DNA of 48,550 bases from Synechococcales cyanobacterium GL140_1_metabat_312 (GTDB lineage: Bacteria; Cyanobacteriota; Cyanobacteriia; Leptolyngbyales; Leptolyngbyaceae), in the NCBI GenBank assembly GCA_025351345.1, contig JANXWB010000098.1, positions 1 to 48,550 on the forward strand, read 5' to 3'. The translations under genes and the position numbers were made by a program. Under the pieces are notes generated by a model. That model was not told the origin of the DNA, ran no database searches, and worked only from the letters and a program-made list of their open reading frames with translations. Numbering within the stretch: the stretch's first letter is position 1; every line of letters begins with the position of its first letter. Positions 1 through 48,550 of this stretch are shown one piece after another.

Positions 1-1
1 A

Positions 2-97
2 TTTCTAAGCGTGACTGAAAAGGACCTACTCGGTTGGTTTACGCATTGTTGTTACTGTACAGAAGAAAACTGGCAAACCTTACTAAATGAGGGCTGA
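2..97 (+). CDS. IS630-family transposase, C-terminal end (partial)
   Basis: An open frame enters from the left edge and ends at TGA 95-97, giving the last 31 residues of a protein. It contains the string GWFTHCCYC followed by a short tail, which resembles the C-terminus of cyanobacterial IS630/Tc1-type DDE transposases. The rest of the gene lies outside the window. Downstream, positions 113-140 look like the right terminal inverted repeat of the same element, and the right end of the window begins another IS630 transposase. Family assignment is by recognition of a short segment, so it is only moderately certain. Confidence 0.6.
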   Translation, partial: FLSVTEKDLLGWFTHCCYCTEENWQTLLNEG

Positions 98-112
98 TTG
101 ACGTCCTGATTA

Positions 113-140
113 GTGCCTAACTAGATTGGGAATGGCTATA
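113..140. repeat. Probable IS630 right terminal inverted repeat
   Basis: Read on the minus strand this begins TATAGCCATT, then after five differing bases TCTAGT, then AGG.AC. The plus strand at 48413-48440, just upstream of the IS630 transposase start at the other end of the window, has the same pattern. Both blocks border TA, the target dinucleotide usual for IS630 elements. The match between the two ends is seen directly; their role as transposon termini is inferred. Confidence 0.6.
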
Positions 141-198
141 TCAAGCTTCAGTAAACTAATCTACAAACCCTGTATCTGATAATCAATAGAGAAAACCC

Positions 199-441
199 AT
201 GCAAATCACGATCGACCTACCCCAAGACCTCGAACAAGACCTCATCCACCAAGCGGCAGAATCTAATATTCCACTCCAAACCCTTGTTCTTCAAGCCCTT
301 CGTCAACTCATCCAGCCCAAATCTGTAACGATCGCACAATGGCCCGACGCAATCTTAAATTACCAAGGCGATCCAGACTTCCCCGCCTTTGAATCCTACC
401 GCGTCGAACTTCCGTCCCCCAGAGAACCGGAATTATTCTAA
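199..441 (+). CDS. Type II antitoxin, VapB-like partner of the PIN toxin
   Basis: This 80-residue protein opens with a short beta-strand-like segment (MQITIDLP) followed by a helical stretch, as in ribbon-helix-helix type antitoxins. It has the acidic/aromatic tail typical of small cyanobacterial antitoxins paired with PIN-domain toxins. Its stop codon overlaps the ATG of the next gene (TAATG at 439-443), the translational coupling usual in toxin-antitoxin operons. By family it would bind and neutralise the toxin and repress its own promoter. The toxin downstream is frameshifted, so this antitoxin may be an orphan. The DNA-binding fold is inferred from pattern only. Confidence 0.65.
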   Translation: MQITIDLPQDLEQDLIHQAAESNIPLQTLVLQALRQLIQPKSVTIAQWPDAILNYQGDPDFPAFESYRVELPSPREPELF

Positions 442-846
442 TGCGCTACTTGCTCGATACCTGCGTCATCAGCGACTTCATAAAAAATGAACCAGGCACC
501 CAAATCCGCCTCAAACAAACCCCACCTACAGCGATCGCCGTTTCCTATCATTACCGTCATGGAACTGTATTACGGCCTTGCCCTCAACCCCCAACGTGCC
601 CAGAAAATCGAATCTACGATCGCCCAATTTCTAGCCACAATCACAATTGTTCCTTTCACCCACCCAGAAGCCCAACAAGCCACCCAAATCCGTGCAAAGC
701 TCAAAACTCAAGGCCAACCGATCGGTCCTTATGACATTCTGATTGCAGCAACAGCACTTGAACATCAACTCATCATGGTTACAGCCAACCAACGAGAATT
801 TGATCGAGTCTCTGGCTTACAGACTGAGAATTGGCGACAACCCTAA
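441..846 (+). pseudogene. VapC-like PIN-domain toxin, frameshifted
   Basis: The first reading frame starts MRYLLDTCVISDF, the classic PIN-domain N-terminus with the first catalytic aspartate, and continues to IAVS near 545. The continuation of the domain (ITVMELYYGL, later GPYDILIAATAL with the second acidic cluster, then VTANQREFDRV) is in the +1 frame up to the TAA at 844-846. Dropping one T near 546 would restore one protein of about 134 residues, the normal VapC length. The family are Mg-dependent ribonucleases, often cutting tRNA. The break is either a real inactivating one-base insertion or a sequencing error; no slippery run is obvious at the site. Confidence 0.8.
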
Positions 847-907
847 AAAACTGAGTTAAATTTTAAACGATCGTTAAACTTAATCAGATAAAGCAATTGG
901 GATTTAG

Positions 908-1096
908 GTGCAGACCGATCGCATCCATCACTACTTAATCTCCGATCGTCGATTTCGGCAACGAGCGGAGCAGTACTTCACCTCATCCCAACACTTCTCC
1001 CACTTTTTGCGCCAGGTGAAAGGAAATCCACAAACGACACATGTTTTGCTGGGGAAATCAGATTTTTTACGTTGGCGTGGCATAGTGTTGAATTGA
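908..1096 (+). CDS. Small hypothetical protein
   Basis: A 62-residue frame with a GTG start and only a weak purine-rich stretch upstream. The sequence is basic and aromatic (several Arg, His and Phe) and I do not recognise it. It occupies the gap between the broken toxin gene and the methyltransferase gene and could be a remnant or a chance frame. Listed because it is the only plausible reading of this 290-base stretch. Confidence 0.25.
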   Translation: MQTDRIHHYLISDRRFRQRAEQYFTSSQHFSHFLRQVKGNPQTTHVLLGKSDFLRWRGIVLN

Positions 1097-1137
1097 GAAT
1101 TTAAGAGTTAAAGAGTTGAATTGATGGGATTAGTGCT

Positions 1138-1974
1138 GTGGGATTAGAGTCTATCCGTATTGTACTGGTTGAACCAGCGGGAGAGCGGAATCTTGGATCG
1201 GTGGCGCGGGTGATGAAGAACATGGGATTGCGGCAGTTGGTGCTAGTGAATCCGCAGTGTGATGTGCGATCGGAGGATGCGCGTCGTATGGCAGTTCGGG
1301 CAGCGGAGATATTGGATGAGGCGATTGTTGTCCCAGATTTGGCTTCGGCTCTAGACGGGTGTCATCGGATTGCTGCGACCGTGGGCCGCGAGGAAACCCA
1401 GGCAGAATCCTTACGATCGGTTGTCCCCTGGCTACTTCCCTCAAATTCTGGTGCTTCAATCCAACATTCTTCAACTCAACAGTCTCAATTCCAAACCGCG
1501 ATCATTTTCGGACGCGAAGATCATGGACTCGGGCGTTTTGAGCTGAAGTATGCACAGCGGCTGATCACTATTCCGTCTAATCCTGATTATCCATCGCTCA
1601 ATCTGGCGCAGGCTGTGGGGATTTGCTGTTATGAGTTGCACCAGCATTTGCTTGATGCCGCGCCAAGTCTGGCCGCTCCGATCGCGGCTCCATTTCAATT
1701 AATTAACGCGTTTTATTTGGGATTGGAAGAGCTGTTGCTAACGATCGGCTATCTCCACAACCACACGGCTGAAAGTCGGATGAGGCGGTTTCGATTGCTG
1801 CTCGATCGGGCCGTGCCATCGATCCATGAGATGACGATGTTAATGGGAATTTTGCGGCAGATGCGATGGGCAATTCAAGAGAAGGCAGCCCCACCCAAGA
1901 ACGCTGAACAGAAGGCTAGCAAAGCTGTCAAAGAGACTCCTACGGGAAGCGAATTTGAGTCGGATGCAAACTAA
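1138..1974 (+). CDS. TrmJ-type tRNA/rRNA 2'-O-methyltransferase (SPOUT superfamily)
   Basis: The 278-residue protein begins IRIVLVEPAGERNLGSVARVMKNMG, with the NxGSVAR signature for RNA binding in the TrmH/TrmJ branch of SPOUT methyltransferases. The C-terminal half of the domain has FGREDHGLG and later IPSNPDYPSLNLAQAV, the residues that form the trefoil knot and the S-adenosylmethionine pocket. Such enzymes methylate the 2'-O of ribose, in TrmJ at position 32 of tRNA. After about residue 165 comes a helical extension and a Lys/Ala-rich tail. Start is GTG at 1138; a short purine run lies upstream. The exact substrate cannot be read from sequence. Confidence 0.88.
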   Translation: MGLESIRIVLVEPAGERNLGSVARVMKNMGLRQLVLVNPQCDVRSEDARRMAVRAAEILDEAIVVPDLASALDGCHRIAATVGREETQAESLRSVVPWLLPSNSGASIQHSSTQQSQFQTAIIFGREDHGLGRFELKYAQRLITIPSNPDYPSLNLAQAVGICCYELHQHLLDAAPSLAAPIAAPFQLINAFYLGLEELLLTIGYLHNHTAESRMRRFRLLLDRAVPSIHEMTMLMGILRQMRWAIQEKAAPPKNAEQKASKAVKETPTGSEFESDAN

Positions 1975-2150
1975 CGAGTCATCAGATTTTTGTTTGAACT
2001 TAGTGCGATCGATGGAAAACGCTGAACTCGAAAAATAACCCGTCGTAAAAAAGTTCTTTAGGATAGAATTCCTGTTACCTGGCTAATTCTTTTTTTGCCA
2101 ACTCTTTTTATCAATTTTCTGTTCAACGACCGCTCCTCTCTCACGCCAAT

Positions 2151-3656
2151 ATGGGTAGACCAATGAAGAAATCAGGTGGATCATCATTTAAGTTTTCGTC
2201 AGGCCGATCCCGCAAGCCTCGTCGTTCTTCGCAAACCCACAATGGTGCTCCAGACTTTCTTGCCCCAGAACTTCGTCCAACTCCTAACCCGTTGCCCAAT
2301 CCTGCACCGAAATCATCTGTGGCCGATCGTCGTGCCCAACTTAAGCGTAATAAATCTCAAGGGACTTCCTCAAAAGGCTTCTTAGCATTTCTGCCGAAGT
2401 TTGGAAAAAAACGTTCGACCAAAGTTTCGACCAAAGTAGCGCCTCGTTCTGAGCCAGTGGGGGCACGGGTAGTCGAATTTCCTAAAAAGCCGCAGCGCCC
2501 TAACTTGGAAGAATTACGATCGAAACGTCGGGAACGCGCACCTCGTAAACATGCACTTTTTTCTCCGCCCGATAACCCGATTCGGATTCCCCGCCCTCGT
2601 AACCGTTCTCAAGCAGCGTTTCTGTCGGTCGTTCGGCTGTTGATTTTGGGCGTTGGGTTGGCCGTTATTTCAGGCACAATCTTGTCTATTTGGGATCCCA
2701 CCACGCATCTGACGGCGAGAGCGAATGCGCCTAGTGCGGAGGCCGATACGCCTGCTGTGGCTCAAGAAGATCCTAATCCACTGCCCCTAGGTCAAGAACT
2801 GGCATCATTAAAAACTCAAATTCAAACCCTCATTACTCAAAATGCCAAACTTTCTCCCAGTGTAATGCTGGTGGATTTGGATAGTCATGCTTATGTCGAT
2901 TTTAATGCGGAAGAAGCAAGGGCGGCGGCGAGTACGATTAAGTTGCCGATTTTGATCGCGTTTTTTCAAGATGTTGATCAAGGTAAAATTCAGCTTGATC
3001 AGCCGATCGTAATGCGTAAGGATCTAGTGGCATCTGAATCGGGTGAAATGCAGTATCAGCCTATTGGGAGTAAGTTTTCAGCCATCCAAACTGTGACGAA
3101 TATGATCACCGTGAGTGACAACACCGCAACCAATATGTTGATTGACTTACTGGGTGGTTATGACGCTCTAAACCAGCGTTTTCAGTCCTGGGGATTAACA
3201 GGAACGATGGTTCATAGTCCCTTGCCGGATATCCAGGGCACCAACATGACGACAGCGAAAGATATGGGGATGGTGATGAGTTTGCTGAGTCGAGGTAAGT
3301 TGATGTCGTTTAAATCGCGCGATCGGGTTCTCGACATTATGCGACGGGTTGAAAATAATAGTTTGCTGCCCCAAGGATTGGGCGAAGGAGCAACGATTTC
3401 CCACAAAACCGGGACGATCGGTACGATGTTAGGAGATGTTGGCTTGGTGGATACGGTCATGGGACGGCGTTATGTGGCGGCAGTGTTGGTGAAACGTCCC
3501 CGCGACGATGAACGAGCTAATTCATTGATTCAGCAAATTTCTAAACTGAGCTATCAAGCCTTTAATCAGCAAACTCCGTCTGTAGCCGCGCCTCCGATCG
3601 GAAAAAATGTTCCCAAAGATGAATCTCTCGGACGATCACGAATTGCTCAACCCTAG
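2151..3656 (+). CDS. Membrane-anchored class A beta-lactamase-like serine hydrolase
   Basis: The 501-residue protein has three parts. Residues 1-150 are very rich in Arg, Lys, Pro and Ser with no obvious fold. Residues about 155-181 form one membrane segment. From about 205 there is a penicillin-recognising serine hydrolase domain with all three signature motifs: STIK (nucleophile Ser about 261), SDN (about 322) and KTG (about 419). This architecture, a basic cytoplasmic head and an extracytoplasmic hydrolase domain, is common in cyanobacterial proteins annotated as beta-lactamase-like. Real beta-lactamase activity is not implied; a peptidoglycan-related role is as likely. ATG 2151 or ATG 2163 could start it. 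Its last 95 bases overlap an opposing small gene. Confidence 0.85.
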   Translation: MGRPMKKSGGSSFKFSSGRSRKPRRSSQTHNGAPDFLAPELRPTPNPLPNPAPKSSVADRRAQLKRNKSQGTSSKGFLAFLPKFGKKRSTKVSTKVAPRSEPVGARVVEFPKKPQRPNLEELRSKRRERAPRKHALFSPPDNPIRIPRPRNRSQAAFLSVVRLLILGVGLAVISGTILSIWDPTTHLTARANAPSAEADTPAVAQEDPNPLPLGQELASLKTQIQTLITQNAKLSPSVMLVDLDSHAYVDFNAEEARAAASTIKLPILIAFFQDVDQGKIQLDQPIVMRKDLVASESGEMQYQPIGSKFSAIQTVTNMITVSDNTATNMLIDLLGGYDALNQRFQSWGLTGTMVHSPLPDIQGTNMTTAKDMGMVMSLLSRGKLMSFKSRDRVLDIMRRVENNSLLPQGLGEGATISHKTGTIGTMLGDVGLVDTVMGRRYVAAVLVKRPRDDERANSLIQQISKLSYQAFNQQTPSVAAPPIGKNVPKDESLGRSRIAQP

Positions 3657-3828
3657 TGACAAAGACAATGCAAAAAATAATATGAATTGGAAAAATTAGA
3701 ATGCCATAGGCTAGAAAATTTGGAATGCTGTTGGTAATGGTCAAATGAACGATCGCACTTATCAAAACATACAGAATCAACAATGCGGTGAAGTTGTATA
3801 TTGAAATCCGTCTGCGATCGTTAGTCAT
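3562..3828 (-). CDS. Small two-helix membrane protein, unknown
   Basis: An 88-residue frame with a basic N-terminus (TNDRRR) and two long hydrophobic stretches at about residues 12-32 and 40-58, followed by a charged tail. This hydrophobic pattern supports a real small membrane protein, but I recognise no family. Its 3' end overlaps the 3' end of the beta-lactamase-like gene on the other strand by 95 bases, a tail-to-tail overlap. It lies just downstream of obgE on the same strand (60 bases apart) and could be co-transcribed with it. Confidence 0.5.
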   Translation of the reverse strand: MTNDRRRISIYNFTALLILYVLISAIVHLTITNSIPNFLAYGILIFPIHIIFCIVFVTRVEQFVIVREIHLWEHFFRSEARLQTEFAD

Positions 3829-3887
3829 ACTAGTCTCGCTTGTTATGTATTCAAGTTATTTGATTACACTTGTTATTTGACTACACT

Positions 3888-4943
3888 TTATTTGGTTGCA
3901 TTCGATCGGCTGAGTGGAATGCCGTAGTCGTCCAACGCATTCTCATTATCAAAGTCCAGAACACTCCAGACCTTGCGCATTAAAACGTCTAATCCCAATC
4001 GACTCACGCCAGAAATCAGAAACACCTGACTTTGGCTAGCGGCTTCGAGCTGTTCCGTGAGTTCTGCAATGATCGGATCTTCAGGATCTAGCGCATCTAG
4101 TTTATTAAATGCGACGATTTGTGGACGCTCAGCGAGTTCAGGGCGGTAGGCGGTTAACTCGTGCTGAATGGTGGTGTAGGCTCCGATCGGATCGTCGCTG
4201 GTGATATCTACTAAATGCAGCAATACTCGGGTCCGTTCGACGTGACGCAAGAAGTCGTGGCCTAGTCCAATCCCCATATGTGCGCCTTCTACAAGTCCGG
4301 GAATGTCTGCAAATACAGTCCCGTCACCGGAGGGTTTACGCACCACGCCCAGATTCGGGACGAGGGTTGTGAAGGGATAGTCTGCAACTTTGGGACGGGC
4401 GGACGACAGTGCAGAAATTAGGGTTGATTTTCCAGCGTTGGGTAAGCCGATGATCCCGACTTCGGCCAAGAGCTTGAGTTCAAGCCGAAGCTGACGTGAG
4501 GTGCCCTCTTGTCCGGGTTGCGATCGTTCTGGGGCACGGTTGCTGTTGGTTAGGAAGGCTGCATTGCCGAGTCCTCCTTTGCCTCCTTTTGCAACTGGGA
4601 GCAGCTCGCCGTGTTCGGTCAAGTCGCCGATGAGTTCTCCGGTTTCCGCATCGAAAATCATGGTGCCACAGGGGACTTCTACAATCCGATCGTTTCCCGA
4701 GGGTCCGGTGCAATCTTTAATTCCGCCTTTGGTGCCGTCTTCACCTTTGATGATACGTTGATAACGAAAGTCGAGCAGGGTCTGGAGATTTTCGTTGGCT
4801 TGCAGGATGACATCGCCGCCCCATCCGCCATTACCGCCGCTGGGTCCGCCTGTTGGCACATATTTTTCGCGCCGGAAGGACACCATTCCATCGCCGCCGT
4901 TGCCTGCGATTACTTGGATTTCAGCTTGGTCGATGAATTGCAT
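3888..4943 (-). CDS. obgE: GTPase ObgE/CgtA
   Basis: This is a complete 351-residue Obg GTPase. It opens MQFIDQAEIQVIAGNGGDG, the start of the glycine-rich Obg fold (residues 1-158; many GG pairs). The G domain follows: G1 GLPNAGKS at 166-173, G2 DYPFTT, G3 DIPGLVEGA, G4 NKLD and a G5 SGVS. Obg proteins bind the 50S ribosomal subunit and act in its assembly and in stress response. The C-terminal domain beyond the G domain is short here, as in many cyanobacterial versions. The start is fixed by the conserved MQFID. Confidence 0.97.
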   Translation of the reverse strand: MQFIDQAEIQVIAGNGGDGMVSFRREKYVPTGGPSGGNGGWGGDVILQANENLQTLLDFRYQRIIKGEDGTKGGIKDCTGPSGNDRIVEVPCGTMIFDAETGELIGDLTEHGELLPVAKGGKGGLGNAAFLTNSNRAPERSQPGQEGTSRQLRLELKLLAEVGIIGLPNAGKSTLISALSSARPKVADYPFTTLVPNLGVVRKPSGDGTVFADIPGLVEGAHMGIGLGHDFLRHVERTRVLLHLVDITSDDPIGAYTTIQHELTAYRPELAERPQIVAFNKLDALDPEDPIIAELTEQLEAASQSQVFLISGVSRLGLDVLMRKVWSVLDFDNENALDDYGIPLSRSNATK

Positions 4944-5060
4944 GGGAGATGGTTTTTGAGAACGGTTTTAGTCTGGCATCATATCGGATTTTGTATTATA
5001 AAGGCAAAAATATGAGATCTTTTGGGGGAATTTGTTAAGGATCTTCTAACCCACCCACCT

Positions 5061-5178
5061 TTACTTCACGATCGCAGACAACTCCTCTAATGTTTTCACT
5101 CTTAGGATAGGATTTAGCCTTAATCTCCCAAGTCGGAAACCTAAAACTCTTTCCAGCTTGTTTACATAAAGCCATCTG
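5061..5178 (-). pseudogene. Degenerate copy of the thioredoxin-like gene 3' end
   Basis: Read on the minus strand this stretch encodes CKQAGKSFRFPTWEIKAKSYP and then, after one extra base, VKTLEELSAIVK and a TAA at 5061-5063. The intact gene at 6819-7289 ends FGFPTWEIKGQYYPGVKTLEELSTIVK. The two DNA stretches match along about 110 bases with scattered substitutions. The fragment lacks about 12 bases near CKEAANKAG and has a one-base frameshift after SYP. The N-terminal two thirds of the gene, including the CPHC site, are absent. It is a decayed partial duplicate lying on the other side of the acyltransferase gene. The rest of the 440-base gap before that gene shows nothing else. Confidence 0.85.
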
Positions 5179-5383
5179 GAACTCTATTGCTAATCAATTC
5201 ATATCCCAACTATTCCTACCAGCGCTGTAATTATCAACATTTTTGCGTGAAGCTACTATGAATTATTCCATAAGATAAAAGGCGATCGATACGGCATTTG
5301 CAATAATATTGAGTCCATACGTATATATTTCTATCTTTACAAAAAGAAATAGAGATGTACTGTTTCGAGTAGCAGTTACCTGA

Positions 5384-6589
5384 ATGAACCAAACTTCGTC
5401 TGACCTAAAGCCTGCGTTGAGGCTACATTATCTTGATGGTATTCGGGGTTTAGCGGCTTTGTATGTGGTATTCCACCACGCTTACTTACAAGTCACAGGA
5501 CCCGAAGAATCGAAAGTATTAACAGAACAGATTCCTCCACTTGCTCTCATGAGCGTTAGATGGCTGGAGTATGGCAGCTTTTCAGTGGCTATCTTTATCA
5601 TCCTTTCAGGCTACTGCCTCATGCTACCTGTGGTTTCAAGAGGTATTTTGTCAGGCGGCTGGATTGAATATATTAAGCGGCGGGCCAAACGCATTCTTCC
5701 GCCTTATTATGCAGCGCTCGGATTGTCATTGTTACTCGTCTTAATTTTTCCATTTTTAAACAAGCCGTCCGGTACGATTTGGGATGTGACCGGGGATGCC
5801 TTTTCATTACAATCAATTTTGTCTCATTTGTTTTTGATTCACAATTGGAAAGGTGCGTGGGCCGCGAAGATTAATTATCCGATGTGGACTGTCTCGACGG
5901 AGTGGCAGATCTATTTCTTGTTACCTTTGATATTGCTTCCGTTGTGGCGAAAATTTGGGCTGTGGGTAATGACGATCGCGGCTATTTTTATTGGCTTTGC
6001 ACCCCATTATTTACTGAATGGTTTTCTCGATCGGGCGAAGCCTTGGTATTTTAGTTTATTTGCTTTAGGTGCGGCGGCGGCAGTGATTAGCACCTCCACT
6101 GAACCCAAATATATCAAGCTTCGTCAGCAAATTCCTTGGGGTATTGTCGCGACCTTTTTTGTAGCATTGCTTTCGGTTATTGTGATTCCTCAGGAGCGAA
6201 GTTGGCTCGATACTCATGAAATGGTGTCAGATCAGTTGGTTGCGGGGATGGCGTTCTGTGTCTTGGTGCAATGCACTCAAACGGCAATGAATGGCAAAAT
6301 GATTGAGTCAAATAGCCCACGAACTTGGTTGCTAAAGCTATTAAGTCATTCTTGGGCGATCGGTTTGGGTGCATTTTCCTATAGCTTATATCTGGTTCAT
6401 GCTCCAATTTTGGCGTTGATTGACCTACCCTTAAAGGCCGCACATGTTTCATTGACCTTACGACTTGTCATTGGATTGGGTGTAAGCGTTCCAATCTCTG
6501 TCGGTGTTTCTTATTTGTTCTATTGGGTTTTTGAACGGCCTCTGATGCGACGATCGAATACAACGAATAAATCAAATGTAAATGGGTAA
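5384..6589 (+). CDS. Acyltransferase-3 family membrane protein (OafA/YrhL-like)
   Basis: The 401-residue protein begins LHYLDGIRGLAALYVVFHHAYL, the hallmark of acyltransferase family 3, with the R-G-L and a conserved His (FHH) in the first helix. About ten hydrophobic segments follow. YIKRRAKRILPPYY matches the family's second conserved block (basic loop before helix 3). These inner-membrane enzymes transfer acetyl or other acyl groups to extracellular polysaccharide, lipids or glycans. The substrate cannot be inferred, and no sugar-biosynthesis genes flank it. ATG 5384 is the only sensible start. The gene lies between a broken and an intact copy of a thioredoxin-like gene, and a MITE-like repeat begins at its stop codon, so it may be an insertion. 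Confidence 0.9.
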   Translation: MNQTSSDLKPALRLHYLDGIRGLAALYVVFHHAYLQVTGPEESKVLTEQIPPLALMSVRWLEYGSFSVAIFIILSGYCLMLPVVSRGILSGGWIEYIKRRAKRILPPYYAALGLSLLLVLIFPFLNKPSGTIWDVTGDAFSLQSILSHLFLIHNWKGAWAAKINYPMWTVSTEWQIYFLLPLILLPLWRKFGLWVMTIAAIFIGFAPHYLLNGFLDRAKPWYFSLFALGAAAAVISTSTEPKYIKLRQQIPWGIVATFFVALLSVIVIPQERSWLDTHEMVSDQLVAGMAFCVLVQCTQTAMNGKMIESNSPRTWLLKLLSHSWAIGLGAFSYSLYLVHAPILALIDLPLKAAHVSLTLRLVIGLGVSVPISVGVSYLFYWVFERPLMRRSNTTNKSNVNG

Positions 6590-6786
6590 GGAGCGAGGAT
6601 TTAATAAGATCGACATTTTCAATTAAGACATTAACACTCAAAATCTTCTCATTGGGTTTAGGACACGGCAGGCCATGTCCCTACAGATCTAGGCTCCAAG
6701 TCCCGTAGGGGGATGGCTCGCCGTGCCCCAAACCTAATGAAGAAATCGAATAAACTTTACAATTTATTTAATCCTCATTTCTAAGG
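6590..6786. mobile_element. MITE-like palindromic repeat, copy 1
   Basis: About 197 bases form one long imperfect inverted repeat. The left inner arm at 6641-6686 (ATTGGGTTTAGGACACGGC..., then GGCCAT.TCCCTAC) matches the reverse complement of 6702-6748 (ATTAGGTTTGGGGCACGGC...). The outer ends also pair: GAGGATTTAATAAGAT at 6595 against GAGGATTAAATAAATT read backwards from about 6783. A second copy lies at 45999-46196. No coding frame is present. It starts right at the stop codon of the acyltransferase gene and could act as a hairpin in that transcript. Confidence 0.72.
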
Positions 6787-6818
6787 ATGTTCTGATCGAT
6801 AATCTTTTGAACAACATT

Positions 6819-7289
6819 TCATTTCACGATCGTAGACAACTCCTCTAATGTTTTCACTCCAGGATAATATTGACCCTTAATTTCCCAAGTCGGAAACCCA
6901 AAACGTTCTCCAGCCTTATTTGCAGCTTCTTTACATAGACTCACCTGTGCATTTTTACCATCTTTAGCACATTCAATTGGGGCCACGATTGCAAAGGCAT
7001 TTTTACCAAACATTTCGCCTTGATCATGACAATGGGGACACCAATAAGCGGTATAAACTTTTGCGTTTGCTTTTTTGAGAGCTGCGGCCAACTGCATAGC
7101 CTGAGGTGTGGAAGTATTTTTCAAAACCAACTGCTTCTCTACTTTCGATCGCGCCTTACCATCCATTCCAGTATTGACAGGTTCAACAGCAGTAGTAGGA
7201 CTTGAAATGCTACTCGGAGGTATCTCTATCTTATTGGTGCAGCCTGTAAGACAAAGAATAGCTGCGATCGAATAATGGCGGACGTTCAT
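6819..7289 (-). CDS. Thioredoxin-like lipoprotein, related to the VKOR-fused Trx domain
   Basis: From ATG 7289 this gives a 156-residue protein: a short signal peptide with lipobox LTGC (Cys 17), a Ser/Thr/Pro-rich linker, then a thioredoxin fold with WCPHC at 83-87. The pattern YWCPHCHDQ, then IECA, CKEA and FPTWEIKG closely resembles the thioredoxin domain fused to cyanobacterial VKOR, the thylakoid or periplasmic disulfide-forming enzyme. Here it stands alone and is lipid-anchored, so it probably acts in oxidative folding outside the cytoplasm. An upstream in-frame ATG at 7349 would hide the signal peptide and is unlikely. A decayed partial copy of the gene is at 5061-5178. Confidence 0.85.
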   Translation of the reverse strand: MNVRHYSIAAILCLTGCTNKIEIPPSSISSPTTAVEPVNTGMDGKARSKVEKQLVLKNTSTPQAMQLAAALKKANAKVYTAYWCPHCHDQGEMFGKNAFAIVAPIECAKDGKNAQVSLCKEAANKAGERFGFPTWEIKGQYYPGVKTLEELSTIVK

Positions 7290-7413
7290 CGGAGTACCTG
7301 TGAGAAGCGTTAATATGTTAAATGAATTATAAGTGTGAATCATAAGCAATATTTACCTCGATCGCTAAAATAAGATTCTCATTAAACTCTCTACTCTGCT
7401 ACACCGAATTTCA

Positions 7414-8583
7414 ATGTCTGACTTTGCCGCCCTCGATCTCAAAATTATTCAAATTAACCAACGCTTGAAAGTCGCGCAGCTTGGTGTTCAACTTGAGCGT
7501 CGTGGTAATCGGTTGACCTTACGATCGACTCTTCCCCCGCGTCCCGGAAGCCATCGTCTGCGACCGACTCAACAGCGCCTCAGCCTAGGGATTCCCTCCA
7601 CGATCGCCGGACTCAAGCAAGCGGAGCAAGAAGCTAAAGTATTGGCGCTGAAGTTGATGCAAAATTCGTTTGAATGGCGAGACTATGACCATGCGATCGA
7701 TGGAAAACGTCTGACTAATCTGGAACTGTCTCAGCAAATTGATGCCTTTGAACGAGAATTCTTCGCCGCCCCTCACCGCACCCAAAAGCCTGCCTCAGCT
7801 CGAACAAGTTGGCGGGGTGCCTATGAACCCTATCTGCGAAAACTAGAAGCGATCGTCCTTGAAAATCCATCGTTTTCATTGTCTGAAGCCATTGGTAAAA
7901 CATTACAATCTATTGACCCTCAATCTCGTAGTCGCCAAATTGGAGTGATTGCCCTGACCGCGTTTGCAACATTTATGCAATTGGAAATCGCGGATGATTT
8001 GAAAGGAAAATATGCGGGAAATCCAGGACTCGATCGGTTAAAAAAAACGCGCGAATTACCCACGGATGATCAAATTTTGCATCATTGGAACCAAATCCCA
8101 AATCCCAAATGGAAATATGTTTATGGGGTAATGGCCGCTTTTGGATTGCGAAATCATGAAGTATTTTTCTGTGATTATGGTGACTTAGTGAAAGGTGAAA
8201 ACCAAGTACAGGTCCTATCTACGACGAAAACAGGAAGTCATGAAGTTTGGGCCTTTCATCCCGAATGGGTAGACCAGTTTGAACTACGATCGCCCCTATT
8301 ACCGGATGTGAATACCAGTCTTGAAACTACTACCTTACAAACCGTTGGTCAGCGGGTCACGGCTCAATTTCGGCGATATAACATCCCCTTTTCGCCCTAC
8401 GATTTGCGTCATGCTTGGGCAGTGCGAACCATTCATGTGGGATTGCCCGATACGGTAGCGGCGAAAATGATGGGCCATTCGGTCATAGTTCATACTAAAA
8501 CGTATCACCAATGGCTAACAAGACGAGATCAGCAAGCGGCGGTTAATGCGGCACTCAGCCGATCTATCTCTAATTCAATCTAG
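7414..8583 (+). CDS. Tyrosine recombinase / phage-type integrase family protein
   Basis: The 389-residue protein has a C-terminal catalytic domain with the tyrosine-recombinase layout: first arginine in AAFGLRNHE (Arg 246), a lysine near 272, DLRHAWAVR (second Arg about 332), MGHS (His about 355) and the nucleophile in TKTYHQW (Tyr about 364). The usual His of the H-x-x-R motif is replaced by Tyr (SPYDLR). The N-terminal 100 residues are basic and resemble a DNA-binding arm. It could excise or integrate an element or resolve chromosomes. No attachment repeats or other phage genes were found beside it, so it may be a resident cyanobacterial recombinase. Confidence 0.8.
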   Translation: MSDFAALDLKIIQINQRLKVAQLGVQLERRGNRLTLRSTLPPRPGSHRLRPTQQRLSLGIPSTIAGLKQAEQEAKVLALKLMQNSFEWRDYDHAIDGKRLTNLELSQQIDAFEREFFAAPHRTQKPASARTSWRGAYEPYLRKLEAIVLENPSFSLSEAIGKTLQSIDPQSRSRQIGVIALTAFATFMQLEIADDLKGKYAGNPGLDRLKKTRELPTDDQILHHWNQIPNPKWKYVYGVMAAFGLRNHEVFFCDYGDLVKGENQVQVLSTTKTGSHEVWAFHPEWVDQFELRSPLLPDVNTSLETTTLQTVGQRVTAQFRRYNIPFSPYDLRHAWAVRTIHVGLPDTVAAKMMGHSVIVHTKTYHQWLTRRDQQAAVNAALSRSISNSI

Positions 8584-8598
8584 CTAAACTAAACCAAA

Positions 8599-9882
8599 TC
8601 ATTCTAATTTTGCATCATTGATACCATACAAATCAGATTCCTTTAATTTTCCATCCAGAAGACAGCTTACCGTCATATCACCCATAACATTAATGGCGGT
8701 GCGGGCACGGTCCAAGAACCAATCTACCGTGATTAATAAGGCAATATATTCAGTCGGTAATCCAACGGACGAGAATACTAGCGTCATCGTTACAAGACCT
8801 GCTTCTGGAATGCCAGCGGCCCCGACTGATGCAACAATAGAAGTTAACATCACAGTAATTTGTTGTGGAACACTGAGTTCATAGCCTAGCAATTGCGAAA
8901 TGAACAATGCCGCCATCGCTTCATAGAGTGCTGTGCCATCATTATTGAAATTACTGCCGACCAATGAACCCAACGATGCTGACGATTCTCGGAGTTTGAA
9001 TTTATGAATTAATGCCTCATAAGTAATGGGCATTGTTGCGGTGGATGATGCGGTTGAAAAAGCGGTAATTAATGGATCAGATCCGTGACGCAAAAACTGC
9101 ATCGGACTCACCCAAGATCCTAGCTTAATACGCACTAGATAATAGCAAGCTTGTAAAAACAAACCGACCAATACCGCAATTACCAACGCGCCTAGTTTTT
9201 TGAAGGGTTCAAATCCTTCCAATGCGATTGTTCTCGCGACAATTCCAAAGACCGCCAACGGAACCCAATTAATCACCCAATGCAAAATTCCGATTACTGA
9301 GTCAAAGAGGATTGAAATGGTTTGCTCGATCGGTTTGTAATCCGTCAACCCTTCTTCAATTTGTTTGGCTTTGATGCCGCGCAGAACTATTCCAAAGGCC
9401 AAGGCCACAAAAATTAATTGCAATACATTGTTGTCAACGAGTGGCTTCACAACTGAGTCCGGTACCATATCATTCAGCAAGCCCCACGGATCCAACGACT
9501 TGCCAAGAGTTTGAGATGACGGTGCTATTGCCACCTTGCCCCAATGACCGGGCTGCATCACATTTGCAACGCCCAATCCGATCACGATCGCGGCCAGTGT
9601 ATTGGTAATCAATAATAAGCTTAGTTTTCGACCGGAGTTCCCTGGAATAGAGGCAGTCATAAAGGAATGCAACACGGCCAACAAAATCAACGGAGTCGCT
9701 AGGGTTCGGAGTGCCTTCAAAATCAAGCTTGATGGCAGTGCTAACTGAGCAATCGTAGTTCTCATCTCAGGACTTGCGTTGCCAGCACCTAATGCAATTC
9801 CTAAGACGATCGCAAACCCTAAGGCAATCACAATTTGAAGATAGAGCGGGATCGATCGGACGTACTTCAGCAACTTGCCCAT
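8599..9882 (-). CDS. Sodium/proton:dicarboxylate (glutamate) symporter, DAACS family
   Basis: The 427-residue hydrophobic protein opens with a membrane helix (LYLQIVIALGFAIVLGIALG) and carries the conserved DAACS elements. These are LILKALRTLATPLILLAVLHSF, the serine-rich AFSTASSTATMPIT re-entrant loop, VGSNFNNDGTALYEAM (matching the family's NMDGT region, here NNDGT) and AAGIPEAGLVTM. The family moves glutamate, aspartate or C4-dicarboxylates with sodium or protons. Length is normal for the family. It converges on the recombinase gene with 15 bases between stop codons. ATG 9882 fits the family N-terminus. The substrate is not decided by sequence alone. Confidence 0.9.
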   Translation of the reverse strand: MGKLLKYVRSIPLYLQIVIALGFAIVLGIALGAGNASPEMRTTIAQLALPSSLILKALRTLATPLILLAVLHSFMTASIPGNSGRKLSLLLITNTLAAIVIGLGVANVMQPGHWGKVAIAPSSQTLGKSLDPWGLLNDMVPDSVVKPLVDNNVLQLIFVALAFGIVLRGIKAKQIEEGLTDYKPIEQTISILFDSVIGILHWVINWVPLAVFGIVARTIALEGFEPFKKLGALVIAVLVGLFLQACYYLVRIKLGSWVSPMQFLRHGSDPLITAFSTASSTATMPITYEALIHKFKLRESSASLGSLVGSNFNNDGTALYEAMAALFISQLLGYELSVPQQITVMLTSIVASVGAAGIPEAGLVTMTLVFSSVGLPTEYIALLITVDWFLDRARTAINVMGDMTVSCLLDGKLKESDLYGINDAKLE

Positions 9883-9924
9883 GGAAATTGACCTAAAATG
9901 AGGATGATTGAGGAATGTATAAGG

Positions 9925-10407
9925 TTAGCAGAGGTTTCCAAAACCCTTGGCTGAGGATGTGCCTTTGGTTTTTTTCTTAAACTGGCGGATAGCGGCATCT
10001 AGGTCCGATCGAGTAATTTCCCGCATCCTCCTTGTCGTAACGCCGCCCTCATTCACAACTAATGAATCACTCAACTTAAGCGTCCAAAATCTGAACAATA
10101 GTTCAATAACGGGCATTTTTTCGCGAAAAACTTGGATATCTTTCAAACTATCTATCTCTTTAGCTACGTCTTCAGATTCAGAAAAGATGAAGATCGTAGC
10201 TTTTTCTCCAACAGATTGTGTACGATGGACAAGCGTACTTTTAATCCAAGCCCCTGAGCCATCTTGAATTAGGTAGTAATGGGAATGGCTGAGATTGGCG
10301 TTAACCCATTGGGCTAAGGCGATCGCAACATTCTCCACAATTTGTTTTGTTCCATCCTCTGCTGGGGCATCATCGACTAGTGCTTTAATTTGCGATGTCA
10401 AATCCAT
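9925..10407 (-). CDS. Conserved-looking hypothetical protein
   Basis: A 160-residue soluble protein with no motif I recognise. It has a helical N-terminus (SQIKALVDD), a middle with alternating beta-like segments (HYYLIQDGSGAW, KATIFIFSES) and a basic C-terminal helix rich in Lys and Arg ending in GFGNLC. Codon usage and composition match the neighbours. The gene is transcribed away from hetZ, and the 105-base gap between them carries a perfect short palindrome at 10429-10447. It lies 42 bases upstream of the symporter gene on the same strand and could share its transcript. Confidence 0.65.
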   Translation of the reverse strand: MDLTSQIKALVDDAPAEDGTKQIVENVAIALAQWVNANLSHSHYYLIQDGSGAWIKSTLVHRTQSVGEKATIFIFSESEDVAKEIDSLKDIQVFREKMPVIELLFRFWTLKLSDSLVVNEGGVTTRRMREITRSDLDAAIRQFKKKTKGTSSAKGFGNLC

Positions 10408-10428
10408 CCTTAATTACCACTCATTACT

Positions 10429-10447
10429 CGTGTATTTGTTATACACG
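10429..10447. promoter_or_regulatory. Perfect palindrome in the divergent hetZ promoter region
   Basis: CGTGTAT-TTGTT-ATACACG is a perfect inverted repeat with 7-base arms and a 5-base spacer, centred between the start of the gene at 10407 (minus) and the hetZ start at 10513 (plus). Its size suits a dimeric repressor or activator site. It does not match the HetR palindrome or the NtcA pattern GTA-N8-TAC. The binding protein is unknown. Confidence 0.45.
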
Positions 10448-10512
10448 GTTTAACTTAACCACCGTCGTCACTTCTTTAAACCCTTTCCAGACCTATTTCT
10501 GAGGGCAGTCTC

Positions 10513-11667
10513 TTGACCTACCAAACACTATCTACTGTGGGGGATGTCTGCCAGAGCGTGGATACGATCTATCACTTGCTGCTCGGAGAATTCAAACAAG
10601 CTACGACTAAATCTGAACGATTCTGTGGAGATGTGGCCCAGCGATTGAGTCAGGAAGTTGGGCGAATTTGTTCTGAGAGTCAGCGAATTCAAGACTCTGG
10701 AGAAGTGGATACTTGGGCTGTCACGTTGGCCCGCCATCGTTTGGGTCAGTGCCTTCACTATTACAAACTCGGTTCAAAACGGGGTCGGATCGATCTCCAC
10801 AGTACCCTCAGCGCCGTGGTTTACCGCTACATCACCGCCTCAAAAAGTAATCAAAGCTACCAAGCGCGGCTTACTTTAATTGAGGATTTCTTACAAATTT
10901 TCTACATGGAAGCGCTCAATGCCTTCCGACGTGAAACCCAACTGGGACCGCAATACCAGCCCCGATCGCTTCTGCAATTGGCCGAGTATATGGCCTTCAC
11001 CGAGCGCTATGCAAAACGCCGAATTCCATTGCCCAGTCGTCGCAGCCAGCAACTGATCATCCTCCGTGCCCAGACCTTTTCTCGGCAGCAACCCAATGAG
11101 GCGCTAGTTGATATTGAGCGGGCGGCAGATGGTAGCCTAAATGAAGGTGAAGATGCCATTAGTCTCGCCTCGATTAAGCAATTGCGTGAATTGATGGTGT
11201 CCCAAGAGCCAGAGCCTACGGAAGACGGCCTCAGGGAAAGCGTTGTGGGTGAACTGATCGCCTATCTAGAAGAGCGTAAGCAACAGGATTGTATTGATTA
11301 TTTTGCGCTGCGGCTTCAGGATTTTCCCGCCAACGAAATTGAAGCGATCTTGGGCTTAACGCCTAGGCAGCGGGATTACCTACAGCAGCGGTTTAAATAT
11401 CATCTGGTGCGGTTTACCTTCACTCATCGTTGGGAGCTAGTGCATCAGTGGCTCGAAATCGATCTAGATCATCATTTGGGCTTGTCTAAAGTGCAGTGGG
11501 ATACGTTTAACAAAGTAATAACAGCTCAACAGCGCAAAATTTTAGCCCTAAAGCAGGAGAAGCGATCGGATACGGATATTTCTCACACTATTGGTTGTAC
11601 GCCAAATCAGTTGCAGAGACGATGGTTTAAGCTTTTGGAACAAGCTTGGGATCTACGAAATTCCTAA
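10513..11667 (+). CDS. hetZ: HetZ-family regulator
   Basis: The 384-residue protein matches what I know of HetZ along its length. Recognisable parts are LGSKRGRIDLHSTLSAVVYRYI, the segment LLQLAEYMAFTERYAKRRIPLP, then RAQTFSRQQP, LQDFPANEIEAILGLTPRQRDYLQQRFKYHL, and a C-terminal helical part that looks like a sigma-type helix-turn-helix. In Anabaena HetZ is needed early in heterocyst differentiation, and homologues occur in filamentous strains that do not form heterocysts. The start is TTG 10513 behind GAGGG at 10501; no better start is present. It is followed after 45 bases by patU, the same order as in Anabaena. Confidence 0.9.
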   Translation: MTYQTLSTVGDVCQSVDTIYHLLLGEFKQATTKSERFCGDVAQRLSQEVGRICSESQRIQDSGEVDTWAVTLARHRLGQCLHYYKLGSKRGRIDLHSTLSAVVYRYITASKSNQSYQARLTLIEDFLQIFYMEALNAFRRETQLGPQYQPRSLLQLAEYMAFTERYAKRRIPLPSRRSQQLIILRAQTFSRQQPNEALVDIERAADGSLNEGEDAISLASIKQLRELMVSQEPEPTEDGLRESVVGELIAYLEERKQQDCIDYFALRLQDFPANEIEAILGLTPRQRDYLQQRFKYHLVRFTFTHRWELVHQWLEIDLDHHLGLSKVQWDTFNKVITAQQRKILALKQEKRSDTDISHTIGCTPNQLQRRWFKLLEQAWDLRNS

Positions 11668-11712
11668 GTATCCGGAGCAAGCTCAATACAGGATGAATAA
11701 GGACATATCACG

Positions 11713-12696
11713 ATGGATTTTGACTCAGACGATATTCAAAAAACCTTTTTAGATTTGATCCGACCTTGGGATGTCGAATTAAAAGGCTCTTTGGCTGTGC
11801 CCCCAGTTCCTCCAAAGGATGATGGTTCTAAGTCGGTTCCGATCGTCCCCGCAATCCGCGAGGAATTTACCCCGAATTCAGGAGATATACCTGCTGTGCA
11901 AGAGCGTTTTGAAGCGTTGTTAAAAAGTCGCCTTTCCCTAGAAATTGAACAGAATCCCCCCCTTTTTCCTTGGGAAGATGAAGTTCTAGAGTATCAGTCC
12001 GATCGGGTTGACAGTCCGGGTATGGCGGATAATGTTGCATCCGGCTTGAATAAATCGGGATCGCTGTGGCTAGCCCAACTCCGTCGATTGGCTATTCCTG
12101 TGGCCCTTCCAGAGACGATGTTGGCCAGTCTTTTGTCGGCCTGTGAATCAATAGTGCAGACCTCGTTGCGTGAAGGCGTGAAAGTAGTTAAGGTGGCGGA
12201 ATCGTTTTTTCCTGAAAGCTTCCTGCAACTGAACGAATTGGCGGGTATTGTGATGATGTCTCCTGCCCGTAATGGCTATGCCAGTCTGCAATCTCGGTTG
12301 GGTGAAGACGTACCGACTACCTATGAAGCAGCTAGCCCGACTCAGCAAATGGTGCTCTCACTTTTAGCGGCCCGTGAGATGATTGCGGCGTTGACGCTGA
12401 CATTGAAGGCGGGTGTGGGTTCGAGCTATCAGTGGATGACTGAAATTGGAGCATTGACCTTGCAGCTTGACTATCGGGTTAATGGCGATGATGCGGTGCT
12501 GCACATTCAAGGTCAATTGCCCTCTGGCGGCAGTTTGTCGTTGGCCAATGGTCCTAGTCTGTCGATGGCTCAGCGGCCTGAAGCGGGCCTGTTGAGTGTC
12601 GAACTTGCAGATTTGCGACCGATGCAGCCGTTGCAACTTGAGGTTCAGTTAGGATCGGATGATTCTATTGTATTTGCTATTGTATTGATGTCGTAG
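11713..12696 (+). CDS. patU: PatU-family protein, undivided form
   Basis: The 327-residue protein follows hetZ in the same direction. It has an N-terminal region of low complexity with the short conserved block PLFPWEDEVLEY at about residues 80-91, then a region of about 200 residues (SLWLAQLRRLAIPVALPETML..., LAAREMIAALTLTL..., then beta-rich C-terminus). This agrees with PatU, which in Anabaena sp. PCC 7120 is split into patU5 and patU3; here it is one open frame. PatU3 works with HetZ in heterocyst patterning there. The molecular function is unknown. The call rests on gene order and sequence resemblance together. Confidence 0.82.
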   Translation: MDFDSDDIQKTFLDLIRPWDVELKGSLAVPPVPPKDDGSKSVPIVPAIREEFTPNSGDIPAVQERFEALLKSRLSLEIEQNPPLFPWEDEVLEYQSDRVDSPGMADNVASGLNKSGSLWLAQLRRLAIPVALPETMLASLLSACESIVQTSLREGVKVVKVAESFFPESFLQLNELAGIVMMSPARNGYASLQSRLGEDVPTTYEAASPTQQMVLSLLAAREMIAALTLTLKAGVGSSYQWMTEIGALTLQLDYRVNGDDAVLHIQGQLPSGGSLSLANGPSLSMAQRPEAGLLSVELADLRPMQPLQLEVQLGSDDSIVFAIVLMS

Positions 12697-12775
12697 ATTG
12701 ATCTAGTAGATTGATGCCATCGATCGGGGTTGAATAAGCGATAATGGAAGACTGTTCGACAGGATTTGATTGCTT

Positions 12776-15145
12776 ATGTCGCTTCGATTTTTATCTCCAT
12801 TTACTGCCCTTCAGCAGCGGATTAAGTCTCGATCGGTGACTTCTCTTGAACCGCCAGAGGAGTCGATCGGGTTGCGGGCTTTGGCACAGTCATTGGTGAT
12901 TGTGGGGATTGTGGCGACAGATATTGCGGCGGAAACGTCTTTGTGGATGTGGGCGATTCCGTTGAGTGTGGTAGGTGCGATGTGGAGTTGGCGGCAGCGT
13001 CATCGTCGGGCGATCGGGACTAAGTTTTTGCTAGCGATCGGGATGATTGCGGCGTTGATTTTCTTTTTTGTTCACTCTTTTGCCCGTCGCGAGACCAATG
13101 ATTTACGATTGGTTTTAGTTGAGTTGATGGTGCAAATTCAAGTGCTCCATAGTTTTGATTTGCCCCGGCGCAAAGACTTGGGCTATTCGATGATGATTGG
13201 GCTAATTTTATTGGGCGTGGCGAGTACACTCAGTCAGACGATGGCATTTGGTGGGATGTTGTTGATCTTTTTGGCGATCGCTTTGCCTGTCTTGATGTTG
13301 GACTATCGATCGCGTTTGGGGTTGCGATCTGACTTATCGTTGAAGAATTTATTTGAGCAGCCGAACGCATTAAGGCAAAGTGCTGGAAAATTATTGGGAT
13401 TGTTTGCGATTACGTTGGCGATCGGGTTGACTGTCTTTGCCTTGATGCCGAGGTTGCCGGGATACCAATTGCGCAGTTTGCCCATGAGTGCGCCCATTGA
13501 TACACCCAAGACGTTTGATAATCAGCGGGTGACGAATCCGGGGTATTCCAAAAATGGCAATCAAGAGGGCGGCGATCGGCTTGGTCGTAGACGCGGGACT
13601 TCTCCGCCGACGGGAGCAGGGCAAGTGGATGATGAGTTTTATTCAGGATTTGGCGATCGGATTAATCAGAATTTGCGAGGGACATTGAAGCCGAAGACCG
13701 TGATGCGGGTGCGATCGCAGGCGGAGGGATTTTGGCGAGTGCAGGCGTTCGATCGCTATACCGGGCAAGGCTGGGAGTTGTCTGACAATGACAAAACTCA
13801 AACCTTAAATCGAACAGGTTGGGCCTATCAATTTTATTTGCCAACGAATGGTCTAATAGAGCGGACTAAAGAAGTGGTGCAGACCTATAGCATTTTGTCG
13901 GAATTACCGAATTTAATTCCTGCATTGGCGACACCTCGGGAGTTGTTTTTCCCGACGCAGCAGGTGGCTTGGGATAGTCAATCGGGAATCCGTGCGCCTG
14001 TGCCATTGTCTGAAGGTTTGACTTATACGGTCATTTCGGAAGTGCCATACCGCGATCGGGCCGAGCTACAAAAGGCAAAAAGCAAAGTTCCAGAGATTAA
14101 ACCTGGTTCCAAGTCCAAGTCTGGCAAATTAAAATCTGTCGCCACTAATCGATCGAATCCTTATTTGCAAGTGCCAGAAAAATCAAGGGGCTTGCTGAAA
14201 CAAGAGGCCGATCGGTTGTTATTGACGGCCAGCAGTCCCATCACTTCCGACTACGAGAAGGCGTTGTATTTAACCCAAGCGATTAAGCAGCGGTATTCGT
14301 TGCAACAGGATTTGCCGTTTTTTACAACAGATGAGGATATGGTGACAGCGTTCCTAACGAAATACAAAGGTGGTTATCCCGATCATTTTTCAACAACGCT
14401 AGCGGTCATGCTTAGAAGCATCGGAATCTCAACGCGATTGACAACGGGATTTTTGCCGGGACAGTTCAATTCGTTTACGGGTATGTATGAAGTGAAGAAT
14501 ACCGATGCGTTTGCGTTGGTGGAGGTGTATTTCGATCGGTATGGTTGGTATTCGTTTGATCCAATTCCTGGCCATCCTTTGGTTCCGCCATCCGTTGAAT
14601 CAGATCAGACGTTTACAGTATTGAAGCAGTTTTGGAATTGGGTTGCAGGTTGGATGCCATCTCCGGTGATGGGGATTTTTCAGGGTTTATTTAATTGGTT
14701 GGGCAATCTCTTGGGTGGGATTGTACGATTGTTTGCTCAAGGGATTTTGGGCTGGTTGACGTTGTTGTTGGCTGGGACGAGTTTTGGGTTTTTGCTGTGG
14801 ATTTTATGGCAACAGATTCGTCAATTTAAACGTCGATCGCAATTGAAAAAGCTACCCAAAATGGAATGCCTCTATCAACAAATGACCGATTGGCTACAGG
14901 AGCAAGGCGTTAAGCACCAGTCCGCATTAACACCGTTTGAATATATTCACCATGCGCAAAGTAGCGTTCCGTTTCTACGATCGATTCCAGGTTATCAAGT
15001 TTTAGATTCTATTGTGCTTCACTACGTAGAATGGAAATATGGTGCGGTTGAGAGTGATACTACAACGCTGGACCGATCGTTTCTGAGATTGCAGCGATCG
15101 GTGCGACAACAATCGCTGCGAAAAATTTTCAGATTAAGAAGATAG
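12776..15145 (+). CDS. TgpA-type membrane protein with transglutaminase-like domain, probably catalytically inactive
   Basis: The protein of about 789 residues has six or so N-terminal membrane helices (DUF3488/TgpA N domain), an extracytoplasmic part, a transglutaminase-like core at about 480-600, another helix near 650-670 and a C-terminal DUF4129-like cytoplasmic tail. The core has GGYPDHFSTTLAVMLRSIGI, where active relatives have Cys in G-x-C-E-H, and NTDAFALVEVYF, where relatives have His (DAHAW). The Asp of SFDPIPG remains. Loss of both Cys and His suggests a non-catalytic domain. ATG 12776 is preferred over TTG 12770; AGGA lies at 12761. It follows patU by 79 bases. Confidence 0.88.
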   Translation: MSLRFLSPFTALQQRIKSRSVTSLEPPEESIGLRALAQSLVIVGIVATDIAAETSLWMWAIPLSVVGAMWSWRQRHRRAIGTKFLLAIGMIAALIFFFVHSFARRETNDLRLVLVELMVQIQVLHSFDLPRRKDLGYSMMIGLILLGVASTLSQTMAFGGMLLIFLAIALPVLMLDYRSRLGLRSDLSLKNLFEQPNALRQSAGKLLGLFAITLAIGLTVFALMPRLPGYQLRSLPMSAPIDTPKTFDNQRVTNPGYSKNGNQEGGDRLGRRRGTSPPTGAGQVDDEFYSGFGDRINQNLRGTLKPKTVMRVRSQAEGFWRVQAFDRYTGQGWELSDNDKTQTLNRTGWAYQFYLPTNGLIERTKEVVQTYSILSELPNLIPALATPRELFFPTQQVAWDSQSGIRAPVPLSEGLTYTVISEVPYRDRAELQKAKSKVPEIKPGSKSKSGKLKSVATNRSNPYLQVPEKSRGLLKQEADRLLLTASSPITSDYEKALYLTQAIKQRYSLQQDLPFFTTDEDMVTAFLTKYKGGYPDHFSTTLAVMLRSIGISTRLTTGFLPGQFNSFTGMYEVKNTDAFALVEVYFDRYGWYSFDPIPGHPLVPPSVESDQTFTVLKQFWNWVAGWMPSPVMGIFQGLFNWLGNLLGGIVRLFAQGILGWLTLLLAGTSFGFLLWILWQQIRQFKRRSQLKKLPKMECLYQQMTDWLQEQGVKHQSALTPFEYIHHAQSSVPFLRSIPGYQVLDSIVLHYVEWKYGAVESDTTTLDRSFLRLQRSVRQQSLRKIFRLRR

Positions 15146-15147
15146 TA

Positions 15148-15519
15148 CTAAATCTTAGCGGTCTGAGCCGTTTCCCAAACTTGGCTGATTAGGGATTCTG
15201 TCCGATCGCGAAGCTCTGTAATAAATATGCCTTCGTGATCATTTGCGGCAATCCAACGTCCCGAAAGACTGATTTCAACCCAGTCTTCATCGACCGTACA
15301 AATCTCGATCGGAGTTTCTGTTTCCGAAAGAATCTGTTCGACTAATATATCAAACACAGGATGATCAATAGAGATCAAAAAGGAGGCTCGACCTGGTTCA
15401 ATATGAAACACTTGTCTAACCCGCAGAGCAAAGACCGATCGTTGAACCGTCCACTCTTCAAGGCTTCCTGACACCTGCTCGCCCTTCAATCCCAACTCAG
15501 AGTATATTAACTTCAACAT
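15148..15519 (-). CDS. alr0857-family conserved cyanobacterial protein
   Basis: The 123-residue protein begins MLKLIYSELGLKGEQVSGSLEEW and continues VFALRVRQVFHIEPGRASFLI, the typical start of the cyanobacterial family named after alr0857. The function of the family is unknown. It is soluble, mixed alpha/beta and acidic. It converges on the transglutaminase-like gene with only two bases between the stops. A purine-rich GAA-type run directly upstream of the ATG (15520-15550, read on the minus strand) contains AAGGAG and serves as ribosome binding site. Confidence 0.75.
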   Translation of the reverse strand: MLKLIYSELGLKGEQVSGSLEEWTVQRSVFALRVRQVFHIEPGRASFLISIDHPVFDILVEQILSETETPIEICTVDEDWVEISLSGRWIAANDHEGIFITELRDRTESLISQVWETAQTAKI

Positions 15520-16215
15520 TTTTTTCTTCTTCTCCTTCTTCTTCTTTTGCGATCGAAATCATTTGCCATTTAACTTGGATTCATACAATTTTGCTGAGTA
15601 CGACTTAATCTGAGAATGTTTACGCTAAGGGTGTTTCAACTAAAGGTAAATGACTTGCTTAGAAATTCAAGAGTTCAGGCCATAAACTAAAAGCCCGCAC
15701 CTGATCAACTTCAGAGCGGGACACAAGCGACTTAAAGGCTTGGTTTTTAAGAATGCTGGGGAAGTCGTCCGAGCATCCGGCTCTGAAATATCTGAAATAG
15801 TAGGGAATGCAGTCGAATAAGTCGTGTTAGCCGCAAACCGAGGCTGCCGCAAAGCTCTGCGCGTAGGGGCGCTGGAGTTACTTGTGCGATGAGCGATCGG
15901 TTAAACATGACGGACTCTCGTGAAGGTGGGACAGTGGAAAATTTCTATTGGAAAACTAAGAGTACTACATGTGTAATATGATTTCTGAACTTTGTCAACT
16001 GTGTGATGCCTGTCATAATTCAGGTTTTATGGTTAGAGATTGGCTTGAAGTTCTTGCAGATCTTCGAGTTTGAGTTGGGTGGCTTGGCTGATCGGGCCTG
16101 AAATAATACATACAAAAATCAAATACAGTATTGCCAATCATTAAGTCAGCATTCAAGTTTCGGTGGGGAATCTTAGCAAAATCGTAAAGGGTGCATTTAA
16201 ATTTCCTTATAAAGG
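15520..16215. other. Long spacer with no confident gene
   Basis: No convincing complete gene is visible here. A minus-strand frame at 15667-15852 starts with TTG and is not recognisable; an ATG at about 15909 reads the same strand in another frame, so a frameshifted small gene is possible but unproven. At about 16030-16100 the minus strand reads ISQATQLKLEDLQELQANL then stop, which looks like the C-terminal end of a lost gene. A CCCGC/GCGGG hairpin at about 15692-15720 might be a terminator stem. Confidence 0.4.
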
Positions 16216-16485
16216 TTAGAAGATCCAATATTCTGGGCGCTGAATATCGATTACTGAAGCTCCAATTTGGGTGAAGTCTTGGCGCATCCAGGCTCGGTGC
16301 ATTCGAGTGAATAGTTCCGATCGTTTCTCGGCAGGTGTTGATGGGACGCGCAGGGCTAGGACAGCGATTGCACTCCAGGGATAGCTTGTGCGGAGGGCTT
16401 TAAACCAGTAGCGTTTGAGTGATTGTTTGGTGAAGGCGGTTTTGAAGGAAAATCCTTTCAATAGATCGATTTGAATTGCTGTCAT
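16216..16485 (-). CDS. Small hypothetical protein
   Basis: An 89-residue frame with plausible amino-acid composition: basic, with a hydrophobic middle (YPWSAIAVLALRVP) and several Trp. No family is recognised and no good ribosome binding site precedes the ATG. It stands alone in a 1.3-kb stretch that otherwise looks decayed, so it may be a relic of a larger gene. Confidence 0.35.
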   Translation of the reverse strand: MTAIQIDLLKGFSFKTAFTKQSLKRYWFKALRTSYPWSAIAVLALRVPSTPAEKRSELFTRMHRAWMRQDFTQIGASVIDIQRPEYWIF

Positions 16486-16859
16486 GGTGGTATGTGGTGG
16501 CTGAATGTTTGAACTTGAAGGTTACCTAGCTCGAATGTGTGAGAACGATCGCTACATATATGAATATATGGATGAGAAGAGTACTTTTGATAACGACGAC
16601 GGTGTATTTGACCTAGTTTATTCAGTTTTAGTTTTAACAGAATTTCGTAACAATAGTTATTGTACCAGGCTAAGTCAGTTCTGTAATTGCGTTTGAAATT
16701 TGCTTCTTACCCTATACGGTTCACTGATCTGCGTATGAATTCTCAGAAGTCGAACGGTTCTCAAAAAATCTAAATGAAAAATAATTCTGATTCGGGTTGC
16801 TGGTACGATCGCTTAGAAATTCTGCACTTGTCTTAGTAGCGGGCTAGTGTGGGTGGCCG

Positions 16860-17546
16860 TTGCCTCGTATACTGGTAAAGCTTTTGAAATCATTGGCTAG
16901 TCCCTTGGGTATCGACCTTCGCAGTTACGTCTATATCGATCGTCTCCAGCGCCAGCACGCGGCCTATCTCGGCACTGAAGCACAGGGTTTTTTGCCATTG
17001 CCCGGTGACACATCGCTCTGGATTGAGGTGAGTCCGGGGGTTGAAATTAACCAGATGATGGATATTTCTCTCAAGGCCGCCCAAGTTAGACCGGGAGTGC
17101 AAATCATTGAGCGGCTGTATGGATTAATGGAAATTCATGCGAGTAACCAAGGCGATGTTCGGGTGGCGGGCGAGGCGATTTTGCGATATTTGGGCGTGGA
17201 GCGATCGGATTGTCTGAAGCCACGCGTGATTTCTAGTCGAATTATTCGCAATATCACAGCTCACCATACGCAATTGATCAACCGAACTCGACGAGGAAAT
17301 ATGATTCTCGCGAGTGAAACTTTGTATGTGTTAGAAATTGAACCAGCAGCCTATGCGGCCCTCGCAGCGAATGAGGCGGAAAAAGCGGCTTCGATTAATA
17401 TTTTGCAAATTTCTTGTGTAGGAAGTTTTGGGCGCTTATATCTAGGGGGTCAAGAGCAGGATATTATGGCGGCAGAGAAGGGAATTTTGGATGCATTGGC
17501 AAGTGTGGCGGGGCGGCCATTCCCAGATGACATGCGGCGGGAGTAG
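16860..17546 (+). CDS. BMC-domain-related cyanobacterial protein
   Basis: The 228-residue protein has a C-terminal part that looks like a bacterial microcompartment (BMC) fold: [35 protein letters not shown] is close in pattern to the G-x-x-GR-L-x-L-G-G and A-x-x-A segments of CcmK/CcmO. The first part ([33 protein letters not shown]) reads like a degenerate first copy, suggesting a tandem arrangement. It is not one of the standard ccm shell genes by eye, and no ccm genes are adjacent. The start is TTG 16860, the first start after an in-frame stop at 16845. The next gene begins directly after its stop codon, so the two are translationally coupled. Confidence 0.6.
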
Positions 17547-18380
17547 ATGATGGCCAAGTTATCCCATCTGCAAATTTTGTCTCAGGGTGCGATCGCGTGG
17601 CAGCAGTTTCGACGAGAGTTGTGCTTAAAATCCGATCAGTCTATTGATCTGTCAAATTCAGATTTGTCTGAGTTGAATTTACGCGGATTAGAGTTGTCCG
17701 GGGTGAATTTGCGTCGATCGGATTTGACTCAAACTAAATTAGTCGCTGCAAATTTGACAAATGCTGATTTAACAAATGCTGATCTGACAAATGCACAATT
17801 GAATGAAGCGACATTGCACCGATCGAATCTTCTTAATGTAGTGGCTCACAATCTTGATGCAACGGGTGCAGATTTTAGCTTTGCAAATTTGATGGGAACG
17901 GAATTAGAATTTGCGAATTTACAAGATTCGAGTTTCCATTGTGCGAAATTAAGCCGATCGTTGCTCAGTTATGCAAATCTAAGGAATGCAAATTTGGCCG
18001 AGTGTGATGCGAGTGTATCTGTTTTTTTTGAAGCAGAATTGCAAGAATCTCATCTATATCAAACTAATTTTACAGGTGCAAAACTAATTCGATCGCATTT
18101 AGTTCATATCTATGGTGTGATGGCAATTTTTAATAATGCATTGCTTTGGGGGGCAGACTTGTCTTGGTCAAATTTGATGCGATCGGCCTTTGTGGGTACG
18201 GATTTGAGTGATGCAAATCTACGGGGTGCGAACTTGAGCTATGCCGATTTTCGCAATGCCAATTTGAAGGGTACCGATTTCAGAGGCGCTAATTTAAAGG
18301 GCGCAGATTTTCGAGATGTGAAGAATTTAGATTCTGCAAATTTGGATGACACAAACCGATCGCAAATTCGCTGGAATTAA
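17547..18380 (+). CDS. Pentapeptide-repeat protein
   Basis: The 277-residue protein is almost wholly A(D/N)LXX repeats from about residue 35 to 270 (for example LVAANLTNADLTNADLTNA), which fold as a right-handed quadrilateral beta helix. An interruption at about 180-200 (IYGVMAIFNNALLW) breaks the register. There are no membrane or enzymatic domains. Such proteins are abundant in cyanobacteria and usually of unknown role. ATG 17547 or 17550 follows immediately after the stop of the BMC-related gene, so the pair form an operon. Confidence 0.93.
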   Translation: MMAKLSHLQILSQGAIAWQQFRRELCLKSDQSIDLSNSDLSELNLRGLELSGVNLRRSDLTQTKLVAANLTNADLTNADLTNAQLNEATLHRSNLLNVVAHNLDATGADFSFANLMGTELEFANLQDSSFHCAKLSRSLLSYANLRNANLAECDASVSVFFEAELQESHLYQTNFTGAKLIRSHLVHIYGVMAIFNNALLWGADLSWSNLMRSAFVGTDLSDANLRGANLSYADFRNANLKGTDFRGANLKGADFRDVKNLDSANLDDTNRSQIRWN

Positions 18381-18419
18381 CAAGCTGATTGTCTGCACAT
18401 AATAATTTTTTGTGCAGTC

Positions 18420-19088
18420 TTAACGCAACTGATTCTCGATCGCATAGCCCACGAGTTCGGCACGGTTAGTTGTATCGGTTTTGCGGAATAAGCTAGTGAC
18501 GTGTTTTTCCACGGTTCTCGGACTCAAGTGAAGTTTCATACCAATTTGCGGATTTGATAATCCCTGACTGAGCAATGAAACGACTTCCCGTTCCCGAGGG
18601 GTTAACTCCAACACTTCGCCAGCTACTTTAGGGGATTGTGCCAAAGTCAAAGAACTGACGATCGTATTCGATGAGGTAGGCGACTGCGGGGATGACTGTC
18701 TCCAATCCGTAACAATCTGAGCACGATCGAGCAAATTTCGGACGATCGCACCTAGTTCATCAAGTTCAAATGGCTTTGCTAAATAACTATCGCAGCCCGC
18801 TTGATACCCCAAAATTCGATCGGCAGTATCGTTCCGGTCTGTTAAAAAAACTACAGGCAACAATCGGGTCATCGGCTCAAGACGGACCTGCCGCACCAGT
18901 TCATACCCCGACATTTCCGGCATCGAAATATCCAGCACTAGCAAATGAGGATGAATCCTATGAATCGCATCCAAAGCTAACCGACCATTCGCAGCCGTAG
19001 TCACAGCATAACCAAGCGCTTCTAAATAGTCGCCCACCGCCACCCGAATTCCTAAATCATCATCCGCAACCAGTAACGTCAACGGCAT
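18420..19088 (-). CDS. NarL/LuxR-type response regulator, Rre1/Ycf29-like
   Basis: From ATG 19088 this is a 222-residue response regulator. The receiver has the acidic cluster DDD at 9-11, phospho-acceptor Asp 53 (VLDISMPEMSGYELV), Thr in FLT and Lys 105 (LAKPF). After a linker comes a LuxR helix-turn-helix: LTPREREVVSLLSQGLSNPQI and SPRTVEKHVTSLF. The start MPLTLLVADDDLG and the ELDELGAIVRNLL end of the receiver closely resemble Rre1/Ycf29 of cyanobacteria and red-algal plastids, a stress-response regulator. It may be Rre1 itself or a paralogue. The upstream in-frame start at 19139 adds 17 residues that do not fit the family. No sensor kinase is adjacent. Confidence 0.88.
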   Translation of the reverse strand: MPLTLLVADDDLGIRVAVGDYLEALGYAVTTAANGRLALDAIHRIHPHLLVLDISMPEMSGYELVRQVRLEPMTRLLPVVFLTDRNDTADRILGYQAGCDSYLAKPFELDELGAIVRNLLDRAQIVTDWRQSSPQSPTSSNTIVSSLTLAQSPKVAGEVLELTPREREVVSLLSQGLSNPQIGMKLHLSPRTVEKHVTSLFRKTDTTNRAELVGYAIENQLR

Positions 19089-19207
19089 ATAAATTGTACC
19101 TCCCAAATAAGCTGACAGACAAAGGCTCTCCCTTAGCATAAATCCTAGTCAGGAAACGATCGACCTCTCTTTCGGGAGAAAACATTAAAAATTTTCTATT
19201 GATCTCA

Positions 19208-19636
19208 CTAAGCTGCTTCCAATCCCAACAATTGACGTGCATGACGGAGATCGTAGGGAAATGGGCAAGGCAAGGGAACATAGTCGCGTTCCAATGGCGC
19301 ACCATGACGAATCACGGCATTCACTAATGTACAAGGCTGCGCTGTTAAATTAATCGCACCGTGAAGAACTCCGGGCGGAATTTGTGCCACAACGGGCGAT
19401 TCTTCACTCAGCAATGTGTACTCATAGCAGCGATCGCGCAGCACTACCAACACCAATGCTCCCCGCACCACCAAAATTTGGTCTGTCTGGTTGCGATGGA
19501 CAAACAGATCGTCAACGGTATTCCCTGGCACCGTCACTAGCATGGTCTCGTGGCTCATCTGCGGAGTATAAAATTCAGCCATACCGCCTTTTATTGACTG
19601 AAGCGGACGAAGTTCAATCTGCTTTGCAAGTCCCAT
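19208..19636 (-). CDS. Cupin-fold protein
   Basis: The 142-residue protein has the beta-rich pattern of a single cupin domain. HRNQTDQILVVRGALVLVVL matches the first cupin motif region and IPPGVLHGAINLT the second, including a His after PPGV. Such proteins range from small enzymes such as sugar epimerases and dioxygenases to binding proteins; the active role cannot be told. The gene is on the same strand as, and 119 bases upstream of, the response regulator gene. Confidence 0.72.
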   Translation of the reverse strand: MGLAKQIELRPLQSIKGGMAEFYTPQMSHETMLVTVPGNTVDDLFVHRNQTDQILVVRGALVLVVLRDRCYEYTLLSEESPVVAQIPPGVLHGAINLTAQPCTLVNAVIRHGAPLERDYVPLPCPFPYDLRHARQLLGLEAA

Positions 19637-20110
19637 AATACTTGGCTAAATCCTATGTTGAGGTGGATTTCAGGAGAAATAAGGCAAGGTCTCAAACTTA
19701 TATGCCGTACCCCAACATAGCTCAATGCATAGTTCATAACTGTATTCATAAGTACTAAACATTTTTTAAAGATTCTGTGAAAGTAGTACGTATTTTCTAG
19801 TTTGAGCAATAGTAATTTTGTACTTTATTGCTTTATAACTACCCAGCCCCTATCCCCAAAAGACGGGATTTGCATACTAGATTCTGATCTGCCGATCGAA
19901 CTCCATCTCGTTAGTCCCATGGATCTGAAGTAGTTAAACAAATCGCCACTCAATAAATCGCCTTCTAAGTCATTACCTCCTCAAGACGATCGCCTTCTGG
20001 CCTGTCTCAAGATTCTAAAAACTATTGGGGTGCAGAACTTACCTTAACTGCTGCGATCGCCCTTGCAAATTTACCTTAATTCAGAGACCAATTCTTCAAT
20101 GTTTTATCCC
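19637..20110. other. 474-base spacer without visible genes
   Basis: The stretch is AT-rich with scattered CGATCG words. Frames on both strands are short and interrupted, and I see no tRNA, terminator or repeat here. It separates the cupin gene (minus) from the GST gene (minus), so it should contain the cupin gene promoter near 19640-19750. Confidence 0.6.
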
Positions 20111-20668
20111 CTATTTCAAGGTCATAGATGCTTTAAAAGCTGGCCGATCGCGTAGACGTTGAATATAAGCTGAGACGTTTGGGTATGGGCTGTAATCAAA
20201 GTCTTTTATTATCATCAAAACGTAGTTAAGCACAGCACCGACTGCAATATCTGCGGCTGTTAACCGATTGTCTACCAAATAGGATTGCGATGCAAAGATG
20301 CTATCTAATTTACCCAGTAGACGAGGGGTTTCTTTTTCACTGTTTTCAGCAGACAAGAGTCCATCACCCAAGGTGGAATTTCCAAATAAAATCCATTGAT
20401 TGACGATCGCTTGCTTTTCAGGTGTATCAAGGTCTTTGTCATATTTTTGGGCAAGGTAAATCAAGATTGCGCCCGATTCCCACAACACTAAATCACCATC
20501 CACGATCGCAGGCACTTTCCCAAAAGGGTGAATAGAGAGATAGTCCGGCTGAAGATTTACATTTGCTTGTAAGTCAACTAGAACAAATCCGTAGGGAATT
20601 TGCATCTCTTCCAAATACCATTTAACGATCGCCGCTCGACTGAACACACCACCATAGAGCTTAATCAT
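20111..20668 (-). CDS. Glutathione S-transferase family protein
   Basis: The 185-residue protein starts IKLYGGVFSRAAIVKWYLEEM, a thioredoxin-fold GST N-terminus with Ser in the usual catalytic position (FSRA). It continues HPFGKVPAIVDGDLVLWESGAILIYLA, with the cis-Pro of KVPAI and the glutathione-binding E-S pair. The helical C-terminal domain has LTAADIAVGAVL, the family N-capping box. It likely conjugates or reduces substrates with glutathione in the cytoplasm. Slightly short but complete. Confidence 0.92.
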   Translation of the reverse strand: MIKLYGGVFSRAAIVKWYLEEMQIPYGFVLVDLQANVNLQPDYLSIHPFGKVPAIVDGDLVLWESGAILIYLAQKYDKDLDTPEKQAIVNQWILFGNSTLGDGLLSAENSEKETPRLLGKLDSIFASQSYLVDNRLTAADIAVGAVLNYVLMIIKDFDYSPYPNVSAYIQRLRDRPAFKASMTLK

Positions 20669-20842
20669 AAACTTGCTTAAAATTTTTAGGTTATTCTCAA
20701 ATCATACTACGGCGATTGTTCTTCATTTGCTCTTTAAAGCAATCTATTTAGATATCTAATGCTTGTGCTAGCTGTAAAATCAAGACCCCAACGTTCGATC
20801 GATCATTGTTCACCCTAAGTCAATGGACAAATTCTTTTAATC

Positions 20843-21235
20843 ATGGATCTACTTACCCAACTTCGTCAGGACTACGATCGTTTCCCCGCTGACCAAACCT
20901 ATAGTCTTTACGCCGAAGATGTATTTTTCAAAGACCCAATGAACCAATTCCGGGGCATAAAAAAGTATCAGGACATGATCGGCTTTATTGCGCGTTTTTT
21001 CAAATCCCCCAAACTCGACCTCCACAATATTCAACAAACCGATCGGCAAGTCCGTACTGACTGGACACTCAGTTGGACCACTCCCTTGCCTTGGCAACCC
21101 CGCATCTCGATTTCTGGCTGGAGCGAACTAAAAGTCGATAACGCTGGATTAATCTGTGAACATATTGACTACTGGAACTGCGATCGGTGGAATGTGATTC
21201 AACAACACTTCCAAAAAAAGCAAGAACCCCGATAG
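20843..21235 (+). CDS. DUF2358-family protein
   Basis: The 130-residue protein resembles the DUF2358 family of cyanobacteria and plant plastids: YAEDVFFKDPMNQFRGIKKYQDMI followed by beta strands (VRTDWTLSWTTPLPWQPRISISGWSEL) and HIDYWNCDRW. The fold is probably NTF2-like. Function is unknown. It precedes the ArsA-type ATPase gene by 64 bases in the same direction and may be co-transcribed with it. Confidence 0.85.
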   Translation: MDLLTQLRQDYDRFPADQTYSLYAEDVFFKDPMNQFRGIKKYQDMIGFIARFFKSPKLDLHNIQQTDRQVRTDWTLSWTTPLPWQPRISISGWSELKVDNAGLICEHIDYWNCDRWNVIQQHFQKKQEPR

Positions 21236-21299
21236 AGATATGTCACAATGAGAACAGTTACAAAATGTAAATATTTCAACGTCTAAAGGATTTCGGCAC

Positions 21300-22475
21300 A
21301 TGCGTGTAATTTTGATGACAGGAAAAGGTGGCGTAGGGAAAACCTCTGTAGCCGCTGCAACGGGTCTTCGCTGTGCCGAACTGGGCTACAAAACCCTAGT
21401 GCTAAGTACAGACCCCGCCCATTCCCTCGCCGACAGTTTTGATATTGAACTCGGGCATGAACCTAAGGAAGTTCGTCCGAATCTTTGGGGCGCAGAACTG
21501 GATGCGCTGATGGAGTTGGAAGGCAATTGGGGCGCGGTAAAACGATACATTACTCAAGTTCTGCAAGCCCGTGGTTTGGATGGTGTGCAGGCGGAAGAAC
21601 TGGCGATTTTGCCGGGGATGGATGAAATTTTTGGGCTGGTGCGCATGAAGCGGCACTACGATGAAGGGGTTTACGATGTGCTGATTATTGACTCCGCGCC
21701 CACGGGGACAGCACTCCGACTGTTGAGTTTGCCGGAAGTGGGTGGCTGGTATATGCGGAAGTTTTATAAGCCGTTCCAGGGAATTTCCATGGCGCTGCGT
21801 CCTTTAGTGGAACCGATTTTCAAGCCGATCGCAGGCTTCTCTCTCCCCAACAAAGAAGTTATGGATGCACCCTACGAGTTCTATGAACAAATTGAAGCAT
21901 TGGAAAAGGTTCTCACGGATCCAACCAAAACCTCTGTCCGGCTGGTAATGAATCCTGAAAAAATGGTTCTTAAAGAATCGTTGCGTGCCCATGCTTATCT
22001 GAGTTTGTACAATGTCGCCACTGATATGGTCGTGGCCAATCGGATTATTCCAGATAGCGTTCAGGATCCGTTCTTTCAACGTTGGAAGGATAGTCAGCAG
22101 AAATATCGTCAAGAAATTCACGACGATTTCCATCCGTTGCCCATTAAAGAAGTGCCGTTGTATTCCGAGGAAATGTGTGGACTTGAGGCGCTCGATCGGC
22201 TGAAGGAGACGCTCTTTCACGGGACTGAAGATCCAACTCAGGTTTACTACAAAGAAACGACATTGCGCGTGGTGCAGCAAGACAATGGCTATAGTCTAGA
22301 ACTCTATCTTCCTGGCATTGAGAAGAACCAAGTTGAATTGACCAAAACAGGCGATGAACTGAATGTTCGGATTGGAAATCACCGACGCAATCTAGTGCTT
22401 CCCCAGTCTCTAGCTGCACTTCAGCCGTCTGGGGCAAAGATGGAAGAGGATTATTTAAAGATTCGATTCTCTTAA
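21300..22475 (+). CDS. ArsA/Get3-type ATPase with C-terminal alpha-crystallin-like domain
   Basis: The 391-residue protein has a deviant P-loop GKGGVGKTS at 8-16, [14 protein letters not shown] (the ArsA switch signature) and [17 protein letters not shown]. From about residue 320 a beta-rich domain follows ([29 protein letters not shown]), which looks like the small-heat-shock/alpha-crystallin fold often fused to cyanobacterial ArsA-like proteins. Arsenite pumps have two ATPase halves and Cys ligands; here there is one half and no ars genes nearby, so a Get3-like protein-targeting or chaperone role is more likely. A strong terminator follows at 22498-22527. Confidence 0.92.
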
Positions 22476-22497
22476 TGCTGCAACACTTTTCTTAAAT

Positions 22498-22527
22498 AAA
22501 AAGCAGGACGATCGCCCTGCTTTTTTA
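22498..22527. terminator. Rho-independent terminator, bidirectional
   Basis: AAAAGCAGG-ACGATCGC-CCTGCTTTT forms a perfect 9-base-pair stem with T-runs on both strands. It lies between the convergent ArsA-type gene and petG and can end both transcripts. Confidence 0.9.
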
Positions 22528-22570
22528 TTGGAAAATTATCGAATTCAATTCGTAACCCTAATTCCTGGTC

Positions 22571-22684
22571 CTAAGCATCGAACTGATTCGATCGGCGGTA
22601 CTGCATATAGGCCGCAAAAAACAGACCCGCCAAGGTAATAGGAATCAATCCAACAACGATACCCAACAAAATCGGTTCAATCAT
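22571..22684 (-). CDS. petG: Cytochrome b6f complex subunit 5 (PetG)
   Basis: A 37-residue protein read on the minus strand from ATG 22684 to TAG 22571: it begins [14 protein letters not shown] and includes [16 protein letters not shown]. This is the PetG pattern: acidic-Pro start (M-x-EP), a single membrane helix with TLAGLF.AAY.QY, and a basic end. PetG is a small structural subunit needed for stability of the cytochrome b6f complex in the thylakoid membrane. GAGGAGCAAACGG lies directly upstream as ribosome binding site. It is divergent from cytM, a gene order known in other cyanobacteria. Confidence 0.96.
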
Positions 22685-22968
22685 TTCCGTTTGCTCCTCA
22701 TGCGCTACAAGTGAAGGTAGCGATACAAATATTTTATATGTTGTATTATCTTAATCGTTTTTGAGACCCGATCGTCTTGGAGTGGCAAAAAAACTCATGG
22801 GAGACCGTAAAAAAATCCATCAACCTGTTTAAATCAATGGCTTTAGCTCTAGCGCAGAAGGTCTAGAGTTTGTTACAATTTGTATACTCAAGAAATAAAC
22901 GATCGTTCGTTCTCGACCATTCAACTTTCTTAATAGAAAACCCCCATTAAATTAAGTACGTTAATCCT

Positions 22969-23349
22969 TTGAACGACACTTTTTCTTTATTCCCCCGCAT
23001 CTTGTCCAAGATTGTCTTCCTGACAGTCATGACGATGTTTTTCGGGACGATCGTGCTTTCCATTCTGGGTATGTATGGGTTTCGGCCAGTTGATCCCTAC
23101 ATGGAGAAAGTTTTTGCTCTATCTGGAAACACCAAACAAGGTCATGCTATTTTTCAGATGAACTGTGCCACCTGTCACGGAATATTTGGTGATGGCCTGG
23201 TTGGCCCAAGTCTAAAAGAGGTCAGTCATCGCAAATCTCAAACTGATCTGATTCAGCAAGTCATAAGTGGAAATACTCCTCCCATGCCGCAGTTTCAGCC
23301 GAATCCTCAAGAGATGGCTGACTTGTTGAGCTACTTACAGAGCCTTTAG
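22969..23349 (+). CDS. cytM: Cytochrome cM
   Basis: The 126-residue protein has an N-terminal membrane anchor (about residues 15-36), then GHAIFQMNCATCHGIFGDGLVGPSL with the haem site CATCH, and VISGNTPPMPQFQPNPQEMADLLSYL with the axial methionine (PPMPQF). These are diagnostic of cytochrome cM, a low-abundance membrane-bound cytochrome of cyanobacteria linked to respiration and repression of photosynthetic capacity. The start is TTG 22969. The divergent petG gene next door supports the call. Confidence 0.92.
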   Translation: MNDTFSLFPRILSKIVFLTVMTMFFGTIVLSILGMYGFRPVDPYMEKVFALSGNTKQGHAIFQMNCATCHGIFGDGLVGPSLKEVSHRKSQTDLIQQVISGNTPPMPQFQPNPQEMADLLSYLQSL

Positions 23350-23447
23350 GCTGTGAGAGTCTTTAGTAATCAGCCCGTAGAATGCGATTATGGATTATGG
23401 TCGTTTGCGACGATCGGAGCCTATTTTTTACTTTTAACAACTAGTCT

Positions 23448-24209
23448 ATGTACAGCAAGGATGATTTGAGCGTTCTGGATTTCGAGATAGAGTTGGATGA
23501 TCCGCTCGATCGAATTGCTCCGCTGGAAGACGAGATTACAGCGCCAAAACTTGATCCCGAGGAGATGTTGCTGCTTCTTTCGTCAGAACGAGCACAAGAT
23601 CGCATGACGGGTGCTAGGGCTTTTTGTGAGATTCAAGATTCCCGTGTAGTTCCCTATTTGATTCGGCTGCTGAATGACGAATGTGCATTGGTGCGGGTGA
23701 GTGTTGTCTATGCCCTCGGTCGAAATACCAGTCCTGATGCTTTGGATCCTTTGCTGTCACGGTATAACCAAGATTGGAATGGCTATGTTCGCAAGGGGAT
23801 TGTGTGGGCTTTGGGTAATCATCGCGATCGGCGTGTGATTCCGACTCTTGTTGATGCGATGCGTAAGGATATTTCGGCGGTGCGGTTGTGGGCGGCGAGT
23901 GCGTTGGCTCAGTTGGCTACGCTGGGGTATGAGGCGACGATCGTGGCGATTCCACCGTTGATTGAGGGATTGCGCCGAGATGGGGTTGCGGCGGTGCGAA
24001 GTAATTGTGCCTGGGCAGTGGGCGAGCTGTGTCAAGAGTTGCCGTCAAACGTGATTTATGCGACGGCAGTGGATGCGTTGATTGAGGCGTTTGCAGAAGA
24101 TGAGGATTTGAGTGTGCGGGAAGATGCAAAGACGGCAATGCTGAAGCTGGGAGATACGCGAGGGTTACAGGTTATTGAGGAATTGGAGCTAGAGGGTTGG
24201 GGATTGTAG
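23448..24209 (+). CDS. HEAT-repeat protein
   Basis: The 253-residue protein has an acidic N-terminus (about 40 residues) followed by five or so HEAT-type helical repeats, with recurring patterns such as DSRVVPYLIRLLNDE, VRVSVVYALGR, VRKGIVWALGNH and VREDAKTAMLKLGD. This is the repeat style of phycobilin lyase subunits CpcE and of NblB, but none of their specific residues can be claimed. It follows cytM by 98 bases in the same direction. It probably acts as a protein-binding scaffold. Confidence 0.85.
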   Translation: MYSKDDLSVLDFEIELDDPLDRIAPLEDEITAPKLDPEEMLLLLSSERAQDRMTGARAFCEIQDSRVVPYLIRLLNDECALVRVSVVYALGRNTSPDALDPLLSRYNQDWNGYVRKGIVWALGNHRDRRVIPTLVDAMRKDISAVRLWAASALAQLATLGYEATIVAIPPLIEGLRRDGVAAVRSNCAWAVGELCQELPSNVIYATAVDALIEAFAEDEDLSVREDAKTAMLKLGDTRGLQVIEELELEGWGL

Positions 24210-24248
24210 ACTAGGCACAGGTTTAGTGAATTTCGGGAGAGTATAGTA

Positions 24249-24608
24249 GTGCTGAGAAAAGCGTTGTTAACGGTTTCGCTAGTAATGATTGCAGCGTTGC
24301 CGAGTGTGGCGGCTGTGGAGACGCGCTGTGGTTGGTTGGATAATCCTACGCCAGCGAATTGGTGGCTGACTGATGCGGATGGTCGGTGGATTATTGGGAT
24401 TCAAGGCAGTTATCAGGCTCAAGGAATTGATAAGATTCCTGACTTTAAGCCGAGCCAATATGTCAAAACCAATGGTTATCATGGCTACACTTGTGCCTGT
24501 ATGGATGTGACCACTAATAGTAATCTCAGCCAGATTCGTCGAATTTATAGTGTCAAGCCGTTGAAGTTAAGCCAATGTCGTCAAGATCCAAATTTGCCCG
24601 ATCGGTAG
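24249..24608 (+). CDS. DUF4087-family exported protein
   Basis: The 119-residue protein has a Sec-type signal peptide (LRKALLTVSLVMIAALPSVAA, cleavage near residue 22) and a mature part starting VETRCGWLDNPTPANWWLTD, matching the DUF4087 pattern, with later cysteines in YTCACMDV and SQCRQ that could form disulfides. Start is GTG 24249. Function is unknown; the product should be periplasmic. It follows the HEAT-repeat gene by 39 bases. Confidence 0.82.
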   Translation: MLRKALLTVSLVMIAALPSVAAVETRCGWLDNPTPANWWLTDADGRWIIGIQGSYQAQGIDKIPDFKPSQYVKTNGYHGYTCACMDVTTNSNLSQIRRIYSVKPLKLSQCRQDPNLPDR

Positions 24609-24690
24609 AGTGATTTGAAATTAGGCGATTCCTCGCAACGAATACACCGAAAGCCCTCCAGTCACCAATTCTGAGGGAGTAAGAGATTCC

Positions 24691-24722
24691 GAAGCCCCCA
24701 AGATTGGCGGTTGGGAGGCTTC
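24691..24722. terminator. Strong hairpin between convergent genes
   Basis: GAAGCC-CCCAA pairs with TTGGG-A-GGCTTC (one bulged A, 9-base loop). It stands between the DUF4087 gene and clpB, which converge. A T-tract is weak on both sides, so terminator function is likely but not certain. Confidence 0.55.
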
Positions 24723-24735
24723 TAGACACATCAAT

Positions 24736-27528
24736 TTAAGGGGAAAGCATAGGAAGCCGATCGCCCTCAGTCATAAGTGCAACAGGTGGTTTAATCACAA
24801 ACTCTAAACGTTCTGTATCGCCCACTTTGACCACAATAGTATCTCCTTCCTTGCATTCACCTTTAAGGATCTGTTTTGCAATTAAAGTATCAAGTTCACG
24901 TTGAATAACCCGTTTGAGTGGACGCGCGCCGTAGACTGGATCATAGCCTGTTTGTGCAATGAAATCGATCGCAGATTCTTCCATTTGTAAGGTCAATGAT
25001 TTTGCTTTCAATCGTTTGGTTAAAGACTTTAGGCGAAGTTCAACAATGCCGCGAATTTCGATTTGGCTGAGGGCATGGAAAATAATGGTTTCGTCAATCC
25101 GATTGAGAAACTCTGGACGGAAACTCGATCGTAAGGTTTCGAGGACTCTCGATCGCATTTCTTCGTATTTACTTTCATCACCCACAACATCCAAAATGTA
25201 TTGCGACCCAAGATTGCTGGTCATAATAATGACGGTGTTCTTAAAGTCCACAGTGCGACCTTGGGAATCCGTCACCCGTCCATCATCTAGAATTTGCAGC
25301 ATGACATTGAACACATCAGGATGAGCCTTCTCAATTTCATCAAACAAAATCACCGCATAGGGCCGCCGCCGAATCGCTTCGGTAAGTTGTCCGCCCTCAT
25401 CAAATCCAATATATCCAGGCGGGGCACCAATCAATCGCGATACGGATTGTTTTTCCATATATTCGGACATATCAATTCGCACCATTGATTCTTCAGTGTC
25501 AAACAAATAGCCTGCTAATGCTTTGGCAAGTTCTGTTTTGCCGACTCCTGTGGGACCGAGGAAGATGAATGATGCGATCGGACGATTAGGATCGCCGAGT
25601 CCAGCCCGCGATCGTAAAATTGAATCCGCAACGGCTTGTACGGCTTCGTTTTGGCCGATAACCCGATCGTGCAATTCGTTTTCTAAATTGAGTAGTTTGT
25701 CCATCTCTGATGCAATTAGTTTAGTAATGGGAATCCCAGTCCATTTACTAATCACGTCAGCAATATCATCTTCAGTCACTTGATTGCGTAACAATGATTT
25801 CGTTGATAATCTATCTAATTTTTTTTGCAGAATTGACAGAGTTCCATACTTCAGCTCTGCGGCAAGTTCATAATTTTCATCCTCTTCGGCTTGTTTGAGT
25901 AGTTCATTGGTACGTTCTATATCTTCTTCGATTATTTTCATTGATGTTGGCTTATCAGTTAAACGTTGTTGAAAGTCGTCTAATTTCTTTTGTAATAACG
26001 CGAGAGTCTCGTATTTCAATTTTGCGGCAAGTGTGAAGTCATAGTTATCTTCTGCCTGTTTCAGAGCATCACTTGCTTGTTTCATTTCTTCTTTTATTTT
26101 TTTCAGATCGTCTAGACCATTTTTCTCCATTTCCCATTGAGCATTCAGTGAACTTTGTTCTTCTTTAAAATTTGCAAGTTCTTTCTCTAGACGTTCTAGT
26201 CGATTACGAGATCCTTTGTCCTCTTCTTTTCGGAGTGATAAACGCTCCATTTCCATTTGCAAAATCTTACGATCGATTTCATCTAGTTGTTGAGGTTTAG
26301 AAGTATTTTCCATCTTCAATTTTGCTGCTGATTCATCAATCAAATCAATCGCTTTATCGGGCAAAAACCGATCGCTGATATACCGATCGGACAAAACGGC
26401 GGCGGCGACTAGCGCACTATCCGAAATCGTGACTCCCTCATGGTGACTTTCATAGCGGCTCCTGAGACCCCGTAAAATCGAAATAGTATCTTCTACCGTG
26501 GGTTGATCGACAAAAACTTGTTGGAATCGCCGTTCTAGTGCCGCATCTTTTTCAATATATTTACGATATTCATTTAAAGTTGTTGCACCAATGCAGCGCA
26601 ATTCACCCCGTGCCAACATTGGTTTTAATAAATTACTGGCATCCATGGCTCCCTGAGTTGCCCCAGCACCGACGACGGTATGAATTTCATCAATGAATAG
26701 AATGATCTTTCCTTGAGAATCGGAGACTTCTTTGAGAACTGCTTTTAGGCGTTCTTCAAATTCTCCACGATATTTTGCGCCTGCAATTAGTGCGCCCATA
26801 TCCAAGGAGAACAATTTTCTATCTTTCAGTGATTCCGGTACGTCACCATTAATAATTCGCTGGGCTAATCCTTCAGCGATCGCAGTTTTCCCTACACCTG
26901 GTTCACCAATTAGCACCGGATTATTTTTAGTCCGACGTGACAAAATTTGAATAGTTCGACGGATTTCGTCATCCCGACCAATGACTGGATCAAGTATTTT
27001 ATCGCGCGCATATTGGGTTAGATCACGACCATATTTTTCAAGAACTTCGTATTTGTTTTCGGGCGTTTGGTCGGTCACTTTTTGATTACCTCGGATTTGA
27101 TCGATCGCGGTTTTAAGTTTAGCTTCAGTTAGATTAAATTCAGACAGTAGGGCTTTACCAAATCTGCCGTCTTGTGCGTAACTCAATAAAATATGTTCAA
27201 CAGAAATGAAGCTGTCATCGTAGTCTTTGCGGAATTTCTCGGCCCGATCGAGCAAGCTATCTGCCGATCGTCCAAAGTAGATGTTAGAACTATCGCCGGA
27301 GACTTTGGGTTGTTTGGCGATGAAGGCGGCGGTCCGATCGCGCCATTGGGACACAGAAATATCGAGTTTTCCAAGAACATTCCCCACGAGTCCATCCTGA
27401 TCAAGCAGGGCGCTGAGGAGATGCTCGGATTCAATTTGCTGTTGTTGGGCGGATTTCGCAATCTCAGGAGTGCGGGCGATCGCCTCCCAGGCTTTTTCGG
27501 TGAATTGGTCAGGGCTGTTGGGTTGCAT
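24736..27528 (-). CDS. clpB: ClpB disaggregase with duplicated middle-domain segment
   Basis: From ATG 27528 ([17 protein letters not shown]) this is a 930-residue Hsp100 protein. It has the N-terminal Clp repeats (1-150), AAA module 1 with GEPGVGKTA and IDEIHT, a long coiled-coil middle domain, and AAA module 2 with [20 protein letters not shown] and the pore segment [13 protein letters not shown]. ClpB usually has about 875 residues. The extra 55 are a tandem duplication in the middle domain: [22 protein letters not shown] and then [21 protein letters not shown]. ClpB works with DnaK to dissolve protein aggregates. The upstream in-frame start at 27579 adds residues unlike the family. Confidence 0.95.
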
Positions 27529-27690
27529 GAGGACGATCTCCCTCCTTCTATCGGTCTCCTTAGTATTGTAGAGAATCACGGAGATTTAGAGCGATCGGGC
27601 GACCGAAACGTGACAATACTGGTTGCCGTAATTTATTCCGGGTTGGAGGGGCGATCGTAACGCTGGCGATCGCGTTAGAATACCATCCGT

Positions 27691-29001
27691 ATGCACCATC
27701 ACTTGACTTCTATGAATCAGGATTTACTTCAGCAATTTCAGGCCGCTTATCGGGATTTAGATCTATTCCCCTTGATCGAACCTGATATGATCGAAAAATT
27801 GCGTGTGGAATATGGACGAGAAGTCTTGCTAAGATTGAAGCAAGAAGTTGATGGTGGTGCGAGAGACGGCAAAGTTGTATTTACTGGACATCGAGGCTGT
27901 GGGAAATCAACCTTGCTTAAACAATTCTCAAATGAGATGCAGTCCAAATACTTCACTGTATTTTTCTCCGTAGCTGATTCGATTGAGCTATCAGCCGTTA
28001 CTCATACTAATATCCTGTACGCGACTGGTATTATGCTGCTGAGTAAAGCGACAAAAGCGAATATTCCGATTGACGCAACTACCAAACAAGTTCTGCTGGA
28101 ATGGACAAATCAGGATAAGAAAACTTCTGAGAAAACTATAAAAAATGGTGCTGAACTAGAGGTCGATTTACAGCTTGTAACGCTCAAGCTCCAGCGAGAA
28201 GGAACGTTTCGGGATGAGATTGAGAAGACTTTCGAGAGACGGATTACGGACTTAGTGCTATGTCTCGATCGGTTAGCTGCAATGATTCAGAATACGATGA
28301 AGAAGCCTGTTTTAGTGATTATTGATGATCTTGATAAATTAGGTTTAAAGGCGGCAGAAAAAATTTATGTAGATAATCTGAAATCACTGTTCTCACCTGC
28401 GTTCAAGATGCTGTTGACGGTTCCAATTGAGGCAGTGCGAAATACGGATATTATGGCATCTTTGACGTCAGAAGGCGTTGTGCGTCCCCGGATATTTCCT
28501 GTATTGAAGTTTTACTCTCGTAACGATGTGCGTCGGGTAGAGGCGGAACCGATCGCAAAGAATATAGCCATATTTGAAGAAGTGGTCAAACGGCGGTTTC
28601 CGGCTGGGACAATAGCCCCGGATACTGCGCGTAAAATGGTATTGCTGAGCGGTGGTGTGATGCGGGAGTTAGTACGATTAGGGAGGGAGTGCTGTTTAGA
28701 ATGTATGGTGCAATGTGAGCTAGAACCTGATGGAACGACCATTCAAGTGAATGATGAAATTCTGGCGATCGCTGTGCGAAATCTGAGAAATGATTTTGCT
28801 CGTCTGATTGGAGATATGGAAGAAGGTTATTCAGCTTTGACTCAGGTTTATGACACTCTAAAATCTTCACCGAAGGCTAATTTCAATAAATTACTTCATG
28901 GATTGATGGTGTTGGAATACGAGAATGATGCGATGTGGTATGACTTACATCCGATCGTGTTGGATCTTTTGAAACGTGAAGGCATGGTTGCAGAGGCATA
29001 G
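27691..29001 (+). CDS. P-loop ATPase of an ATPase/TPR two-gene module
   Basis: The 436-residue protein has a Walker A motif GHRGCGKST at 66-74 and a Walker B VLVIIDDLD at 207-214, with the KAP/STAND-like layout: the P-loop near the N-terminus, a charged helical insertion (about 135-190) and a helical C-terminus. The sequence after Walker B includes LLTVPIEAVRN and GGVMRELVRLGRE, like the sensor and arginine-rich regions of STAND or ORC-type ATPases. There is no membrane segment. The next gene starts 3 bases after its stop, so the two should act together. Start is ATG 27691 or ATG 27712. Function is unknown; a conflict or signalling role is inferred from the neighbourhood. Confidence 0.8.
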   Translation: MHHHLTSMNQDLLQQFQAAYRDLDLFPLIEPDMIEKLRVEYGREVLLRLKQEVDGGARDGKVVFTGHRGCGKSTLLKQFSNEMQSKYFTVFFSVADSIELSAVTHTNILYATGIMLLSKATKANIPIDATTKQVLLEWTNQDKKTSEKTIKNGAELEVDLQLVTLKLQREGTFRDEIEKTFERRITDLVLCLDRLAAMIQNTMKKPVLVIIDDLDKLGLKAAEKIYVDNLKSLFSPAFKMLLTVPIEAVRNTDIMASLTSEGVVRPRIFPVLKFYSRNDVRRVEAEPIAKNIAIFEEVVKRRFPAGTIAPDTARKMVLLSGGVMRELVRLGRECCLECMVQCELEPDGTTIQVNDEILAIAVRNLRNDFARLIGDMEEGYSALTQVYDTLKSSPKANFNKLLHGLMVLEYENDAMWYDLHPIVLDLLKREGMVAEA

Positions 29002-29004
29002 ATT

Positions 29005-30645
29005 ATGGATGAGGATATTGCAAAATCAAATCAACGTAATTTTCGCAGAATGGTGTTGTCGGCGAAGGCGAGTTATGGTGCGTTGAGTTTGATTGTGGCG
29101 GTTTGTGATAATCCTCGTTATCGGGATGAATTGATTGAGTCCTATGAAGCTGAGTTATCGGCGGAAGGGGTGGATTGTTTGCGGGTGACGATCGATCGTA
29201 ATGAACCGAGTTTAAAACAGGCTTTGAGTGAATTGGTGGAGGAGAACGGTGAATTTTGGGAGCGGCATTGTATTGTAACAGCGATCGGCGGGGATGAGCT
29301 TTTAAATGTGCGGTTGAATGCTGAGAAGTCTGAGCAGGAACGGTTTGCTTACTCTTTGCAATGGACGAGAGAATCGTTCCGAAGGTTTAAAGCGCCGATC
29401 GTAATCTGGATGGATTCGTCTATGGTGGCAATGATTTCAGGTCAGGCAAAAGATTTCTGGAGTTGGCGGACAGGACCGTTTGAGTTTGAACGGGAGATCG
29501 AATATCAGCCGATCGATCAGCTACAAGAGTTTAAACCGTCGAAGTATAGTGATGAATCGACCGCTGATCCATTTGAACTTGAACAACAAATCAAAGTTTT
29601 ATGGGTCGATGATCTCTCGTCCCCATTGCTTCCAAGTTTGTATCAAAGTTTGGGAATTGCTTATCAGAAGCGGACTGAACAGGGAAAGGCAATCGATTAT
29701 GTGCAAGAACAACAATTAGGAATTGAGGCATTGGAGAAGGCGATCGAACTTCAAGAGCCTTTGGGTAAGAAAATAGAACTTGCAACGAGTCTGAATAATT
29801 TGGCATTATTGTACGAATCGATGGGACAGTACGATCGGGCATTGCCATTGTATGAAGATGCATTGGAAATCAGGAAATCGGAGTTAGGCGATCGACATCC
29901 CGATACCGCAGCGAGTCTGAATAATTTGGCATTATTGTACTACTCGATGGGACAGTACGATCGGGCATTGCCGTTGTATGAAGATGCATTGGAAATCTGT
30001 AAATCGGAGTTAGGCGATCGACATCCCTCTACCGCAACGAGTCTGAATAATTTGGCAGGATTGTACTCATCGATGGGACAGTACGATCGGGCATTGCCGT
30101 TGTTTGAAGATGCCGTTGATATTCTTGAAGAAGTTCTTGGGTCGGAACATCCGAACACTAAAGCGGGACAAGAGAATTTGCGAAGCTTACGGGAGAAGAT
30201 GGACGATGAACAAGCCGATACTGCAACGAGTATGAATGATTTGGCAAACTTATACTATTCAATGGGTAAGTATGAGCAAGCATTACCACTATACGAGCAA
30301 GTCTTGGGAATTAAACAAATAGAACTGGGCGATCATCATTCTGATACTGCAATGAGCCTGAATGATTTAGCAAACTTGCACTATTCAATGGGTAAGTACG
30401 ATAAAGCATTGCCATTATATGAACAAGCCGTTGATATTTTTGAAGAAATTCTTGGGTCTGAACATGAGCATACTAAAATATTGAAGACGAATTTTCAATC
30501 TGCTCGTCAGAAAGTATATTTGGTCAAAGAGAATGCTATTCTTCAAGCCCTTCCCCTTCTCGAAAAAGCCCTCGGCTCCACGCATCCGATTACTCAAGCG
30601 AAACGGCAGGAACTAAGTCAGCTACGTGAGAGAATGATGAACTGA
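29005..30645 (+). CDS. TPR protein with uncharacterised N-terminal domain, partner of the ATPase
   Basis: The 546-residue protein has two parts. Residues 1-200 form an alpha/beta domain (LSLIVAVCDNPRYRDELIESY, VDCLRVTID, PIVIWMDSSMV, DFWSWRTGPFEF) that I associate with cyanobacterial proteins encoded beside ATPases of this type; it lacks a P-loop. Residues 255-500 carry five kinesin-light-chain-type TPRs of 42 residues (SLNNLALLYYSMGQYDRALPLYEDAL pattern), the first three nearly identical. The domain order suggests a nucleotide-like fold sensing or relaying signals, with TPRs for partner binding. A degenerate TPR fragment of similar sequence lies at 32926-33060. Confidence 0.82.
   Translation: MDEDIAKSNQRNFRRMVLSAKASYGALSLIVAVCDNPRYRDELIESYEAELSAEGVDCLRVTIDRNEPSLKQALSELVEENGEFWERHCIVTAIGGDELLNVRLNAEKSEQERFAYSLQWTRESFRRFKAPIVIWMDSSMVAMISGQAKDFWSWRTGPFEFEREIEYQPIDQLQEFKPSKYSDESTADPFELEQQIKVLWVDDLSSPLLPSLYQSLGIAYQKRTEQGKAIDYVQEQQLGIEALEKAIELQEPLGKKIELATSLNNLALLYESMGQYDRALPLYEDALEIRKSELGDRHPDTAASLNNLALLYYSMGQYDRALPLYEDALEICKSELGDRHPSTATSLNNLAGLYSSMGQYDRALPLFEDAVDILEEVLGSEHPNTKAGQENLRSLREKMDDEQADTATSMNDLANLYYSMGKYEQALPLYEQVLGIKQIELGDHHSDTAMSLNDLANLHYSMGKYDKALPLYEQAVDIFEEILGSEHEHTKILKTNFQSARQKVYLVKENAILQALPLLEKALGSTHPITQAKRQELSQLRERMMN
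29782..30474 (+). repeat. 126-base tandem repeats encoding TPRs
   Basis: Units begin at 29782, 29908 and 30034 (spacing exactly 126) and, after a spacer, at 30223 and 30349 (again 126). The first three are almost the same DNA sequence over most of their length. The last two form a second, more divergent subgroup. Recent unit duplication or gene conversion is likely. Confidence 0.88.
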
Positions 30646-30656
30646 GAATGCAAAAA

Positions 30657-31022
30657 TCATTCCCGTTGAAGATATTGATAAGTCTCACTCTTTAAACAAT
30701 CCAACAACTCCAACAGCTTCTTCAATCGATAGGTTTTAGTCACCAATTCCGTTTGAGGTAACGATCGGTCGAGATCTCCCAACATCGATCGCGTCTCACT
30801 AAAAATATGTTCACTAAAAAACTTAATCAACTTCGATCGTGTTTCCGACGCCAGTGGCACCAATTGCAACTCCGCCGTCTCCCCATCAAGTTCAAGCTGG
30901 ATTGGCTGCGATCGTCCTAGCTTCGAGAACTCCGATCGGGCCAACCACTCGTAAAAATCATCAATCACTCGAATACTATGATTCGCTTGACCATTACCAG
31001 AGTAAAAACTAATGCTTAACAT
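30657..31022 (-). CDS. Hypothetical protein (second gene of a minus-strand pair)
   Basis: A 121-residue soluble protein with no recognised family. It opens with beta-like segments (MLSISFYSGNGQANHSIRVIDDFYEWLARSEF as pattern of short strands and a helix) and ends in a helical charged region. It is 15 bases downstream of the 146-residue gene on the same strand, so they form an operon. It converges on the TPR gene with 11 bases between stops. Part of its coding sequence (about residues 28-60) recurs as degenerate fragments at 31577-31671 and 32233-32319. Confidence 0.6.
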   Translation of the reverse strand: MLSISFYSGNGQANHSIRVIDDFYEWLARSEFSKLGRSQPIQLELDGETAELQLVPLASETRSKLIKFFSEHIFSETRSMLGDLDRSLPQTELVTKTYRLKKLLELLDCLKSETYQYLQRE

Positions 31023-31037
31023 GGTACACCACGCAAA

Positions 31038-31475
31038 TTATTCATCTGTAAACTCAGACAGCGGAACATTCTCGGCATACACAATTCCCGCTTGATCTAA
31101 TTTTAACCGACTTGGCTGAGAAATATTTCCCGCACTGACAATCCCAATCACTGTCCCCTGTTGAATAATTAGCTCAACCTCCTTCCCATATAAATACTGC
31201 GTCTTAATCTCCACATGAGGATTATTTGCTGTCATCACCGGACGACTGATCACATCACGATCGAGATTAAACTGCGATTGCATCCTATCTAGCAATTTCT
31301 GAACTCGTGGAATATCCCCAGGATTAATAACAACGATGTCACCTTTCTCATCATTTCCGTAAGTCTCTTCACAGGGAATTCCTTGCTGTAAAAGAAGTTC
31401 GATCGTCCACAGCTTCAACGCCTTGTGTAATTGTAAAACCCTAATCAAACGATCTTCGTCTGAAAGTTCAGACAT
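31038..31475 (-). CDS. Hypothetical protein (first gene of a minus-strand pair)
   Basis: A 145-residue protein from ATG 31475, chosen over GTG 31478 because AAAGGA lies 7 bases before the ATG. It has a helical N-terminus (DRLIRVLQLHKALKLWTIELLLQQG), then beta-rich segments (GDIVVINPGDIPRVQKLLDRM, LIIQQGTVIGIVSAG). No family is recognised. Its position next to the ATPase/TPR pair and upstream of the toxin-antitoxin genes suggests accessory status. Confidence 0.6.
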   Translation of the reverse strand: MSELSDEDRLIRVLQLHKALKLWTIELLLQQGIPCEETYGNDEKGDIVVINPGDIPRVQKLLDRMQSQFNLDRDVISRPVMTANNPHVEIKTQYLYGKEVELIIQQGTVIGIVSAGNISQPSRLKLDQAGIVYAENVPLSEFTDE

Positions 31476-31576
31476 CACGGATTCCTTTCATCAATACATT
31501 GATATTCTCATTAACTTTAGCAAACATTCAATCAAATTCGCTGGCATCGCCTCCCGGAACGGAAATCGTGTTTCTG

Positions 31577-31671
31577 CCGCCAGTAGCACCAGTGGTAACC
31601 CTGCCGCCATCAAGTTCAAGCTGGATTGGCTGCGATCGTTCTAGCTTCGAGAACTCCGATCGGGAATTGAG
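31577..31671 (-). pseudogene. Gene fragment B, decayed copy of part of the 121-residue gene
   Basis: On the minus strand it reads RSEFSKLERSQPIQLELDGG, matching RSEFSKLGRSQPIQLELDGE of the gene at 30657-31022, and then diverges. Similarity ends sharply at CGATCGGGAATTGAG, exactly where fragment C at 32233-32319 also ends. The frame runs on to a stop at about 31532 without resembling the parent. It has no start codon of its own that fits, so it is treated as a remnant. Fragments B and C flank hicBA. Confidence 0.75.
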
Positions 31672-31773
31672 TCGATCGGTCTAAAATATTTGTGCGATCG
31701 GTTTTCGGATGGGAGCAAGCGATCGAATGCGATATAGTGAATAGTAATACGCATAGCTCACAGTTGTTGACTT

Positions 31774-31989
31774 ATGACCAAAGAATTTAATGTCGTAATT
31801 GAACGAGATAATGATGGCTATTTTGTTGCCTCTGTCCCCAGTCTGCGTGGTTGTCACACTCAGGCAAAATCACTAGATGAACTCATGGAACGCATTCAAG
31901 AAGCGATCGAGCTTTGTCTAGAGTTTGAAGAAGTCAGCAGTGAACCAATGGAATTTGTGGGAATTCAAAAGGTTTTGGTTCAGCTATGA
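31774..31989 (+). CDS. HicB-family antitoxin
   Basis: The 71-residue protein has the short HicB fold: FNVVIERDNDGYFVASVPSLRGCHTQAKSLDELMERIQEAIEL is the partially degraded RNase-H-like signature of the family (DGYFVA.VP.L.GC...G.). HicB binds and blocks the HicA toxin. The helix-turn-helix seen in longer HicB proteins is absent, as is usual for this short class. Its last four bases overlap the toxin start (ATGA at 31986-31989). The order antitoxin-toxin is the reverse of E. coli hicAB. Confidence 0.92.
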   Translation: MTKEFNVVIERDNDGYFVASVPSLRGCHTQAKSLDELMERIQEAIELCLEFEEVSSEPMEFVGIQKVLVQL

Positions 31990-32210
31990 GTCAACTTCCC
32001 AGCCTGACCGGACAAGAAATGATCCGAGTACTCAAAAAACAAGGATTTACTGTTGCACGAATCAAGGGCAGTCATCATATTTTGATTCATCCTGACGGAC
32101 GAAGGACGGTTGTGCCTGTTCATTCTGGAGAAACGATCGGTAGTGGTCTTGTGTCACAGATCTTACGGGATTGCCAGATCACCAAAGACGAATTCAAGGA
32201 TATGCTTTAG
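31986..32210 (+). CDS. HicA-family mRNA interferase toxin
   Basis: The 74-residue protein has the double-stranded RNA binding-like HicA fold with the catalytic His: GFTVARIKGSHHILIHPDGRRTVVPVHSGETIGSGLVSQILRDC. The G-S-H-H element and the VPVH strand are the family hallmark. HicA cleaves mRNA and arrests growth when its antitoxin is lost. The gene overlaps hicB by four bases, and fragment C of a decayed gene lies right after its stop. Confidence 0.93.
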   Translation: MSQLPSLTGQEMIRVLKKQGFTVARIKGSHHILIHPDGRRTVVPVHSGETIGSGLVSQILRDCQITKDEFKDML

Positions 32211-32232
32211 ATAGGACACCAACATCAATCGC

Positions 32233-32319
32233 GCCGCCAATGGTAACGCTGCCGCCATCTAGTTCAAGCTGGATTGGTTGCGATCGTTCTAGCTTCGAGA
32301 ACTCCGATCGGGAATTGAG
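32233..32319 (-). pseudogene. Gene fragment C, second decayed copy
   Basis: Nearly identical to fragment B over its last 60 bases (two differences seen) and ends with the same GGGAATTGAG. On the minus strand it reads RSEFSKLERSQPIQLELDGGSV, again matching part of the 121-residue gene. B and C are in direct orientation on either side of hicBA. Confidence 0.75.
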
Positions 32320-32365
32320 GAGAGCGATCGATTATAATCAATCATAGAATCACGAGAACAGCCGG

Positions 32366-32650
32366 ATGCCTCCATTTGGATTTGAGTGGAATGAAGAAAA
32401 AGCTGAAGCCAATTTGTGGAAGCACAACGTTCCCTTTGCAGAAGCAACGACCGTGTTCAATGATCCCAACTGCCTGATTATGGATGATCAAGAACACTCG
32501 AAAGGCGAAGCTCGGTTTATCATCATTGGTCAATCGATCGTCAAACGTCTTCTACTCGTCATTCACTGCGATCGTAATGACAACATCCGGATCATTAGCG
32601 CTCGACCTGCGACATCTGCCGAAAAACGACTGTATGAAAAAGGATTGTAA
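32366..32650 (+). CDS. BrnT-family toxin
   Basis: The 94-residue protein begins FEWNEEKAEANLWKHNVPFAEATTVFNDP, the BrnT signature (W..K...N..KH.V.F.EA..VF.D), followed by RFIIIGQSIVKRLLLVIHCDRNDNIRIISARPATSAEKRLYE, with the conserved IR-IISAR-A strand and E-K-R-YE end. BrnT is a RelE-like ribonuclease toxin. Two bases separate its stop from the partner gene at 32653. Confidence 0.93.
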   Translation: MPPFGFEWNEEKAEANLWKHNVPFAEATTVFNDPNCLIMDDQEHSKGEARFIIIGQSIVKRLLLVIHCDRNDNIRIISARPATSAEKRLYEKGL

Positions 32651-32652
32651 TC

Positions 32653-32919
32653 ATGACGACAGAACCCAAACAAATGGATAACGAAATGCTCGAAGACTAC
32701 GACTTTAGCCGCGCGACTCGTGGAAATCCCTATCGCGATCGCCTTAACCGCACCGTCACGATCGAAACCACCGATGGTCCCGCTCATGTCGTTCAAATCA
32801 AAACAGTAGAACTCATCGCGACCATTGCAGAAGACGGCACTACCACGCTTAAGCTTCCACCCAACATCACCCCTGGAACACATCGCATTACGTTGCTAAT
32901 TCAAGAAGAACAAATGTAG
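32653..32919 (+). CDS. BrnT-associated antitoxin with a non-standard C-terminus
   Basis: The 88-residue protein has the short antitoxin motif EMLEDYDFSRATRGNPYRDRL seen in small cyanobacterial partners of BrnT. The remaining half (VQIKTVELIATIAEDGTTTLKLPPNITPGTHRITLLI) is a predicted beta-sheet segment rather than the ribbon-helix-helix DNA-binding domain of classic BrnA. The usual BrnA autoregulation may therefore be absent. Position directly after brnT supports the pairing. Confidence 0.72.
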   Translation: MTTEPKQMDNEMLEDYDFSRATRGNPYRDRLNRTVTIETTDGPAHVVQIKTVELIATIAEDGTTTLKLPPNITPGTHRITLLIQEEQM

Positions 32920-32925
32920 AACGTT

Positions 32926-33060
32926 AAATCGATCGGGCATTACCGTTGCTTGAACAAGCGGTTTTGCTCTTTGAAGAATTCCTAGGGCATGACCATGCGA
33001 ATACTAAAGTGGTGCAAGGGAATTTACGATCGTTACAGAAGAAGCTAAGAAAATCATCAG
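32926..33060 (+). pseudogene. TPR gene remnant
   Basis: The stretch encodes RALPLLEQAVLLFEEFLGHDHANTKVVQGNLRSLQKK in pieces, matching the pattern YDRALPLFEDAVDILEEVLGSEHPNTKAGQENLRSL of the TPR gene at 29005-30645; the DNA GATCGGGCATTACCGTTG at its start is also close to that gene. It has neither the N-terminal domain nor complete repeats. A chance frame of 73 residues continues to 33167 without resemblance to anything. It looks like the end of a second, decayed ATPase/TPR locus. Confidence 0.75.
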
Positions 33061-33440
33061 GCAAAAGTTCTCGAATATTAAAGTGGCTCGTAAATTTTCC
33101 ATCTTTTGACGTTCGCTTCATGGGTTACGATCGGGAATTAGATTATCCGTTAGTGCAACAGACTTGAAATTAATTAAAATTACAGTCATGGGGTCAGCCC
33201 TCAGAACGCACGATCGGCATCCAACCGCATTTTGGATAAATAGCAGCTTGGATTGTTGTTGTATCAAGACAAAAAAGTATCAAGACACCGGAAGGACCTC
33301 GACATCACGACGCAATACACAATAGACTAGGTATCTTAAATCACAATTTCATCGTAAATTGCAGCAGCTAGCAAAATTTCTTTGAAATATTTAAAATAAA
33401 ATACTTATTTACTCCATGACGTGTTTGGTGAGGTTCTCCA

Positions 33441-35186
33441 GTGGTGGTTAAGCAGTCAGTCGCAACCCAACGAGCAACAGGGGCATTCGCGCTTCTCGAT
33501 AGCTTGAAACAACACGGTGTAAAGCATATTTTTGGCTATCCCGGTGGGGCAATTTTGCCAATTTATGATGAGTTGTATAAGTTTGAAGAACGAGGCGAGC
33601 TAGAGCATTTTCTGGTGAGACACGAGCAAGGTGCCGCCCACGCTGCCGATGGCTATGCACGAGCAACAGGGGAAGTAGGGGTTTGCTTTGCCACCTCTGG
33701 ACCTGGTGCGACGAATCTAGTCACGGGAATTGCCACAGCGCATATGGATTCGATTCCGCTGTTGGTGATTACAGGCCAAGTTCCACGAGCCATGATCGGG
33801 ACCGATGGATTCCAGGAGACAGACATTTGGGGGATCACTCTGCCGATCGTCAAACATTCCTACGTTGTCCGCGATCCCCACGACATGGCCCGCATCATCG
33901 CTGAAGCCTTTCACCTATGCAGCACAGGTCGTCCTGGTCCAGTGTTAGTCGATATCCCAAAGGATGTGGGCGCAGAAGAATGTGACTATATGCCTGTGAA
34001 ACCGGGTGACGTGAAACTCTTGGGCTACAAGTCTACGATCGATGTAGATTCCCACCTTTGTACGCAGGCATTAGACTTAATCCGTGAAGCCCAGAAACCC
34101 CTCTTATATGTCGGCGGGGGCAGTATTGCCGCCCATGCTCATGATGAAATTTTACAGTTGGCCGAACGGTTTTCGCTGCCTGTAACCACCACCCTGATGG
34201 GGCTAGGAGCGTTTGATGAGCATCATCCGCTGTCCGTAGGAATGCTGGGGATGCATGGAACGGCCTATGCCAACTTTGGGGTGACGCAATGTGATTTGTT
34301 GATTGCAGTAGGGGCTAGATTTGACGATCGGGTAACAGGTCGTTTGTCGGGGTTTGCGCCGGATGCGAAGATAATTCATGTAGATATTGACCCAGCGGAA
34401 ATCGCTAAAATCCGTCGCCCGGATGTCGCAATTGTGGGAGATGTGAAGCAAGTTCTTCAGGAACTCTTAGATCAATCGAAAGATGACAAAATTGATCCTG
34501 ACCAAACTCAAGCATGGCTCGCTCAGATTGACATTTGGAAAGACGATTATCCGATGGTCGCTCCTCATTACGACGATCGACTCTCTCCTCAGGAAGTCAT
34601 TGTCGAAATTGGGTCTCAGGCTCCCCATGCCTACTACACCACGGATGTCGGCCAGCATCAAATGTGGGCCGCTCAGTTTTTGAAAAATGGTCCGCGCCGT
34701 TGGATTTCCAGTGCAGGACTAGGAACTATGGGCTTTGGGATTCCAGCAGCCATGGGAGCTAAGACGGCGGTTGGCGATGCTGAGCAGGTGATTTGTATCA
34801 GCGGGGATGCCAGTGTTCAGATGAATATTCAGGAACTTGGAACCCTCAAGCAGTATGGTATTGCCGTCAAAACTATTGTGATTAACAATGGCTGGCAGGG
34901 CATGGTCCGGCAGTGGCAGGAGCGCTTTTACGGGGAGCGATATTCTTCATCCCGAATGGAGCCGTCGATGCCCGATTTGGTGAAGCTAGCCGAGGCTTAT
35001 GGGGTGAAGGGAATGCGGGTGACGCATCCAAGTCAGTTGAAGGCAGCGATCGCGGAAATGTTGGCCCATGATGGTCCGGTGTTGATGGATATCCAGGTCC
35101 GTAAGAATGAAAACTGTTATCCCATGGTTGCGCCAGGTAAGAGTAATGATGAAATGTTAGGATTGCCTGAACCGAAATCTCGATAA
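33441..35186 (+). CDS. ilvB: Acetolactate synthase, large (catalytic) subunit
   Basis: The 581-residue protein is a thiamine-diphosphate enzyme of full length. It shows [16 protein letters not shown], the catalytic glutamate in [35 protein letters not shown], and the diphosphate-binding [39 protein letters not shown]; the usual GDG is GDA, which I have seen in cyanobacterial forms. It makes acetolactate and acetohydroxybutyrate, the first step in valine, leucine and isoleucine synthesis. Start is GTG 33441. The regulatory subunit is not in the window. A long hairpin follows at 35203-35258. Confidence 0.96.
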
Positions 35187-35202
35187 TTCTGACTTAAGAG
35201 AG

Positions 35203-35258
35203 ATCCTAATACTTGCTGCGATCGGAATTACTTCCCAATTTCAGTTAAGCATTAGGAT
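35203..35258 (+). terminator. Probable terminator of ilvB
   Basis: ATCCTAATACTT at 35203 pairs with AAGCATTAGGAT at 35247 (12 base pairs, one mismatch) over a loop of about 32 bases, followed by TTCTTTG. It is the only stem downstream of the ilvB stop. The loop is long, so efficiency is uncertain. Confidence 0.5.
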
Positions 35259-35317
35259 TTCTTTGTAGCACCTTAAATCAATTCTCTTAAACAAATCCCA
35301 ATGTGGCTATATAAAGT

Positions 35318-35767
35318 ATGACTAAGCGATTTCATACCCCAGCGACTAAGTTTTTGATTGGTTACAAAGCGGTAAGTGCGATTCTTTTGTTTTGCTTTAC
35401 CCTAGTACTGCTGTTCACTTGGCGGCGATATGAAATATTGTCTGACTATGCAGACGAAGCCCATGGACGAGCATTGACGATGATATTGTCACGGGCATTA
35501 AATATGCCGCCGAATAGGTTGGAATTTGGCTCAATTGCAGCCTTCTTATATGGAATCCTAGCGGGAGTTGAGGCTGTTGGGTTGTGGTTCCATAAAACTT
35601 GGGCAGAAGGGTTGGTATTAGTTACGGTGGCCCTAAGTTTGCCGATCGAGATATTTGAGTTGGCGCATCATATGACCGGAATTAAATGGCTAATTTTTGT
35701 GATTAACATCGTAATTTTTTGGTATGTATTAAAGCAATTTAGAGCCAACATTGCAAAGCATCATTAA
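35318..35767 (+). CDS. DUF2127-family membrane protein
   Basis: The 149-residue protein has four hydrophobic segments (about 13-31, 65-85, 92-108 and 120-140). The pattern FLIGYKAVSAILLFCFTLVLL, then GILAGVEAVGLWFHKTWAEGLVLV and PIEIFELAHH agrees with the DUF2127 family of small membrane proteins, function unknown. It is not clearly tied to either neighbour. Confidence 0.78.
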   Translation: MTKRFHTPATKFLIGYKAVSAILLFCFTLVLLFTWRRYEILSDYADEAHGRALTMILSRALNMPPNRLEFGSIAAFLYGILAGVEAVGLWFHKTWAEGLVLVTVALSLPIEIFELAHHMTGIKWLIFVINIVIFWYVLKQFRANIAKHH

Positions 35768-35811
35768 TGCTGATACAGCTTCTGTGACAGCATTTCAAGC
35801 TGGGTCTGTTA

Positions 35812-35965
35812 CAATCGGATCAAACTCAGAATATCACTTAGTTCTTCTAGTTTGAGTAAGGTAATCGTGCCCTGTAACAGCTCAATTTCGAGTTCAGCTT
35901 TTAAGTCATTGAGTTTTGGATAATTTGAGCAGGATTCCGATCGCGCAAACTCAGAATCAGTTGAT
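35812..35965 (-). pseudogene. Minus-strand coding remnant, unidentified
   Basis: On the minus strand a frame of about 50 codons ends KLNDLKAELEIELLQGTITLLKLEELSDILSLIRL then stop. It has the amphipathic helical composition of a real C-terminus but no start codon, and an in-frame stop lies just upstream. It probably is the tail of a lost gene. The family is not recognised. Confidence 0.35.
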
Positions 35966-36040
35966 TATTCAGATTCTGAGAGTTGACGTGCGCTAGGACC
36001 GATGGCCGATCGACCATCGTTAGTCATTAAAGACTTATTC

Positions 36041-38845
36041 CTATTCAGAAGCCGTAGCTTTGGCTGTAGTTTTCTTCTTTGTCGTCGCTTTAGTGGTCGT
36101 TGCTTTCTTCGCCGCCGTTTTTTTAGCCGCTACTTTTTCCACAGGTTCAGCGGCAATGTCTGCTGTTACTGTTTCTTTTTTAGCGGTTGTCTTTTTAGCT
36201 GCGGTTTTAGTCGTTGTCTTTTTGGCGGTTGTCTTGTTAGCAGTCGTTGTCGTTGCCTTTCGTCCGCCTTTTTTAGCCGTCGCAGCCTTTGCATTCAACG
36301 CTTCGATCGCCATTTCCATAGTCAACGTCTCCAAGGTTTGCCCTTCTGGAAGCGACGCGTTCACCTTACCGTGCTTGATATAGGTGCCGTAGGGTCCCTC
36401 ATAGAGATTCACGGGTTCCTCGTCTTCAGGATGCGGACCCATTTCCCTTAAGGGGGTAACCGATCGTTTTCCGCGCACTGCCTTGGGTTGAGCCAACAGT
36501 TCGAGGGCGCGTTCTAGGGTAATGGTGACAGGCTCATCGTCGCCTTTAAGCGATCGGTAATCCTTGCCAACTTTGCCCTGATCATGAACAACATACGGTC
36601 CAAAACGTCCCAAGCTCGCCTGAACCTTACAACCAGATTCCGGATGCATTCCTAGGGTTCGGGGCAGAGTGAGTAGCCCGATCGCTTGATCAAGGGTAAT
36701 GTTTTCGGGAGTTGTACCTTTAGGCAAGGACGATCGTTTGGGTTTGACTTTGCTATCTTCAGCCATTTCGCCAAGCTGAACATAAGGACCATAGTTGCCA
36801 TTTAAGACAAAAATTGCCTCGCCTGTTTCCGGATGCAGCCCAAGTTTATCCGGACCTTCAAGCTTTTGACGCAGCAACAATTCAACTTGCTCGGGGTCTA
36901 GGTCCGCAGGTGTTAATCCCTTGGGGATATTGGCTTTGATGGTCTCGCCTTCGCGATCGATTTCTAAATATGCGCCATATTTTCCAATGCGGATTTTGGC
37001 CTCTAGATTTTCCAGTTCAACGGTCTTGGCAGCGATCGGATCAATGTCGCTTTCTCGCACTTTGACCTGGGTTTCGAGGCCCAAGTCGCCCAAGTAAAAA
37101 TTCTTCAGGTAGGGCAACCATTCCACTTCACCTGTCGAAATTTCATCTAGCGTGCGCTCCATTTTTGACGTGAATCCGGTGTCTACTAAATCTGGAAAAT
37201 GGTTTTCCAGCAACGTCGTGACGGCAAAAGCGGTAAAGGTTGGCACGAGCGCATTGCCCATCGGCTGAACGTAACCGCGATCGATGATGGTGCTAATAAT
37301 GCTGGCGTAGGTACTCGGGCGACCAATGCCTTCGCTCTCTAAGGTTTTGACCAGCGAGGCTTCGGTAAAACGGGCGGGGGGCTGGGTTTCGTGACCGATC
37401 GCATCCAAATTCGCACAAATTGGATGATCGCCGTTCGCCAAGGTAGGTAGAATCACTTCTTGGTTATCGATCGCTGCATCGGGATCATCTGATCCTTCAA
37501 CATAGGCGCGGAAAAAACCAGGGAAATCAATCCGTTTTCCAGACGCTCGGAAGCCCGCATCTTCAACTTGAATTTGGACGGAAATTTGAGTCTGACGCGC
37601 ATCGGCCATTTGGGTGGCGACTGTGCGTTTCCAAATCAAATCATAAAGCTGAAATTCACGCCCTGAAAGTCCCGTTTGTTGTGGGGTTCGGAAGGTGCTG
37701 CCTGCTGGCCGGATGGCTTCATGGGCTTCCTGTGCGCCCTTGGCTTTGGTGGTGAACTGACGCGGTTGAGGGCTGAGGTAGTCGGCTCCATACATCGACT
37801 CAACACAGTCACGGGCCGCCGCGATCGCCTGTTGGGACAAATGTACGGAGTCAGTCCGCATGTAGGTGATGTAGCCATTTTCGTACAGGCTTTGAGCGGT
37901 GCGCATGGTGTCCCGCGCTGACAGACCAATTTTACGGTTAGATTCCTGTTGCAGGGTGGACGTTGTGAAAGGGGGCGAGGGTTTACGGGTGACAGGGCGT
38001 TCTTCGACGTCGGTGACGGTCCACGCCTTGCCGTCGAGTCGTGCTTGCAATGCCCGCGCTTCGTCTTCATTCAGCAGAACAACTCTGCGTCCGGCTGTCA
38101 CTTGACCCGTATTTTCATCGAAATCAGCACCAGTCGCGAGTTTCTGCCCTCCGAGGGTCATCATTTTCGCGTCAAATTCTACTGCTTTTGCCGATTTCCC
38201 TTTTCCTTCCGTTACACTCAACAGCGCTTTAAGATCCCAATAGGATCCCCGTTTGAACGCTTGCCGATCGCGCTCACGACGCACCAAAACCTTAACCGCT
38301 ACCGATTGCACCCGACCCGCTGAAAGTCCATAGGCAATTTTTTTCCACAGCAAAGGCGACAACGTATAACCCACCAACCGATCGAGAATCCGACGGGTTT
38401 CTTGGGCGCGCACGACTTTTTCATCCACATCCCGACAATCTGCAATAGCTGCTTGAATCGCTTCTTGAGTAATCTCATGGAACACCATGCGCTTAACGGG
38501 CACTTTGGGGTTCAAAACTTTTAGCAAATGCCAAGAAATACTCTCGCCTTCGCGATCTTCGTCCGTCGCCAGAAGCAGTTCATCGGCATCTTTCAAGGCA
38601 TCCTTGAGCATCTTAACGACTTTTTTCTTGTCGTCCGGAATCAAATAAATTGGATCAAAATCGCCGTAAACATCGACCCCAAGTTCCCGCACTCGTTTGT
38701 TCGTAATCTCTTTGGGAACGTCGGATGTAGACTGTGGCAGGTCGCGAATATGTCCCATGGAAGCTTCTACCCGATACCCTGCTGGAAGGTAGTTTCGGAT
38801 AGTTTTTGCTTTGGTGGGTGACTCAACAATGACAAGAGTGGACAT
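36041..38845 (-). CDS. topA: DNA topoisomerase I with long basic C-terminal tail
   Basis: The 934-residue type IA topoisomerase starts with the Toprim domain (TLVIVESPTKAKTIRNYL, then the acidic DEDREGE). The catalytic tyrosine lies in YITYMRTDSVHLS, and the strand-passage domains follow. Further on are cyanobacterial-style repeats with G-x-YG-x-Y (GKYGAYLE, GNYGPYVQLGE, GRFGPYVV, GPYGTYIKHGK) instead of zinc fingers. The last 80 residues are Lys/Ala/Thr repeats (KKTTAKK type), like histone H1 tails, and are likely a non-specific DNA-binding extension. The enzyme relaxes negative supercoils. Confidence 0.96.
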   Translation of the reverse strand: MSTLVIVESPTKAKTIRNYLPAGYRVEASMGHIRDLPQSTSDVPKEITNKRVRELGVDVYGDFDPIYLIPDDKKKVVKMLKDALKDADELLLATDEDREGESISWHLLKVLNPKVPVKRMVFHEITQEAIQAAIADCRDVDEKVVRAQETRRILDRLVGYTLSPLLWKKIAYGLSAGRVQSVAVKVLVRRERDRQAFKRGSYWDLKALLSVTEGKGKSAKAVEFDAKMMTLGGQKLATGADFDENTGQVTAGRRVVLLNEDEARALQARLDGKAWTVTDVEERPVTRKPSPPFTTSTLQQESNRKIGLSARDTMRTAQSLYENGYITYMRTDSVHLSQQAIAAARDCVESMYGADYLSPQPRQFTTKAKGAQEAHEAIRPAGSTFRTPQQTGLSGREFQLYDLIWKRTVATQMADARQTQISVQIQVEDAGFRASGKRIDFPGFFRAYVEGSDDPDAAIDNQEVILPTLANGDHPICANLDAIGHETQPPARFTEASLVKTLESEGIGRPSTYASIISTIIDRGYVQPMGNALVPTFTAFAVTTLLENHFPDLVDTGFTSKMERTLDEISTGEVEWLPYLKNFYLGDLGLETQVKVRESDIDPIAAKTVELENLEAKIRIGKYGAYLEIDREGETIKANIPKGLTPADLDPEQVELLLRQKLEGPDKLGLHPETGEAIFVLNGNYGPYVQLGEMAEDSKVKPKRSSLPKGTTPENITLDQAIGLLTLPRTLGMHPESGCKVQASLGRFGPYVVHDQGKVGKDYRSLKGDDEPVTITLERALELLAQPKAVRGKRSVTPLREMGPHPEDEEPVNLYEGPYGTYIKHGKVNASLPEGQTLETLTMEMAIEALNAKAATAKKGGRKATTTTANKTTAKKTTTKTAAKKTTAKKETVTADIAAEPVEKVAAKKTAAKKATTTKATTKKKTTAKATASE

Positions 38846-39092
38846 GAAGGTCTAGCGGGGAAGGTTGGGTGGACAGTTGAATGAATGTAGTCTTGATGGT
38901 GTCTCTGGCGCAATAAATACAGGTCTAATGATGCGGTGTCTTTTAACTTTGTACCTTATATAAACTGATGCTGCATTCATTAAAATCTTAAACCGATCGT
39001 CTGAATCTGACATGTCTCTGACCTTTCCATAAGATCGGTCGATTTGTCAAATTAGGTTTTTCCATCGCTTTTGACTCTACTGTCTATTTTGC

Positions 39093-40514
39093 CTAGCCCA
39101 ATTCGAGTTCGCCCCACTCTTTTGACCAATATTCGCACCAATGTCGAAAGTCATCACCTCGATGTTCAAAACTCCGATATTGATCAAAACTGGCACAGGC
39201 TGGGGACAATAATACTTGCAGGGTTCCAGCCTCTTGTAGGAGTGATTGCGCGAGTTGGCCCGATCGTTTCACCGCGTTTTCCATGGTTTCAACAATTTCG
39301 TATTGGGTGTAGCCGATCGACTCTAACCTCGCCGCAAACTGTTTGGCCGCAACTCCAATCAGTAAAACAGCCGCAGTTTTAGCCTTAATCATCTCTAGCC
39401 ATTCCCGATCGTCCCCTTCCTTAGGTTCGCCCCCTGCAATCAGAATTGTGGGTGTTTTCATGGAGTTCAAGCCCACAACAGCAGCATCGTAATTGGTCGC
39501 TTTACTATCATTAATAAAGTCGATTCCGGCCCAAGTCAAAATGTATTCTAAACGATGTTCGACTCCACCAAAGTTTCCGATCGCCTCAGCAATGTTCTCG
39601 TTACTGATCCCCGATATTTTTGCAGCAGCGACGGCCATTAAAAGATTTTGAAGATTATGCTTTCCAGGCATTTTCAATAGATTTACAGGCATCACTATTT
39701 CGCCTTGGAACAGAATATTCTCGTCTTCAATCCAAATTCCCATAGCGGGATTACCAATTAGATGATCTTTCCCTAAAACACTGGTCCAGCAAGCATTTGA
39801 ACGAATGGGAAAGGCTTGTGAAATTCCTATTTTCTGTAGGGCTGGATCATCGCCATTAAAGATTTGCAGGTGCGATCGGGCGAGTAATCTAGATTTCATT
39901 TCAAAGTAGTTTGTCATTGTTTTGTGACGTGCCAAATGGTCTGGTGTAAAGGTCGTCCATATTGCAATCTGTGGGGCCAATGTCGGGGCACTTTCGATTT
40001 GATAACTGCTGAGTTCGGCGATCGCAAAATCGATCGGTTGACCTTGATTTTTTAGCGCTTGATTTTGTAATGCAACCTCACAAGCAGCATAGCCAATATT
40101 TCCAAAGGCGGGTGCATTGTATCCGGCTGTGTCAAAAATGGCGGCGGTGAGAGCAGTGGTTGTGGTTTTACCGTTGGTTCCCGTGATAGCAATCCAGGGA
40201 ATGTTCATTAAGTTACGCCATGCCAGTTCCATTTCGCCGATCGTGACAATTCCCAGACTCCTAGCTTTCACTAGACTTGCGACATCCCACGGCACTCCCG
40301 GACTGACGACAATTAATTCTGGCTTCGAGGTTTCGGGGTCAAAATCATCTCCCAAGACAACGGTGATGCCCTCGGCTTCGAGTTCGGCGGCTTGGGGTTT
40401 GAGTAGAGGGCTGGTGCTACGATCGCTGAGGGTTACATCCCAGGCTTGAGATTTTAAGAGTTTTGCGGCGGCGTTTCCCGATTTGCCCAGTCCAATCACT
40501 ACTGCTTTTGCCAT
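39093..40514 (-). CDS. murD: UDP-N-acetylmuramoyl-L-alanine:D-glutamate ligase
   Basis: The 473-residue protein begins MAKAVVIGLGKSGNAAAKLL (Rossmann-like N domain) and has the Mur ligase P-loop AITGTNGKTTTT and FTPDHLARH in the central domain. FINDSKATNYDAAV and LIAGGEPKEG in the C-terminal domain are the MurD-specific blocks. It adds D-glutamate to UDP-MurNAc-L-Ala in peptidoglycan precursor synthesis in the cytoplasm. Length is normal. The gene follows topA on the same strand at 247 bases distance but is probably a separate unit. Confidence 0.96.
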   Translation of the reverse strand: MAKAVVIGLGKSGNAAAKLLKSQAWDVTLSDRSTSPLLKPQAAELEAEGITVVLGDDFDPETSKPELIVVSPGVPWDVASLVKARSLGIVTIGEMELAWRNLMNIPWIAITGTNGKTTTTALTAAIFDTAGYNAPAFGNIGYAACEVALQNQALKNQGQPIDFAIAELSSYQIESAPTLAPQIAIWTTFTPDHLARHKTMTNYFEMKSRLLARSHLQIFNGDDPALQKIGISQAFPIRSNACWTSVLGKDHLIGNPAMGIWIEDENILFQGEIVMPVNLLKMPGKHNLQNLLMAVAAAKISGISNENIAEAIGNFGGVEHRLEYILTWAGIDFINDSKATNYDAAVVGLNSMKTPTILIAGGEPKEGDDREWLEMIKAKTAAVLLIGVAAKQFAARLESIGYTQYEIVETMENAVKRSGQLAQSLLQEAGTLQVLLSPACASFDQYRSFEHRGDDFRHWCEYWSKEWGELELG

Positions 40515-40775
40515 GCCGATCGATCGCGTTAAAACACGTCCATAACTGAATCATCTGTGATTTTACTGTATCTGTGCGGCGATATTTATGGATTAAAAAA
40601 TAAGAAAACCATTCTCTATTCAGTTAGACCGATCGTCAAATTTCGAGATTATGTAGACTAAACATATTCAGATGAATCTAAGAAAGCTAGTGATTTTGGT
40701 AAACGCAGAAATTTATATATTCTCATGCCAACAGCGTTTTAATATATTCTGTGACCGATGGACTGGATTAGAACT

Positions 40776-42422
40776 ATGCTGCGACTGACTGAGATTAAAT
40801 TGCCGTTGGATCATGCTGAAGAGGAACTCCGATCGGCTATTTTGAAACGGTTGCAAATTGGCGACAGCGATCTTCTGCGAGTTGAGATTTTTAAACGCAG
40901 CTACGATGCTCGAAAAAAGGGAAATATCGTGCTGGTCTATGTGGTGGAGGTGGAGGTGAAAAACGATCGGAGCCTTCTAAAACGATTTAAGAAAAATCCA
41001 CATATTTCAGAAGCGCCGGATATGAATTATCGGCCCGTCATTAAGAATCAAAATGACACCACTAATACCACTAGTAGTCTCGACGATCGGCCCATTGTCA
41101 TCGGTATGGGTCCCTGCGGCATCTTTGCGGCATTATTATTAGCCCAAATGGGATTACGGCCTATTGTGCTGGAACGTGGAAAATCGGTGCGCGATCGGAG
41201 TGTGGATACGTTTGGCTTTTGGGTAAAAGGACGATTGAATCCAGAGTCAAATGCGCAGTATGGAGAAGGTGGAGCGGGGACATTTTCTGATGGGAAACTC
41301 TATAGCCGAGTCGGAGATCCTCAACACTATGGACGCAAAGTCTTAACTGAACTTGTGAATGCCGGAGCATCTGCCGAGATTTTGTATATCAATAAACCGC
41401 ATATTGGGACCTATCGCCTCGTGAAAATTGTGCAGCAGATGCGCCAGGAAATTGTCCGATTAGGGGGAGAAGTACGGTTTGAATCACGGGTCGTGGATAT
41501 TGCGATCGATCGAGACTCATTAGAACCTGGAGAATCTGGCCAAATGCGTGGGGTTCATTTAGCCAATGGTGAGTTTTTACCGTCCAAACATGTGGTGTTA
41601 GCGGTCGGACATAGTGCGCGGGACACCTTTGAAATGTTGTTCGATCGTGGCGTTTATATTGAAGCAAAACCATTTTCAGTCGGGTTTCGGGTCGAGCATC
41701 CTCAAGCTTTGATTGATGAATGTCGATTTGGTGAACAAGCTGGTCACGAGTTGCTCGGAGCCGCCGATTATAAATTAGTTCACCATTGTGCAAATGGTCG
41801 AGATGTCTATAGTTTTTGTATGTGTCCAGGTGGAAAAGTCGTCGCCGCTACCTCTGAACCGGGACGGTTAGTGACAAATGGGATGAGTGAATATGCTCGA
41901 AATGAATCGAATGCTAACAGCGCGATCGTAGTTGGCATCACACCAGAGGATTATCCTGGAAATCCATTAGCCGGAATTGCATTACAACGAGATTTAGAAG
42001 CAAGGGCATTTGAATTAGGCGGCGGAAATTACAATGCTCCGGGCCAATTGATTGGGGACTTTCTAGCGGGACAAGCTTCAACTGCTCTAGGCTCCGTTAT
42101 ACCGTCCTATACTCCGGGGGTTCGGCTGTGTGATTTGGGGACAAGTTTGCCAGATTTTGCAATAGAGGCATTAAAAGAAGCGATTCCGGCTTTTGAAAAA
42201 CAGATTCGCGGATTTGCTATGAATGATGCGATATTGACGGGCGTTGAAACCCGCACCTCGTCGCCGATTCGGATTAAACGAAATGATACGTTTCAGAGTT
42301 TGAATACTATGGGACTATTTCCGGCGGGCGAGGGTGCGGGTTATGCTGGAGGAATTCTATCCGCCGGAATTGATGGTATTCGAGTGGCCGAGGCGGTTGC
42401 CTTGAGTATAGTGCGCGGGTAG
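40776..42422 (+). CDS. FAD-dependent oxidoreductase (uncharacterised NAD(P)/FAD family)
   Basis: From ATG 40776 this is a 548-residue protein. The first 90 residues (LRLTEIKLPLDHAEEELRSAIL) form the small domain typical of this uncharacterised dehydrogenase family. The FAD-binding Rossmann motif is VIGMGPCGIFAALLLAQMG, followed by VLERG. NAQYGEGGAGTFSDGKLYSR and the C-terminal GLFPAGEGAGYAGGILSAGIDGI complete the FAD site. Substrate is unknown. An upstream ATG at 40758 adds six residues that do not fit the usual start. Confidence 0.88.
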   Translation: MLRLTEIKLPLDHAEEELRSAILKRLQIGDSDLLRVEIFKRSYDARKKGNIVLVYVVEVEVKNDRSLLKRFKKNPHISEAPDMNYRPVIKNQNDTTNTTSSLDDRPIVIGMGPCGIFAALLLAQMGLRPIVLERGKSVRDRSVDTFGFWVKGRLNPESNAQYGEGGAGTFSDGKLYSRVGDPQHYGRKVLTELVNAGASAEILYINKPHIGTYRLVKIVQQMRQEIVRLGGEVRFESRVVDIAIDRDSLEPGESGQMRGVHLANGEFLPSKHVVLAVGHSARDTFEMLFDRGVYIEAKPFSVGFRVEHPQALIDECRFGEQAGHELLGAADYKLVHHCANGRDVYSFCMCPGGKVVAATSEPGRLVTNGMSEYARNESNANSAIVVGITPEDYPGNPLAGIALQRDLEARAFELGGGNYNAPGQLIGDFLAGQASTALGSVIPSYTPGVRLCDLGTSLPDFAIEALKEAIPAFEKQIRGFAMNDAILTGVETRTSSPIRIKRNDTFQSLNTMGLFPAGEGAGYAGGILSAGIDGIRVAEAVALSIVRG

Positions 42423-42645
42423 GCGATCGCATCGGTTTATCAGTTAGCACAGCCGAGCAATAAAATTTTCCTAGCTAAGCTTTTTCCAGAGCAGCGTTTG
42501 AAGTTGGAATGGCGTTCTCAAAGCAGATTAGAGGTGAATTTTTGGGTGGACTGAAGTAGGATTGTAAGTATGCAATCCAATTTGAGCCTGATTGCGGTAT
42601 CAAGTCCTGAATCTATTAGCGGAAACCTTTTGAGTTTGATGTGTT

Positions 42646-43641
42646 GTGACTACGCTACAGCCACAGTTTGTATCCCCTCATCTTTCATTGCACACCGGAG
42701 GATCCGATCGTCAGCAGTTACCGTTGACGGGTGGAACCTGCTGGACGGTTGGGCGAGGCGAGGAAAATGATTTTATCTTGGGCGATCGATGGATCTCGCG
42801 GAACCACGCGATGCTTCAGAGCATGGAAACAGGTGAGGTCTACCTGATTGATTTAGGCAGCCGCAACGGATCCTTTGTCAATGGCCGTCGGGTGACCGTG
42901 CCAGTGACTTTGAGAAGCGGGGATCATCTTACTTTTGGGCAGACCGAACTCGATTTTTATGCGCCGCCGCAATGCTCCCATTTACCCTCCTCCGATGCAG
43001 AAATGCGAGATTTCACCGCAACAGCCGCCTTACATGTGCGTTGCTTGATTTCGGTATTGGTGGTAGACATTCGAGATTTTACGGTGCTGACTCGGCAGTT
43101 AGATGAACAGGTGTTGTCGGAAATGATTGGGACGTGGTTCCGCCGATCGGGCGAAATTATCCGTAAATATGGAAGCTGGGTTGATAAATATATTGGGGAT
43201 GCCATTATGGCTGTGTGGATCCATGGGAGTAATGTCGTCGGGCCAGAGGAAATGGTGCCCGTATTTGAGGCGGTCCGTGAGATTTATCAAATGACCCAAG
43301 AGCTTTCTGCCCAGTTTCCGGTCCCATTTCCCCTACGGATTGGCTCCGGAGTGAATACTGGGTTTGCGATGGTGGGAAATACGGGAAGCGACGATCGGCC
43401 TGACTATACGGCCTTAGGGGATACGGTTAATGCGGCATTCCGTCTAGAATCCGCGACCAAACAACTGGGCTGTGATGTGGCGATCGGGGAACTGACCTAC
43501 CGATCGCTAGCCCTAACCGACTGCGATCCCTTTCAGTTGCATAGCGTGGATCTAAAGGGGTATGACGTTGCTACGCGTACCCATGCCTGTTTATTTGGTG
43601 AATTGGCCACTTTTCTGACCCAGCAGGATGCTGAGAACTGA
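42646..43641 (+). CDS. Adenylate/guanylate cyclase with N-terminal FHA domain
   Basis: The 331-residue protein has an FHA phosphopeptide-binding domain at about 25-105 (VGRGEENDFILGD, ISRNHAML, DLGSRNGSFVNG) and a class III nucleotide cyclase domain at about 130-310. The cyclase metal-binding aspartates are in LVVDIRDFT and GDAIMAVW, and the dimer-interface NxxxR region in YTALGDTVNAAFRLESA. FHA-cyclase fusions in cyanobacteria make cAMP in response to protein phosphorylation or light and carbon cues. Start is GTG 42646. It is probably cytoplasmic; no membrane segment is present. Confidence 0.9.
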   Translation: MTTLQPQFVSPHLSLHTGGSDRQQLPLTGGTCWTVGRGEENDFILGDRWISRNHAMLQSMETGEVYLIDLGSRNGSFVNGRRVTVPVTLRSGDHLTFGQTELDFYAPPQCSHLPSSDAEMRDFTATAALHVRCLISVLVVDIRDFTVLTRQLDEQVLSEMIGTWFRRSGEIIRKYGSWVDKYIGDAIMAVWIHGSNVVGPEEMVPVFEAVREIYQMTQELSAQFPVPFPLRIGSGVNTGFAMVGNTGSDDRPDYTALGDTVNAAFRLESATKQLGCDVAIGELTYRSLALTDCDPFQLHSVDLKGYDVATRTHACLFGELATFLTQQDAEN

Positions 43642-43766
43642 CGAATTGAGGACATTGAGGATTAAAAGAAGGTTTCTTCTTGCAACGATGTACGCTCAGG
43701 ACCGATGATAGTTGGTAGATTTAATGCTGTGTTTTGTGACTAATTGTGTTTGGGAGGACTGATTTT

Positions 43767-44165
43767 ATGAAGCGTTTAGTTAGATGGTTGTCGGCAATCA
43801 GTATTGCCATTGTCTGCATGGGCTTCCTCGCCTACAGCCAGCCTGCGATGGCAGCGATGGATGGTGAAGAACCTATGCGAAACACAGTCGCGGACAAGAT
43901 GTCTACGGCCTACGGTAAGAAGCTGGATTTGAACAATACGAATCTTCGTTACTTCCGGGTGCTGCAAGGTGTGTATCCAACGTTAGCCGGGTTAATCGTC
44001 AAAAATTCTCCCTATGCTGAGGTTGAAGATGTGTTGAAGATTCCTGGCTTGACGGAAGCGCAGATTGCGACTCTGAAACTTCACATGGACGAATTTACCG
44101 TAACTGACGTTGAAGAATCGCTGACGGCAGGGGCCGATCGGATTAATAATGGCGCATATCGGTAG
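43767..44165 (+). CDS. psbU: Photosystem II 12 kDa extrinsic protein (PsbU)
   Basis: From ATG 43767, preceded by GGGAGGA at 43752, this is a 132-residue precursor. It has a thylakoid-lumen signal peptide (ending about QPAMA) and a mature protein with the helix-hairpin-helix-like PsbU domain: KLDLNNTNLRYFRVLQGVYPTLAGLIV, PYAEVEDVLKIPGLTEAQ. PsbU stabilises the oxygen-evolving Mn cluster on the lumenal side of photosystem II in cyanobacteria. An earlier in-frame GTG (43746) lacks spacing to the ribosome site. Confidence 0.96.
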   Translation: MKRLVRWLSAISIAIVCMGFLAYSQPAMAAMDGEEPMRNTVADKMSTAYGKKLDLNNTNLRYFRVLQGVYPTLAGLIVKNSPYAEVEDVLKIPGLTEAQIATLKLHMDEFTVTDVEESLTAGADRINNGAYR

Positions 44166-44234
44166 AACGATCCCATCCCTAATCTTTGAGTAAAGAACGG
44201 GGTTCGGGAATGGAGAATTTTTGATTTTAGTCTA

Positions 44235-44277
44235 AGCACTCTCTGGGGAACTCGTTTTTGAGTGACGGGGGGTGCTT
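44235..44277 (+). terminator. Probable terminator of psbU
   Basis: AAGCAC at 44235 pairs with GTGCTT at 44272, and an inner stem ACTC/GAGT closes a GTTTTT loop. A T-rich run (TTGCTTTTGG...CTTTTT) follows. The two stems are separated by unpaired bases, so the structure is imperfect. Confidence 0.55.
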
Positions 44278-44319
44278 TGCTTTTGGGGCTTTTTAATTAT
44301 TTTTTAGGATGACCTTCTG

Positions 44320-45978
44320 ATGGTGGATGCTCGCAGAGTTGACAATAGATTTGATGTGATTGTGGTGGGCGCGGGGGCTGCGGGCTTATACAGTGCGCTC
44401 TGTTTACCAAGACATCTGCGGGTAGGATTGATTAGTAAGGATAAATTGTCACGATCGGCGAGTGGTTGGGCACAGGGCGGGATTGCGGCGGTGGTGGATC
44501 CTGAGGATTCGACGGAGTTGCATTTAATTGATACGTTGCGGGCGGGCGTAGGGTTGTGTGATGAGGCAGCGGTGCGTTTTTTGGTGGAGACAGCTCCTGC
44601 ATGTATTGAGCATTTAATTGCTTTGGGTGTGGCCTTCGATCGGACTCCCGAGAACACTATTGCCTTGACCTTGGAAGCGGCCCATTCCCGTCGTCGGGTG
44701 CTTCATGCGGCAGATACGACAGGCCGAGCGGTGGTTACGACCCTGACGGAGCATGTGCTGGACCGATCGAATATTGAGATTTTGTCGCCGGGATTTGTGT
44801 TGGATTTGTGGATGATTGACGGCGAGTGTCAGGGCGTGCGGTTATTGTTTGATGGGGTGATTGAAAACGTCCGATCGGGTGCGGTGGTGTTGGCGACGGG
44901 TGGCGGGGGCCAAGTCTTTTCGCAAACCACCAATCCTCGGGTAAGTACGGGAGACGGGGTTGCGATTGCCCATCGATCGGGCGCAATAGTCCGGGATTTA
45001 GAGTTTGTTCAGTTTCACCCGACAGCGTTAACAGTGCCGGGTGCGCCTCGTTTTTTAATCAGTGAAGCCGTGCGGGGCGAAGGGGCACATTTAGTCGATT
45101 CATCCGGTCGGCGATTTGTATTTGACGATCATCCGTCGGGAGAATTGGCGCCCCGTGACATCGTGAGCCGATCGATTTTTCGACATTTACAAAAAACAGG
45201 TGCGAAATCGGTCGGATTGGATTTGCGGGTAATCGATCGCGATCGGGTTCTCTATCGATTTCCAAACATTGTGCAGGTCTGTAAGGATTGGGGGATTGAT
45301 GTATTTGAGCAGCCTATTCCAGTGGGTCCAGCAGCCCATTATTGGATGGGCGGGGTGACGTGTGATGCTCTAAATCGGAGTTCGATATCAGGGTTGTATG
45401 TGGTGGGTGAGACCGCGAGTACGGGAGTTCATGGTGCAAATCGGTTGGCGAGTAATTCGCTACTGGAGTGTGTGGTGTATGGATCGCAGTTGAAAGCTAT
45501 TGAATTGATAAACAATATAGATACTAGGTCTAGAGATAGTGTGTCTAATCAATTGGGACGCGTTATAGCAGGCTCCGATCCGGCAAGTTTAGTGGTGAAT
45601 GATGCCGATCGGTCTTTGGTATTGGAATTACGAGAACTACTGCCGGAGTTAATGTGGAATGCTGCGGGAATTGTGCGGGAGAGGGCGGCGCTGGAGTTCG
45701 CGATTGTGCAGGTGAATAGTTTGATTGAGCAGTTTGATGGATTGGCTTTATCCCACACCTTGATGGCCACAGGACCGATTCTAATTGATGACCAATCGTT
45801 GGTGCGAGAGTGGGGAGAATTACAAAATTTGTTGACGGTGGGCCGCTTGATTTTGCGAAGTGCATTGTTTCGCGAAGAGAGTCGGGGCGGCCATTTTCGG
45901 GCAGATTTTCCCGAGACCCAAGACGAGTGGGCGGCACATTCGGCAGTGGTGGGCGATGAATTGTGGTTGATGAGTTAA
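44320..45978 (+). CDS. nadB: L-aspartate oxidase
   Basis: The 552-residue flavoprotein begins with the FAD motif DVIVVGAGAAGLYSALCL. It shows SGWAQGGIAAVVDPEDS, EFVQFHPTAL, RFLISEAVRGEGAHLVDSSG, and GVHGANRLASNSLLECVVYG, all hallmarks of the NadB / succinate dehydrogenase flavoprotein family in its NadB form. It oxidises aspartate to iminoaspartate for quinolinate and NAD synthesis. ATG 44320 lies downstream of AGGAT at 44306. The C-terminus is slightly divergent but full length. Confidence 0.95.
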   Translation: MVDARRVDNRFDVIVVGAGAAGLYSALCLPRHLRVGLISKDKLSRSASGWAQGGIAAVVDPEDSTELHLIDTLRAGVGLCDEAAVRFLVETAPACIEHLIALGVAFDRTPENTIALTLEAAHSRRRVLHAADTTGRAVVTTLTEHVLDRSNIEILSPGFVLDLWMIDGECQGVRLLFDGVIENVRSGAVVLATGGGGQVFSQTTNPRVSTGDGVAIAHRSGAIVRDLEFVQFHPTALTVPGAPRFLISEAVRGEGAHLVDSSGRRFVFDDHPSGELAPRDIVSRSIFRHLQKTGAKSVGLDLRVIDRDRVLYRFPNIVQVCKDWGIDVFEQPIPVGPAAHYWMGGVTCDALNRSSISGLYVVGETASTGVHGANRLASNSLLECVVYGSQLKAIELINNIDTRSRDSVSNQLGRVIAGSDPASLVVNDADRSLVLELRELLPELMWNAAGIVRERAALEFAIVQVNSLIEQFDGLALSHTLMATGPILIDDQSLVREWGELQNLLTVGRLILRSALFREESRGGHFRADFPETQDEWAAHSAVVGDELWLMS

Positions 45979-45998
45979 TGGTAATAAATTGATGGTAA

Positions 45999-46196
45999 TA
46001 AATGAGAATTAAATAAATCCGTAGAGTTTGCTCGTTCTCTTTATTGGGTTGGGGCACAGCGAGCCACGCCCCGACTAATCCCTGAAACCCGTATCCGTAG
46101 GGGCATGGATACCGTGCCTTAAACCCAGCGCAAAGATCCCAAGGCTTTCAGAACCGTTATCTAAAAGGCGATCATCTTATTTAATCCTTGTTCCTA
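45999..46196. mobile_element. MITE-like palindromic repeat, copy 2
   Basis: The same element as at 6590-6786. The left side reads AATGAGAATTAAATAAAT then TTATTGGGTTGGGGCACAG and GAGCCACGCCCC; the right side read backwards is AGGAACAAGGATTAAATAAG and later GGGTTTAAGGCACGG. The core has GTAGGGGCATG. It occupies the gap between nadB and the DUF1830 gene and contains no coding frame. One inverted repeat of about 200 bases at two sites with a shared outer border indicates mobility. Confidence 0.72.
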
Positions 46197-46211
46197 ATGA
46201 ACTGATTTGAA

Positions 46212-46241
46212 CGCATAAAGAAAGGAATACCGAGGCATTCC
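46212..46241 (-). terminator. Rho-independent terminator of the DUF1830 gene
   Basis: On the minus strand GGAATGCCTCGGTATTCC is a hairpin (5-base-pair outer stem, one mismatch, 2-base-pair inner stem) directly followed by TTTCTTT. It lies 65 bases downstream of the DUF1830 stop codon. Confidence 0.6.
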
Positions 46242-46305
46242 CTAAGTTGAGGAGGACTTTAAATTTAGGCTAGGTTTAAACTAGACTTGTTGAATTAAAC
46301 AACTA

Positions 46306-46602
46306 CTAAGCTACTAACGTATCCGAGCGAAGATCTGACGGAACGTGATCGGGAATAGCCAAATCGGCGCAAGTTAGCGTATCTGAGAGAATTGCGCTGG
46401 CCATCATTCCGGTATGAATTTCGAGATGAGCGTCCCCTGGAGCGGCGAAGAGAAGGCGCTGACCCGGAAAGACCACTCGCTCAAAATACCAATTTGTAAT
46501 GTTGGTAATCCGGACAACTTGAATTTGGCTAGTGTAATTCAGATAGGTGCAGGTCAGGCGATCGGGACGGTCCTGCGGCACGGGGTCAAGAATTTGCGGC
46601 AT
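46306..46602 (-). CDS. DUF1830-family protein
   Basis: The 98-residue protein has the DUF1830 pattern: LTCTYLNYTSQIQVVRITNITNWYFERVVFPGQRLLFAAP. This is a small family restricted almost entirely to cyanobacteria and of unknown function. It is soluble and beta-rich. The remaining C-terminus is variable. It diverges from the radical SAM gene at 46818. Confidence 0.85.
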   Translation of the reverse strand: MPQILDPVPQDRPDRLTCTYLNYTSQIQVVRITNITNWYFERVVFPGQRLLFAAPGDAHLEIHTGMMASAILSDTLTCADLAIPDHVPSDLRSDTLVA

Positions 46603-46817
46603 GGTTCAGGAGGGGTGTAGGGAGGAATCACTGAAAAGTCTAACAGCCCCAAATGAGGTAAACTGTCAACATCGTTACGAATGTATTTTTTCGTATAGTT
46701 TTTCACGAACAGTGCGGAGTTTTTGGAGCTGAAACCCTGCTATTTTCGAGGGTTCGGTGCTATCGTAAAGATATGTGAAATGTTTCTCACTTCTTCGGTT
46801 TCACGGGTCTATCAGTC

Positions 46818-48386
46818 ATGAATCCTCGCATTCTCTACGTTCGTCTTCCATGCAATCCAATTTTTCCGATCGGGGTTGTATACCTTGCGGATCATGTTCA
46901 TAAGTTGTTCCCTGAAGTAGAACAGCGGATCTTTGATTTGGGGACCGTGCCGCCATTGGATTATTCCAGAGCATTGGATCGGGTTATTGATGAGTTTAGA
47001 CCAACGTTGACGATATTTTCTTGGCGCGATATTCAGATTTACGCACCCGTGGGCGGACGTGGCGGCAATCCATTACAGAATGCCTTTGAGTTTTTCTATT
47101 CTAAAAATTTACTATTGAAGCTTCGAGGGGCGCTGGGCGGGGCGAAGATGTTGGCCTGGTACTATGGCGAATTGTGGCGTAATCGTCGATTGATTACGCG
47201 TGGGGTGAAACGGGCGCGGCGTTATGTGAAAACGGTCACCACTGTAGTGGGCGGCGGGGCAGTGAGTGTGTTTTATGAGCAGCTTGGGGATAAGTTGCCG
47301 AAGGGGACGATCGTGTCGGTCGGCGAGGGTGAGTCGTTATTGGAGCGATTGATTCGTGGGGAGAGTTTGGAGACTGAGCGCTGCTATGTGGCGGGGGTAG
47401 AAAAACCTCGTGAACGATTGATTCATGAATTGCCGAAAAACATTGAAAAATCGGCTTGTGAATACAGCTATACCGAGTCTATTTGGCCCGAGTTTAACTA
47501 TTATTTTGAATCCGATGATTTTTACGTCGGGGTTCAAACCAAACGCGGTTGTCCTCATAACTGTTGCTATTGCGTGTATACGGTCATTGAGGGTAAACAG
47601 GTTCGGATTAATCCAGCCGATGAAGTCGTTCATGAGATGCAGCAATTGTACGATCGGGGCATTCGGAATTTCTGGTTTACCGATGCGCAGTTCATTCCGG
47701 CTCGTAAGTATATTGAAGATGCCAAGATATTACTCCGAAAAGTTTTAGCAGCGGGAATGCAGGATATTCATTGGGCGGCTTATATTCGGGCTGATAATAT
47801 GGATCCTGAACTTGCAGATTTGATGGTTCAAACTGGAATGAATTATTTCGAGATTGGTATTACCAGTGGATCCCAAGAGCTAGTCCGTAAGATGCGTATG
47901 GGCTATAATTTGCGGACTGTTTTGCAAAATTGTCGAGATTTAAAGGCGGCTGGATTTGATGCGATGGTGTCGGTGAATTATTCATTTAATGTGATTGATG
48001 AAACATTTGAAACCATTCGCCAAACGATCGCCTATCATCGAGAACTAGAGGCTATTTTTGGGGTTGATAAGGTAGAGCCTGCAATCTTTTTCATTGGGCT
48101 TCAACCGCATACGCATTTGGAAGATTATGCGTTTGAAACTGGAGTACTGAATCGCGATTATGATCCGATGAACCAAATGCCTTGGAATGCGATGAAGCTA
48201 TTGTGGAATCCCGGCAAAATGGGGGATTACTTTGGGGATGTTTGTCTTCAGGCTTGGCGCAGAAATTCGGCAGATTTTGGACGGGAGGTGATGTTGGTAT
48301 TAGAGGAGCAGTTAGGCCGATCGCCCCTTGAAGAAGCGCTGACTGCTCCGGTGATAGAGAAGCCCCGCGAAATGATTCGGATGTAG
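46818..48386 (+). CDS. B12-binding-type radical SAM protein
   Basis: The 522-residue protein has an N-terminal region (ILYVRLPCNPIFPIGVVYLADHV, TLTIFSWRDIQIY) that resembles the cobalamin-binding domain of class B radical SAM enzymes, then the cluster motif GCPHNCCYC (C-x3-C-x2-C) in QTKRGCPHNCCYCVY. GITSGSQELVRKMRMGY is the SAM-binding GEIGS-like segment. Relatives include BchE-type cyclases and methylthiotransferases, but no substrate can be named. Length and domain order are complete. Start ATG 46818 is well placed after a 200-base upstream region. Confidence 0.85.
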   Translation: MNPRILYVRLPCNPIFPIGVVYLADHVHKLFPEVEQRIFDLGTVPPLDYSRALDRVIDEFRPTLTIFSWRDIQIYAPVGGRGGNPLQNAFEFFYSKNLLLKLRGALGGAKMLAWYYGELWRNRRLITRGVKRARRYVKTVTTVVGGGAVSVFYEQLGDKLPKGTIVSVGEGESLLERLIRGESLETERCYVAGVEKPRERLIHELPKNIEKSACEYSYTESIWPEFNYYFESDDFYVGVQTKRGCPHNCCYCVYTVIEGKQVRINPADEVVHEMQQLYDRGIRNFWFTDAQFIPARKYIEDAKILLRKVLAAGMQDIHWAAYIRADNMDPELADLMVQTGMNYFEIGITSGSQELVRKMRMGYNLRTVLQNCRDLKAAGFDAMVSVNYSFNVIDETFETIRQTIAYHRELEAIFGVDKVEPAIFFIGLQPHTHLEDYAFETGVLNRDYDPMNQMPWNAMKLLWNPGKMGDYFGDVCLQAWRRNSADFGREVMLVLEEQLGRSPLEEALTAPVIEKPREMIRM

Positions 48387-48412
48387 TTGTTGGGCCGATC
48401 GAATTTGATACT

Positions 48413-48440
48413 TATAGCCATTACTGGTCTAGTGAGGTAC
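48413..48440. repeat. Probable IS630 left terminal inverted repeat
   Basis: Reads TATAGCCATT, five bases, TCTAGT, then GAGGTAC. It is the mirror of 113-140 at the left edge of the window and lies 40 bases before the transposase start. Confidence 0.6.
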
Positions 48441-48480
48441 GCTATTAATCAAAATCATAGTTTCAGTTTATAAACAGTTA

Positions 48481-48550
48481 ATGCAGCCTTATTCATTAGA
48501 CTTACGTCAGAAAATTGTTGATGCTTATGAGAAAGGTGATGTCTCGCAAC
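48481..48550 (+). CDS. IS630-family transposase, N-terminal start (partial)
   Basis: A frame from ATG 48481 runs off the right edge. It reads MQPYSLDLRQKIVDAYEKGD, the very common start of IS630-type transposases, the first helix of their helix-turn-helix DNA-binding domain. The rest is outside the window. With the terminus at 48413-48440 this is the left end of an IS630 element, in the same orientation as the one whose right end opens the window. Confidence 0.85.
   Translation, partial: MQPYSLDLRQKIVDAYEKGDVSQ

What the first reader, a model, noticed from the sequence alone, without database searches (positions are those of the whole stretch)
27691..30645. Two-gene ATPase / TPR module with an uncharacterised N-terminal domain
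Seen: a P-loop protein (Walker A 66-74, Walker B 207-214) is followed after 3 bases by a protein with a 200-residue alpha/beta domain lacking a P-loop and five 42-residue TPRs. Known: ATPase plus TPR partners, such as STAND/NLR-like systems, often act in immunity or signalling. Inference: the pair works as one sensor-effector unit. The N-terminal domain and the toxin-rich neighbourhood make a conflict role possible but unproven. I recall similar pairs in other cyanobacteria but cannot name a described function.
Basis: partly seen in the sequence, partly recalled or inferred. Interest (0 to 1): 0.78.

Follow-up and report, generated by a model that had tools for sequence, protein, structure and literature searches.

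The report
Split NLR-like ATPase and TPR pair
Two neighbouring cyanobacterial genes encode a working ATPase and a partner whose front end looks like a dead copy of such an ATPase joined to a repeat array; the pair recurs across most cyanobacteria, attached to different immune-receptor-like parts, so it is probably the switch of an undescribed defence or signalling system.

Summary
27691-29001 encodes a 436-aa P-loop ATPase. Three bases later, 29005-30645 encodes a 546-aa protein: a ~200-aa alpha/beta domain without a P-loop, then TPRs.

The pairing is real: 96 of 109 full-length relatives of the ATPase have the N-domain gene within 1 kb downstream on the same strand (median gap 11 bp). It recurs on an Acidobacteriota plasmid, and the two families' trees match (r = 0.86). 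No Pfam family matches any of 54 N-domains in a credible way. All 93 paired ATPases carry Walker A; none of the 93 N-domains does. Low-confidence AlphaFold models place the N-domain closest to AAA+/ORC folds, so it is probably a dead AAA+/STAND domain.

The same N-domain heads N-TPR (window), N-NACHT-TPR and N-TPR-nSTAND1-WD40 proteins. The ATPase is fused to TIR in two genomes and sits in the effector slot of one MoxR-vWA-VMAP system.

Best reading: a split NLR-like switch in which active and dead AAA+ domains co-assemble and the repeats sense. Defence is inferred, not shown; PADLOC genes were not clearly enriched nearby. The blueprint resembles the published nSTAND2 two-gene system, but PF20702 does not match. 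New variant of a known kind.

The parts
27691..29001 (+). P-loop ATPase of the AAA+/STAND (ATPase_2-like) kind, 436 aa, with a C-terminal helical or winged-helix-like region
   Evidence: ORF; PF01637 1.6e-9; structural matches of the fused model: RdrA Z 12.6, Cdc6/Orc1 12.1, Avs3 11.0
27886..27912 (+). Walker A GHRGCGKST (residues 66-74)
   Evidence: G66, G69, G71, K72 invariant in 93 of 93 paired ATPases
28309..28332 (+). Walker B VLVIIDDL (residues 207-214)
   Evidence: D212 in 91 of 93
28594..28596 (+). Arg302, invariant; candidate trans-acting or sensor arginine (inference)
   Evidence: R in 93 of 93
29002..29004 (+). 3-bp intergenic spacer between TAG stop and ATG start; suggests co-translation
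   Evidence: sequence; across 93 pairs the gap runs from -83 to 846 bp and about a third overlap
29005..29616 (+). N-domain of the partner (residues 1-204): predicted catalytically dead AAA+/STAND-like alpha/beta domain, no P-loop
   Evidence: 0 of 93 homologues carry Walker A; no credible Pfam match in 54 members; AF2 model matched to AAA+ folds, Z 10.6 alone and 12.9 in the fused model
29788..30501 (+). TPR array of the partner (residues about 262-499), predicted sensor or scaffold arm
   Evidence: TPR_10 in five stretches; 126-bp tandem DNA repeat at 29782-30113, 93% matches

Best explanation
The pair is a split, two-protein version of an NLR-like (STAND) switch. The first protein is the active ATPase. 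The second carries a catalytically dead AAA+/STAND domain that docks onto the ATPase, as inactive subunits do in ORC and clamp loaders, and joins it to a rapidly changing TPR arm. Ligand binding to the TPR arm would release or drive ATP-dependent co-assembly of the active and dead AAA+ domains into a higher-order complex that triggers a response. In relatives the dead domain is joined to TPR-nSTAND1-WD40 or NACHT-TPR receptors, and the ATPase to TIR, so the ATPase plus dead-domain couple is a portable signalling module serving different sensors and occasionally a fused effector. Shown by computation: the pairing, the matching trees, the loss of P-loop, the domain associations. Supported by low-confidence models only: the AAA+ fold of the N-domain. 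Inferred: physical contact, ring assembly, TPR sensing, and a role against phages or other invaders.
For: Adjacency 96 of 109 within 1 kb, same strand, median gap 11 bp; the pair also on an Acidobacteriota plasmid. Mantel r 0.86; within-genome partner swaps give at most 0.78 (0 of 2000 reach the observed value); cognate better 33 against 4. Walker A 93/93 against 0/93. The listed PDB rows for the N-domain model are AAA+, STAND or RecA-type, best TnsC Z 10.6; in the fused model TnsC 12.9, ORC2 11.9, Sir3 AAA+ 11.1. Partner architectures: nSTAND1 plus WD40, NACHT plus TPR. ATPase-TIR fusions, TIR_2 4.5e-33 and 8.9e-33, followed by a double N-domain protein in the Calothrix case. ATPase fused behind a SAV_2336-type protein beside MoxR and VMAP-M1/VMAP-C. 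Plasmid copies beside NB-ARC, TIR, NACHT and CHAT genes. Patchy: 167 of 291 genomes. Tandem DNA repeats in 58 of 93 partner genes against 0 of 93 ATPase genes.
Against: No experiment. The N-domain model is poor (pLDDT 57, 3 sequences) and Foldseek alone gave no E under 0.001. Profile comparison of the N-domain with the ATPase family finds no homology. Tree congruence can come from linked inheritance without contact. The STAND GxP motif is mostly absent: P at position 324 in only 7 of 93. PADLOC hits near pairs were not clearly above control regions. Few fused effectors are seen; most pairs, the window's included, show none. A solitary N-domain-TPR relative, with no ATPase partner seen nearby in the window's own genome, exists in many genomes.
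Confidence: 0.58

Rival explanations
1. The pair is a STAND-type regulator of ordinary physiology (stress, development, transcription), like MalT or mycobacterial IniR, not an immune device: the TPR arm senses a metabolite or host protein and the ATPase switches an internal response.
For: STAND-like ATPases with TPR-like arms include MalT and IniR (IniR described in PMC5760070); an ORC/Cdc6-like fold could bind nucleic acid; no fused effector in the window pair; no clear PADLOC enrichment.
Against: TIR fusions and VMAP/MoxR, NACHT and nSTAND1 associations; patchy, multicopy, plasmid-borne distribution and decayed copies.
Confidence: 0.22
2. The N-domain is a different Rossmann-like domain and may itself be an enzyme or effector; the AAA+ resemblance is an artefact of a shallow model.
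For: Low pLDDT, 3-sequence alignment, weak Foldseek E-values, no profile link to the ATPase.
Against: Two predictions agree on beta1-a-beta2-a-beta3-a-beta4-a, with beta5 in the fused model; Z rises to 12.9 with AAA+ hits at the top; conserved residues are mostly hydrophobic or aromatic plus R122 and D150, with no evident catalytic set.
Confidence: 0.12
3. Housekeeping chaperone or assembly factor in which the TPR protein recruits clients for the ATPase.
For: TPR proteins such as Ycf3 assist photosystem assembly (established knowledge); a ClpB-type gene lies next door at 24736-27579.
Against: Not found in 124 of 291 genomes at E 1e-15; several paralogues per genome; the pair is missing beside clpB in the closest relative held; on plasmids and in Acidobacteriota.
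Confidence: 0.05
4. Accessory part of the adjacent toxin-antitoxin genes (HicBA, BrnTA).
For: HicB/HicA at 31774-32210 and BrnT at 32366-32650 lie 1-2 kb downstream; one plasmid copy is also beside HicAB.
Against: Two opposite-strand genes lie between; in the annotated plasmid copies HicAB appears beside only one.
Confidence: 0.03

Closest known systems
nSTAND2 two-gene conflict system (Kaur et al. 2021, eLife, PMC8195603)
   Same: Two adjacent genes, each with a STAND-type core, one active and one with eroded NTP-binding motifs; the authors predict a toroidal hetero-multimer; mobile, conflict-linked.
   Different: Pfam nSTAND2 (PF20702) matched none of 58 genomes, including the window's, and is not among the Pfam hits of the ATPase or N-domain members. 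The inactive partner here carries TPR, NACHT or nSTAND1-WD40 sensors, not GT4 or HEPN effectors.
iSTAND / iSTAND2 third component of MoxR-vWA ternary systems (Kaur et al. 2020, 2021)
   Same: Inactive STAND domain in a multi-gene NTP-dependent conflict system, frequent in cyanobacteria. One member of this ATPase family is fused behind the SAV_2336-type protein of a VMAP ternary locus.
   Different: The window pair has no homologue of that locus's MoxR, SAV_2336-type or VMAP proteins in the window; the dead domain here goes with a dedicated ATPase, not with MoxR-vWA.
Bacterial NLRs (bNACHT, Avs)
   Same: STAND ATPase coupled to C-terminal repeats; clade-3 partners are N-domain-NACHT-TPR proteins.
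   Different: In the window the ATPase and the repeat arm are separate proteins, and the N-terminal domain is a putative dead ATPase instead of a nuclease, protease or TIR.
RADAR RdrA and archaeal ATPase_2/ORC-Cdc6 ATPases
   Same: Closest folds for the ATPase model: RdrA Z 12.6, Cdc6/Orc1 12.1, paby2304 11.2.
   Different: The adjacent partner is a TPR protein, not an RdrB deaminase; ATPase_2 proteins are not described with this partner, to my knowledge.
MNS clade of STAND, Npun2340/2341 family (Leipe et al. 2004, cited in PMC8195603)
   Same: MNS is a STAND clade that includes a family named after Nostoc punctiforme genes; whether the window's ATPase belongs to it is a lead only.
   Different: The original paper is not in the held library, so identity could not be checked; no held paper that I found describes the N-domain or the pairing.

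Membership tests
STAND / ATPase_2 (PF01637) ATPases | Sequence match above the family cut-off, with Walker A and Walker B | tested here: met
   38.3 bits vs 33.2; Walker A in 93/93, D212 in 91/93
STAND / ATPase_2 (PF01637) ATPases | GxP motif of the downstream winged-helix region (classical STAND clades) | tested here: not met
   Window has SGGVMREL; P at that position in only 7 of 93 members. Filed as STAND-like AAA+, not as a classical STAND clade.
nSTAND2 two-gene system | Match to Pfam nSTAND2 PF20702 | tested here: not met
   No match in 58 genomes, though none in the 14 control genomes either; not among Pfam hits of 61 ATPases and 54 N-domains
nSTAND2 two-gene system | Adjacent active and motif-eroded STAND-type proteins | tested here: inconclusive
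   Adjacency 96/109 and Walker A 93/93 vs 0/93 are met; that the N-domain is a STAND/AAA+ domain rests on low-confidence models only
nSTAND2 two-gene system | GT4 or HEPN effector on the inactive partner | tested here: not met
   Partners scanned carry TPR, NACHT or nSTAND1/WD40
iSTAND MoxR-vWA ternary system | Linked MoxR and vWA genes | tested here: not met
   No homologue of the L095 MoxR, SAV_2336-type or VMAP proteins in the window
Bacterial NLR (bNACHT/Avs) | Central NTPase, C-terminal repeats and N-terminal effector in one polypeptide | tested here: not met
   Window pair is split over two proteins; clade-3 relatives have NACHT plus TPR in one protein
RADAR | RdrA ATPase with RdrB deaminase partner | tested here: not met
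   Partner is N-domain-TPR, no deaminase; RdrA resemblance is structural only
Known anti-phage defence protein (PADLOC) | Confident PADLOC match beyond P-loop or TPR | tested here: not met
   Only partial P-loop or TPR matches

The most novel reading that the evidence does not exclude
A previously undescribed signalling module, widespread in cyanobacteria: a dedicated AAA+ ATPase plus a pseudo-AAA+ domain that takes the N-terminal effector position of NLR-like receptors, so that different sensors (TPR, NACHT-TPR, nSTAND1-WD40) all act through one heteromeric AAA+ machine, with TIR as an occasional fused executor. Prokaryotic NLR signalling would then include a class that works through a separate ATPase motor, with the N-terminal domain acting as its docking unit.
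Probability: 0.42. Interest if true: 0.82.

Novelty: new variant of a known kind. Interest (0 to 1): 0.66.

Why it matters
The N-domain is in no Pfam family, yet 189 of 291 sampled cyanobacterial genomes encode it and 167 encode the ATPase. If the reading is right, a large uncatalogued set of cyanobacterial proteins now named only ATP-binding, TPR or WD40 protein becomes one testable conflict or signalling system. It would also show inactive AAA+ domains used as N-terminal partners of NLR-type receptors, linking prokaryotic immunity to ORC-like mixed active/inactive rings.

Tried and rejected
Pfam, NCBIfam and PADLOC for the N-domain: nothing usable. PDB sequence search for the N-domain: no relative. 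Profile comparison N-domain vs ATPase: no detectable homology. Viral contigs and phage records: none; the N-domain alignment was not conserved enough for a viral scan. nSTAND2 membership: not supported. Defence-island enrichment: 51 PADLOC families matched among 115 neighbours against 23 among 115 control ORFs, but the first figure is inflated by redundant methyltransferase models and the counts are small; treated as inconclusive. Toxin-antitoxin association as a rule: not seen. Natural one-polypeptide fusion of ATPase and N-domain: none found. ATPase plus N-domain joint model by reading through the in-frame TAG: folds of both parts but no trustworthy interface (pTM 0.38). Literature: no held paper found that describes the pair.

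Full report
What is there. The window carries, on the + strand, a 436-aa ATPase gene (27691-29001) and, after three bases, a 546-aa gene (29005-30645). The ATPase has Walker A GHRGCGKST (66-74) and Walker B VLVIIDDL (207-214). It passes the Pfam cut-off for ATPase_2 PF01637 (38.3 bits), and mostly sub-threshold matches are to AAA_16, NACHT, KAP, DAP3 and ORC-CDC6-like families. The partner has about 204 residues of unassigned alpha/beta sequence, then TPRs (five TPR_10 stretches), part of them a young 126-bp DNA repeat (93% matches). Residues 1-206 match nothing credible in Pfam, NCBIfam or PADLOC, and no Pfam family matches more than one of 54 homologous N-domains.

The pair is a unit. The genome holds a second, distant pair (28% identity). 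Among relatives, 41 of 58 genomes have the ATPase, and in an even sample of the class 167 of 291. I took 110 loci chosen by the ATPase and searched all ORFs with an N-domain profile. Of 109 full-length ATPases, 96 have the N-domain gene within 1 kb downstream on the same strand, median gap 11 bp, about a third overlapping. Of the 13 exceptions several are contig ends, and two are the first ATPase of a three-gene variant whose N-domain gene lies 2.2-2.3 kb on. The pair also occurs on an Acidobacteriota plasmid (ATPase E 8.9e-50, overlapping ORF with N-domain E 8e-8 and TPR), so the arrangement is not confined to one phylum. Tree distances of the two cores correlate at r = 0.86. Swapping partners within genomes that hold several pairs never reached this (maximum 0.78 of 2000), and the cognate assignment is better in 33 of 37 contrasts. 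Linked inheritance alone could give this, so it shows co-inheritance, not contact.

What the N-domain is. In 93 pairs every ATPase has Walker A and no N-domain does; the Walker-B-like strand ends in a conserved G with E or D two residues on, and R122 and D150 are nearly invariant. AlphaFold2 was limited to three or four admissible sequences. Alone, the N-domain model has pLDDT 57 and pTM 0.54, with four beta-alpha units; the 50 listed solved structures are AAA+, STAND or RecA-type, led by TnsC (Z 10.6, 146 residues), with ORC/Cdc6, Sir3 AAA+, EfAvs5 and the ZAR1 resistosome. In a joint model, made by reading through the in-frame TAG, a fifth strand appears and Z rises to 12.9 (TnsC), 11.9 (ORC2) and 11.1 (Sir3 AAA+); the ATPase part resembles RdrA of RADAR (12.6), Cdc6/Orc1 (12.1) and Avs3 (11.0). 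Against this, Foldseek alone gave no E under 0.001, and profile comparison cannot link the N-domain to the ATPase. I conclude a probable dead AAA+/STAND domain, at fold level only.

What it is attached to. Clustering the ATPases gives groups with different partners. The window's group (31 pairs) is N-domain-TPR in the members scanned. The largest group (51) mostly carries a second P-loop in the partner, and the members scanned are N-domain, TPR-like, nSTAND1 and often WD40. A small group of four has partners of about 1800-2100 aa; the two scanned are N-domain, NACHT-type NTPase and TPR, so the N-domain takes the position an effector has in an NLR. The ATPase is fused to a TIR domain in a Calothrix plasmid and in genome G133 (TIR_2 4.5e-33 and 8.9e-33). 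In the Calothrix locus two ATPases precede one protein with two tandem N-domains. In Nostoc sp. C057 the ATPase is fused behind a SAV_2336-type protein beside MoxR and a VMAP-M1/VMAP-C protein, the C-terminal slot where Kaur et al. place effectors. Plasmid copies lie beside NB-ARC, TIR, NACHT, HicAB, CHAT and recombinase genes. These are the main grounds for a conflict role.

Variation. Partner genes contain tandem DNA repeats in 58 of 93 cases, ATPase genes in none; TPR and WD40 genes generally do this, so it is only consistent with a sensor role. In the window's group the C-terminal part varies from 223 to 676 residues while the N-domain stays near 204. In the closest relative held (clpB 92% identical in DNA) the ATPase and N-domain are missing: a TPR-only ORF starts shortly after clpB, though the contig ends in the repeats and misassembly is possible. 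The same 126-bp repeat family is dispersed at several loci of G001 and G003 (about 82-84%). Several ATPase copies carry stops or frameshifts.

Neighbourhood. HicB/HicA (31774-32210) and BrnT (32366-32650) lie downstream in the window, but 115 neighbours of other pairs compared with 115 control ORFs gave no convincing PADLOC excess. The toxin-rich setting is therefore not evidence for the pair's function.

Mechanism. I propose a split NLR-like switch: the dead AAA+ domain docks on the active ATPase and ties it to a variable repeat arm, and ligand binding drives ATP-dependent co-assembly. Shown: pairing, motif loss, modular attachment. Model-level: the fold. Inferred: contact, assembly, ligand sensing, defence. 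Comparison: the plan resembles the nSTAND2 two-gene system of PMC8195603, but PF20702 does not match and the attached domains differ. The classical STAND GxP motif is mostly missing. I found no description of the pair in the held library; the original STAND paper, which PMC8195603 cites for an Npun2340/2341 family, could not be read. Verdict: real, conserved and under-described; a new variant of the active/inactive STAND pair theme.

Noticed in passing
window 31774-32919: HicB-like and HicA (31774-32210), then a BrnT toxin gene (32366-32650) with a short downstream ORF in the BrnA position (no Pfam match).
   Followed up: partly
window 30657-31022 and 31038-31478, - strand: Two small convergent genes without family matches right after the pair; the first has a 42% identical relative in G003 only, among five related genomes searched.
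   Followed up: partly
L004 / L174 (own genome contig C1, 25063-27048): A solitary 679-aa protein with a divergent N-domain plus repeats, next to a thiG-like ORF, with relatives in 31 of 39 genomes; no ATPase partner seen nearby. Possibly a domesticated relative.
   Followed up: partly
L189 3447-3893: In the closest relative the site beside clpB holds a TPR-only ORF with the same 126-bp repeat and no ATPase or N-domain; the contig ends in the repeats.
   Followed up: partly
L180 9194-10858: The RefSeq start of the Acidisarcina TPR gene (9875) seems too late: an open frame with the N-domain motif begins upstream, overlapping the ATPase gene.
   Followed up: yes
L099 6824-14331: Calothrix NIES-4101 plasmid4: ATPase, ATPase-TIR fusion, then a protein with two tandem N-domains; two ATPases matched by two N-domains.
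   Followed up: yes
genus g41 (e.g. G142, G172, G134, G178): Many ATPase copies with internal stop codons, suggesting rapid turnover of these genes in that genus.
   Followed up: no
L066 7405-7983: One ATPase is followed, up to the contig end, by a NACHT N-terminal helical domain 1 (NNH1) ORF instead of an N-domain gene.
   Followed up: partly
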